Positions 1 to 64,000 of a stretch of 64,000 nt of DNA are shown one piece after another. Positions within the stretch are counted from its first letter, which is position 1, and each line of letters opens with the position of its first letter. The stretch is taken from positions 102,768 to 166,767 of the forward strand of contig NGBS01000017.1 of the NCBI GenBank assembly GCA_002245135.1, written 5' to 3'. The position numbers were made by a program, and so were the translations under genes. Below the pieces are notes generated by a model that saw nothing but the letters and a program-made list of their open reading frames with translations, was not told where the DNA came from and ran no database searches. Source of the DNA: Proteromonas lacertae. Taxonomy: Eukaryota > Sar > Bigyra > Opalinata > Proteromonadidae.

Positions 1-2
1 CT

Positions 3-606
3 GCAATAAAATATGCATCAACAAATAAAGACAAATTCATTATCAATCATGGTATTGCTAAAAGTTTAACTAGGATTGTATAAGATGAAATATTATATAA
101 TATTATTAGGGAGAACATAAAGAAGCAATTAGTTTCTATAAAGCTGTAATAGAAAGTGTACAATGTGAAGAAGAAAAGAAGGTTATGTATTTTGCTATAG
201 GTTGTTTATATATGAAGATTGTATAAGTAAAAATTATAATAATGAATAGAAAGAAAGTGATAAAGCTATTAACTATTTAAACAAATCATATAGTTCAGAA
301 GAAGTTGAAAGAGGTAATACTTCTTGCTTTTCTTTAACTGCTGAATGTTATTTATACAAAGGTGATAAACAGAAATGTTTAGAATATTTGAATAAAGCAA
401 AAGAAAATTCTAGAACTGATTTATCTAATTATTATTTATATAAAATATTTGGAGAATACTACTTAGAGATTGTATAAATATTTAGTATTTATACTATGTT
501 ATAGAAAGATAAAGAGAAAGCTAGAGAAATGTTAGAAAAAGCCTTAGTCTATACATCCTATCCTCCATTTAAAGAAGAAATACAGAATATTTTTAATAGA
601 ATTTAA
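3..606 (+). CDS. TPR-like helical repeat protein, 3' part
   Basis: Four exons can be joined: up to 77, 110-220, 250-471 and 505-606, separated by introns of 29-33 nt that all begin GTATAA and end TAG. The product contains helix pairs of TPR/Sel1 character, for example GEHKEAISFYKAVIESV, KAINYLNKSY and KCLEYLNKAKEN, spaced about 35-40 residues apart. TPR repeats normally make protein-binding scaffolds; nothing here shows the partner. The gene enters from the left edge, so its start and any other domain are unseen. All three introns are phase 0 after an ATT codon, so a retained intron would read GTA-TAA and stop at once. The hAT transposon lies 33 bp past the stop codon. Confidence 0.7.
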
Positions 607-631
607 GTTATTTAAATGAAAGAGAGTGTGG

Positions 632-639
632 AGAATTTG
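632..639. repeat. Target-site duplication, left copy of the hAT element
   Basis: AGAATTTG directly abuts the left terminal CTGGGTT of the transposon and is repeated exactly at 3387-3394. An 8-bp duplication is the hallmark of hAT integration. Confidence 0.93.
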
Positions 640-646
640 CTGGGTT
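640..646. repeat. hAT terminal inverted repeat, left
   Basis: CTGGGTT, exact inverse of the right end at 3380-3386. Similarity continues imperfectly inward through the sequence CTGGGTT-GATAAAGGG. Confidence 0.88.
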
Positions 647-1204
647 CGATAAAGGGCGTCCTTTTCGAATTTTGCCCTATTTTTGCCCCTTTTTTTTCAG
701 CTGAAAAGAAGCCTGCCCCTTACTGCTCGGGCATAGTAATATTACCATGTGTTATGCTGTAGTATATTTTTTCTGATTTTTTGTTATAACTTTTCCATAT
801 TATCATCTAGATATACTAACATATGTTAAAAAGGATATATTATTGTGTATTATAGCATAATAGTCATCTACTTTTCTTATGATTATATAATATCATATGT
901 TTATGCATATATACTAATTATATAGAATATACATACTGTATATCATATTCTGATATGCATATATATACATTATGTACATTTCAAGGTGATTGACGTCACT
1001 GAACATAAATGAAATTTATATAATAAATAATTTTGTATATTACACATATATCATATAGATAATTAAGAAGTATAGCTATAGAATGGGTATTTTCAGTTAA
1101 TTGATAATCAATAGTACTTGTTATGATAATAACATAATATATTTCATAAACTAATAGAAAAACTATTTCAAAATTACTATTTAGTATATTTTGCATACTA
1201 CTTA
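647..1204. other. hAT 5' subterminal and leader region without a gene
   Basis: Bases 650-735 are GC-rich with repeated GCCC/GGGC words, probably transposase-binding subterminal sequence. From 740 to 1204 the sequence is very AT-rich with many TATAT/ATATG words. I see no open coding region there; the minus-strand frame at 996-1196 is low-complexity and not supported. Confidence 0.5.
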
Positions 1205-3130
1205 ATGTATTTCAAGCAATTATTTGAATATTTAGAAAATGGTTTGAGAATTTCGAGCTATCATTTTGCATTTCAATTGTATATGGGTAAAACGAGAGAT
1301 GCTGTGTATAGATACTTTAATGAAGATGTGGTGTTAAAGAAACCCCTTGAAAAATACAACAGAATTCAATGCAGAAGGTGCAAGGCAATGATTATTGCTC
1401 ATTGCACTAATTTGAAACGTCATTACAAAAAGTATAAATATATTTATTATATTTATTAAATTAGATGTAGTGAAAAGCTAATCCAATCAAAACTTACAGA
1501 ATTGAGATATGATGAACGTGCAATAAACTTAATGGTGACCAAATATCTTATAGAAAATAACTTAGCTTTCAGAACCATACAATCTAAATCCTTTAAAAAT
1601 CTAATATATGCATTAAATCCAACTACAAAGTCAATAACAATAAACAAAATAAAAGCATCAATGAACGAAGAAGCAGAAAGAATAGTAAAGGAAATTGTAG
1701 ATAACAGTAAAATATGTATAATTGTGGACTCTTGGAAATCAGTAACCAATGAAAACGTTATTAATTTGGCAATAAAGAAAAGCAGTGATATTTCGTTTTT
1801 GGAATCCATTTATTTACATAAACGAGAAACATCAGAAAATATAGTGGAATTAATAATTCAAACATTAGTGAAGTATAAACTAGATATTAAAAACATTGTT
1901 GCTGTGAGTAGTGATAACAACTACACCATGAAAAAGATAAGTAGTATTTTAGAGAAAAAAATAAATAGACCTGTAGTAAAGTTTGGATGTTTAGCACACA
2001 TCCTAAACTTAATCAGTAAAAAAGTATTCGAAATAGAGAAATACAAAAAAGTGATAATCATGTGTAATGACATTATTCATAAGTTAAATAATAATCAAAA
2101 GATTAGAGAAATTATATATTCAATTATACAAAAAAATATCCAAATACGCAAGGGATGTGATACGAGATGGTCAAGCTATAGCGATGTATTTAGAAAAATA
2201 TTACTCAATAAAGAAATTTTATTACAGATAAAATTATTAAAGGAAGAAGATATACCAGAAATTAAAGAATGCTACAAGATTGCAAAATATATTTCCACAA
2301 ATATACACTTATTATGCAAAGATTCATCTACATTAAATGATGGTTTCAGAATATTGACCAAAATTAAAAGAAAGTTAATGAAAAGGTCATCAAGTGAAAA
2401 AGAACTTATTAAAGACATTATAAAAAAAGAGACTAGACATGCAAACTACAGCATTTTAGCTCTATATGAATTTTTAGACATAAACAGTAAACATAAATTT
2501 TCAGACATGGAGAAGGATAATATAAAAAGATATATATTATCTAAATTCAGCCCTATTTTAAATCAGAAAGCATTAAATGAGATATATCATTTTGAAAGAA
2601 GAAAACCATACTCCAAAAAGTGCCCTTCAGATATATTTTCGAAAAAGATATCAACTAATATATGGTACAATATGTATGGAGTTTTTTACCCAAATGTTAA
2701 GAAGCTATATGATATTCTTTCAACTATTCCTGTCACAAGCTCATTTATTGAACGTTCATTTAGTATTGAGGGAATAGTTCATAATCATATTAGAAATAAA
2801 TTACAGCTTAATACTATAAATAATATTTTAAGAATAAAATATGATTTATTAAAAGAAAAAAACAAAGAAAAAGATAGAAATGAAGATGATAATGATATTA
2901 GTGAAGAAGAATATAATTTAGATGTGCTGAATGAAATTGATAACAATATAGTATATGACACTTTAGATTATCAATGTTCTGGTGATGAAGATGAAAGTTC
3001 TGGTAGTTCTAGCGATGAAGGTTTAAGTGATGAAAATTCTAGTGATGAAGATAAAAGTTCTAGTGATGAAAATGAAAGTTCTAGTGATGAAGGTTTTAGT
3101 GATGAAGGATCTCAAAGCCCTTACTTTTAA
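1205..3130 (+). CDS. hAT transposase (BED zinc finger, RNase H-like core, C-terminal dimerisation)
   Basis: Two exons, 1205-1431 and 1465-3130, joined by a 33-nt GTATAA...TTAG intron; about 630 aa. The N-terminus has a BED-type finger, CRRC followed by NLKRHYKKC, whose last ligand is created by splicing. The catalytic fold shows IIVDSWKS (first Asp), AVSSDNNYTMKK (second Asp) and the FGCLAHILNL and RWSSYSD motifs typical of hAT proteins. Near the end, VTSSFIERSFSIEG and NHIRNKL form the hAT dimerisation region. The tail (about 60 residues) is a Ser-Asp-Glu repeat (SSDE/SDEG), acidic and low-complexity. It catalyses cut-and-paste excision and integration at 8-bp targets. There is no stop or frameshift, so it is plausibly active. 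Confidence 0.92.
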
Positions 3131-3379
3131 GGCTATTATTATAATGAAATATTATTGTTTGTTATTGTTATAAGATAATAATACATAATTATGAAAAGAA
3201 TAAATATTTTTATAGCGTTTAATATCCCTAAAATCGCACAAAATATAAAAATTCAAATAAAATAATTGAAAAGGGCAAATTGTACCCTTTTCTATTTTTA
3301 GATAGTATAAAGGACGCCCCTTTCAATTTTTGCCCGGGACATGCCCTTGTCCCGCCACTGCCCTGTCCCTTTATTATTC

Positions 3380-3386
3380 AACCCAG
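3380..3386. repeat. hAT terminal inverted repeat, right
   Basis: AACCCAG, inverse of CTGGGTT at 640-646, immediately followed by the second AGAATTTG copy. Confidence 0.88.
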
Positions 3387-3394
3387 AGAATTTG
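3387..3394. repeat. Target-site duplication, right copy of the hAT element
   Basis: AGAATTTG, identical to 632-639. Confidence 0.93.
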
Positions 3395-3508
3395 TTAAAT
3401 ATGATATAAATTTGAAAAAATTGTTAATAAGTTGTATACATTGTTTTATATATATTGAAGTTTTTATTTATTTCTTTACAAAACATACATAATAAATATA
3501 ATTGTTAT

Positions 3509-4524
3509 TCAAACATTAAAATCATCTATTTCTAATTCATTATTATTATTATTGTCATTATATTTTATTATAAACTTGTTATCAACAACACCTCCTCTCT
3601 TATCACTCTCAATTATTATTCTATTCTCATTAGCCATCATCAAAACAGATAAAAACTTTCTACATATCTCATAACTATCACATTCTTCAACTAAATGATC
3701 AAAAGTCATTTCTTTCTTACTGCTATTCAAACTTTTCAACTCATTACAAATCATTTCACCGTAATTATGAATGTTAAACTCAGGATGTTTACTTTCTGCC
3801 TCTAATAACGGCTCTATTTTATTTTGCCATTCGTTTACCCTTCTTGCCAATTGTGTTTCTATTGCATAAGCTTCAGCTCCAGTCATAAATGCTTCTACAT
3901 GTTTTCGACATAATTCTTCATAAGAAAATGAATTATCAACTTCTTTAAACATATTTTCTATATTATTAACATTATTATTTTCTATTCCATCAAATGGATC
4001 AATATTTATATCAATATCATTGTCATCATCGTCATTATTATTATTATCATTATTATTATCATTATTGTCATATATACTTATAATAGGATCTTCTGGTAAT
4101 ATATTTGTATTAATTATTGAATTTCGATTATTATTATTGCTATATCTATTTCTCAATTTAATCATTTTTTCTTTTCTAATATTCTTTTGTTCAATATCAT
4201 AGAGTATCTTAAATTCTTTATTATGAAATACATTTTTAGAATTATTATCATTGATACTGTTTGGATGTTGTATTTTTACATTATAATTATCTTTTAAATG
4301 ACTATATTCAGTATATGTTTTCATTATTTTAATTGGCTTATTTTGATAATTATCATCACTAAAAGGATCTAGTAATTCATAATTATTAACCATTTTCTTT
4401 ATTTTTTGTCTGTTATTATTATTATTATTATGTAGCTGTGGTGATAATAGTAAATTATCTGGTGGTGGCTCATTTATTTCATATTCTATTGTCATATCAT
4501 TATCATCATTATCATCTATAAAAC

Positions 4525-4578
<54 letters not shown>

Positions 4579-5361
4579 CTATTTGTTCAGCATTCTGTAT
4601 TTCTTGTACTTGCTGTATTTGTTGTATTTGAGGTTTTATTTCCGAACCTTGTAACAGTATTGCACCACTAGGACTCATCAAACATCTACTCAAGCTATAT
4701 GATTTATTGTCATCTGATTTCTTTGCTGCACTGTTTAGTAATGGACTTGCAAATGAACTAAGATCTATTCTCTTTATATTCTATTTTGATTATATATGAA
4801 ATACATTAATATACTGTATTACTGTACTGCTCCTCATATTTATGTAAATCTTCTTTAAGATTGATGTTTTTTCCTTCTTCTATTATATCATCGAGTGGTA
4901 AAAATTCTTCATCGTCTGATGGGAAGTTTATATCTCTATCGTTACCATCTTTATCAACTGATGTTGCTATTTTCTTCTTTTGTTCTGATAAAAGATTGAG
5001 AGTTTCGTAAACTAATTGGTACAAGTATTCTACTTTTTTACTGTATATACAAGTACTTCCCTATGATATCTAAATTGATTTTGTAATACTTGTATAAGAA
5101 GAGCCGCTTCTGCAAAATTGAGTGTAGTTTTGCCACTATCAAATGTAAATTCTATGCTTTCCAATGAGTCTAAATACTCCTCCAACTCAGAAGCAATATC
5201 TATGTTCCAATTCTGTGCTAAATCTCTATTCTAATGAGAAAATTAAAATATACCTGATAGGGTTCAATAAAACGGCGAACTTTATCGTCGAATCTTCCTC
5301 CATTGTCTAAAAATATTAAAAAATAGATTTGAATTTTAAAAAAGGCTTGAGAATCAAACAT
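3509..5361 (-). CDS. NCAPH2: Condensin II complex subunit H2 (kleisin)
   Basis: Four exons, with introns near 5229-5251, 5033-5061 and at 4781-4814. The N-terminal block reads [43 protein letters not shown] and [20 protein letters not shown], the conserved CAP-H2 N-terminal region that contacts the SMC2 neck. The C-terminal block, [16 protein letters not shown] through [17 protein letters not shown] and [10 protein letters not shown], is the CAP-H2 C-terminal winged-helix region. Between them lies a disordered Asn/Asp-rich linker with a run of 17 Asn encoded by AAT repeats. In condensin II the kleisin bridges SMC2/SMC4 and the HEAT subunits to compact chromosomes early in mitosis. I chose ATG 5361 because the frame is open from there into RFDDK; a start inside the exon is possible. 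Confidence 0.9.
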
Positions 5362-5382
5362 AAAGAAAAAAGATAGAATTCC
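5362..5382. promoter_or_regulatory. Very short divergent intergenic region between NCAPH2 and Raptor
   Basis: Only 21 bp separate the inferred start codons of the two divergent genes. Any promoter must be shared, lie inside the 5' coding exons, or the true starts lie further in. No TATA box or other motif can be assigned. Confidence 0.4.
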
Positions 5383-8300
5383 ATGCCAAGACCAAGAAGA
5401 AATTCATTATTAACATGTTTGAAGTATAAAATATTGTATTAATCGATTCTAGTGAGAAAGAAGGTGATAATGACTTTCCTGAAGATGATAAGAAGAAAAA
5501 TTATTTTAAGCATAATAAGTTGTATTATTGTATAGGACATGCTTTACTGGAAGATATTATACTCCAGAATTGAGAAGTAGATATCCAATAGATATAAAGT
5601 GGATGTCTAATGCTAGTCAAAGTATAACATCCGATAAAGATAAAGTAAGAATAATAGTTATAAATATAACTTAATAGATATCTCTAAGAAAGTGTGGTAT
5701 AGTTTTATGTTTGAATCTTGCTTCAAGACCATCCTATATAACCAATCCAGAAGAACAAGAAGAATGTTGGACAAGTATGTTATAATGTAATTATACTAAT
5801 TTAGCAACAAAATCACTCTCAGTCAATAATGCCAAAGAATCAATTGCTAGAAAGGTAGAAGACCAATATTTAGGCTGTATGAACAAAACAGACAAAAAAA
5901 GTTCAGCTCGTGTCAGGGCTCAAGTAGATCCAACCGAAGAAGATTTAAAAAACTTGTGCAATAACCTTATGAAGAATAAAACCAATTCATCATCTAGTTC
6001 AAAACGAAGTCATGTATTATTTCACTATAATGGTCATGGAGTACTTCCTCCCAACGATCAAGGTGAAATCTTTCTAGTTGATAAGAATAACCCTACATTA
6101 TGCCGTCCATTCGCTGTGTCTAAATTGAAACAATATTTAAATGGACCAACAATGTATGTACTAGACTGTAGTAGAAGTGAATTATTAGTATCTCACCTTT
6201 GTACAGAATCAACTCCACAGATATTACCGGGTAGCACATATGATACAATAATATTAGGTTCTTGTAGTAAAGATGACTATTTACCTAATATTGAAGGATT
6301 ACCTTTAGATATCTTCACTTCATGTTTAACTACCCCATTGAAGATGGCTATTCGATATTTTGAAATAAAAAATCCATTTCATTTAGCTTATCGTGAGAAA
6401 AACTTGTATGAGGAAATACCAGGAAACTTGGTATATATTTATAGTAATTATATGTAATAATAATAATAGAATGATAGAGATACGACGTTAGGACATCTAA
6501 ATAAGATCTTTGCTTCAATAACTGACGCAATTGCTTGGAATTCACTTCCAAGTGATTTATTCCAGCGATTATATCGACAAGATCCATTAGTAGCAAGTTT
6601 ATTTCGTAATTATCTATTTGCTGAGAGAATCATGAAATTACTAAATTGCACCCCAATTAGTGTGCCAAAATTACCGGCCACCAATAATAATCGATTATGG
6701 GAAGTATATATATATATATATTAATTATTATTATTTTTATTATATAGAGTTGGGATTATTATTTAGAATGTGTATTATCCAATATAATATACAGTAAATC
6801 CATACCAAAACCATGTTGTAGTTTTTTCAGTGATAATTTATTAGCGTTTCAAAATTGGTTAGAATTTTCGCATTTACGAAAAACTCCCCCCGAAGAATTA
6901 CCTATTTTATTACAAGGGATTTTAGCTGGTACTGAAAATAGAAGTGAAATATTTAAAGTGTTGGCTCAATTTATAGATTTAGGACCTTGGGCTGCAAAAC
7001 ATATAGTTTCAGTTGGAATAATAACTTATGTATATATATTATGTTATATATATTTAAAATAGTTGATAAAAATCTTACAAAAATGTGATACAAACTCACT
7101 ACGAAGATATATTACTTTCTTATTCGTTAAAAGTTTAGCATTTGAACGTAGTTGTCAAGAGATATATATTAATCATGATAAAGACTTTAGTACGTTAATA
7201 TCATATCTAAAAAACCCACCAAGAGACAGTACAAGTCGTGAGAAATCATTAGTTGTGATATTATTTACATTACTATTTCATGAATTTCAATTAGGACAAG
7301 TATTTGGTTATAATTTGAAATTCCATGAAGCTATTATTCATTTGGTATATATTATATTATATTTTTTGTTTAGTTTTCAGAAAATGATCCTTTCTTATTA
7401 CGTTGGTTATGCTTATGTATAAGTGAATTCTGTTTGAATTTCCAATTAGTGAAAATCTATTTCTACAACACTATATCTGATCAATTATTCAAATTATTAC
7501 ATCATCCAAAACCAATCATTAGAGCAAGTGCGATATTGGCATTAGGAAATATGCTTGGCTTGGGAACAAAAGAGAATCCACGATCTATTTTAATCCCAGA
7601 TGATTCAACAATGGATTTTCAACAATTAATAAAGAAAGATTTAGAAAGTATGAAAATAATAATTGATAGTTGTGGTTATGATGGTTCATTATTAGTTCGA
7701 AGAGAAGTGTTAAGAACGTTAGTGAAATTTATATATTGTCCATTACATACATATTATATATCCAAAATATTATATAGTAATAATAATAATAGTAATAATG
7801 AAATAATCAAACTGTCTGAAAGAAGTGAAGATGATTGTAATAGTTATATGTATATCGCTTCAAAGTTCAATGAATTTAAGAATTGTATTTCTTGTTTTGA
7901 AATTCATTCGAGTTATATAAGTATTGATAAAGTTTTAAGAGATAAATATAATCTATCTCATCGTGAACCAAACAAAGCTTTACATAAAGATAATACATCT
8001 CTATCATTAGTTACAGCTACTGATAGATCTGTAAAAAAATCAATCAAACCAATCACCTCTGAAAGTCAGATATATAAACCATATATGAATTATAGTGATA
8101 TAAATCGATTCAATCCATCATCTTACTCGATGATGATGATTCCTCCACCTCCAATATTATCACAATTATCTCAACAACAATCACAACAATCACAATCTCA
8201 AATGAATAATAATAATCAATCATTGAATAAACAGAAATCTGAACCATTATTTGAAACAGAGAGAAAATCTGAATTATTACAAGCTTTGAATGATTTTAAA

Positions 8301-9530
8301 ATTCCATCTACAATATTTGAAGTATATATATAGTTTATTATTATTATTGTTATTTTAGTGGAGTTTTAAACAAATATTAGATCCATTCTTCATAAAACAA
8401 ACGAAATCTAAGAATGAAGAGCAAAATATAGAGAAAGTGGAATATGAAGATAAATTAATGAGATATCAACAATTATTCAATGCTATCCATCCAAAAGTAT
8501 CTCCCAAATTATATGAACAATCAACAATCGAATGTGAAAGTGTAACAACAACATTATTATATGCTCCTTATACTCCAGAGTTATATGTATATATTATTAT
8601 TATTATGAATATAAATAGGTTGCTTTAGATGATAATCGAATCAGTATAATCAATTACAACAATCGAATAACATTATCAAAATTTCCATCTCTTTGTCCCG
8701 AAGGTATAAAAATCACATCATTGTTATGGATTAATATTCATCAAGATCCTCTGTTATTAGTTGGTTCAGCTGATGGAATAATTCGAATCTGGAAAACAAT
8801 GGATAGAAAATGTAAATTGATTTCTCCTGAATTTAAAAGTGGTTTTACTGGTTTACCATTATTATCATTACAAAAGAGTTATAATGGAATTGGTTTAATA
8901 TGTAAATATGATAAAATCAATACAAATTTATATGTGAGTGGAAGTCAAAACAATATTCGAGTTTGGAATTTAGAGAAAGAAATGTGTAGTTCAATAATCG
9001 AAGGAAATAATGAAAATAAATCATTAGTAAGTTGTTTAGATGCTTGTAACAATATAGTAATAAGTGGAGATGATAGTGGAGGTGTTAGAGTGTATGATAT
9101 TCGATGTAGTAACAATGAATATATATTACGAAATGAGATAAAAGATAGTTGTAACTGGATAGTTCGAGTAAATTTATGTGAAGATAAAAAAGAATTTTTG
9201 AATGTTTCAATGACAGGTGAAATTAATTATTATGATTTAAGTACAATGAAGTGTATTTCTACAATCAAAGCCTATGATGATGAGATTCTAACAGCTTGTG
9301 ATATTCATCCAACATATCCATTAATAGCAACAGGTAGTAAATCAGGTCAATTAAATATCTATAATGTAGATACAAAAGAATTATTATGTTCTTATACTTC
9401 TCATAGTGGAATGTTTAGTCGTAGTTTTAGTGCAATTAATTCTATGAGTTTTCATGGTGGTTTGTGTAATTTAGCAGTGAGTAGTGTTGATTCAATCGTC
9501 TCTCATTTTAGTCCTTCAGAAACTATGTAA
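5383..9530 (+). CDS. RPTOR: Regulatory-associated protein of TOR (Raptor)
   Basis: About eleven exons with GTAT-type introns. The order of blocks matches Raptor. The caspase-like N-terminal domain has [55 protein letters not shown] and [17 protein letters not shown]. Next come [20 protein letters not shown] and [16 protein letters not shown], then ARM/HEAT repeats ([17 protein letters not shown]), a Gln/Asn-rich linker near 8160-8230 and a C-terminal WD40 propeller from about 8630. Raptor is the scaffold of TORC1 that recruits substrates and places the kinase at the lysosome or vacuole. The N-terminal exons (before 5645) are the least certain: one junction needs an intron of only 17 nt (about 5519-5535). 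The C-terminal WD40 is complete to the stop. Confidence 0.95.
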
Positions 9531-9741
9531 TAGATAATAATAATTATAAATATTATAAATATATTTGTGTTATGTGTTTTATTAACAAATTAATGCCATT
9601 TCATTTCAGGTTAAAAATATGATGGATATATATTAAGATTGTATTGTATATATTAGTTAATAAGTATAAATATAGTGTTTAAATGATTTCTGTGTATGTA
9701 AATAAAAAAATTCCATAAATGAAACGACTAAATATTTTGAA

Positions 9742-10847
9742 ATGTTGCATTTGATAGATAAAGTGTTATATGCTAAATTAGCATGTGATATGAAAGTATT
9801 TGAATTGATTTATTTTAATTAGGAGAAAGAGAGAATAGAGAGAAGTGTTAATGAGATAGATTTAGTTGTAGAATATGAGAATGGTATTCAAAAGTTGAAA
9901 GTGTTTAATGTATGTGAAATGAAAGAGAAGAGAATATTAAAATTGTTAGAGAATAACTGTTTGTTGTTAGATTATTGTTCCTCCTTCATTTGTCGATATA
10001 GAATGTATGATATGAATGATTATGGTGAATATATGATATATGAGAGAGAATATTACAGTAGAGACTTGAAAGAGATAATTCCTAAAAACTGCTTATGTGT
10101 GAATGATATATGTGATATAATAAGTTCAGTATGTGATGATGTAATGTTATTGAGTGAAAATGATGTAATGATTGGTAATTTGAAGAGTTCTAACATAATA
10201 TATGAAGAAGATAGTGAAATAAAGATATGTGATTTATTCTTGAATGAAATAAGAAAAGAAGAAGATATGAGAATATATGATATGAATTTCACAAGCCCAG
10301 AAGAGTTGAATGGATTAGAATATGATGAAGGAAGTGTGATTTGGTCAATTGGGTGTATATTTTATGAAATGATGTTTAAGAAATTACCATTTAATGAAGA
10401 TGATAATATGAATAAAACCAAAGAGAATATCCTGAGATGTAAATATATTTTAGATGTAGAATGTTGAAAGTGAAGAATGAAGATAGAATGAGTTTAAAAG
10501 AGTTGAGAAAAGAAATAATGAAAATGAGTGAAATATTGAGAGATAAAGGTGATAATATGATGATATGTGAAGAAAGAAAAGAGATGTTATATAATAATGA
10601 TATTGTAATTATAAAATTTCCAATAACATATCCATTAGAGCTGTATTATAAAAGTGAAAAAAGAAAAGTGATTAGAGATAAATTGATAGAATATTATAAT
10701 AAGCCAAATGAGAGAATACTTGCTATATTATTGATTATGAAAATGTACAAAAATGGTTATTCAATTATAGAAAAAATGAAATTTCAAATTAATCACAAAT
10801 GTAAAAGAGATAAAGAAAGAATACAGTTTAGATTATATTATTTTTAA
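9742..10847 (+). pseudogene. Protein kinase-like gene, degenerate and frameshifted
   Basis: An ATG exon (9742 to about 9795), a 27-nt GTATTT...TTAG intron, then a long frame to 10467 and a second frame 10461-10847. The kinase fold is recognisable: a C-lobe with SPEELNGLEYDEGSVIWSIG (APE and DxWSxG region) and GCIFYEMMFKKLPF, then the segment VKNEDRMSLKEL that ends many kinases. The catalytic motifs are lost: the HRDLKxxN position reads IGNLKSSN and the DFG position reads ICDLF. The domain was therefore a pseudokinase even before decay. A shift of frame at about 10450-10465 interrupts the C-lobe and some residues before VKNEDR seem missing. The frame appears to continue, with further shifts, into the LRR region downstream, so this may be the 5' half of one kinase-LRR gene. 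Confidence 0.65.
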
Positions 10848-10848
10848 G

Positions 10849-12056
10849 AATATTCACAGTGATTGTGAAGATAAAGAAATAATTGTAATTAGTTCATACT
10901 GTAGATGTAAATGTGAAGTAGGTCTGAATTACTTGTTCAAAATATTGAAATTTATCGACCCAAGAAAACTGGCATATGGTATAATTGTAATGACTTTTTA
11001 GATAATATTGAAGATGAAGATGAAACATTATTTGGATTATGTGTTTCTGAATTATCAAATGTAGAAGAATTATATTTACATGGTAGTAATATTAATTGTG
11101 ACTTCGTTGAATCATTAATCAGTTGCAATCGATTCACAAAATTGAAGTATTTAGATATTGGATGTAACGAAGTCATCCAAAAGGGTTCAGATTATTACTT
11201 CCATATTTACATTTATTAATCAACAGAGATAATGAATTGGATCTATTTGGAATGAATTTAGATGATCAATCAATGATATTATTATCAAAAGAGTTATACA
11301 AATATCCAAACCTTAAGAAAATAGATATTAGATTCAACTGGAATATTCACTCAATTGGATTAAAAACCTTATTCTCCAAATTCCTTATTTCGCAAATCGA
11401 ATTTGATTTTAATGGATGTAAAGATTTAATTTTGAATAAAAACATTCCTAACTTGTTTAAATTCCCTCCATATTATGTTTCAGATTTGATGAATTTAAAG
11501 ATGTAACAGAATTAAATTTAAGAAGTATAATATAGTTTTTTTATATTGTTTAGATAATAAACTAACATCTAAAAGTATAGAAATACTGATTAAGAATCTG
11601 TCTTCATTTTCAAATTTTAGAATACTTCATTTGAATGGAAATGAAATAGGAGATGAAGGAATGAAATTGTTAGCTCCATATTTGCATTTACTAAAATATC
11701 ATGATATAATAAAGTGTTCAAGTATATTTATTAATGATAATTTAAATGTAATAGAAATGGGATTATCTTCAATTGGATTAAAATATTTATTGGATGGTAT
11801 AAAGAAAATAAGCGGAATAGACATGCTTGACATAAGTGATAACAATATAGATTTCGAAGGAATAGAACATTTGAATAATTATATGAAAGAAAATGATAAT
11901 ATAAAAAAGCTAATCATGAATAGTAGTATATTTATATTTAGTATTAAATTAATAGAAAAACCAGATGGTGATGTAGTGTTTAATGAAGAAGTAAGAGAAG
12001 AAAAGAAAGAGATTAAACAGGAATATAGAATAAAATCGTGTTGTACAATATTTTAG
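10849..12056 (+). pseudogene. Leucine-rich-repeat protein, frameshifted, with CaaX end
   Basis: LRR units are visible in pieces: LSNVEELYLHGSNI, RFTKLKYLDIGCNEV, YPNLKKIDIRFNWN, FRILHLNGNEIGDEGMKLL and GIDMLDISDNNIDFEGI. These resemble the ribonuclease-inhibitor type of about 28 residues. They lie in different frames: shifts are needed near 10848, 10965, 11180 and 11490, besides one ordinary intron (about 11535-11563). The last frame (from 11564) is open to the stop and ends KSCCTIF, whose final four residues CTIF form a CaaX prenylation motif with a second Cys before it. Several independent shifts argue for a pseudogene, although uncorrected indels cannot be excluded. The large genes nearby have no such shifts. 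Confidence 0.65.
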
Positions 12057-12119
12057 CTATTATTATTGTGTTGTATTGTATTTTGTGTATGATTTCTTAT
12101 ATGGAAGATAATATTAAAA

Positions 12120-12257
12120 GTGGATAACAAGATAAGAAAAGCGTTGAATGTTGAAGGAATAGAAGAAGAGAAGATATTCCAATTCTTCGAGAACAACTCT
12201 CTTTTATCAAATTGTTGTCCTATTATTTCAAGACTTAGAAGAAATGATTCATCTTAA
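12120..12257 (+). pseudogene. N-terminal fragment related to the kinase-like gene
   Basis: The frame reads RKALNVEGIEEEKIFQFF then ENNSLLSNCCPIISRLRR and stops. It aligns with residues of the kinase-like gene at 9880-10010 (KLKVFNVCEMKEKRILKLL, ENNCLLLDYCSSFICRYR). No kinase body follows, so this is a truncated copy of the same family, left just after the LRR region. Confidence 0.6.
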
Positions 12258-12644
12258 TTCTTTATATTCTTTCAGCACATTATTCAATATTGGTATAAAT
12301 ATATAATCTATAGAGTAAAGTATTATAACAATGTGGTATTAGAAATGAATAATCTATATTGAAGAAAACAGTTTACTATTTCTAGAATGTTTTTATCAAT
12401 CAATAGTTTTATTCATTATACGTTCTTTCACTATATTGGTGTATCTTATTCATTCTACTCACTCACTATACAAAATTTAGTTGAAATTTGATTTGTAGCC
12501 TCAAAAAATAAGTAGTAAATATTACATTCTATAATAAAATTAGTATAAATATCACTCTAATTCTTTATTGCAACTATTTATTGATTTTTATTGAAATACA
12601 TAAATATACATGTATTAAGATGTATTAAATTATTATTCTTTTAA
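12258..12644. other. Intergenic sequence, nothing recognised
   Basis: AT-rich spacer with stops in all frames between the kinase-family fragment and RAB3GAP2. I see no RNA gene, repeat or motif. Confidence 0.5.
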
Positions 12645-15600
12645 ATGAATGAAAATTGCTTCAAAGAACTCAAAACACTAAACAGTGATAAAATCAGTGT
12701 ATGTATAATGGAATGTCTTGATGAATATTGTGGAGAAGATGAAGAAAGTCGAAGTGAGAAAGAAATCGTATAAAAATAGTTTATAATTGATAATAGTGTA
12801 GTATATCAGCACGATGGAAGAACATATTTGAAATATGCCATAGTGGTGCATACTGGTTATTTCCTTGTGCCAATTATGTGTGTATTTACTGTTTATCAAA
12901 CAATTCGGTATATATTTAAGGATATTATTAATTAGTGCAACAAAATTAAGATATGTGATCCACCAGAGATAGTGTCAGGCTATTGTTTTTGTGGAAATAC
13001 TCGAATATGTGTAGGTAGTAAGAATGGTGATATATATATAATTGACAAAGAAGGAGGAGATGATGATCTATATATAGAATGGAATATAAAATTATCGTTT
13101 CATTTTTATAATGGTAGTTTAACTCGATTGAAGATTTCATTACCTGCTTATAGTGGTTCAAATAGTTCAGATGATATATCACAATCCTTAAAAACTGATT
13201 TGAGTTATTATTGTTTAACAGGCATAGCAAGTGATAGTATATTTTTTCAAATTCCTTTATCTGCAATTGATCTGATGATATCCAAAGAAATATCATTTAC
13301 TGAATTATTGAAAAATAATGTAATACAAAAGTACAGTTTAACAAGTCTTACTTCAATATATGACTATGTATTTTGTCCTAATTTACCAAATCATTGTGGA
13401 TACAATGGCTATACCGCTAATAACAGTTGTAATGAATATATTTACCCTAAATCAGAATCTTCTAACTTATTAGTCTGTGGAAAATATCCAATTTTAACAC
13501 TCTATCAACCTGGTTCAAAAAACAATAATTTCAATCTTCGAACCATTATCGCCAATTTGGCTAATAAAATATCTAATACTGTTACTAATGTATATTTTCA
13601 ATTAAAAAAGAGTTGGGGATTTGGATTTGGTGGTAATAGTGGAAATTCTAGTGGAAATTCGTCTAGTAACAGTAATCTCGTATCTCCTAATGCAGATGAT
13701 AATATAGATTATACGTTATTACTTTCTTCAACAACAATAGCTTCTGAATCCATTGTATCAGATCCAACAAGAATAATCGACACTTTAATCTGTGATCCAA
13801 CACTAAGATATTGTGTAAGTAAAGATAATTTTGGTAGAGTCTTGCTAATAGATATAAATCGAAATGTAATATTACAAATATGGAAAGGTTATAGAGATGC
13901 TGATTTTGGTTGGTTTGAAGCACCAGAGATATGGGAAGGACAATGGGACAAATCTAAGGACGAGCCTACAAGCCTAGGAATTGGAGAATGGGGTATTTAC
14001 TTAGTAATATATGCACCACGTAGGAATTCAATAGAAATATTTCGAATGAATCAGTGTAAAAGAGTGTATATCAAAATGTTGGATGAAAATGATAAATATT
14101 ATATAAGGACAATTTCTAGTGAAGGTCCATTATCGCATTTATTAAATATTCCAACAAAATGTTATTTAATAAAAGAAAATATCACTAATAATATGAATGA
14201 AATGAAATTGATTGAAATGAAATTACCACTTCATTCATTGGATTTTATATATATGAAGAAATATTCAAAATCATTGGCAAAAGATAATTATTATATGAAA
14301 ATATTATTAAAATTGCTAACAAACGATAAAATTGATGAGAAGTTGATAAATGAAGTGAAAAAAATAATAGAAATAAGTGATTTATCTCCACTGAAGTTAA
14401 AAGAAGAAGATATAGAATCAAATGATATTTTGATATTAAAAATTGTATTTTTAATTCAGTCTTCCATATTATTGAAACATATTTTAAAGAAGATAGAGAA
14501 AGGAGGATTATATAATCTCTCTGAAAATTTAATTAGAAATATCACAGATACTATTTATCAAAGAGTAAATATAGAAATAAACAGAATAACAACATCCGAT
14601 GAGTATGAAGAAAATGAAAATGGTATTAAAGATTTGCTTTTATCTTCATATGAAAGTGTGAGATGGAGTTTGAAATGTAAATTACATTTGTTGGATATAT
14701 ATGATAATATCAATAACAAATATTACAACGATATAATAAAGAATGAAGATAATCTGAAAATAGAAGAAATATTTAATGAAGAGTATAAAGATGATAATAA
14801 GGTAATAGAAAGAATAATGAAATTGAAAGAAATATGTAATAATACAATAAAATTGAATAAGAATGATGATGGGGATTGGAAATTACAAGTTATGAAGCCA
14901 GTAATGTTTTTATGTTGTTTAGAAGCTTCCTCTTCCTCTGAATCACTCACAAAAGAAGAAAAAGAAGAAATAATTAAGTATGAATTTAGATCTAACAATA
15001 TATCTGAATCTACTTCTATATTATTTGCATCTTATTTGTTTCAATTGTTGTTATTTAATCCAGATAAAATTGAAGAAATATACATTATACAGAATGAATT
15101 GTATTTATCTAATGAAACAATGATTATTCTTTCATATCTATGGATTAGTTCAATTCCATTTCAACAAATTATCAAATTTCCATTTTCAATATATAATAAA
15201 TGGTTATCACTCTTTGAAAAAGATTTAAATACTAGTGCAACTTCACTAGATTCATTTATATATGATTCAATTGTTAGCTATGTTATGAAATCCAATAATC
15301 TGTTAAATACACTATTATATATTGATAATATTCAACAATATTGTAATAATAATATAAACAGCGATAAATGGGATAATTTATTATACAAAATCAACACTAC
15401 AATTGGACTATCAATCATTCATGGAAGCAGATTTACCATCTCAGATATAACTCAAAACTCTATCTTTGATTTGATTAATCAATTGTTTTATCATTTTAAT
15501 CATAAATATAATGTATTAGAAGAGACATTAATGAAATTGAAGAATGAAATGAAAGATGTAAATAATAATGATAATAGAGAAAATGTATATGGTGATATAA

Positions 15601-16838
15601 ACATATCTGATGATGTTTTAAAAATAGAGTCGTTATTCAAAATATTACCGTTTCAATATTTAAATGTTGATTTGTTATGGTTTAATTTCATCAATAGTTT
15701 ATTAAGGAATTATGATTATCAGAATAATATGAATGAATTTGATGAAATATACAACTTAATATCTTATATCGATGATAAACAAATGAAAAGAACTGTACTT
15801 TATATGTTATGGAATGATTATTTATATCCAATAATGAGATCTATTGTTGAAACAAAAGAAGAAAGTTCAAGTAATGCAACTACACCAACAAGTAATTATT
15901 TTTCCAACATGAATAATAGTGATAATATATTGAGATATAAAATGATAATTATTCAATACTCTATATCAACATTAACAGATATTAAAGCAACAATTGATGG
16001 TAAAGACACTGAAACAGAAGAAGAAAAAGAAGAAAAAGAAAAAGAAAAAGAGATTATTTTAACAGATCTATTTCCATCCAATAATTTCTTCAATCTTCAC
16101 TTAGAAACTATCCAAAACTATATCAACAATTATAGTAAGTCAAATATCTATTCAAATATAAGTATTGATATTCATTTGTTGTATTTCCGAATAATTCGAT
16201 TACTTCTACCATCAGGTGACTTATTTCCTAATCAATGGATTGAATTGTTGGATATATTCAAATGTAAAGATATTCTATTAACACCTAATTCATTATTGAA
16301 GACAGTGTTTATAAAAGATGAGATTTATGAGAATAATGTAAAGAATATAATAAGTTCTGAAGATGCAATAAACTTCTTAATTAAAATATTAGAAGTTCAT
16401 TCAGATATTGCATATGATTTAGGATATTTGTTAAATATTGATGAAAATCAAATCAAAATAGAAACATGTCGAATTTACTATTTACATAACAATGACGATG
16501 AAGGTGAAAAAATATATAATGAAATTGATGATAAGAATAATATTAATCCTGCTTTATTCTATCTTATAAGACAAAGATTATCATTTTATATATATTTCTT
16601 AACAGAAACAAGAATGAGAGAATTAGAAATGAAAATTGATATGAAAATATTGAAATGGATTAGAAAAGCTATTCCAAAAGATTCATCCAAAATACCATCA
16701 GAACCATTACCATATACATTGAAAGATATTAGTAAACTAATCAATCTCATTATGACAAGTAGTAACAACAGTGAAAAAGTGAATTATGATGGAATTTCAA
16801 TTGATGATTTAGATAAAGTATGTAGTTCATTACTTTGA
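12645..16838 (+). CDS. RAB3GAP2: Rab3 GTPase-activating protein non-catalytic subunit
   Basis: Three exons: ATG 12645, then introns of 29 nt (about 12769-12797) and 28 nt (about 12909-12936), then one long exon to 16838; about 1,390 aa. The N-terminal half is a WD40-like propeller. Diagnostic blocks are DPTRIIDTLICDPTLRYCVS, FGRVLLIDINRNVILQIW with KGYRDADFGWFE, and GIYLVIYAPRRNSIEIFR, which correspond to the conserved core of RAB3GAP2. The rest is a long helical region rich in Asn, Asp and Lys. With RAB3GAP1 this subunit forms the complex that acts on Rab3 and Rab18 in secretion, ER structure and autophagy. The long exon is fully open, with no sign of decay. Confidence 0.92.
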
Positions 16839-17120
16839 TAATATTATTTGATTTATATATATATAATTGTTTGCTTATTTTGTTGTAATAGAATCAAAAT
16901 CAGTAATTATTAGTTTAATAAACATTTTTAGGAGTTAAATCACAATATGGCAGAGTATTTTTATTATAATACATATAATCAATAAAGCTAAAGTGATTAT
17001 GTGTTGAATAAAAATCGAAACACAATTAAATGTTTCACAGGCTTTTTCTTTTCTTTTTATTACAAGAACAGATTAACTACATGATGTATTATTATTATAA
17101 ACAGCAATAAATACAACATA

Positions 17121-18775
17121 CTACATAAGAAATTGAAATTTATTATTTTCTTTACTCATTCTCTCCAACACACTATTAATCCAGTCTTTATTCATTTCAC
17201 ATAAAATATTCTTCACTTTCATCATTTCATTTTTCATTTCATCATTCATACTGTCTTTCCCCATTACTATCATGATTATACCTTCCATTATTACACAAAT
17301 ATAACCATTTTCTACCACTTTATTATTCTTTAATATTATCATTATTAATTCCCATAGTGCAATACAGATTTTATCATTAACATATCTACTTTTTTCAATT
17401 AACATAGGTATTAATTCTTTTATATATAATGATGATATGCTTTTATATTCACTGAACAGAAATGATAAAGTATTTATATATAAAATTGATATATTTTCAT
17501 TTTTAATCAGTCTAACATATTCTAATAATTCTTTTATTAAATCATTCTTTTCTTCTATTTATAACAATATAAATATATAATTATGTTTTTTTATACTTTC
17601 ATCTAATAATGACGAGATATTCTCATAACATTTTAATGTTAATTCTAATATCTTATATTTCTCACTTACTATTGTGTGTTTTAGTAATTGTTGGATTATT
17701 TTTATATTCCATTTTATTTCACTTTTCGTACTTAAACATAAACACTTATATAATATATAAACACCTTCATATATCAAATTTTCTTCATTTTTTATATTGA
17801 ACAACTTACTTAATAATGGAATAATTGAATTAATAAAATCAATTTCGTAATTCAATATCTCAATATGATTCAATAAATATTTTATACAGAAAATACTAAA
17901 TGGTTTTACATCATAATATTTGAAAAAAGACATGTAATTGGATAATAATTGTTTGTTATATTTTTGTAATAATGAAGAAATATCTTTCAATTCAGTTGTC
18001 TATATATTTATATATTTATATATATATATATAAATACATATAATTTTGGTAGTAAATTCTTTATATTCTCTCTTATTAAAGAATTACTCCATTTCACATT
18101 TGACCAATCATATAATGATATTAAACATAACAGTTCTACTTTTTCATTATTATTAATCCTTTCTTCTTCTTCTTCTCTCATATTAATTACATGCAATAAA
18201 CATTTCCATAATATTTCATTTATTGATAATTTTATATCATCAACTGCACTGTATTCTATATTCTATTCCAAATCATTACATTATATAAAAATAATATACT
18301 TTTAATTCATTAGATATGAATGATAAACATTCACTTTTATCTTCTTTATTTATAACGGAATTACTGATAAAGATGGATAAGATAAGAATCGAATTGTATT
18401 TGTTCACTATAATTTCATTATTTCTTGCCTTTATCACTTCAACTACTTTTAATATGGATAGTTTATGTGATAATTCTACTATAAAGTCATATATCTATTA
18501 TAGCAAATAAATTCAAAACAATACGTATTGGTAACTACTTTCATTCTTTCTATAACTGTGATTCGGGAGATCGACCAAACATAAACAATCAACCAACATT
18601 TTTACAACCTCATTAACAGCTTTATTACTAACATCATTTGATATTCTCTAATCATAATTTAAATCACTAACTATACTTCTTTTACTCTGTCAATAATTGT
18701 TTTTATATTTTCATATAAATCATCATCATTCATCTTATTTTTTTCTAATGAGCAAGCATTTTCACCTTCACACAT
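17121..18775 (-). CDS. ARM/HEAT-like helical repeat protein
   Basis: I reconstruct six or seven exons from ATG 18775 (MCEGENACSLEKNKMNDD). Introns lie near 18640, 18500, 18263-18299, 18003-18038 and 17555-17595; the last junction is uncertain. The product (about 460 aa) is almost entirely alpha-helical with repeated hydrophobic patterns such as IIPLLSKLFNIKNEENLIYEG, ILELTLKCYENISSLL and DKICIALWELIMIIL. These resemble armadillo repeats of importin-alpha type, but I see no importin-beta-binding domain and no characteristic ligand ladder. I cannot name it. An importin-alpha relative or another ARM adaptor is possible. Confidence 0.6.
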
Positions 18776-18938
18776 CGATAAATATTGAAATTTAAAAAGA
18801 ATGTAAATTTGACCTAAATTACCATAGAATTACAAAATGTAATAAAAAAGTATTATAAAAAAGTATAATGTAAGAATTTACATCAAAAATGAGAATAAAC
18901 ATCACAATCTACAACAAAGAAATTATAAATTTATTAAT

Positions 18939-20344
18939 TTAATTACAATCAGAAATCAACGCTTTAGAAGAAGAATCTTCACTGCTTTCTCTTGTTAAAT
19001 TCTGTCTTCTCCTCTTCCATTCAATAACAGCAACAAAGAACAACACACTTGCAACACCAACACTACTAAACACCATTATGATGATAAAGGTGTAATTCTG
19101 AACTTTTTTATTATTTTCTTCATCTTTTGGAGGACAGCTTATCTGACCAAAATCATTTATATCTTTTCTATAATTTTCTGATAATATTTCACCATTTACA
19201 TCACGTATATAACTATAACAACTTTCATTTTTATATAAAACTATTGCTCTCGTACCAACTACTTCACCATATCCAGAATATCCTGTTTTAGCTCCAAAAC
19301 TTAGATTTATTCCATAATAATTTAAAGTGTAGTCATTTTGATGATTGTGACCTACATATACACCTAAAATATTGTTTCTAAATAAAATAAAATATAATAT
19401 TTTATATACTGCTCAATCATCGCTGTTATTAAACCAGTGTTTATTCTTGGACAACTTACTTCTTCTGTATGATTTCCACTTATATCAAATATCTAAATAA
19501 ATAATTAAAATATTATTATTATTACGTTTGTTCCATAAAAAAATTCTGGTGGAGGAATATGTAAAAATGCAATTCCTTTAATTGTCTTATTATTGTTTAA
19601 CTCATTCAATTCTTTACTTTTATTAACATACCATTTTATTACATCAGGATGAACACATCCCCAAGTATTTGTTACGTTTAAACATTCATTATTCATTGAG
19701 TCAAAAAACCATAAAATCATTTCCATTTTTTCATCTTTTTCATCATAGATTGGGATAAAATAGTAAAAAAAAAGAAATTATGGAAATTATAATGATAAAT
19801 AAATATAAAATGATATATTTGTAGTTCCATGAATACTATTTGGTCCTTTTTCAGTCATTGAATATGGATTAGTCTGATCTAACTCAATTATTTCATCTCT
19901 AGATAAATCATTCTACTTAAATAAATAAATAATTATCTATAAATATACACCAACATCGTGATTTCCAAATATATAGGCATATGGCACTCCAACAGAAGTA
20001 ACTGGTTGTGTATAGTTTTCCCAAGCAGTTTTAAAAAATCCTTCGTTTTTACTACGCTTTGTATAATCAGAAACCATGTCTCCTGTAAATACAACAAAAT
20101 CTGGTTTCTCGAGCTTTAGATTTTGTAATTGAAGTCTGTTACATAATGCATCCATCTCATTATCTTCTCCATAATGAATATCAGTAATCTAAATGTATTA
20201 TTATTCAAAAAATATACTTGAGTTATTTTAAAAGATCCATCATCTTTGAATTTTATATGTTGTGTGTATTTACAAGAAACATATACAATCAAAGTATATC
20301 TAAAATATATCTAAAATATTCAAATACATGAGAAAATAAAACAT
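18939..20344 (-). CDS. Calcineurin-like metallophosphoesterase (DCR2/PAP28-29-like), signal peptide and C-terminal membrane anchor
   Basis: The first exon plus splicing gives MFYFLIYTLIVYVSC, a good signal peptide. Metal-site motifs appear in family order: ITDIHYG (DxH), FVVFTGDMVSDYT (GDxxxD), YIFGNHD (GNHD), DISGNHTEEV and ILGVYVGHNHQND (GHxH). The C-terminus has a single transmembrane segment (FIIIMVFSSVGVASVLFF, about 19075-19030), then KRRR and a short Ser-rich tail. The protein is therefore probably a type I membrane or lysosomal/surface phosphatase. The domain order fits the purple-acid-phosphatase 28/29 and DCR2 group. Six introns are needed. Five are GT-AG; the one at 19763-19816 has no GT-AG solution and fits AT-AC ends exactly. 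Confidence 0.87.
19763..19816 (-). other. Candidate U12-type AT-AC intron in the phosphoesterase gene
   Basis: Read on the minus strand, the 54-nt intron begins ATATCATTT (U12 5' consensus ATATCCTTT) and ends with nine T then AC. TTCCATAAT, close to the U12 branch consensus TTCCTTAAC, lies with its branch A about 15 nt from the 3' end. Removal in phase 0 joins HGTTN to YFIPIYDE, restoring the family's G-x-x-N-Y segment before the LWFxDS-like MILWFFDS. The unspliced frame has two TAA stops, and no GT-AG pair in the interval restores the reading frame. Confidence 0.75.
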
Positions 20345-20600
20345 TAAATATCAAACAGTTTGAGAAGTAATCAAGCCTATATGTATCTTTATGAGATAAG
20401 AAACTATTTAAAAAGAGTTATATCTTTTTATTGTGTATATTACAACAATGCGCTGAGCTACACCGAAATGTGAAGTAAAATTATAGACATTTGATATATC
20501 TGAATATTTTAATTGTAAGTATTTATTTATCAACAGCAGATCATATTCAACCAATTTTATTCTAAATGCATCAACGATCATCTCAATAAATAGAATTTAA

Positions 20601-21309
20601 ATGTTTATCTTCGAGCTTTGTTTGATTACATTTTTCTTTTTGGTTATGTTTGCATATTTCAGCAGAAATTTAACCCCAATAGCTGTTTCTTCGGTAAGAA
20701 CAGCTAGAATGTTTGCAGCTAATGCAAGTGTATTACCAAGAGTATTCTTTGATATAAAAATAAACAATAAAGATGCTGGAAGAATGGTTTTTGAAGTATA
20801 AACCATCTATAAATAATCCTATTAGTTAAGATCTGATGTAGTACCAAAAACAGCTGAAAACTTCAGACAATTATGTACTGGCGAAGCAGGTATGGGAAAG
20901 CAAGGTGTTCCATTACATTATAAAGGTAGTAAATTTCATAGAATAATTCCTGAATTCATGGTTCAAGTATTCTATCATGTATATTTGTTAATAGGGAGGT
21001 GATTTCACAAGAGGTGATGGTCGTGGTGGTGAATCTATTTATGGTAGATCATTTCCAGATGAATCCTTTGCCTTGAAACATACTGGACCTGGTGATTTAT
21101 CAATGGCTAATGCAGGTCCAAATACAAACGGAAGTCAATTCTTTATTACTACAATTCAAACAGCTTGGTTAGATGGACATCATGTTGTATTTGGAAAGCT
21201 AGTAGAAGGAATGAGTGTGTTAAAATTGATCGAAAGTCAAGGAAGTGAATCAGGAAAACCAAAATCTGAAGTAGTTATTTCTGATTGTGGGGAAATAAAG
21301 ACAAATTAA
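20601..21309 (+). CDS. Cyclophilin-type peptidyl-prolyl isomerase with N-terminal membrane segment
   Basis: Three exons with introns of about 30 and 28 nt. The cyclophilin core is complete: [46 protein letters not shown] with GGDFTRGDG (catalytic Arg in HRIIP), GSQFFITT and [17 protein letters not shown] (the cyclosporin-contact Trp is kept). It ends in [12 protein letters not shown] without an ER-retention signal. The first about 25 residues ([16 protein letters not shown]) are a signal peptide or signal anchor, so it probably works in the secretory pathway. A mitochondrial location is less likely. Confidence 0.96.
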
Positions 21310-21413
21310 TCAATAATGTTGTTTTGATATGTTTTATTAGTGATTTACAACAATAATTTCAAAATCAATTATCAAACTTTTGCTTGACAATTTCTGTTTG
21401 ATTTTGTTCCTTC

Positions 21414-23472
21414 ATGAACGAGGCTCCTAGGCGTCGTGGAAGACCACGAAAGAATCCAATTCCATGCGATAACCGTAAAGGCTCGTATTATGATATTTAC
21501 AAGGCTCCTTCCTTTATGAGTCAGACATGGACTAAAGAAGAGGATAGAGTATAACAATTTAAATATAATAAATTAATTTATAGGAAATATTACAATATGC
21601 GGAAAAATCAAACAAGAATTGGTTTTCTGCACCTTCTTATTTTCATACTGTTGGTAAAAGAACTCCATTTGATTATTCAAGACGTTACAATTATTTAACA
21701 CAAATAAAAAACCAATGGACACCCCTTGAAGATGACAAATTAGTTCAATTAGTAAGTCAATTCGGAGATCACAACTGGCAAGCTGTTTCTAAATCATTGC
21801 CAGGTCATACAGCAAAGCAATGTTGTATAAGGTATTCAGGATTATTAGCTTCGCAAGCAACAGAGCCATGGACAGAAGAAGAAGATCAAATTATATATAA
21901 TCTATATAGTAACTATGGAACTCAATACGCTAAATATATCTCAGAATTACCAGGACGAACTTTAGATGAAATAAAGGTGCATACAATGAATTTAATTCAA
22001 CAATCTCCAAATGACACTATCAACACCAATAATGATGAAGAAGAAATATTAGACGTATTATCAGAGACAAAATCATTACCACAAATATCCTCAACTAGTC
22101 CACATAAAACATTTTTGAAATTAGATGAAAAACCAGAAGTTTATCAAAGAGCAGTAAAAGCAGTATCTTATTATAATAGTAAATATTTAGAAGATGAAAG
22201 GAAAAGAAATGAAAAATTAATCAATTTTGAATTAAATAATTATCATTTAAAAAAGATTGAAAAATTATTACAAGATAAAAATGGTAAATCTCAACAACAA
22301 CTTCCTCAACAGCAGCAGCAACAACAACAACAACAATCTCAGTATAATAATAATTACAATAATCTCAATGAAATCTCGCCAAGATATTATTATGGAAATG
22401 ATTTCTTAGATAATAATGGTATTGGTGATGAGTTTCAAAATAATCCATATTTATTATCATCATCATCATATTCTCCACGTTTACCATTTACACAGCCAAG
22501 CCAACATAGTCATCATCCACACCAACAACAACAAACTCCAACTATGTCATCTACATCACCTTCATCTTCTTATTATATTAACAACAACAACAATAACAAT
22601 GACAATATGATGAATATGATGATGATGGGTATGATGAATGATGATAATATGATTATTTCACCTCGTCTATCTCCAAAGACATCTCCACGATTATTAAGAT
22701 CAAGAACACCATCTCCACGACCTGTAGATCGATATATTGTTGATGATAATCCATTACTTTCATCAACAAATTATAATTCTTACAATAATAATAATAATAA
22801 TAATAATGGTTATTACTATTATAACGGTGTATTATATAATGATATTAGTCCAAGATATTCTCCTCGAGTTATATCTCCAAGATTACTAAGTGGTAGTGGT
22901 GGTAATACTAATCCAGGTGATATTTCTCCATCTTTAAATGATTTATTTAATAGCAATAACAATAATATAATTGATAATGCATTTGGATTATCAGATTTAA
23001 ATACCAGTAATAACAATAGCAATATTTCTCCTAAATATAATAGTAATAATAATTATGAATATTTACCATCTCCTAATATATCACCAAGGTCAGCTACACT
23101 TGGTAATATAGAAACTCCTCTATCAGCTATATCGGAAGGATCATTGAAGAATTTTTGGCAAGAAATGGATGATAATGATTATAAACAACAACAGAAGCAG
23201 CAGCAGAACAACAACAACAGTTACCTCCACCACAAAGGACTCCCACAAATTCAAACTATCCATCTTTAACACCTACTGCATGTCAGTTAAGAAACCTTCA
23301 ATCTCAAAATATATCTGATAAAGAAAGGACTGATATAAAGAAGCAGATATTTGCTAGTCCTACAAACAGCAAAACAGAAGAATTGAGAAATATATGTGCT
23401 TTAGAGAGATCTGGTGCAATTACTCATGAAGAAGCTGAAAATAGAAAGAAATCATTATATTCTAGACAATAA
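21414..23472 (+). CDS. Three-repeat MYB/SANT DNA-binding protein, with a frame break in a CAG/CAA tract
   Basis: Exon 1 (21414-21548) has an AT-hook-like RRRGRPRKNP; a 35-nt intron follows. Three SANT/MYB repeats come next: QTWTKEEDREILQYAEKS, NQWTPLEDDKLVQLVSQFGD with AKQCCIRYSGLL, and EPWTEEEDQIIYNLYSNYGT. The middle is disordered with poly-Gln, poly-Asn and many SPR/SPRL phospho-type motifs (ISPRYYYG, LSPKTSPRLL). The main frame stops at 23269 just after a CAG/CAA run. Another frame continues to 23472 and encodes a credible conserved-looking tail (EELRNICALERSGAITHEEA, reminiscent of a SHOCT helix pair). An indel in the repeat around 23190-23220 is likely, so the gene may be polymorphic or carry a sequencing error. 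Probably a nuclear transcription regulator. Confidence 0.83.
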
Positions 23473-23613
23473 TATCTTAATTTTCTATATGTTTATTTTT
23501 CGAAAAAATCTGAAACGATATTATTTTTCGTAAACCCAATTTTTATTTTTTTTTGAGAAAATGACAGAGTATTGTCGCTTTATTTTTATAACCCATCTAG
23601 AGATTCTACAAAA

Positions 23614-24591
23614 ATGGATACTTTTAAGTTCAAGAGAGGTGAAGAAGGAACTGACAGTAATGCAAAAACTAGAAGATATATTGTGATGAATGACATTGAA
23701 AATACGTATGATTAATTAATTTATTTATTTAGTACAGAAATTAAAGCTAACATAGCTATGCCGCAGGGATTTGATAAAAACGAGTGGCTTGCCACAAATA
23801 GTATATAATAACCTACTATATATTAGTTGTATTTTTCTTTGATGACATCTGTCACTTCGTTAAAGTAATATTCTCCAAATGTACTCCAGATACCTGTCCA
23901 AAAATGAATATAGGCACAAAATACGAATATTTATGGCAAGATCCAGTCGAATATCCTACTCCTACAAACCTATGTGCAAAGGATTACATTGACAAAATGC
24001 TGACTTGGGTTGAAAATCTATTAAACGATGAAAAGATCTTTCCAACATTAGTGGAACAATCATTTCCAGATGATTTTATAACAGTAGTTGGTAATATTTT
24101 TAGGAGATTATTTCGAGCATATGGTCATATATATTCAAAGTATATATAAAAAATTATTTTATTTTAGTCACTATAATTATTTTGCTGATGAAAATCTCTC
24201 TTCTTATTATAATACATGTTTTAAAAGGTTTATATTATTTTCAAGAGAATTTAACTTAATTCCAGCCAGAGAACTAGAACCATTGAGTGTATTAATTTTA
24301 TTATATATATATATATATATAATAGAATGAAATAAAGTTATTACTAAAAGAATCAAATGATGTAAATGAAAATAGTCTAAAAGACTCAGTAAGTCAAGAA
24401 GATGTGATTGTTGCACCACTTAAATTTCCAGAAGATCCGTATATATATATATATATTCATATTTATTATTATTTAGTCCTCCACCTAAGCTTCACAAACA
24501 TTCTAGTAGTGGATATAACAATAATAAGAATAATAATGGAACAAATGAATATGAAGGAGATAGTACCAATGAGTGTTGTAATATAATGTAG
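23614..24591 (+). CDS. MOB-family kinase activator with C-terminal CaaX motif
   Basis: Six exons joined by GTAT-type introns. The Mob fold is clear: MPQGFDKNEWLATN, VVFFDDICHFVKVIF, CTPDTCPKM (two Cys zinc ligands), YEYLWQDP, AKDYIDKMLTWVENLL, FRRLFRAYGHIYSNHYNYF (two His ligands, HxxxxH as in MOB1) and CFKRFILFSREFNLIP. MOB proteins bind and activate NDR/LATS kinases. An unusual tail of about 75 residues, rich in Asn and Ser, ends ECCNIM. The last four residues CNIM are a farnesylation-type CaaX box, with an adjacent Cys that could be palmitoylated. This suggests a membrane-anchored MOB. The tail is joined by two clean introns (about 24290-24326 and 24438-24475). Confidence 0.92.
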
Positions 24592-24676
24592 TGATGTGTT
24601 ATATTTTATTTTATTTAAAACAATATATACATTTTTATATACTTTTTTTTATTGATAATAAAAGATAAAAATTAAA

Positions 24677-25661
24677 TTATTTGAAAGTGAGATTTGGATC
24701 TGATGAATTAAATACTTTATAAATTGTTTCAGATAATGCTTTTTGTTTGGCTTTACCAAATATATTCTATTCAATAAATAAATAAAAACATAAACATACT
24801 TCCAACATTTCTTTCTTTTCTTTCTCACTATTCAACATTTCATAAGCATTATATAAACTATTCAAGGTTGGATAAACTTCAACTATTTTACACATTCTTT
24901 CTTCACTTACTCCAGGTATTACTTTCAACATTCTCATATAACTCTGTTGATATTCAGATAAACTACCATCAGCTGCTATTTTCCTCTTTTTAACCGTTGA
25001 TATTGTATCAGATGTTAATTTATAAGGCATTTCACTCAATGTTTTAGCTATTTCTATTACATATTCTGATATTTGGGATAATCTTGATTTTTCCACTATT
25101 TCATTTCCTGTTTTTATATAAATTGATATTTTTGTTTCGTTTAATAGAGTTGGAGTTATTTTGAATGACATTCTTTTGTGTTTTTTCATCACTTTATTCA
25201 TCTCTTCATCTATTCCATTCCAAATGTGAATTATTCTCATTTTCTTGTTATTTATCTTTGGAAATTTTAAACTAATGTAATATAATCACTTATATACTTC
25301 AATTCTTTTATTTCTTCAAGTATATCAATTTCTTTATCTAAACTATCTACTATCTCTTTTCCTTCACATATATGGATGATCAAAGGTATTTCATCCAGTT
25401 TATCAGATTCACACTATTATAATATCAATATTAATAATAAAAATATACATCTTCTTCTACAAGATAATTATCGATATCTTCTGCTTGCCAAGGTCTTCTT
25501 TTAAAACCAATGCAATTCTTTACATCATATTTCAATGGCTTACCAAAACAGAACTCTTTATTAGCTGTGTGTTTCAATACTGTTTCTATTTCACTTCCTA
25601 TCAAATCTTTAGATAGTGATATTATTAATTCTTTGTGATATATATCCAATCTATACGGCAT
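24677..25661 (-). CDS. EME1: EME1/MMS4-like partner of MUS81 (XPF superfamily)
   Basis: Four exons. The N-terminal half has an ERCC4-like layout (ELIISLSKDLIGSEIETVLK, IGFKRRPWQAED, IPLIIHICEGKEIV) without the catalytic ERKxxxD motif, as expected for the non-catalytic subunit. The C-terminal half has the helix-hairpin-helix region: MLKVIPGVSEERMCKIVEVYP, TLNSLYNAYEML and, after a 34-nt intron, NIFGKAKQKALSETIYKVF. This matches EME1-type ends. With MUS81 it cleaves stalled forks and joint molecules. XPF or FANCM-like relatives are alternatives but are usually much longer; this protein is only about 290 aa. It is convergent with the MOB gene, 85 bp apart. Confidence 0.67.
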
Positions 25662-25801
25662 TCAGCTCAAATTTCAAATTTTAATTTTTGATCATGATCT
25701 GAGTTTATCTCAAAAACTAAAAAAATTAAAAATCTCATCAAATATATCTTATTATCAATTATAAACAATTTAAAATAAATATTTATTAACATATTATTGA
25801 C

Positions 25802-26227
25802 TCATTCAAAATAATTACCTAGAAAACAATAAGCATTGTAGCTATTTGATAAATCAATCATTTCATATCCACATTCTTTGGTGAAATCATATTCAGTCCA
25901 TTTGAAGAAGAATGACTTCATTTCCTGATATTTCAATTGATCTTCTGGTTTTTCAATTTCAGAAACATCACCTAAATAATATGCTACTATTCCTAAGATG
26001 TACATAAAATTTGGCATATTTTTCACTCTTTCGCATAGCTTTTCATCCAAACACTTCTCACATAAACACATTAAAGGTTTTATGATATTATAAAATACCG
26101 ATATTATCTCCTCACTCTCTGGTATTAATGATACACTAAATTCCTCAGAAATATTTTCGATTTCTAAAAACAGTTCATTAAACCCACTATTCATCTCTTC
26201 ACTCTCTTTTATTGTCATAGTTAACAT
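25802..26227 (-). CDS. Unrecognised 141-aa protein
   Basis: A single open frame from ATG 26227, or from the in-frame Met at 26218. The sequence is acidic and helical, with a Cys cluster LMCLCEKCLDEKLCERV and aromatic patches MYILGIVAYYLG and FFFKWTEYDF. It lies in the same orientation between XPB and EME1, with about 140 bp on each side. I do not recognise a family. The even amino-acid composition and lack of low complexity support a real gene. Confidence 0.55.
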   Translation of the reverse strand: MLTMTIKESEEMNSGFNELFLEIENISEEFSVSLIPESEEIISVFYNIIKPLMCLCEKCLDEKLCERVKNMPNFMYILGIVAYYLGDVSEIEKPEDQLKYQEMKSFFFKWTEYDFTKECGYEMIDLSNSYNAYCFLGNYFE

Positions 26228-26373
26228 AATTCAACTAAATTTTACAGATAATAATAATAAAGAATGTAAAAATAAAGAAAACAAAAGTTTGGAGGGAAAA
26301 AGAAAATTATGGCGGTTTTTTATTAATGAAGATTTTTACTTCACAAATTCACTATTATAAAGAAACAAAATTT

Positions 26374-28943
26374 TCAATAGTTATTATTTATCATAAAACT
26401 ACCACTTCTACCTCCTGATAAAGCACTTGAATTAGTTTCTGTTCTTCTTACACTTGAAGTTGGATTTGAATTTGATGTTGTTGAGATATTTATTGTATTA
26501 TCATTATCATTGTCATTATTATTATTATTATTGTTTTTATCATTTTTATTTCTACTCAACTTATCTTCAATATCCAATAACAACTTCTTTATTTCTTCAT
26601 TACTTTTGTATAATTTACATTCTTCTAATCTCTTTTCTGTCATTAAATCTTTCTTTATCTCAAAACTATAACCTTGATCCAATAAAAACTTCTGTCTTCT
26701 AGTCGCATAATACATTTCTTTTGTATAAGTTGAAACTAATGAATAGAAATAAGCATTATATCCACTCGTACAGCCTTTCTTTGGTCTTAATATTCGACCT
26801 AATCTTTGAGCTTCTTGTCTTCGAGCTGAAAAATGAGAAGCAACTTGAATCAATACTGTTGCTTGAGGTAAATCAATTGAAGTATCACCAACTCGAGATA
26901 TAAATAAGGTATTTAAATCTTTATTTTCTCGAAATGATTGAAATAAACTCTCTCTTTCTCTTTCACCTACACTTCCATCAATAAATGGTCTTTTCATTGC
27001 TAGACTGTATAATCGAATTGCTATTATATTATCACAAAAAACTAAGATTTTATCTCCTTGTTTCTCATGATATTTCACTAAATATTCACACGCATGAATC
27101 TTGTTAGGATTCATTACATAATAAATATTTCGATTTCTTTCATTACTTCTTATATATTGTTTATAAAACTCTTTTTCCATTTCACACCAGATTTCAACAC
27201 ATTGAACTTTGGATAAAAATCCATTCTAAAAAGAAAATTATATAATAACAATATATATATAAAATACATCAGTTAATTCCATCCAATTAGCTTCATATAA
27301 TTTTGGTCCAACCTAAATAATTCAAATCAGATATTAAATTATCTTCTCTTACTAGAGTTGCAGTTAAACCTAACTTACAATGACATTTCATTGAACTTGT
27401 TATTCTTCGAAATGTTGATGCTGGAGCTACATGCACTTCATCTAATATTAATAAACCCCATTCTCGATTTCTCATTTCTTCTAATATCCTTTCAGTATCA
27501 GCACCTCTATGACCACTGAAACTTAACATCGAATATGTTGTCACTAATAAAACAGCTTCATCTTTAGGTAAATCATGCTATTATCACAATTATATATGAA
27601 GATATAAATATATTTATACTTTTTCATCAGCAGTAAACTTTATTACATTATGTTGAGGTATTGTAGAAAATGTATAAAACTGTTGAACCCATTGATTTAC
27701 TGAAAATGTCGCTGTACAAACACATAAACAACTTTTCTTTATAGTTGAAGCAGCTACAATTCCTACCAATGTTTTACCAGCTCCACAAGGTAATACAACT
27801 ACTCCAGATCTGCCTCTTCCATTACCAAACATTTTACTTAACGATTTCTCTTGATATGGTCTTATATAGACTGAAGATCTTAAATCGATTGGTAAACAGG
27901 GATTTTTCTATTCAAATAACATTATTAATATTAATAATATATATATATACTGTATCTTTTCTAAAATCATATTCATCAATCATTGGATATATATTATTAC
28001 ATATTTGTTTAATCTTTTCTACTGTTTCTTGATCAGATTTTATTGGAAAACTATAATTCTTTCGAGCTTTCGCACTTTCTAATTCTTCTTCTATATTTCC
28101 TATTTCACCAGCATTCTATTATTTATTATTAACATAAAAATATACTAAAACATCTAAATTACTACTCAATTCTTTTAATGTATCACTTTCTTCAAATTCA
28201 TTTGAATTTTCATTCAATTTTGCTGCATTTATTTCATTATTATTTAACATATCTCTTAATATTGATGGATTACTTGATTCTATATAATATTTACTATTCT
28301 TTAATATCAATCTCGCTTTACCACAATTCTTTGTCCAATCTAATATCAAATCACATAATCTTGTCTCGATTTCTACTTTTGATAAGTAATTTAATGTCTA
28401 TTGTATGTACATATATTATATTATTATTATACATGTAAAATATCTTCAGGAAGAATTCCCATTGAAACTGCTGCATAAAGTGAATATTTGGTTATTCGAT
28501 ATTCATGAATATAACTTGGTCGGCTTACAGGTTCAGCAACTGCTACTAGAAAATCAGTTGCCTTTTGATATAAAGGACAATTTACTTCTAAAAGTATATG
28601 ACAAGCATAACCTTTGCTTTCAGCAGTCTCTTCGATTTTATCTTTTTTAATTACAATTGCTAGATCAGGCGGATACATACAGACCCATAAAGGACGGTTT
28701 TCATGATCTGGCTTTAATTTCAGGTTTGAAAAGTCACAAGAATCAATTATATCATCTAGAAATTATAAATAATATACCTTCTGTAGAATCAAGATTTAAT
28801 TCACTTACTTTATCAATTTCAGTCTCATACTAATAATAAAACAAAATAGTAATTACCAAGTAATCATTCTTGTTTGAGGTAGTTTTTTTATATCGTTTGG
28901 TGTCTGATATAGCGGGAGGAAGCTCTAATTTTCTTTTATTCAT
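26374..28943 (-). CDS. ERCC3: TFIIH DNA helicase/translocase XPB
   Basis: About eight exons with GTAT/GTAA introns of 22-40 nt, from ATG 28943. The N-terminal domain has [11 protein letters not shown] and [20 protein letters not shown], typical of XPB. The helicase core has [17 protein letters not shown] (Walker A), [12 protein letters not shown] (DEVH box), [12 protein letters not shown] (motif III and the RED loop), then [15 protein letters not shown] (motif VI). The C-terminal tail after residue about 640 is disordered, with poly-Asn/Asp and Ser. XPB is the ATP-dependent translocase of TFIIH, used for promoter opening and nucleotide-excision repair. All motifs appear intact. Confidence 0.97.
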
Positions 28944-29156
28944 TCTTTAGACTTAACAAAATTTTCACAAACCCATTTTAATAATGAATTCTATTGGATA
29001 AAAGAATAACTAAATTATATTCGTTTCATTTTAAGAAAAATATGTTTTTCTTAAAATCTCTGCTTGAGAGTATAATATACTCAATATTACCTTCTAGTAC
29101 TCATTTATTTTTGTACATTTATGTATTATAGATAAAAGATAGAATTTGTAAAAGCA

Positions 29157-29306
29157 ATTGTTGAAAGTGTTAAATGTTGTTGAAATAAAGGAAAAGAAGT
29201 TATTGGAATTCTATGAGATAAACTCATTCTTATCAGAATGTTGTCTGTCATATCTATATACTTTTAGAATGTTTCAACTGAATAATCGTGTCCTTCAACC
29301 CTGGAA
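29157..29306 (+). pseudogene. Second truncated copy of the kinase-family N-terminus
   Basis: The frame reads LLKVLNVVEIKEKKLLEFY then EINSFLSECCLSYLYTFRMF and stops soon after. It matches the kinase-like gene at 9880-10010 and the fragment at 12120-12257. It lies in the 564-bp gap between XPB and the giant receptor and has no kinase body. The rest of that gap shows nothing else. Confidence 0.55.
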
Positions 29307-29507
29307 ATAACAAATAATAATAATAATTTAAAAATTTAAGGAGATTTTATACTCACACTATCATTAACATTTCTTCTACCACTTATATTTCTACTACTCA
29401 CAGAATTATTCTTTGCTCGAGGAGACATTACACTATAACTTTTACCAAACGCTTCTTCAAAAAAGAATTGTGGTTCAGATATTGTTGCCATTGCCATTTC
29501 ACCTGCT

Positions 29508-32500
29508 TCAAGTATTTTTGGGGTTAAACGGAAATCTACCTCGACTTGCTGCTGCTTTGGCTGATTTGTTTCTTTGAGTTCTAGAACCAGCAGAACTTCC
29601 ACTTCTACTTCCACCTGCTGTTGAAGATCCAAATGTTGATGATAATTCGGTTGTATATAAATACATTACTTTTGATCCAAATTGAACCAAGATTATCATA
29701 AATACACCGATTTCTATACCTAAACTTCTCAATAACATCAAAGTATCAGTTTCACTAGACATTAAATAATCCAATGGAACTAATATCACACCCATAATTA
29801 TCATAATAGCAATTGTCGCCATTAATGACATTGATTCATTAAATTCAGCTGAAGCATTTCTCACACTCCATGCAAGTTTCGCACCCCAGAAGAATAATAG
29901 GAAAACAGCTACTAATTCAATTGCACTATTCAAATAAAATAAATTAATAATAATAATAATAATATACACAAATGCTGTACTGGAAGTACATTCTCTCATA
30001 TGAACATCATCTAAATAAGTCGAATAACCGCTACTAAATGATAATGTCGGTTCAGATGGTGATACAATTTGCCATATAACTAAATACACAATTTGAATTG
30101 CTAATGTTAAACCAATCATTTTTAATAACATTGCATTTGATACTTTCACTTTCTGCAATTGTTTATTGTTAAACAATTTATGAATTCTCCATGCTTTACT
30201 AAACATAATACTAAATAATAAATCAATTGTTAAAGACAAACCCCATATTCTAATTGCACATATAATTTCATTATCAGCTAAGATTGTAAATACATCACCC
30301 ATAACTGATAACAAAAATAATGAGATTAAAGCATAATATAAAAACAAAGGACTTGCACTTTTGATTATTTTTGTATGTCGATAATAATATACCATTCCAC
30401 TTACCAAGATACAACAAACTCCATTTATACAACTGAAAGTAATAGATAAGTATCTATAAACTTCATTCAATTCATAAATTACATTATTCTTTGAGAATTG
30501 ACATTGAGTATCATCTGCTGAAACATATGTCATTTTACCTTCTACTATATACTCAATTCCTTGTTGTGGGAAAACTTGAATTAGTGATGTATCTGATAAT
30601 TGGAAGATATAAATATCTTTTGAAAAATGATTATTGTTCTCAGTTTTGATTGGACCAGAAGGACTATCATATGTTATATACTTCAAACTCAATTCAATAT
30701 AATCATTACCAGGCCATTGACAATTACCACAATTTGACATTGAATATTCTACCGCTTGTTTCCATGTGTAAATTGTACTATATGTATTTTCTAATATTTC
30801 ATTTAGTTCAATAGAATCTTGATATTCAGCTGTCATTAAGTATTGAAATGCACCTGAAGCAGTGTTTGTAACAGTTGGTGAATATGATGTAACAACATAA
30901 GAACCAGTCAATTTCTTTATTACATCTTCACCTAAATCTAAAGGATCATATTTCATAAAGAATAAAACAGTGGAACTTGTGATTGATGATTGAATATAAC
31001 CATTAATAAATTGAGTATTTTCACTAGCAAAGTATAAGTTAATAATTGCTACACGATTCAACTTATCTAATTTTGTTTCTATATCTTTTAACATTTGTTC
31101 TACATACACTGAATTAAAGGGTGATAAGAATGAATAACCAACTATTTCAATATGATCATTTTCATTATTAATATTTTCATTTACCTTATTAACTGATTTT
31201 TGTATTACATACAACTCAGTAGCGGATGAATTTCTATCACTTCCAACTACATATAATTTCTTTATTCCTAATGTCTTTATATAATCAATTAAAACATCAG
31301 ATTTTTGATTGATATTTAATCCACCAACAACCATATTCTTTTGGCATTCATAACCATCATCTCTTCCAGTAAAGAAGAATATTGAATTTTTATCTCTTAT
31401 GTATCTACTTACTTCAGTTCTACATTCAGCGGTTAAACATCCAAACATTGTATTTGATTTTCCTATTTCATCAATCATTCTTGCATTTCTATAAGCATCA
31501 GAGATAGTAACCCAAGTATGATTAGCTGCAATTTCTCTACCTAAAATCCCTCCAACATCATTGATTTCTTTGACTATTAAATCGATTAGTAATGCATTAT
31601 ATTTCTCAGTTCTTCCGCCTAAATCTTTCTCATGGAAGAAGGTAATAATGATTGGATTTGTATCATATCTTCTACCTCTATCTTTATTATAAAAATCACA
31701 AATCAAACCAATTTCACTTTCATTGTACTGATTATAAATTGATGGTTTAAATGATTGTGTTGGTGACCAGTCCACAACTATTTCACCTATTGAATTAATC
31801 GTTCCACTGTATATTCTTCGATTGAAATTATTATTTGGATTTACATCAACTGAGCCAGAAGGAGTTTCAACTGTATAATGATATAAATTAGTGATATCTT
31901 CATATAAGAATGAATTAGTTTTCTTAATCAATCCTTTCCAGAATGTTATAGCAGAATAAGCACTTTCATAATCTCCAATCACTTTGTGATCATCACCTAT
32001 TTGTACATGAATATCTTTATTACAAGTTGGTGCTAATGTTGGAACTCCAACAGTATTTAATTCACTTTTACCTACAGATTCAAAGTATGAATCAAATGTC
32101 ATAAAACCATTTAAACATTGTTTATTGTTATTGTTTGTAAATATTTTTTCTATCAAATTTTCATTGAATAATGAGTTGAGAATTGTGTAAGTTGGATAAC
32201 TAATTCCATTTTGACATATTACTTCATAAAATGCTAGTATATCTTCATCATTTGTTAATATTGTAATAATATAACCTCCATTGGGTAATGCTCTTTGTAT
32301 ATCAGTTGCTAAACGACGAGTATTGGTTCTATCCATAATAACATTACCATTCGAAGTGATAATCAAATTCTTCATCTTTTCAGTCATTAAGTCAGAGATT
32401 TTATTTGCAAATTGATCAGCTGATCTTAGTATAAATGCACTGGAACTATATTCTAATAGTCTTCTCAACACTGCTTGAGTGATTTGAGAAGGATGTAAAT

Positions 32501-35500
32501 GAGTTGATATAACATTCTGATAACAAGTATCACCTAATGATCTCCCTAAGAAAAAGAAGAGTTTATTACTTCCAGTTAATATATCACCAATTCTCTCTAA
32601 TGTTGAAGGTTTATAACCACCAAATATATAAGTATAACGAGTATTATTGACTAATTTCAATAATTCATTTTCATAAATATCATCCGATGATTTTGTATCA
32701 ATAACAGTGTAATTGATATAATTATCTAACAATAATCCATTTCGATTAATATCACCAATTGCTGCGATTAAACTGTCAAAGATTGGAGTTTCAATTTCTC
32801 TATCTTCACCTGTCAAAGATAACATAATTAAGATTGTATATGTTTGAACTGTATTTCCATCTTCTATATCTAAATTTGAAAAATCGCATTTCTTAAATAC
32901 ACCATTCACTGGTTCAAATGCTTCTGGAACAATTGCATCAGTCGAATCATAGATTAAAGTACTTGTTTTATTTTCATTAAATTTCAATATTTTGGGTATT
33001 CTCGATAAGTACTGATTTACTCCAAAATATACTAATCCTTCTGGTGAATTGTATTTTACACTTCTTAAAGCAACTCTGACATTATTTCTTTCTACATTTG
33101 CTACATCTACATTCTCTTCTTTTTTATTTTTAGGTAAAGAATCTAAGGCAGTTTGCCATAGTTTAATTGAACTGTAAGTTCTAATCATAACATCTGATAC
33201 ATAAACATCTGAATCAATTCTTTGATATAATTTATTCTTAAACTCCATATTAATATCAGAAGTATCATCAGGATTGTAGAATTCCATATATTCATAATTA
33301 TAATAAGGTAACTTTCTCATATGTTGAGAATTCTCCATAATAATTACGTTGAATGGAATTCCATTTCCATTGGTTGCTTCGTTAATATTATCCATTAAAA
33401 CACTGAATGAGTCTTCATATCCATAGAAGTATATACAAACAGATTCTTCTTTCATCATTGCTAATTGAGATATAATCTCTCTTAAGTTGGAATTTGAAAA
33501 TTCAACATCATTTACTTCATATTCAAATGTTGTAACATCTTCAATATTCATATTTTTAAGGTATTTCTCCACATATTTTGCATTATAATTATCTACATCA
33601 CTATCAATGAATATCATCATTTTATCATAAAATCTATTTCTTATAACATCTAATATCTTATCATAAAAACTCACATGTTTTACACCAACAAAGATTGGAG
33701 CATTACAATAGTTCAATTCCATTTCTAAAAGATTAAAAAATATTAATTCATTTTCAGAAGCAATTAAACTATCAACTGCAGCAACACATTCACTTTCAAC
33801 TGATCCAAATATAGCTAATGGATGATTCTCATTTATATAATCACTAATATATCTCATACAAATCTCCAAACTGCCTTGAGTATCATAAATATCAGTTTTT
33901 AATGAATAACCACCTATTCCTCCATTATCATTAATTTCATTAGCTGCCATTTGGAAAATATCAACGTAACCTTCAGCATTTTTAGAGGTTGATAATGCAG
34001 CAATCAATCCAACTCTTTTTATTGCAACTTTGTATTTATAACCAATCTCAGGTGTTCTTTCTGAAAATGAACATTGATATCCATAACTTGATGGAATGTT
34101 CCAATTCCAAGGAGAAGCACTTTGAACATCGTATTTGCTATAAATAGTTTGATAAGTCAAGCCGTCTGGATTGTATCGAATCACAAAGAATGGAGCTGTA
34201 ACGTAATTATTATCGTTCATTGTAATTATTCCACTACCAACTTGGAATGATACTCCATACGATCCTTTTCTTACTTTTTCTGTATCAAATGAATCAGCCT
34301 TTTTCACAGCTTCAGCATATAAATGGACAGCAGAATAAGATGCTTCAAATAATGAAGTTGGTTTATCTAAACTAACATAATCTAATGCTTTATTTAAAAA
34401 CTTCTCATTCTCTTCAGTTGGTAAATCATATGAGTATCTGACTATTTTATATATATTTTTTCTATCTTCAGCTGGAATTGTATCTGTTTCTTCAACTTCA
34501 AGGAATATATCAACAACAGCATACTTATCACTATCAATATTCAATCTACTGTAATACTCCATAAAACTCTTAAATACTTCAATTGACACAAATGTTGAAA
34601 TAATTATTCCACCTTCACTCATTTTAGATTGAATATCATTGAATAAATTGTAAGTTATTTGGCTTGTTTCATTATAATTAAATGATCCAACTTCATTAAT
34701 TAAACCATTTGCTTCACCTTTTATCATTGTTGCTAAATTCTTTGAATCTGGTTCATCTTCTGTAAGAATATAGTAATTATTCTCATAATCTACAACTAAT
34801 AAAAACTCCATTAATCTTGTGATAAATTGATTAGAAACCATTGATGTATAAAATGTATTATAATCACATTCTTCACCAGCTGTAATTCTTGGGTAGTAGA
34901 ACAATTTATTCGTTTCTACGGCTACTTTTTGTACAGCATTCTTACAGACAGGTTCTGTACAACCAACATATGCGACAACATCTTTATCTTGTTTTACTTC
35001 ATCCAATATACTCTCTAATTTACTAACATCACTATTGAAATTTATAAATTTCACTAAAAGTCGATTTTCTTTGATTTTGTCACCATCATATAATTCTCTT
35101 AAAGCTGTCATAGCACCAAGAAGAGCTTTTTCATGTGTTTTCTTATACATTCCAGCTGTAGCAAATACTAATACAATCTTCTTTACAGGAACATCAGTAA
35201 CAATTCTTTCATTACGTAAATTACATTCTTTTACTTCTTCATTATCTTCTAATACATTACCATAAGCTCTTTGTGGAATAGCAAAGGATGTTTTTTCAAT
35301 TATTTCATATGAATAATCGTATGATAAAACATTTCCATCTTCATCATCTTCTTTTACTACTTTACTGCCTCTCTTTAGATACATTGGCATTGAAAATCTG
35401 TTATTTGAATTAAAATGGATTTTACCTAATACTGTATCTGATTCATGATCATATAAAGCATCTTTTATTCCTCTAAATGTAACTTCAGAGTTTCTAGAAC

Positions 35501-38500
35501 AATCAGAAACTAAGTTTGCAAAAAGAAAACCTCTAGCAGTTGATTTACTAATAACAGGAATATAAGCAAATAATGAAGTAAATGTAGCTTTTATATCAGA
35601 ATAAAGTTGATTTGATTCATCTTCAGCAAACGTATCATAATAATAAGTTCCAACAGCTGCTTCACCTAATTTATAAATATCTAAATCACCCATATTTAAA
35701 CACAAAACAGTATAAAGTGCGAATAACTGAGATTGATGTAAAGATTCTATAAATGAAGACTTACTTACACCTTCTAACATTGAAACAATCAATGCACCAT
35801 CTGGAGATAATCTTTCAATATAACTGACTGCTTCACTCATATCTTTGTTTTCTAATGGGAATTGTAAATATACTTCTGGTATAATATTGAAAGTATTTAA
35901 ATCATACTTGAGTTTTTCAGCATAATAGTTAGAATAAATAGTATCAGAATATAATAGAATCACTTTACCTGGATTTAACTTCATTATTGTTGGAACTAAT
36001 GTATAATAAGTTGGATATCCAATTCCACCATAAAATCCATTTTCATGACATTCATTTGCTTCATAATCACGTGGGTAAAACAATAAACTATTCGTCTCAA
36101 CAGCAGCTTGATGTAACACATCTCTTATATCTGAAGTCCATCCTCCGAAGAATAAAAACATATTATATCTCTTTGCATAATCAATCAGTATACTCCTAGT
36201 TTCATTTAATGTAGTTCCTTCTACAATAATAAGCATATTTGCAGAAGTTCCTTTTATTCCACCATTTTCATTGATATGAACAAATGCAGCATAAACAGAT
36301 TCAAAAAATAGAACACCATCTGCTAAATACAATCTATTCTTAGGAATGACAATACCAATTCTAGTAAATGGAGCTTCAAATTGATCAACTTTTCTATCTT
36401 TCCAATCACAGATAATATAATTTTGTCTATTTAATGTAACACGATATGTTTCTCCTCTCCAATCTCTACTTACGTATTCTAATAGTTGAGTATCTCCATC
36501 TTTATTGATTGTACCAAAGAATATTGTTTGCGCAACATGATTACCAGAATCAACAGCTATTTTACCCATCACTGATTCTATTTCAACTTTATAAATAGAA
36601 TCGAACAATTGAGTAGTATTATCATAATTAATAACTGAAGAAAACAATGACAAAACCCATGCAGTAGAATCATATATTAAAATATCAGAATAGGTTGGTT
36701 GTGAACCACCAGTTAATTGATTATATAATTCTTTAAACTCAACATTATGTTTATCAGATGGATCATAAATATCAGAAGTGTAGATATAATGACCTTCAGA
36801 ATGAACAGCTGGTTCAAATTTACGATGAGTATCATCGATTAAATAGATTGTATATGTCTCTGCAATGTTTATTGTATCTCCATATTCTTCATTGAAATAT
36901 TCATAAAAATATTTGAAAAACATCTCAGAATTTTTCTTTTGTAGCATTACCAATATTACTCCTCCATTTGGCAATACATTCTCAAATATTCTACATAATC
37001 CAATTACTTGTAATCTTATATTAGTTTCATCTTTAGTAATATCAAGTTCAGCAGTATGTAATAATTCTATTTTCATCTCATTAAATACAGAATTAATCAA
37101 ATTAACTCTATTTTTATAAATCTTGTTATTAGAATGGACAAAAGTGAAATCTCGAATTGATTCTCTCATAAACAAATGGAATAGATATGGAATAACATCT
37201 TGAGATGGTGATGTTGACATATATATAGTTCTTTGGGAACAATCTTCACCTTCATTAAAACCAGTATAAACTAATAACAAACTTAACGCTTCAATTGTTG
37301 GTTGCATTGCTTCTCTTGATGTTGGGTTACAACCGCCAATAAATACTTTAAATCCTCTTTTATATAATGTGATTAATACAGAAGCAGCTTCTTTTTCTGT
37401 TGTTGGACAGTCATAAAGCTCTGAAACGACTGTATTTCCATTAATTCCACCATCATAATTGATCTGTTCTATTTTAGATAAAGCTAAAATGTATTTATTA
37501 AAACCATCATCACTAAAATCTAAGAAATATGCAATTTTGATTGGATTATATTCTCCTAATTTACCAGAATCACCTGTTTTATATGAAACAGTCATATATT
37601 TCATATCATTTTCAACAAAATAATATGGATAAGGCATTATTGGAAAGACAGTATTAACTACAAGTTCAAACTTATCATAATCAACACATTTCAATATCTT
37701 AGAATATGAACTTGCCCAATTAGAAGTAGTTATTTTCCTTTTTCCTGAAGGAGAATCAATTTCAACCAAATATAATTGGTTGATTATTTCATCTGAATTT
37801 AAAACTTGAATATTTGGCACAACAGCTTTTAGGAATAAGAATATATCATACATAAATACACCTTCAGTTGTAACTAATGTTTCTTGTCCTTTATAACCTG
37901 TTATATCACTTAACATCTTTTTATTTGCAGGAGTTTCACTGAATCTATAATACGAAATAATACCATAAGCATTTCTGAAATTATCATCATAATATGAATG
38001 AGTTCTATAATCGAATATGAATAATGGATAAGTTGTATTATCAATTGATTGATTATTATATTTTTCCACAAAAGTTAAGGTATAAGGATCAGTGAATAAA
38101 AACAAAGCAAATTTATCACTGTTTGAAGTTTCTGTTTTGATTTCTTTTGCTATATCTTCAGCATTTGTTGAATTTAGTTCTTTAATGAATAATATATCTC
38201 TTTTGAAATATGTACTATAAGCTTCTAATAATGCAAGACGATTAAGATTCAAACTATATATTATATAAATATATAAATATAAATACTCAGTTGTTACATA
38301 AACAATACCAATTTGATTATATCTCGTATAAGCATAATATAATGGAATAGAAACAGTTTGATGAGGTAAAAATGCCATTTGAATAATGAATTTATAATTT
38401 CCATTACCTTCTGGTGCACTAATTGCAAATATAATCACTCCCAATTCTTCGGTTTTCTTATAAACTGCTTTTCTTTCAGCTTTAGTATCAGTACCAATGA

Positions 38501-41187
38501 AGCATAATATATTATCATATCTCTTTACATATTTTTCATATATTCCTGCAATTGTTGTTGGATCTCCTTTATATTCTGTTTGTAGCACAACTAAATCTCT
38601 TCCATTTATTCCTCCATCTTGATTGAATAAATCAATATTCAACTGCAATGTTTGTAATCTTGCCTTACCTGCATCAGTTGATAAATCAAATAACACACCA
38701 ATATAATAGAAACTATAGGTTGATACTCCATTCTTATCTAAATAAATAATAATGAATATTTAATTATATATATACTCTTCTTCCAATTACAAGTCCTTTC
38801 TCCATCAATGAAAGTATTTTCAATTCTGTTAAAAGCATCTTCAAATACTAACAAAGAAGCACCTGTAGCATTCAATTCAACAATTCTAATTCTTCCTATA
38901 CCATATCCATTATAATATATCTCAAATGGACCAGCAATAGCATTTTCTAAAGAATCATGATAAATATATTCCAAATAATCAGAAGGCTTATAATAAGATC
39001 TTATCGTTACTGCATTTCCAAATATATTAATCATATTTAAAGCTAATCCCATAGCATTAGTAAGAGGTAAATCATATCCACATTGCGCTTTCATATATTC
39101 TCTAAATCCAATTAATAAATTATATTCGTTACTATCTTTATCATCATAATAATGTGTTAAATATTTCACATTTTCCATTTTATTAAAGCCAATATTTCGT
39201 GCAATTGCTTCATTGAGAGTAAATGACAAAATTGTATAATTCTTATTAGCTACAATATTCTTATTAATTAATCTTTCAAATAATTTAATCTGATAATCTT
39301 GAGTAGCAGTTATAATAATAAAACCACTCTTTAAATAATCCAAAATGTTCTTATCAATCACTTTATCAAGGTAAATATCATCAGTTTGAACTAAATAAGA
39401 CACTGAAATATCAGTAGTTATATATCCTTCACCATTCAGTTTATTAATCAAAGATTCAGTCACTATCCTTCCATAATGATCACCGCTGGAGACGATTACA
39501 TATTGTGGATTTTCAAATGTATTTAAATATTGCACAGTACATTGTATATAATTCATTGCCATTGGATTTACATATATTACATTCTTTAAACATTCATCTC
39601 CTTCGCTTGGACTTAGATAGAAGAATTGAAAATCTTCTTCTACCAACAGTTTTGCTAATTGCATTCTTTCTTCTGCTGAACATACTAGAATGCCTGAATG
39701 AGCATCGAATCTTTCTATATTGTCTATTATTTCATCACTTACTTCTCCCATAGTTTTATCATCCATATTGACGAATAATTGTCGAATATGTTTACCTGCT
39801 ATTCCTCCATTTACATTCACTCTTTCAATCATATATAAAAAGAATTCTCTTAGATATCTATTTTCCGAATTTTCAATTCCTTTGATTCTCTGAATAAACA
39901 TCACTATTAGTGATGAATAATCAGATAATCCTTCTTTATGATTGAGAGTAAAATTACAAGTTTGATTACCTATTTCACCCATTATATTGGTTGGTTCAAA
40001 TGATGTTGAAATCGTTATTGTATAAGATGGAACATATGGATCAGATCTAGCACCATCTTTTTGAAATAAATGTTCAGTTGTCGATGTATAGTGATTTTCT
40101 AACAGCACTAAATATCCACCAGCATATGGTATTTGCTTATTATACATTACTGTTAATAAGTCAAGGATATTAGTGGATTTCAATTGGTCTAATGCGTATA
40201 ATAACATATTCATTATTCCCAATCTATTTACAAAATAATATAATAAAAATATATTTAAATAATATACATATAAACTTCTTCATATTGATTTTCTGAATTT
40301 AAGAAAGATTTATATTTGTTTTGATATTCTACACTATATTCATTACTACTATTAAGATATTCATCATAACCTCTTAAATGATAATTCTTTTCATTATTTG
40401 CTGCTGTTTCAAATGTACCTTGATCAAACCCAGAGGTTAATACAATAACTGGATAATCTTCATTATTCAAAGAATATGTATTTACTTTTAAATCTAAAAA
40501 TTTACTATACATATCTTTATTCCAGGAAGACCAGTATGTTACAACCGTTTTCTTTGAATCTGTAATGTTCTGAAGGTATTCTTTAAAAACATCTTCAGTT
40601 AATTCGATATGATGATAATTTCCCATTTGAGATTGACCAAAATAGTATGAAGCTGGAAATATTCTTTCAGAAATAAACTCATCGATTGGTCTACTATCAC
40701 CTATAAAGCCTACTGCTTCTACTTTTGCTGACATGAACTGAGCAACTATTGATTTATATAATCAGATTATTTTCATACGAGTTTCGATATTGTTAATCAT
40801 TGAATTTCCCATAATAAAATTTTTGGAACATCTACCTTCATTGTAAGTGTTTAAACACCAGATAAATATTCCCTTTTCAGTTAGATAGTCATCGACTGTG
40901 CTATTCATTACTTCAGGAGTGCAGGTTGTATAATAGAAAGACGGCTTAGGATTAGCAACAGCATTAAGAGTTTTAATCAACTCTTCTGGAGAGTCAGCAT
41001 ATTTATACTCTTTGAATTCTATTTCTATATCACCACTTGCAGGTAAATGATCAGTCATATATTTATTTACCATATTTAGTCTATTCAGATCATCTGCAGG
41101 GTCTACAATTGTTCTAGTGAGATATCCTATATCTAACTTAAATGAATTTACGGAATATAAAACAATAAATAATAACAACACTTTCAT
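29508..41187 (-). CDS. Giant class C GPCR with nine tandem Venus-flytrap modules
   Basis: One gene of about 3,850 aa. ATG 41187 begins a signal peptide (MKVLLLFIVLYSVNS). Introns near 40735-40767, 40217-40260, 38705-38745 and two in-frame introns (about 38258-38290 and 29930-29972) are GTAT...TAG and join in phase. Nine type 1 periplasmic-binding-like modules of about 390 residues follow. They end at Cys-containing linkers near 39955, 38790, 37685, 36405, 35225, 34073, 32886, 31695 and 30505. Most start with NxxGGIxG (for example NQDGGINGRD, NENGGIKGTS, NDVGGILGRE) and eight carry a conserved Cys loop (GDTCYQN, GYECQKN, GEECDYN). A family-3 7TM domain follows, with IIKSASPLFLYYALI, AWRIHKLFNN and FWGAKLAWSVRN with FNES. 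Presumably a surface ligand sensor. The tail after 29640 is uncertain. Confidence 0.93.
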
Positions 41188-41330
41188 TATAATACAAATT
41201 TAAATTATCGTTTCAAAACGACTATAAATACAAAGTTGTGGTTAATTCGCCACATACCAAATTGATATGTGATAGGGTTATTTTTTAAAGTACAAACAAA
41301 AACAAATTGCAATACAAGAAACTGTTATTC

Positions 41331-43565
41331 TTATTTTGTAATAGATTCATAATTTCTTATAATTGCGTCAATATCGAATACATTCTTAGTATAACAATCT
41401 TCTTTCCTTGTATTTTTTGTTATAAACCCTAAGTACTCCAGTTCATACACAGCTCTCATAAATCTCAATTTCAACTCTTCCTCTGCCAATTTCGGGATAT
41501 GATTAGCATATTTATCATGAAAAATGTTATACCAATCAGATATGTTAATATTTGTATTGCTTTCACCATAAATACTGTATAATATACATCTATCATCCAT
41601 ATAAGATCTGTCATTGATATTTTTACAACATTCACATGCAATGTAATACGATGGAGTTTTTAATGCACTAATTAAACTCTCTCTCGGCTTAATTTGGTAT
41701 AATTTTTGTACATAGCAGGAGTATGGTATAAATATAGATTCATACATCGTAAAATCATATATATTAGGGAATAAGTGTTTTGTAATATTGTTAATTAATT
41801 CAATTAGTTGATTTGTAGAAGATGTAACATTACCTAATAATAATTCTTTTCTTCCTTCTTTTGTTCTACTTTTTAGTCTTTTTGCCTTTATTTCTTTATT
41901 ATCATTATCATTATTAATATTATTATCTTTTTTCGTTGATTTCTCAATTATGGCTAATTGTTGTTTATCTTCATCACACTATTATTATTATTATATATAT
42001 AAAAATAGAATATACTATATCTAAAGTATTAATAACCTTGATAAAACTATCAATTTCATCTTTGGTATAATATTTGATCTTATTTATCATCATAGTATGA
42101 AATGATGACTTTAACAATAAATTAATATCCAAAGAATCTAAATAAATGTTTCTTATATCACTTGGTCTATCAATGGATAAATTTGATTGTTTTAAGAGTT
42201 GAATATAAATATTCAGTTTATTTTCTCTGCTATTCAAATAATCAAATAGACTATTTCTCCAAATATTCATCTATATATATATAATGATTATTAATTATTA
42301 TATTATTTATTAAATATATACATTTTGATGTGTTTTATCTTGGTTTTGAACTGATTCTAAATCTGCAATAATAAATCTAAAATCAGGTGGTAAAGTTGGT
42401 TGTAATAAAGTTGAATGTAATAATGGATAATTGTAATAATGTTCAAATATAATACCTTTCAACTTATTTAAAAATGTATAAATTGATAAATTTGAAACAA
42501 AGAACTGATCTATCAAATTATTCAATATTTTGTAATGAAAAATGAAATGAATATTATTTTGAACGAATAAATATTTAAAAACATCTTCAAATGCAGATAT
42601 TGAATCAGCAAGATGAATCTTTTTAATTTGAATATTTGAAACGGATGAAAATTGATTAATTATTTTATGATAAAATGTATTTACACCGAAGAAAAGCTTG
42701 ATTGGAATGTCTTTATTAATGGTAGTGAGTAATTCCATAAACTGTAATAACACACTATATGAAACACTTTCTATAAATGGTATAATAATTACAACCCATT
42801 TTCTTTTCCTATCATCCTTATTCAGATGATAATATTTCTTTACAAATAAATGAAATGAATTATAGTCATCTACTCGAGGAATTACAGATGGGATATATTT
42901 AGATATATTTATAGATGTATTTTTTGATATTGAATTGATAGCTGAGGTTTTTCTGAATTTGAATGATGAATTTGGAGTAATATCTGATGATGAAGAATGA
43001 CTTTGAATTAGCAATGAGGCTAACAGTGATGCTAATAACTTATCAATTGTTACAGTAGTCTATATAGTAATAACATAATAAAAGAATATATATATATACA
43101 TCTTTATCAAATATAAAGAAATATGAATCTTGATTGGATGATATATATGAAATGAATTGAGATACAATTGTATCATTATCTACTGCATTCATTCCCATAT
43201 GAACCATAGCAGTTGGTAAATATAAATGTGGTGTTGGACTATCAAATATTATAAGATATATTATCATACCAATCCAATGGTTTTAAGTAGAAATTATAAA
43301 TCTCTTGAAATGCTTTATTATTGACAGAACCATAAACTCCATTGACTTTCTCTTCAACTTGAGACCAAAATGTCTGAAACGCAGCAATAGCTAATTCATT
43401 TAAGTTTTGCTTTTGATTTAGTTGTGAAATTTTATTATCAGGTACTTTCAGATCTGTGAAGCATAGAGGGTAATCGCATGCAACAGGCGTAGCTTTCGGA
43501 TAAAATGTACATGATTCAACAACCTCATCCTCATCATCTTCCCATATTTCATCCATTTTAATCAA
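41331..43565 (-). CDS. ORC3: Origin recognition complex subunit 3
   Basis: Five exons or more, with introns near 43242-43269, 43042-43082, 42270-42310 and 41975-42012. The N-terminal part has LYLPTAMVHMGMNAVDND and then SSNQDSYFFIFDKD. The central part has WVVIIIPFIESVSYSVLLQF, IKLFFGVNTFYHKI, and FIFHYKILNNLIDQF with LNKLKGIIFEHYY, which match the ORC3 AAA-like core. The C-terminal winged helix has LISALKTPSYYIACECC, WYNIFHDKYANHI and LRFMRAVYELEYLGFI, a strong ORC3 signature. It works in ORC to mark replication origins and load MCM. The start may be ATG 43565 or the in-frame ATG 43556 (MDEIWEDDEDE). It is divergent from RSPH14, about 55 bp away. Confidence 0.87.
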
Positions 43566-43620
43566 AATTCAATTACACAAACGAATATATTTTTGAAACA
43601 AATACGTTTTTTTTATTTGA

Positions 43621-44745
43621 ATGGCTGAAGCTCAATATTGTGATGTTAAACCTTTGAGAGATGATGATGATAATGGTGCAACAGTTGCTATTTCTTATGG
43701 TAGATATAGATTTGGACAGTTAGCAGATAAAGTATGAATATCAATATAGTGAATATATTTAGATTCAAGCTGAAGATGAAGAATTGCGTGAAATGTCTCT
43801 AGCAATGTTATGTTCCTATATGAATGCTCCTATGCAAATATCAGAAGGAGTTGTTGATGGAGTCGTTCCTGTATAATATAATAATAATTAATATATTTTA
43901 AATAGGCTCTAAAAGTAGTATTAGATCATGAATCTGCTACAAGCAGAGTGAAAGCTTCTGATGCTTTGAATTCAATATCTAAAGTGCCAATAGGAAGAGT
44001 AGCAATAGTAAAACATGAAGTAGTTAAAGTATTGATTATTCATTTAGATGATTCAAACCCAAAAGTCAAAGAAAATTGTTATCACACATTAATCCACTTA
44101 ACAGAGAATCAAGCTTCAATCAAACCAGTTTTAGATTTAAATATTGTAGTTAAATTAATTCAAGTAATAGAAACAGATAAAGTCCAATTCCAATATCTCG
44201 CTTTAGAATTACTTGTCAATTGTCAAACCACTCGAACTAATGAAGCAACACTTCAAGCACTTGATGCAAGAGTTGTACAAGTATGTCTTAAGATTATAGA
44301 TGAAAATAACCCTAAATTGAAACTACTAGCAGCTGATAATCTTAAAAAAGCTACTTTTCCATTAGAAGGTAAGCATATATTATTAGACAATAGTGGAATT
44401 GAAATATTAATGAAATCTATTGATTATAATGATATACCTTACTGTATTAACATTTTAGCGTGTTTGATGAATCTATATATTCTAAACGATGCAAAAAGAG
44501 CCTATGGTAAAAATGATAAGTATGTAGAATGGACTAATATACTGACATCTGGTTTAAAACATGAAAATAATATAATTCAATTAAACACAATTAAATTGCT
44601 ATCAAGCATTACAGTTTGTCCTGAAGTAAAGAAAATGTTGTTGAAAGATGATACGAGAGATCAATTAGAGAAGATGAAGTGTGATGACGAATTAATGAAT
44701 CAAGCCTGTCAAACTTTAATTGATTTGATTAACTGGAAACCTTAA
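43621..44745 (+). CDS. RSPH14: Radial spoke head protein 14 homologue (ARM repeats)
   Basis: Three exons (43621-43731, about 43763-43870, about 43906-44745) with introns of 31 and 35 nt. The N-terminus has ISYGRYRFGQLADKIQ, LREMSLAMLCSYMNAP and VPALKVVLDHESATSRVK, matching the RSPH14/RTDR1 opening GR...L....R..AL..LCD.M. Armadillo repeats follow, for example VKVLIIHLDDSNPKVKENCY and LKLLAADNLKKATFPLEGK. The length, about 345 aa, is usual. The protein is part of the axonemal radial spoke of motile 9+2 flagella. It is thus the best evidence that the organism makes a motile flagellum. Confidence 0.86.
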
Positions 44746-45330
44746 ATTAGTTTGACTATATAATTTCACTTTATTTATATTTAAATATGTTTGTTTGTAA
44801 TTAATTTGAATTAATGAATATAATTATATTTAAATGAAATATAATAGTCTTCATAAGTTATTATGTCAATATATGGATAGCACAATAGTTATAGCTCAGG
44901 ATTGACAAAGATATGTCATTTTACACTAGTACCCAAACATTCTAGCATGTGTAATAAAGTAGTTTATAATACATATATTTCATTAGCTATGTTTACTTAT
45001 CATTTGCAAAATATTACTAGACTGCTATTTATTCAAAGGAAATGGTTCTAAATATATGTTTCTAAAGCTTATTGTAAGTTACTTGATAATAAATAGGTAG
45101 GGCAAGACATAATAGTATTTATGTATTTTTGTAGTTTCATCAAAATAATAAGTCCTATTTAGTTTCGTTTTAGTATGTGCATGTTTAAAACAGAATTAAT
45201 CTTTAGTTTTACTTTATCGTTACTTTATTTCTTTCAAGCCTTTTGATTGACTATATCTTTCAAAAAATTTACCGTTTTAGAAATTATATTCAAAATAGTG
45301 AAAATTAATTATTTAGGTTTGACATTGCAA
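44746..45330. other. Intergenic sequence, nothing recognised
   Basis: A 585-bp AT-rich spacer with stops in every frame. I found no tRNA-like fold, repeat or relic coding segment. Confidence 0.5.
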
Positions 45331-45589
45331 TGGAGAATATAAATGTATAATATATGATAATATCATATAGCCACATTCCATCTTAGAATATAATGCTTTT
45401 GATCTTTATTTAATCAATACTAGATTTCTTCGATCGTGTTACAATGAAGAAACAAATGTAGAAGATTTAGAGTTATTTATAAATCATTATAACAATATTT
45501 TGCTAAATACTCCGCACGATGAAGATGTCAAAAATGTGCAACTTGAAGAAGAAATTAACAAAAGTATAGAAGAACTACACATTAAATGA
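45331..45589 (+). CDS. Unrecognised 77-aa protein, spliced
   Basis: ATG GAG AAT ATA AAT, a 26-nt intron (45346-45371, GTATAA...ATAG), then an open exon to TGA 45587-45589. The product starts MENINPHSILEYNAFD and continues helical and acidic (FLRSCYNEETNVEDLELFI, LEEEINKSIEELHIK). It lies between RSPH14 and ATCase, convergent with the latter. No family is recognised. The host-like intron in the right phase and a coding-like composition are the only support. Confidence 0.5.
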
Positions 45590-45729
45590 GCTTAACATTC
45601 TCCATTTAGCAAATTAAATACATTATAATACTATTATATTTTTATTAGATATATATTTGTTCATTTCACGTAAATATCGTATTACTATCAAAAACACAAC
45701 CAAAATATAATTATAAGTATAAATCCAAA

Positions 45730-46716
45730 TTATAATTTCACAACTCCACTAACAAGTGCAATCAAAGCCATTCTTACATACATACCATTCTCCATTTGTT
45801 TAAAATAAGCAGCATTAGGTGTATCATCAACTTCTTCTAAGATCTCACCAATTCTTGGTAAAGGATGCATAACAATCATACCAGGTTTAGAAATTTCTAG
45901 AGTTTTCTTCGATATAATATATCTGCCTTGATATTTCAAATATTCTTCTTGAGTTGGGAATCTTTCTTGTTGAACTCTAGTGACATACAATACATCAGTT
46001 TCTTTCAAAATATCTTCAGTCAATTCTTCAGATACATTCTGAGTGATTCCTTTCTCTTTGATTTCATCGAATACACAGGAAGGCATTGATAATTCAGATG
46101 GTGATATGTAATTTAATGTAACTTTAAACATCGATAATAATCTTGACAAAGAATGAACCGTTCTACCATATTTCAAATCACCTACCATTGTTACGGTTAA
46201 ACCGTCAAATGTATGATATTGATTGTAGATAGTATACATATCTAATAAAGCTTGACTTGGATGTTCTCCATCACCATCTCCAGCATTAATTACTGGTTTG
46301 GGGGTATATTGTGATGCCAAATCAGCAGCACCGCGTTGTGGATGACGTAATGTTATTATATCACAGTAATTTTCTAAACATCTCACAGTGTCTTGTAATG
46401 TCTCTCCTTTTTTAGCTGATGATGTTTCTGCACCAATTTGAATTACATTACCACCCAATCTCATCATAGCAGCAGCAAATGAGGAAGATGTTCTTGTTGA
46501 AGGTTCTAAAAACACATTTGCCATTATTTTTCCTTCCATAAGTTTGCATGAACCGCATGTCTTTACGATATCTTTCATTCTATCAGCTACAGTCAATACA
46601 TCGAACAGCTTCTCTACATCGAATTGTTTTACGCATAAAACATCCAATCCTCTCCAAGCAATAAGATGACGTTTTGTCTATAAAAATATAAACATTTATT
46701 CATTTAATACATCCAT
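45730..46716 (-). CDS. Aspartate carbamoyltransferase, stand-alone
   Basis: A 6-nt first exon (Met-Asp, 46711-46716), a 33-nt intron (46678-46710), then one exon beginning TKRHLIAWRGLDVL. All ATCase active-site blocks are present: FLEPSTRTSSSFAAAMMRLG (carbamoyl-phosphate STRTS loop), LRHPQRGAAD, INAGDGDGEHPSQALLD, GDLKYGRTVHSL, YVTRVQQERF and MHPLPRIGEI. The sequence looks like the ATC domain of the CAD/URA2 type, but no CPSase or DHOase is fused; the protein is about 307 aa. It makes carbamoyl-aspartate, the second step of pyrimidine synthesis. No organelle-targeting peptide is visible. Confidence 0.96.
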
Positions 46717-46831
46717 AATACCAATTTCAAAATAACCCCCCAAAATAATAAATCGATTTTTTCGAACCAACAAAATCCAAACATCTTTCAAACCCAGAAG
46801 AGTGATTTTTCTATTTTGTGGTTGATCCAGA

Positions 46832-49800
46832 ATGCAGAATTTAGCAAAGGATTTATTTCCTGAATTTAATTATTACAATAATACTGAAAAGGATTTAACT
46901 AAGAAAAAAATGAAGCAGATTGTATAAATCCGAAAGTTATTAAATTATTTAGATTGAAATTGTTGGAGAAGGAGACAAAGCTGCTGTAGATGAATATTTT
47001 AAATCCACTGTTATTGTATTCTTTATAATTTAATGATATGTAGGAGAAACAGCCTCCACAAATCTTACCATATGAAGGTGCTATTGTATGACTATTTATA
47101 GTTATAATATTAATTGTAGAATACCACAATGTGTCCTTCTACCTACAATATTCCCAAATATTGCATACCAATAGAAAATCCAATAACAGATCCAATGAAA
47201 TTCATTGAAATAATATACGATGTATCAAAAGAAACAATGTATAAAGAAGAAAAACAAAGAATAAAAGCTCATCCTTCTTTACCAATAATCTTTACTATAA
47301 AACAAGGAGATCATCAAGTTCATATTGTATAATAATCATATTTATATTAATAATCAATTATAGAATGAAGAATATCTTCCATTTTCACTTCGAGAAGTTC
47401 TATTATCCCAAAAATCAGTTTTACAAATCGAAAAGCAAGGTGATGCAATCATTCGATTTATCATTTACCAAATATTACAATACCTCTTATATCTTCATAA
47501 TAAAGGTTTATTTCATGGAAATATTAATCCTTCAAATATATTTCTCACTGATTCATTGTGGGTAAAGATGGGACCTCCATTGATTTTATCATCTCCACCA
47601 ACTTACGAATTATTATTATACAGAGATTTAATAAAGAATCCAGATACAAAAATCGACTTACCATCTTTTACATCATTATGGGCAAGAGGTGAGTTGAGTA
47701 ATTTTGATTATTTAATGATTATTAACAATGCAGCTGGTAGAACCATGAATGATAATTGTTTACATCCAATTATGCCTTGGGTTACTGATTTTACTAGTCC
47801 TGATAATATAAGAGATTTTAGATATTCGAAGTTTAGAATGCAAAAAGGTGATAATCAATTAGATTTTACATATAATAATAGCGAATTTCCTCATCATATA
47901 GCTGAGAATTTATCAGAATTAACTTATACGATTTATATGTCTAGAAGAATGCCGATGTATATATTGAAGCAAGTGGTGAGAAGGAATTTTATTGCTAAAG
48001 AATATCCTGAAGAGTATATATATATATATATTATGTTTTTATTATTGTTTAGTATGAAAAAGATGTTCGAATGGACTCCTGATGAATGTATTCCTGAATT
48101 CTTTACAGATGAAATAATATTCAAATCAATCAATCCAGAATTAGCAGATTTGAGTATATATTATTAATTATTAATTATTAGAATATCCACAATGGTGTGA
48201 TTCAGCAAAATCCTTCGATCAATGGCACAAACAGAAATTAGAATCACCAGAAGTATCAGCTGCTTTACATCAATGGATTGATTTATATTTTGGCTATTTA
48301 CTAAGTGGTCCAGAAGGTATTAAAGCGAAGAATATTCCATTACATGTTGAATCATCATCATTACGTAAGATGCCAAGTTATGTCCAATTATTTACAAGAC
48401 CTCATCCTCAAAGGAGATATTATAGTCCAAATAATCCAATACCAACGGAATTATTGTCAAGATATTCATTTGAGAATAATAACAATAATGAAACGAATAA
48501 TGAAACGACTAGTATTCCTTCTGGGACAAGAAGTCCTCCAATCAATATGAATGACAAAAAATCAGATATAAAACCTGAATCATCAACTACTTTAAAAAAT
48601 GCTAAAAGTTTTAAATCTAAAAAGAGTGATATTGATATTGATTTAAACGATTCATTTGATTTATTCTCATCACTTCCATCTATTAATCTCCCAGGAATTG
48701 GTAGTAAAACATTAATATCTGAAATTAAACAAACTGAAAGAGAATTGCAATTTACTAGAGAATATGATCATATTTTATCACCTTGTTATTTATCACCAGA
48801 ACAATTATTATCTTCAGATACTGTATATATATATATCAGTTATATTGTTTATTATATATTTTAGAATAATTCAATCTATTATGGTCAATGTAGTGATATA
48901 TTCTCCTTAGCCTGTATTATTGTTGAACTATACACTGGAGAACCACTTTTCTCATTCATATCGTTATACAAATATATCTGTAAAGTAAAGAATCTTAAAT
49001 CAAAACGTTTAATTATTAATTATTTGTTATTATTACCTGCGTTAGAAAGAATACCATTATATATGAGAAATCCAGTCATTCAAATGTTATCAATAGAACC
49101 ACAAGAAAGATTATCACCTTATTTCCTATTGAATTGTCCAATTAGAACATCCAGTGATAATAAATTATACCATACTCCTGCAACTTATATGTTTCCTGAA
49201 TATTATAATGAATTATATTCGATATTGTATAGATTCCATGACACTGAATCTATGAAAGAAAGATTGTCAATATTAAGTGTATATAGAATAATAATATATG
49301 TTTTTATATAGATTATTAGAACTACATTTTCAGCTTACATGTCTCAAGTATATGCTATTATTATTGGTCCATTCCAAACACTCTTAAACAAACAAGGAAT
49401 TCGTCAAGAATGTTTCAGTTTATTGGTTAATATTATGTCCGAATTTCCTCACCAAAGTTTCACTACATTTATAATTCCCATGTTAAGATCTATGATTGAA
49501 GATGGTATAACTGACAAAGATTCAGCCTTATTAATCTCCGCATTAAATCCTCAATGTCTTACCAATATAATCTTATTAGGAGGTGTGAAAGGATTTATAT
49601 CATTGTTATTACCATTTATATTGGAGTTATTATATACATCTTCATTTGTTGTAACTAGAGATGTGAGTGAAGCAGCTTGTGATGCTTTGATCCACATTAG
49701 TTCACCTGTTGTACTTGGACCATCTTTAACTATTAGATATATATTACCATCATTAGTACACAAATTAGGAAGAAATAAAAAGAATCTATTTGATAAAAGT

Positions 49801-52178
49801 TTCAATGAAATATTGAAGGAAATAAGTCAATTTATGGATGAAAATCCTAAACAATATCCTGATTATAGTATATTAATGAATAAAGATCCAGTAAGTCGAG
49901 CAACAACATTTATATCCCAAAGACTACCAGAAGGAGCTGTAATAATGTTTATATTTGATAGAATCTTAAGAATATTGTTTGTTAATAATATGAAACTATC
50001 AGTAGAAGGATTGATGAGTATTCATTGTGGTTTAGTCACTTTGTATGGAATTTTACCATCTTTAAATAATGAAACTGTTTGTAATGAAATATTGAAAAGA
50101 AGTGATAGTGGAATTCAACATTTGTTATTATATTTGCCTATTCCATGTGAAAATCAAATTGATAATAACAAAGAAAATGAAATTGAACTATTATTATTTG
50201 AAACGGTATTATTTTTAGTAACTGGTAATGTGTTAATGGGTATAATCATGAGAAATGAAGATATCAGTGAGGTTACAAATTACATAAACCAACCAATTAG
50301 TGAATTTTATGATAAAATAATGTATATTTATACTCACATTTCTAAAGAGAATGATTTTATTAAATCCTTATTAAGAATGATAACTCGTACATTCTATTTA
50401 CCACTTTCTTCATTATTTGGTTTAACCGCTCCATTACCTAAAGATATGAATAGTGATATATGGAAAGAAATAATAGAAAATCCAATTAATTACGATATAC
50501 CAATTGAAATGAATAATAACCATACAAAACCAATTATTAATCAAAATAATAATCAAAATAATGATAACAATTCACTTCAATTTAGAAGAAGAACAATGTC
50601 AATACAATCTCCATTATTAGATTCACTAACTGAAAGTATTAACACTCCAAATACACCATCATCTCCTAGTATGAATAGTAATAAAACTGAAGATAATAAT
50701 AGTCAATCAATTCCTACAATGTCATTAAATGAACCAGCTGCTGTTGAAACTCCATCAGTAAGTGAGCCAAAAATAATGGAAAAGAAACCAATTCCAAGAA
50801 TTAATAAAAAGATATATGATTTGTGGATGACTTCTGATTTAGCTGGATTAGAATATCGTCAATCTGATATTGGTCAAAAATGGAGATTTAGAAATGAATT
50901 TAAATACAATTGGAAAGCTCATGATAGTTATATTACAGGAATTCATTCATTTAAATCTGAGAAGTTTTTAATCACAATCTCTCACGATTGTAATGCGAAA
51001 GTATGGGCAATAGAAAATGAACCTCCAAAATGTACATTATTATTGAAACACAGTAAACCAATTATTAGTTCATGTATAATGAACAATGAAGAATGGTTAT
51101 GTAGTTGTGATGGTTCAATTAAGATTTGGGATATTGCTACAGGATCAATGGTGTTGGAACAAAATAATACAACTACTAATTATAAGACTGTCGCTGTATT
51201 ATATATATATATATATGATTATTTATTTATAGAGTGTTCCATATCCATATTCAGTTTCTTCAGGAATAGGTATTGCAGAAGGTAGAAGTCAATTATACTG
51301 TGGAAGTCATAACTTATTGAGTTGTATTGATGTAAGAAGTCATGGTATGGAATGTTCTTTTGCTGGACAATGGTGTTTATCAAACAGCGGTAGTTTAAGT
51401 AATGTCAGTGTTAATTCTATAAATGTTTCTAATTCAAATAACAGTAATTCTAGTGGTAATAGTGGTAATAGTAATACAGTTAATAGCAGTAATAGTAGCA
51501 ATAATAGTGATAATAAACAATCTTATGGATATATTACTTCAATTTGTCATTATAATGAATATGAAGTTGCTTGTGGTACAACATCTGGTTATATATTTAT
51601 ATTTGATACAAGATCTAATAGTTTGTTATATAAATGGCAAGGACATGATAATACTGTATTTCAGATATTGTGTTGGAACAAACATAGTTTGATCACTATT
51701 GGTTCTGATAATTTATATCTTTTTTTCTATTGTATGTTTTAGTTATTTTTCTTTAATTTTAATGGATTTTTTTACAATAAAGAGTTGGAATTTATGTGGT
51801 TTTAGTGAAAATGATTTGATCAACAGTCGTGGAGCTATTATAATGTCCAATAAGTTGAATTCTGTTAATGATTTATATCCTTCTAATTATTCTTCTCATA
51901 TTTATAGTTATGGTGAAAATATAGACTTGTTATGTGTTAATGGTGATTCTGTCTATCAAACTACCTTTAATGCTGTATATTTATAATAATTATATTCATT
52001 ATAGAATGAAGTAGCTTCTCCATTATATGAAATCCCATTAAATGATGCTTCAAATTCTGCAAATAATATAAGTGGTGGTGAAAAGCTAAATCATTCCAAT
52101 AAATGTTTGGAATTATTGCCATTTCATAGAGTTATTGCTTTTGGAAGAGAAGATGGTTCTATTTCAATCGCACAATAA
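46832..52178 (+). CDS. WDR81: WDR81-like BEACH / kinase-like / WD40 protein
   Basis: A dozen or more exons. Order of parts: an N-terminal kinase-like piece (FIIYQILQYLLYLHNKG, LFHGNINPSNIFL, with HGNIN in place of HRD); a BEACH domain (GELSNFDYLMIINNAAGR, HPIMPWVTDFTS, FRMQKGDNQLDFTY, HHIAENLSELTYTIY, FEWTPDECIPEFFTDE); a kinase C-lobe-like piece (LSPCYLSPEQLLSSD, CSDIFSLACIIVELYTGEPL); a long helical region with HEAT character; an Asn/Ser-rich linker; and WD40 repeats to the stop. This order is diagnostic of WDR81. In other eukaryotes WDR81 with WDR91 limits endosomal PI3-kinase activity and guides endosome maturation. One intron, 51715-51775, is not GT-AG but fits AT-AC. The start is divergent from ATCase by 115 bp. 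Confidence 0.95.
51715..51775 (+). other. Candidate U12-type AT-AC intron in WDR81
   Basis: The 61-nt intron begins ATATCTTTTT (U12 5' consensus ATATCCTTT) and ends in a T-run and AC. TTCTTTAAT, similar to TTCCTTAAC, lies about 20 nt from the 3' end. Removal joins TT|A and gives IGSDNLIKSWNL, a textbook WD40 strand d (SxDxxIKxW). Without removal the frame stops at TAG in ATGTTTTAG, and no GT-AG pair restores the WD40 strand. Confidence 0.75.
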
Positions 52179-52275
52179 TTTCTATTATATTTTTTATAAC
52201 TTCATTTTGTTGTTCTTTTATATATTGAGATAAAAATACAATAAAAAATAAAACAACACATAATCATTATAAAAT

Positions 52276-53083
52276 CTAAAGTTTCATTCCTCCTGCTATT
52301 CTTAATACTTCACCTGTTATATAAGATGATAAATCACTACATAAAAACACAATTGGTTCTGCAATTTCATCTTTTTCAGCAAATCTTTTCATTCCAATCA
52401 TATCTAAATATCTGTTTTTTATCTTTTCTGGAATATCTTTTGTTAAATCAGTATTTGTAAAACCTGGCTCAACCATATTAACTCTTATTCCATATTTCAT
52501 CACTTCTTTACTCAATGTCTTTGTAAAACCTATTAATCCACTTTTTGTAGCAGAATAGATAGTTTGACCATAATTACCTTCACTTCCTACTATACTGCCT
52601 ATATTCACAATTGCACCATTTTCCCCTTTGTTTTTCATCATTAATGGAAGATAATATTTACTCATATATATTGGACCAAGAAGATTTGTGTTAATTACAT
52701 CACTTATATCTTCAATCTTTGATTTCACCAATAAATTATCTTTTGCTATACCAGCACCATTTACTAATATATCAATCTTTGAAAAATGTTCTTCAATTTT
52801 AGATACAGACTTTCTAAATCATTATATTTTTGATTATATACTTTATAGCATCAATATTTGAAACATCACATTTCACAGCAATATGATTTTGACTGTCATA
52901 TAGCTCTATATAAATAGAATAAACAAAATAAGTACTAGGTAATAATTGTACTGCACCATTTAATGTCTTCTCATTTCTTCCAAATATAGCAACATTTGCA
53001 CCTGTCTTTGCTAGCAGCATAGCAACAGATCCTCCTATTCCTCTACTTCCACCTGTAACTATAGCATTACGACCTTTAAGCAC
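52276..53083 (-). CDS. Short-chain dehydrogenase/reductase, FabG/CBR4-like
   Basis: Three exons; introns of about 29 nt near 52900-52935 and 52810-52840. The Rossmann motif is GRNAIVTGGSRGIGGSVAML (TGxxxGIG), then KIDILVNGAGIAKDNLL (NAG-like), IVNIGSIVGSEGNYGQ and the catalytic YSATK. The end, LSSYITGEVLRIAGGMKL, is typical of 3-oxoacyl-ACP reductases. It reduces a carbonyl with NADPH. The closest known role is fatty-acid or quinone reduction, but substrate choice cannot be read from sequence. It ends about 100 bp from the WDR81 stop, convergently. All catalytic residues are present. Confidence 0.9.
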
Positions 53084-53312
53084 TATATATGAATTTATAG
53101 ATATTTATAATACAAGTAGAAGAAAAACCAACGAGATTAACCATTTTTTTCTTTTTGTTTTAATGAAACGAATATAATTTCATTTTCTCTTAAAACCAAC
53201 ATATACATAATATAATTAAAAATAAATATCAATTCTTGATATTATAATGCTTTTAAAGAAATAAACAACCTTAATTCTTATGTCACAACATTAATATATT
53301 TTCATTTGTCAC

Positions 53313-55708
53313 TTAGTTAATATATTTTCTTCTATACAATCCAACTATTATTCCATCATCTAAACTTGTAATACGAAACGCATCAGTTTGAGGGCCTTTT
53401 GGGAATAAAAACAACTTCCCACCACATACATCAGAAACAACACATCTATTCTTTTCTTTCATATACATCAGCAATCTATCATATCCTTCTCTATCTGCAG
53501 TAGAATATGGCATCATATAAAACAAAATATGAGGAGTTGAACATTGAGCTACATTAATAATTGCATTGAAATTTGTTCTTAATGGAAAATCAATTGTACT
53601 TGGAAATCTAACCATTAATGGATCGATTTGTGCTTGAAGTAAAAAAATACTTGCAGTACAAAAGAAATCATTTTGTTTACACAATCTACCACTCCAATAT
53701 ACTTGTTTTGGATCAACATCATATTTTCTCAACATATTTTGTTCATTATTATTAAATTGATGATCTTGAGGTTGTTGTTGTTGTGAATATTGATAAGAAG
53801 GCATTGGAGGAATGCTAATACTATTATTATTATAATTATTGTATGAAGGAGAAGCATTTGAAGTAGATGGTTGAAAAGATGATTGTGGATTTGAATAATA
53901 AGAATTATTATATGAAGGTTGTTGTTGTTGTTGTTGTGATTGTGAAAGTAGATATGATGGTGGAGGTGATTGATTATAATATGATGACGACTGTTGAGGA
54001 GATTGAGATATATGAGATGGAGAATTATTATATCTTGGTGGACTTCTATCTCTTCTTTTCCATTCATCATCATCATTATTATTATTTCTATTAAATGAAG
54101 ATGAAGATGGAGATGAACCCCATTCATTATTACTGCTTCTTCTACCACTATTATTTTGATTATCTTTTTCTGGACATTCTCTTGCAAAATGACCTGTTTT
54201 ATGACATATAAAACATTCTCTTCCACCACTTCCACCACCTCTTCTTCCAAAACCACCTCTTCCTCCTCTGTCTCTAGAATCACTTCCAAATCTACTACTA
54301 CTACTACTACTACTACCCCATGAATCATTACTAAATTTTCTATTACTGCTTCCCCATGAATCATTTGATTTTTGATTTCTATCACTTGAACTTGCCCATC
54401 CATTATTATCATCATTATTACTACTATGTTTAGAATCTTCAATTGGATGTTTCCATTCATTATTATCATCTTCTTTTGTTTTACTATTTCCCCAACTACT
54501 TGATCCATCTCCCCAACTGCTTTTATTCTCCATAGGTTTTGATTTTTCTTCTTCTTTTACTGTTGTTGCTATTGTTTCAGTTTTTGATTCACCCCATCCA
54601 CTTTCATTATTTCCCCAATCATTATTGTTACTATTTCCACTATCATTCCATAAATCATCAGGATTAACCTTCAGTTTTTCTTCTTCTTCTTCTCTTTCAT
54701 TTCTTCTTCCACCTCTTCCTCTTCCTCTTCTTCCACCACCTCTTCCTCCTCTTCCACCACCTCTTCCACCCCTTCTATTATCACTTCTATATTCAGAATC
54801 AATGAGTTTTTCTTCTTCTTCTTTCTTCTTAGCTTCTTCTATTTTACTACTATCACCCCAGCTATTATCTTCATTTCCCCAATTATTGTCATTATTATTA
54901 TCACCCCATAATTCATCAACATTCACTTTAGGCTTTTCTTCATCTACTCTTTTATCATTATTACTTCTTTCTCTATTATTTCCATTATCCTTACTTGTGA
55001 TGTGTTTTTCTTCTTTCACTTTCTTTTCTTCTTTTTTTGATTCTCCCCATCCACTTTCATTATTTCCCCAATCATTATTATTACCACTATCATTCCATAA
55101 ATCATCAGGATTTACTTTTGTTTTTTTCTCTTCCATTTCTCTTTCATTTCTTTTTCCATCTCTTTCTCCTCTTCTATTGTCTCTATTTTCATTTCTATTC
55201 TCACAGTATGATGGCTTTTCTTTTTTTTCTTTCTTCTTAGTTTCTTCTTTTTTACTACTATCACCCCAGCTATTATCTTCATTTCCCCAATTATCATTAT
55301 TATTATTATCCCATAATTCATCAACATTCACTTTAGGCTTTTTTTCATTATTATTACCATCTTTGAAATTACTTCCTCTTTTGTATGACGGTGTACATTT
55401 CTCATATGAATCTTCACGTTTAGGTTGAGATTTCATATACTTTGGAGATGATTTGCTTTTATCAATTTGAGGAGTTGAGTTGACTGTAGAACATTCATTA
55501 GGAATATCTCTTAATTCACCTTCTTCGACTATTATAACTATATTTATTCAAATATACGTTCATTATCTTCAACTTTTTTATTTTTATCTAATCCATCACT
55601 ATTTAATCCGGTGTGATTATTGTCATTTTCAATTACATTATTATTGCAACTTGTATCTACTGCTAATCCTTTGTTTTGTTCTGTTTCAGATTTGCCTTCA
55701 GTTTCCAT
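53313..55708 (-). CDS. GW/WG-repeat protein with CCHC zinc knuckle and SPOC-like C-terminus
   Basis: Two exons: METEGKSETEQ from ATG 55708, a 29-nt intron (about 55527-55555), then a long exon. Residues from about 100 to 420 hold four imperfect repeats that alternate VNVDELWGDNNNDNWGNED and VNPDDLWNDSGNNNDWGNNE, each with NSWGDSS or SGWGESK. More WG motifs follow (SSWGDGSSSWGNSK, NDSWGSSNRKFSNDSWGSS). Spaced Trp-Gly in a disordered acidic chain is the Argonaute-hook pattern of plant SPT5L/NRPE1 and GW182 proteins. RGG-like RGGRGGGRGGRGGGRRGRGR lies between repeats and a CCHC knuckle (CFICHKTGHFARECPEK) follows. The last about 140 residues (VYWSGRLCKQNDFFCTASI to the end) resemble a SPOC domain. 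Probable nuclear RNA-silencing or RNA-processing adaptor; function is inferred. Confidence 0.82.
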
Positions 55709-56188
55709 TGTAATATATTACTGAATCGAAATAATCTGCAAAATAATGTATGGATTGCAACAAACTTTATGATAAAGAGAAAGAGCTAAAAATTGATTTA
55801 TCACAATGCTTGAGCACTCAAATCATTCAAATGGGTGTTGGAAAATTTTGGATTAGTTATTTTCTTCTCTTTTTGTTTTTTTGCAGTAATTAGTGAATAT
55901 TTATAATATACATAAGCACATATAATATAAATGCATGAAATCCTCTTTTATAGAGGATCCTCTTCTAAAAGAGGATTTTTAGATCCTCTTTAAAAGAGGA
56001 AATATAAATTTTATAAAATCCTCTTATTAAAAAAGATGACAAATGAAAAATCCTCTATGCTAAACATAATATTATTGAAAAAATTTGAAAAGTCTACTGA
56101 TGAATTATTAAAAATTCTTCATCCAATATGATACCATCATACTAGAGGATTATAATTTATTATGTGTCTATCTGACCAGCCCCCCTGT
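55709..56188. other. Region between the GW protein and the PolB element
   Basis: A 48-codon frame at 55750-55893 (MDCNKLYDKEKELKIDLSQC to a stop) could be a gene fragment cut off by the element, but it has no recognisable family. From 55938 the sequence is dominated by ATCCTC/GAGGAT words and hairpins, the same words that fill the element to the right. The element may therefore begin left of its visible inverted repeat. Confidence 0.35.
55938..56035. repeat. Cluster of ATCCTC/GAGGAT hairpins
   Basis: Three back-to-back palindromic units, such as ATCCTCTTTTATAGAGGAT and ATCCTCTTTAAAAGAGGA, give stem-loops of 7-9 bp stem. More single ATCCTCT words follow to about 56060. The words are rare in the host genes of this window. 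Confidence 0.7.
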
Positions 56189-56195
56189 GGGGGGC
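56179..56195. repeat. GC-rich hairpin at the left end of the PolB element
   Basis: GCCCCCC-TGT-GGGGGGC: a perfect 7-bp G/C stem with a 3-nt loop, in a genome that is otherwise about three-quarters A+T. It overlaps the outer edge of the left inverted repeat. Confidence 0.8.
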
Positions 56196-56248
56196 CGATG
56201 GGGGGATGCCGGCGGGTGGAGGACTAGACTATAGTATAGACTAGAATA
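56191..56248 (+). repeat. Terminal inverted repeat, left
   Basis: Begins GGGGCCGATGGGGGGATGCC, then GGCGGGTGGAGGACTAGAC and TATAGTATAGACTAGAATA. It matches the reverse complement of 63944-64000 except for one missing C (GGCGGGT versus GGGGGT). Confidence 0.92.
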
Positions 56249-56364
56249 TTATAAAATGTTATAGAAGAGGATTTGAAGTGTCTATTACACTATAGTTATG
56301 TATTTAGATCAAAAGAGGAAAAACAAAAGTCATCTCATAAAGAGGAATTATCATTATCATCTAA

Positions 56365-57786
56365 TTAATGTGCACCTTCCAATGTCTTGATTCTGTCTTC
56401 AATAGGCTTCAATCCTTCTTTAACTTTGCTAACATCCTGCTGTATTGCATTAATTTCATCTTCATAATCATCTTTGGCTTTTTTTGAATCTATAAACTGT
56501 TTCTTGTAAGATGCTTTGTCAGGGAAGTTCTGGATATCTTTAGAATTGTACTGCTCTTTATACTTATGCATCTCTTTGAGTAATTCATCCATTCGAGCTG
56601 ATTTCTTGTAAGCCTTGTTCATTTGATTTTTCTTGTATTTCATTAATTCTGTCTTCAGGTACTTACAGGTGTTGATGGACAGGATGCTGATGTACTTTGT
56701 TAAAGATCCTTTGTCGTACCATTGATTAATACTGCACTTCTTGTTCAACAGCATCTCGAACAGTTCTGAATCTGTGTACCTCTTTGAAGGATCTGGTGGA
56801 GGAATTTCAGCTACTTTTCTCTGCTTTTTCTTTTCATCCTCCTTTTTTACTGACTGAGGTCTTTGCCTCTTCTTTGCTACAATTACTTTTTCATCATCTG
56901 AATCTGTATCACTTTCTGATACTATAATCTGAGGAATATCCTCCTTTTCAATTTCTTTTACTACTTCTTTGACTTTCTTCAATTTGCTTAGATCCTTTGG
57001 AGGAATTGTTTCAGGAGAGGATTTAGATATCTTTTTGACATTAAACTTATTCAGTATTGATGTTTTTTGTAACACCTCTTTAATAGGATCTGATTTTGGT
57101 TTTGGAGGAAGCTCTGGAGGTGGTGGTTCTTCAAAATCATCATCAGGTTCAATAATAGATGCATGTTTTTTTTGCCATTCTTTTTGACGTTTAAATACAT
57201 TTTTTGCATGTTTAAGTTTTTTAAGGTGGTTTAACTGTTTCTCTCTTTCCTTTTCATCTAGTGATACTATATCCTCTTTATCACTTTCTTCAAGATCTTC
57301 ATCCCTGATTTCTTTAAGTTCTTTGAGGAATTCCTCTTTTTCAAGCATCCATTTCTATGTATATATAAATAATCAAATATACCTCAGGACTTTTCTTACT
57401 TTCCTCTTTTTCACTTTCCTCCATTTCCTCCTTTTCCTCCATTTCCTCCTTTTCCTCCTTTTCCTCCATTTCCTCCTTTTCCTCCATTTCCTCCTTTTCC
57501 TCCTTTTCCTCCTTTTCATAATGTTTCCAAGTCTATTGCAAGTATAATACATACAAAATATACTCCAGCAGGATTGTCATTTAGTTGATTAATAAATGCA
57601 CCAAGTTGAGAGTATAATCCTCTCACAACAGCATCATCCTCCTTGCTCCATTTTTCACGGGGGTAAATTGGTTGACTTCCCAAGAACTTAGTAAAAGTCC
57701 TACATTATATAAATAACAAAATATTACCTAGTAGCTTCTGCTGTAGCAACTGTTAATTTCAATATCTCAGTAGTATTAATTTCCAT
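56365..57786 (-). CDS. Charged coiled-coil protein of the element, spliced
   Basis: Four exons from ATG 57786 (MEINTTEILKLTVATAEATR). Introns lie near 57699-57726, 57533-57563 and 57354-57382; all begin GTAT or GTAA and end TAG. After a short folded start (KWSKEDDAVVRGLYSQLGAF) comes a Glu/Lys tract built from KEE and MEE triplets (57400-57520, TCCTCC repeats on the plus strand). A proline stretch PPPPELPPKPK follows, then a conserved-looking C-terminal coiled coil (MDELLKEMHKYKEQYNSKD, KAKDDYEDEINAIQQD). About 430 aa. I do not recognise it; a structural, tail or DNA-binding protein are all possible. The frame is intact. Confidence 0.72.
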
Positions 57787-58001
57787 ATATTTGAAAATTC
57801 TAACCATAAAAATGGCAGGAAAACTCAGAATGAAAAGTAACGGCAAATTTACTTAAAAAGTAACGGTCGATTATGATTGGAGGATTTTCCTTCGTTACAA
57901 AAACCGTTATTTTTTACGAAAAAAGAGGATTTTCGAAACCCAAAAAAGGAACTTAGAAAAAAATCATTAATTAGGATTTTAAAATTACTCTATAACATTT
58001 T

Positions 58002-58331
58002 CTAAATTGTATCAGAATATTTTGACGGAGGATAGTGTAATCTTCCACTGCTTGTTCTATATGTCTTGTTTATGGAGGATAATTCCTCATTTTCTTCAAT
58101 AATATCCTCTTCCTCATCATCCTCTTTTTTATTTGTGCTTCCCAAATTATGTTGAATTTCCTCAACAACTTCAATGACTTTAGGAGGACAATATGCTTTA
58201 TAAGTATAATATACAATTTTGATGACTTCTGTTACAACCCAAAGGATGACATATACTAAGAGGATTCCTATACTTTCCTTGATTTCCTCAACATTTGTCT
58301 CTAAGACAGTCTCATTATTTTTTGATAACAT
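58002..58331 (-). CDS. Small single-pass membrane protein of the element
   Basis: 109 aa from ATG 58331. One hydrophobic segment, about residues 22-44 (IGILLVYVILWVVTEVIKIV), is followed by an acidic stretch (KKEDDEEEDIIEENEELS). No homologue is recognised. The position beside other small genes in the same orientation and the intact frame support it. Confidence 0.62.
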   Translation of the reverse strand: MLSKNNETVLETNVEEIKESIGILLVYVILWVVTEVIKIVYYTYKAYCPPKVIEVVEEIQHNLGSTNKKEDDEEEDIIEENEELSSINKTYRTSSGRLHYPPSKYSDTI

Positions 58332-58397
58332 TTTGTAATTATGAGAGTATAATATACAAAAACAACAAGAAAATTAAAAATGAAATTAATTATTGTT

Positions 58398-58802
58398 TTA
58401 TTCATCATCATCATCATCATCTTCATCTAAAGGATCATATAATAAATGAAGCTGTAAATATCTTCTTTGTCTTACGTTAAGATTTCCACGAAGCAAAATT
58501 GGAGGATTAGGCGATGGATTAAAGATTAATTCAGGTAAATCAAGTTGCATAGATCTCATTCCGGTTCCAATAAACCATAATTCTGGTTCATCATTAACAT
58601 CGCTAGTACGATATGGTACTACATGAATCCATCTATCTCCACCCATAATAATATTCTGTAATACTTGAGGATTAAATTTGATATACCATATAATCTGATA
58701 TGTATTTCCTCTATCTATTACCGCATACCTGTATAATTTGCAAACTACAGGTCCAACATTATTTGCTTTTAATGAAAAAGTATTAATTCTATATCTAGGC
58801 AT
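58398..58802 (-). CDS. Unrecognised 134-aa element protein with acidic tail
   Basis: The start is taken at ATG 58802 (MPRYRINTFSLKANN), because the upstream in-frame part is AT-repeat leader. The product is beta-rich in pattern (VCKLYRYAVIDRGNTYQIIW, WIHVVPYRTSDVN, ELWFIGTGMRSMQLDLPEL) and ends in a run of Asp. A jelly-roll-like minor structural protein is conceivable, but I have no motif to claim it. Confidence 0.6.
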   Translation of the reverse strand: MPRYRINTFSLKANNVGPVVCKLYRYAVIDRGNTYQIIWYIKFNPQVLQNIIMGGDRWIHVVPYRTSDVNDEPELWFIGTGMRSMQLDLPELIFNPSPNPPILLRGNLNVRQRRYLQLHLLYDPLDEDDDDDDE

Positions 58803-58872
58803 TTTGAATATATATATATATATATATTCTAAAAACAACAAGAAATATGAAAATAAAGATTAATATTAGAAT

Positions 58873-59754
58873 TTATATTTCCATTTCCTCACTATCTATT
58901 TCCTCATCATCATCAGGTTCCTCATCCATTGCAGAAGGAATGACAACATCAATCTTTCTTTTCTTTGGAGCTGGTTTAGGACATAATTCAACTTTTACTT
59001 TTCCACTACTTGAATCTTCCTCTTTAACATTTCTGTTTCTTTTGTTGTCTTTGTTTATCATAATACTCCTTCTTTTTTAAGCGGCATCTTTCACAACTTT
59101 TGTTTTTGTCACCGTTTGGCTTTGTTGCAAAGTTCTCTAAAGGAAGGATTTTGTTACATGTAGAACACTTTTGTGATCCTTCTGGTACTGGAGCTGATTC
59201 CTTCTTCTTTTTAGGAATAGGAATGGCTTTATCATCTTCTTCCTCTTCATCATATAACCAAGAGGATTTTAACTTTATCCATTCACTAGCATCACAATCC
59301 TTTCCTGCAAACCTAGCTACTTGAACATTAGTAAACTTCACAGAATAATATCCTTCCTGATCCTCTTTTGGTTTTTCTAATTTCATCTCAGATACATGTC
59401 CAATGAAAGTTAACCATCTATTTAAATGAGGAGGAAGGTAATCACTCACTAATCCTCTTGCAGATTCTAACTTAGGAATATTTCCCATTTCTAACATTTG
59501 CTTATCACCCATGATTTCCTCACTAATTCAGCTTCATACTTTGGTTCAGGATTACTTTCCATTTCATCAACATTGTTTTCCTTACACCATCTCTCATAAT
59601 CCTTAATATAAGGCTTTTCATATTCACTTTGTGATACTGGTTCAGTTTCACAATTTTCTAAATCATCTTCATCACTAGTTATAGTAGAGTTATCCTCCTC
59701 AGCCTCCTCTTCTACATACTTTTTAGAAGTAAAGTATTTTTTACCAGAACTCAT
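58873..59754 (-). pseudogene. Element protein with zinc motif, spread over three overlapping frames
   Basis: Three open frames overlap by tens of bases: 59754-59491 (MSSGKKYFTSKKYVEEEAEE), 59512-59024 (MGDKQMLEMGNIPKLES) and 59061-58873 (MINKDNKRNRNVKEED). The middle frame holds a four-Cys zinc motif, CSTCNKILPLENFA then CERCRLKKKEYYDKQ, of the kind seen in small viral and stc1-like proteins. The last frame has a nuclear-signal-like PAPKKRKID and an acidic end. Either one gene broken by two shifts or three compact overlapping genes; each frame has its own ATG, so the call is open. Confidence 0.5.
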
Positions 59755-59962
59755 GATTTTTTAGAAGTTAAGTTTTTAATAATAGAAAAATAGCAAGAAA
59801 ATTGCAAATAAAAAAGTAACGATTTTTAAGTAGATTTTTAATTATCCAATCAAAATTTAGTATACGTTTGTATTGACCAATTATATTAATTGACCAATTA
59901 TTTTAAAGTATATTCATTTTTTGTTTTCTTTTTTAGTTTTGAATTTTCATAAGTATAAAATC

Positions 59963-62900
59963 ATGAATAAAAGGAAGAATACTGATAAGCAGAAGAAATA
60001 TGCTTTAAATGCAAAAACTCATTTATTAGAAAAGATGTTTAGAAAATGAGGATAGTACTTCCCAATATTTCATTAATGCAACTAGTAAAAGAAGGAAAAT
60101 AAGTGAATCCTCCTATATGAGGAATTTAAATAATAATCCTCGAGTACATATTATAAATCCTGATTATGGAATGTATTTTGGTGGAGGAGATGATGATATG
60201 GATGATGATAGAATTCATCCTCCAAGAGGAAATTTAGAGGAAAGAATAAAAAGGTATGAATTAGAAGGACAATCCTCTGAAGGAGTAACAAGGAAGTACG
60301 TTACTAATTTAAAGGATATTCATCTTCTTACTCCAGAAGATTATTATAATTTCATTGTTGATAACACAGATGTTGCTTTAAGAATAAGTGAAATAGCACA
60401 TGAAATGAAAAATATTAAAGTATACTTTGTATTTTGGTATGTTTATACTTCTTCGGAAGATGAATCAGGTGAGGAAGTATCCTTATTTCATAATACAAGA
60501 AATATATTAATAAATGAGTATGATAGTCCTGCATCAGTAGCAGCAAAGATGCGTTCCTTATTTCATTCTATTAATGAGGATGACTTTTCTCCTCCAGAAT
60601 CTGGTTTAATATTCCAATATATGGATTTAATGGAAACTCATATTAATCAATACCAAATTATGGCAGGAGCAGGAGGAAATTATCATATACCTGATATATT
60701 TAATAATAAGTATTGTTTAGATCCTTGTGAAAATAAGGATAATGATAATATGGATTGTTTTTGGAGAGCAATTAATTCCTGTTTAAAAAAAAACATTTAC
60801 CTCAAATACAACCTAGTAGCGATTTTATTACAATACCAGTAGCTCCTGTTAATAATCCTGATATAGATAAAGTAGAGCAAACTTATGATTTAAACATAAA
60901 TGCATTTGCAATTGATGAAGAGGAAAAGGACAAACCTAAAATCCTTCCATTAAGATATAGCATAATTGATAAGAATGTTGGTAATCCTGTTATTAATTTA
61001 TTATTCCTTCCTAATAATAATGATACTACAGATGAAGTAATTACAGGACATTATTGTGCAATTAAATCCTTAAATCAAGTATTTAGCTTAGTTTTTGGTG
61101 TAATATTTAAGAATAAAACAAGTCCTTTGGTTTGTCCTTATTGTCCCTTTTATACTTATAATGCAAAATCATTTGTAAATCACAAAACAGTAAATTGTCA
61201 AAATCCTGATAATGTAATAAGGATATTTCCTGATAAGGATAGTGAGGAAGCTTTTATGAAATTTGAACATTCTAACAGAGAGGATATGATTCCTGTTGTT
61301 ATTTATTACGATACAGAAGCATACATTGTCCCTATTGATAATTCTCAGGAAAAGACAAAAACATTAAGATCCTTCAAAAATGAACATAAGTTAAAATCAT
61401 ATTGTTTATATATTGAAAGTAAAATTCCTCAAATTAAATCTACAACTATTATGAATGTGAAGATATCCGAAGATGAAAATTTAGAAAAAGAATTTATGGA
61501 GGATATCATGACAGTATATAAAGATGTAAAACACTTATATAATATAATAAACTTATATCCTAAAGATTGGGATCAAAATGAGGAAGATTTAGCTATTCAT
61601 ATGAGTAAAACTGTTTGTGATTTTTGTAATAAACCTTTTACTCCTTTTGATCCAAAAGTCCTCCATCATAATCATTTCACTGGAAAGTACATTGCTTCAA
61701 TTCATTCCAAAGAGAACTTATCAATTAAAGTAAAAGGATACAAGATTCCTATAATTGGTCATAACGCTATGAGATATGACCAACATTTCATCATTAGAGA
61801 ACTTGCAGAAATTGCTAAACAGACTGGTTTAAATTTGGATATCCTTCCTTCTACTGATGAAAACTATAAAGCTATATTCTTTGATAGATTAATGTTCATT
61901 GATTCATACCAATTCCTTTCTGAAAAATTATCTAGTTTAACAGAGGATTTAAAGATAACAGCTTTAGAGTTAAATTGTAAAAAGGAAAAGTTTAAAGTCA
62001 TTTATGATAACTTTCCTGAGTTAGATGAGGAAATCATTGATAAGTATCTTCTTCAGAAAAACTTCTTTCCTTATGAATGTTGATTGTTTGGAAAAATATG
62101 ATAATCAATTTAAGGATTTGAAGATTCAGGATTTCTATTCAAGTTTATCCAATTCAACAATAACAGAAGATGAATATAAGTTTGCAATGGAAGTGAATAA
62201 CATTTTGTTTGAAGGAAAAGCTTCTATAGGAGAATATTGTAATTTCTATTTAAGTATTGATGTTTATATCCTATGTTCAGTATTTGAGGATTTTAGACAA
62301 AACATCTTTAATCACTTTCATATTGATCCTTGTTGGTATGTTTCAATTCCTAGTTTATCCTTGGATTTGTTCTTGAAAGAAATTCATGAACCTGAAATAT
62401 ATGATTTCATCCTTAATGGATTATATGGAGGATTATCCTATATAGGAAAGAGGAAAGAAGATGCTAATAATTTCTATATGAAGGATTATGATCCAAAGAA
62501 ACCTTCAAAGTTTATTGTTTATCAGGATATGAATTCCTTATATCCTTCAGTAATGTATTTATGTAAACTTCCTATAAGGAATTATCATCTTTATTGTTAT
62601 GAAGATCCTGGTTGTCCTAAACTTCATGAGATATTAGATTCTACTAAATTCTATGATAAGAATGATTCCTTTGAAACTACAGGATATATGTTAGAAGTGA
62701 TATTGAACCTATTTCCTATTATAAGGAGTATTTAAGAGAATATCCTATTCTACCTTCAAGAAGGAAGATTAGCTATGATGAATTGTCAGATATACAAAAA
62801 GAAAAATTAGAAGTATTATACTCTCAAAAAAGGATGATCAGAAAAATCTGATGTTCATAAATATGTTTCCTCTGAAAAGTTAGTTACTGATTTATTGCCT

Positions 62901-63892
62901 AAGGAACATTATGTCATCCATTATCAGAATCTCAAATTTGCAGTTGATCATGGATATAGAGTAACAAAAGTATATAAAGTACTAACTTTCTTGGAAGTAA
63001 ACATATGTCTAAACATATTGATCAATTAAAGGATATGAGAGTTCATGCGAAGGAAATGCATCAAACATCTACTGCTAATATTATGAAGAATTACTTAATT
63101 CACTTTATGGAAAAACTTTAGAAAGAGTTGATAAGAGGAGAAGTATCAAATTAGTAGTGTCAGAAAATCAAGCAAGAAAAGCTATTAGAGATCCTTGGTT
63201 GATAAGATAGATACTATTCACGGAGATTTGAGATTAGTACATTATCATAAAAAGATGTTCAAAATTAATAAACCTATTCAGATAGGTATGACAATCCTTG
63301 CTCTTTCTAAATTATTAATGCAACAGTATTGGTATGATGGAGTATTACATTACAATTCACCAAAGATGTTAGACTCTTAATGACAGATACTGACAGTCTC
63401 CTCTTTTCTGTAAAGACTAAAGATATATATTGAATTTCAATCATCTTCAAATATATAGATGGAAGTAATCTGAATATGCCTCCTTTCAGTAATTACTACA
63501 AATGGGATTCATTATCATGTAAACCAGGAACATTAAATAAACTCAAGTTTGAGGAACAGGATGGTAAGAAATTCTATGTCATCACTAAGTTTAGAGGATT
63601 GAAATCCAAATGTTATTATTATGAAAAGGAATGTGTTAATGATGGTACACTCAAATCCTCCAATAGATGTAAAGGATTAATAACAGCTATAGCAAGTAAG
63701 ATGACAGGAGATGATTATACTGAAATGGTTGATGGATATGTTTCTAAACAGAAGTTTGGTATTAATCATATTAGAAGTAGAAATCATCATATCTATACTG
63801 CTTATGAAGAAAAGATAGGACTTACATATTTTGATGATAAAAGATACTTTGAGGATGATTATGAAACAGTTCCTTATGGATACAATAATTAG
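59963..63892 (+). pseudogene. Family B DNA polymerase of Polinton/linear-plasmid type, multiply frameshifted
   Basis: Motifs occur in correct order: an N-terminal virus/transposon-type region with GHYCAIKSLNQVF and CPYCPFYTYNAKSFVNH (zinc motif), exonuclease DTEAYIV and IIGHNAMRYDQHFIIREL, an HNH-like CDFCNKPF with HHNHFTGKY, polymerase A YQDMNSLYPSVM, B LLNSLYGKTL and C LMTDTDSLLF. They lie in changing frames. Breaks are near 60045, 60787 (run of nine A), 62070, 62728, 62840, 63010, 63087, 63195 and 63365, and an in-frame TGA lies near 63432. Some breaks sit at A-runs. Family members are protein-primed replicases of linear DNA with inverted repeats, which suits the ends here. As read, the gene is dead. 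The first Met at 59963 is likely but the N-terminus is also broken. Confidence 0.88.
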
Positions 63893-63943
63893 ATTTCCTC
63901 TAATATTATATACTGATTCTATATTCTTATTTTTGTTTTAGTC

Positions 63944-64000
63944 TATTCTAGTCTATACTATAGTCTAGTCCTCCACCCCCGGCATCCCCCCATCGGCCCC
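63944..64000 (-). repeat. Terminal inverted repeat, right, cut by the window end
   Basis: TATTCTAGTCTATACTATAG through CTAGTCCTCCACCCCC to GGCATCCCCCCATCGGCCCC, the inverse of 56191-56248. The sequence stops inside the C-run, so the true end and any target duplication lie beyond base 64000. Confidence 0.92.

Follow-up and report, generated by a model that had tools for sequence, protein, structure and literature searches.

A predicted class C receptor with nine Venus-flytrap modules in series and its gene family in Proteromonas lacertae

Introduction

Well-known class C G-protein-coupled receptors (GPCRs) carry one Venus-flytrap (VFT) domain per chain, and how they are activated has been worked out for receptors with a single VFT in each protomer. 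The usual ligands of VFT modules are small molecules. The number of VFTs in BvgS is two. In the passages cited here, tandem VFTs are described within a single BvgS receptor chain (PMC4352136), and the Trypanosoma receptor adenylyl cyclases are described with two tandem VFTs per chain (PMC6027212). None of the receptors met in the literature searched, which lay mostly outside subscription journals, exceeded two VFTs. According to the cited passages of Seppala et al. 2016 (PMC5168858), fungal class C GPCRs are many per genome, and about half of them carry prokaryote-like outer binding domains. Ectodomains in these fungal receptors are pectin-lyase folds or type II binding domains, and the N-terminal domains measure 200-1,600 residues. 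The cited part of a further source describes 7tm_3 proteins as numerous in Neocallimastigomycota (PMC11878562).

The DNA analyzed here, referred to as the window, is a stretch of 64,000 nucleotides from contig NGBS01000017.1 of Proteromonas lacertae. It contains a gene of 11.7 kb whose predicted architecture, one chain with nine VFTs and one class C 7TM domain, is well supported. Like the Trypanosoma cyclases and BvgS, the receptor has tandem VFTs, but those systems have a cyclase or kinase output and not a 7TM domain. The family resembles the fungal class C GPCRs in number per genome and in its prokaryote-like ectodomains, whereas the window receptor has type I UrtA-like modules, nine of them, over about 3,500 residues. 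An anaerobic gut fungus was considered as the source of the DNA and rejected, since EF-1alpha in this genome is without the insertion typical of opisthokonts; no fungal dockerin was matched here, and none in the control genomes. A protein search with RAB3GAP2 gave one relative, at 73% identity. GABA-B receptors are similar in 7TM sequence, and in both the VFT meets TM1 without a recognized cysteine-rich domain. However, GABA-B has one VFT per chain, and the window receptor has nine that are UrtA-like, with a predicted cysteine strap from loop to linker. UrtA and AmiC belong to the same Peripla_BP_5 fold family as the receptor modules. In contrast to these proteins, the modules form a tandem array fused to a GPCR, without an ABC transporter, and most have lost the canonical pocket motifs.

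Gene model and domain architecture

Removal of five GT-AG introns yields a protein of 3,829 residues (Table 1). The longest uninterrupted frame spans 3,083 codons, whereas 200 simulated versions of the stretch, drawn from a first-order Markov model, gave at most 148. All four junctions proposed in an earlier, sequence-only reading are present and in phase (introns 40778-40746, 40267-40224, 38775-38738, and 29967-29926). The fifth intron was missing from that list; the residues encoded by this in-frame stretch are absent from the homologue P0002 in an alignment inspected by eye. GC content of the five introns lies between 6 and 18%. At the 3' end, the alternatives are a frame change, either real or derived from the assembly, and an unusual GC-rich intron. 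A GT-AG stretch at 29539-29503 has 38% GC, compared with 6-18% in the five introns. A frame change is considered likelier here than a sixth intron.

Table 1. Features of the receptor gene in window coordinates
Feature	Residues	Positions	Strand	Basis or remark
Whole gene		29508..41187	minus	start 41187, stop 29508; six exons; all five junctions keep the frame open and in phase
Exons		41187-40779, 40745-40268, 40223-38776, 38737-38287, 38253-29968, 29925-29508	minus	
Signal peptide MKVLLLFIVLYSVNSF		41140..41187	minus	hydrophobic peak at residues 3-21, by eye
VFT module 1	17-387	39950..41139	minus	hhalign to module 3; contains two introns
VFT module 2	388-776	38783..39949	minus	Peripla_BP_5 2.4e-13
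VFT module 3	777-1159	37563..38782	minus	Peripla_BP_5 1.4e-19 (scanned with in-frame intron retained)
In-frame intron, 33 nt		38254..38286	minus	GTATTT...TATAG, 6% GC
VFT module 4	1160-1546	36402..37562	minus	Peripla_BP_5 1.7e-21
VFT module 5	1547-1941	35217..36401	minus	Peripla_BP_5 8.2e-20; PDB 8hic 6.8e-11
VFT module 6	1942-2325	34065..35216	minus	Peripla_BP_5 6.5e-31
VFT module 7	2326-2720	32880..34064	minus	Peripla_BP_6 5.6e-18, Peripla_BP_5 3.2e-16
VFT module 8	2721-3116	31692..32879	minus	Peripla_BP_5 7.4e-25
VFT module 9	3117-3515	30495..31691	minus	Peripla_BP_5 1.5e-24; membrane-proximal, most conserved
Class C 7TM domain	3528-3781	29655..30458	minus	7tm_3 6.1e-40; hydrophobic peaks; one intron inside
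C-terminal tail		29336..29545	minus	frame ends at 29508; homologue-like tail goes on in a different frame to 29336

The nine modules (M1 to M9) are 371-399 residues long. Scanned singly, eight of them (modules 2-9) exceed the Peripla_BP_5 cut-off, and ANF_receptor was found only in modules 4 and 6, where it scored more weakly than Peripla_BP_5. Module 1 gave no significant Pfam match. Its profile, built from three sequences, aligned to that of module 3 over 321 columns (hhalign probability 96%, E 4e-9) and weakly to those of modules 2, 4, and 8 (1.5%, 10.8%, and 29.1%); the profiles left out loci C244 and C283 and module segments with less than 85% coverage. The 7TM part, of 274 residues, matched 7tm_3 with 137.9 bits against a cut-off of 33.5. 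Two features of class C receptors were found, a 7tm_3 domain and a VFT ectodomain with a signal peptide, the peptide being recognized by hydrophobicity. The cysteine-rich NCD3G domain was absent in Pfam scans. This absence excludes only the mGlu/CaSR branch, because GABA-B receptors lack NCD3G as well. The sequence-only proposal of one gene for one chain, with nine VFT modules and one 7TM domain, was borne out by Pfam, hhalign, and an unbroken homologue.

Kinship of the domains

Comparison of module 5 with PDB chains placed the urea-binding protein UrtA ahead (8hic; 7s6f at 2.2e-10), followed by AmiC (1pea, 2.5e-4). The motifs YEGxEC and GGWTSxxR are present in UrtA chain 8hic. No bacterial relative of module 5 was found in the genome contigs searched with single-sequence patterns. 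Among solved receptors, the 7TM domain matched GABA-B subunit 2 (1.8e-15), GABA-B subtype 1 (4.3e-14), and mGlu3 (1.1e-8). The 15 best matches were all GABA-B subunits, in a ranking by sequence and not by tree.

A gene family with a fixed module order

The window gene belongs to a large genomic family, and its genome contains 132 matches to 7tm_3. Fourteen of the loci behind these matches were read at length, five of them incomplete at contig ends or at the limits of the sequence covered. Modules M1-M9 and the 7TM domain (TM) occur in order at seven of the 11 paralogue loci; two others are cut by contig ends, and two (C244 and C283) were too diverged for the first profiles. P0002, a homologue from another source, is an unbroken protein of 3,886 residues; it aligns with the window receptor in a single alignment of 3,940 columns, with 39.5% identity. 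Ranked by alignment score, all nine modules match their own positions in P0002 best. By percent identity, module 1 of the window is closest to module 8 of P0002 and not to module 1 (36%, over a shorter overlap).

A tree of 73 modules, built without the near-identical copies C1113 and C571, resolved nine clades that correspond to the nine positions with support of 0.99-1.0. Since each position forms its own clade, the nine-module array predates these receptors. As far as could be seen, the nine-module layout is fixed across the family.

Motifs and cysteines

The modules differ strongly, with 13-30% identity to one another inside the receptor, in line with the divergence that had been read from the DNA. 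The motif NxxGGIxG is kept in six of the nine modules and not in three, also as claimed. A cysteine loop of the type [GN]xxCxxN had been ascribed to eight modules. The loop cysteine is indeed present in eight (all but module 3), but the strict pattern occurs in only four.

Module 3 lacks both the loop cysteine and the linker cysteine. Over 79 modules, a set that includes near-identical copies, 71 have both cysteines, eight have neither, and none has a single one. Two of the 79 had first scored as loop-only because they were cut short; their downstream translation contains the linker cysteine. The loop-linker pair covaries, and this covariation leads us to predict a disulphide strap between the VFT loop and the linker. 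In module 9, the linker cysteine is residue 3513, 15 residues upstream of the assumed start of TM1.

Inspection by eye showed degenerate pocket motifs in most modules; a near-canonical UrtA pocket is kept in the window gene by module 5 only. Hence, many modules may bind nothing, and some may be spacers. Some motifs of module 9 are common to all 12 module 9 sequences compared.

Divergence along the gene

Identity between the window receptor and P0002 rises from M1 to M9 (29, 31, 31, 36, 35, 45, 45, 51, and 52%). Mean identity among relatives follows a similar course, at 27% in M3, 28% in M4, 29% in M5, 33.5% in M6, 34% in M7, 38% in M8, 42% in M9, and 51% in TM, leaving out C1113, C571, C140, and P0003 (near-identical copies and one converted partner). 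With near-identical copies included, the means run from 25% in M1 to 46% in M9 and 53% in TM. The relatives' means are flat inside M1-M5. The receptor genes are under purifying selection. Three near-identical pairs differ at 42 synonymous and 10 non-synonymous codons. Between the window gene and C104, the closest paralogue found, omega is 0.22-0.51 over M1-M8 and 0.31-0.51 in M1-M4. Module 3 of C104 contains four stop codons in this comparison, from an intron or misalignment.

In two gene pairs, divergence is mosaic: the membrane-proximal half is homogenized and the distal half has diverged, a pattern best explained by gene conversion. For the window gene and C104, compared over M1-M8, dS is 1.04-1.40 in M1-M4, 0.78 in M5, and 0.29-0.45 in M6-M8. 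For C713 and C140, DNA identity is 50-68% in M1-M5 and 96-100% from mid-M7 to M9, except for one 250-base window at 86%, and it drops to 44-51% in the 3' flank. Functional constraint can partly account for the outward gradient, as membrane-proximal modules are expected to be under more constraint, and the pair C356b and C713 shows a gradual rise toward the 7TM domain with no step. Constraint alone, without gene conversion, is nevertheless an improbable source of the gradient. Within the window/C104 pair, synonymous divergence itself falls from values greater than 1 to roughly 0.3-0.45, and the near-identity of C713 and C140 is patchy, with diverged sequence on both sides.

Alternative readings of the array

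An error in the gene model would remove the array altogether, with several genes or an assembly chimaera mistaken for one gene. The 11.7-kb model is predicted from DNA and contains a probable frame change at its 3' end, which leaves room for this idea. We consider it extremely improbable, given the unbroken P0002 with its identical module order, the repetition of that order in seven paralogues at other loci, and the length of the main frame. A quite credible alternative, though short of even odds, accepts the chain as one receptor but confines ligand binding to one or two modules (for example, 5 or 9), with the others serving as a stiff stalk that raises the sensor out through a surface coat. 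The degenerate pockets outside module 5 and the shared module 9 motifs favor such a stalk. However, the nine positions have been kept as separate lineages in P0002 and the profile-fitting paralogues, and the omega values of M1-M4 indicate constraint, though they give no direct sign of ligand binding.

The arm could instead belong to an adhesion or recognition receptor that touches prey bacteria, symbionts, or polymers, with contact or pulling as the trigger of the 7TM domain. Giant ectodomains are known from adhesion GPCRs, which counts for this option, as do the very long ectodomain and the greater divergence of the outer modules. Against it, VFT modules are usually small-molecule binders, and only VFT and 7TM families exceeded the Pfam cut-offs, with no GAIN domain or other known adhesion fold in these scans. 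We regard an adhesion role as unlikely.

Proposed function

Our preferred reading, with a probability of about 0.72, is a receptor of nine UrtA-like VFTs and a GABA-B-like, G-protein-coupled 7TM domain, with constant proximal and diversified distal halves in a family-wide layout. The genes most likely encode a chemosensory receptor family whose signaling end is constant and whose outer end is variable. The nine modules would form a long outer arm. Module 9 would continue into a short linker, to which a predicted disulphide would strap it, and then into the 7TM domain, which would signal via a heterotrimeric G protein. Small ligands could close one or more of the modules, and this closure could be relayed down the arm to module 9 and on to the 7TM domain. 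Modules 6-9 and the 7TM domain would represent the constant signaling part, held alike among paralogues by gene conversion, and modules 1-5 the diversified part and likely site of ligand or contact specificity. We infer ligand binding, this division of labor, and the G-protein output, the last from the family of the 7TM domain and from genomic matches to G-alpha and RGS.

The sequence-only reading had suggested a "multi-ligand or avidity sensor", which is possible. Its architecture and module divergence stand. The VFTs fit Peripla_BP_5 better than ANF_receptor. A fuller scheme is put forward tentatively: a repertoire of constant and variable halves diversified by directional, possibly cDNA-templated, gene conversion, in which several modules per chain bind different small molecules that are summed on one G-protein output. 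A cDNA template is possible because intron-like frame breaks lie mainly in the 5' part of the genes and the part shared between paralogues is the 3' end.

A natural family with nine VFTs in series raises the questions of over what distance a closure signal can be passed on, whether several ligands can be integrated by one chain, and what has kept the number of modules at nine. In a single-celled organism, it would also represent a repertoire of chemoreceptors divided into constant and variable halves, and it could serve as a template for stacking binding modules. As to the lifestyle of this organism, COX1 had no match in the genome and one hydrogenase-like gene is present, in pieces, a combination that fits an anaerobe.

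Gene structure and evidence for a single chain

The receptor gene encodes a protein of 3,829 residues once five introns are removed, each AT-rich, bounded by GT-AG, and 33-44 nt long. The four splice junctions proposed in the sequence-only reading are correct, but a fifth, in-frame intron was overlooked. The longest open frame comprises 3,083 codons against a maximum of 148 in 200 first-order Markov simulations, which excludes chance as its source. Past the stop codon, the tail carries on in a different frame and, on visual comparison, looks like the tails of the homologous proteins P0002 and P0003. A sixth intron, formed by a GT-AG stretch, would connect both 3' frames. Because this stretch has 38% GC against 6-18% in the five introns, a frame change at the 3' end, either genuine or assembly-derived, is more probable.

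The array could alternatively represent several separate genes. A protein search, in which the 7,992 candidates with most words in common were scored, returned P0002, which spans 3,886 aa in a single frame on a 13.8-kb contig, together with the partial relatives P0003 (2,643 aa) and P0004 (2,016 aa). P0002 and the window protein align continuously, with 39.5% identity across 3,940 columns. Modules within one receptor share a mutual identity of only 13-30%, and in a 9 x 9 comparison with P0002 the best-scoring partner of every window module is its positional counterpart (9/9). By percent identity, the first module (M1) deviates, sharing 36% with M8 across a shorter overlap. Since P0002 is unbroken, aligns over its full length, and matches position by position, separate genes appear very unlikely, and the earlier claim of one chain is supported.

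Coordinates of features (window positions unless a contig is named)
Feature	Position	Strand	E-value
Receptor gene, ATG to stop	41187-29508	minus	
Fifth intron of receptor gene	38286-38254	minus	
GT-AG stretch between 3' frames	29539-29503	minus	
End of tail in different frame	29336	minus	
ORC3-like gene pieces (ORC3_N, ORC_WH_C)	41331-43059	minus	
Ornithine carbamoyltransferase-like gene	45730-46677	minus	
DNA_pol_B_2 match	62025-62735	plus	2.7e-9
hAT-type transposase (DUF659, Dimer_Tnp_hAT)	1460-3130	plus	
RGS tandem array	C371:35555-37924		
RGS tandem array	C85:159889-162376		
RGS tandem array	C633:46605-48155		
RGS tandem array	C36:15317-17545		
End of C713 match to C667 and C140	C713:19501		

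Domain identity and comparison with known systems

In Pfam scans of single modules, with module 3 including its in-frame intron, modules 2-9 match Peripla_BP_5 (E 6.5e-31 to 2.4e-13), and the 274-residue 7TM part matches 7tm_3 (E 6.1e-40). ANF_receptor is detected in modules 4 and 6 only, scoring below Peripla_BP_5. For module 1, the Pfam scan gave nothing significant. With hhalign, its three-sequence profile aligns with modules 3 (96%), 6 (95.7%), 5 (92.5%), and 9 (84%), and weakly with modules 2 (1.5%), 4 (10.8%), and 8 (29.1%), module 7 being left out. The proposed nine Venus-flytrap (VFT) modules are recovered in this way, eight by Peripla_BP_5 and one by profile comparison.

Module 5, the sole module compared with PDB chains, lies closest to urea-binding proteins (8hic, 6.8e-11; 7s6f, 2.2e-10; 7s6e, 1.8e-9) and to 8tg1, an "extracellular ligand-binding receptor" (1.4e-10), while AmiC is more distant. 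The cysteine loop noted previously also occurs in the UrtA chain 8hic, so it likely comes from binding-protein ancestry. The closest PDB relatives of the 7TM part are GABA-B subunits, followed by mGlu receptors. Judging by its 7TM part and VFTs, the protein is assignable to the class C GPCRs, of which its architecture appears to be a new variant.

Among bacterial sensors, BvgS carries two VFTs. The portions available of the cited accounts describe tandem VFTs in BvgS (PMC4352136) and two units in trypanosome cyclases (PMC6027212) and CdgH (PMC5431781), whereas the window receptor carries nine per chain. Those on fungal class C GPCRs (PMC5168858) and choanoflagellate GPCRs (PMC12716839) describe diverse ectodomains and no VFT array. 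Tandem VFTs beyond two units were not found in the literature searched.

The receptor family

With 150 of 151 candidates scored, the genome searched (50.2 Mb, 1,181 contigs) contains 132 7tm_3 matches, a figure that also counts fragments and near-identical copies. Peripla_BP_5 gave 683 first-look candidates, and all 112 scored matched. Near-identical receptor copies (98.9-99.7%) occur on C1163/C1113, C1147/C571, C18/C957, C134/C1000, and C140/C667. These contig pairs look like two haplotypes separated in assembly, and the match count therefore exceeds the true gene number.

Eleven paralogue loci were examined with position-specific profiles. M1-M9 and the 7TM part (TM) follow in order at seven (C134, C356a, C713, C140, C356b, C1147, and C1163), and contig ends truncate C571 (begins at M5) and C1113 (begins at M4). 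C244 showed mixed labels with the first profiles; updated profiles ordered modules 3-9, apart from weak misplaced hits. C283 yielded TM alone with the first profiles, mixed labels with the updated ones, and two or three periplasmic-binding stretches in Pfam. Its homologue P0006 (75% across the searched region, 72% across 3,488 columns) begins inside module 1 and has nine linker cysteines, counted by eye. The assignment of nine modules to C244 and C283 is based on spacing and reading. In the 10 kb examined of C18, the end of M2 through TM occur in order.

In a tree of 73 modules, where M1 and M2 are represented by three sequences apiece, every position forms its own clade (support 1.0 for eight, 0.99 for M3), and no later shuffling is seen among them. 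Completion of the array preceded the radiation of these receptors.

Cysteine pair and proposed signalling

Across 79 modules of related sequences, near-identical copies among them, the loop cysteine and the module-end linker cysteine occur together in 71, are both missing in eight, and never occur singly. The first count gave 69 with both, two loop-only, none linker-only, and eight with neither; the two loop-only modules were cut segments whose linker cysteine is present in the downstream translation. Seven of the eight are M3 copies, presumably reflecting a single event; the eighth, C356a M8, represents a second. The simplest reading is a disulphide joining the lobe-1 loop to the linker. In M9, this predicted bond would pin the 15-residue linker before TM1 onto the VFT. 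mGlu receptors employ a cysteine-rich domain; Pfam found none in the window protein, and the M9 strap possibly replaces it.

Small ligands would close one or more modules, and the strapped array would relay this closure to module 9 and on into the GABA-B-like 7TM part. The motifs GCx[ST]xxC and G[RKT][DE][DN]GxxC are present in all 12 M9 sequences compared. The UrtA pattern GGWTSxxR is retained in window module 5 and variable in some paralogues, and the remaining positions each show their own patterns. We read the receptor as a constant coupling half joined to a variable sensing half.

With 12 G-alpha matches, several from fragmented genes, and 85 RGS matches, the genome is amply equipped for G-protein signalling. 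RGS domains are strongly expanded relative to G-alpha, whose matches are pieces of fewer genes, and several closely spaced tandem arrays occur (examples in the table).

Mosaic evolution

Identity between the window protein and P0002 climbs toward the membrane (29, 31, 31, 36, 35, 45, 45, 51, and 52% for M1-M9). Mean identity among relatives, with near-identical copies and one partner of a converted pair left out, is level up to M5 (M1 28%, two sequences; M2 29%, three; M3 27%; M4 28%; M5 29%) and increases from there (M6 33.5%, M7 34%, M8 38%, M9 42%, TM 51%).

Gene conversion appears to account for part of this gradient. C713 and C140 share 50-68% DNA identity in M1-M5, 68-90% in M6, 96-100% from mid-M7 to M9 except for one 250-base window (86%), 79-99% in TM, and 44-51% in the 3' flank. 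They are distinct loci, since C667 tracks C140 (98.9%) through the 3' flank, where C713 departs. C356b and C713 show only a gradual rise, from 48-58% in M5 up to 94% in TM. Against C104, the closest paralogue found for the window gene (85% identical across M8-TM), dS falls from 1.40, 1.11, 1.04, and 1.13 in M1-M4 through 0.78 in M5 to 0.29, 0.45, and 0.44 in M6-M8, a change that protein-level selection would not readily explain. Omega is 0.22-0.51 across M1-M8, and codon differences in three near-identical pairs amount to 42 synonymous against 10 non-synonymous, indicating that the receptor genes are maintained.

At the seven loci with complete arrays, 33 of 40 intron-like frame breaks, candidate introns of which some may be assembly errors, fall in M1-M4 and four in modules 5-9. 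The window gene parallels this bias (4/5 introns in M1-M4). As exchange is 3'-biased and introns are scarce at the 3' end, conversion templated by cDNA would fit, although this is speculation.

Genomic setting

EF-1alpha lacks the insertion that marks opisthokonts, and COX1 has no match in the genome. Together these suggest an anaerobic protist, neither animal nor fungus. The window also holds an ornithine carbamoyltransferase-like gene, which, with the missing COX1 match, would suit an arginine-fermenting anaerobe. Fragments of an ORC3-like gene immediately precede the receptor gene in the same orientation and stop about 140 bp short of its ATG. A match to DNA_pol_B_2, the type B polymerase family of organelles and viruses, is possibly a mobile element. 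Short tandem repeats lie close to the end of a hAT-type transposase.
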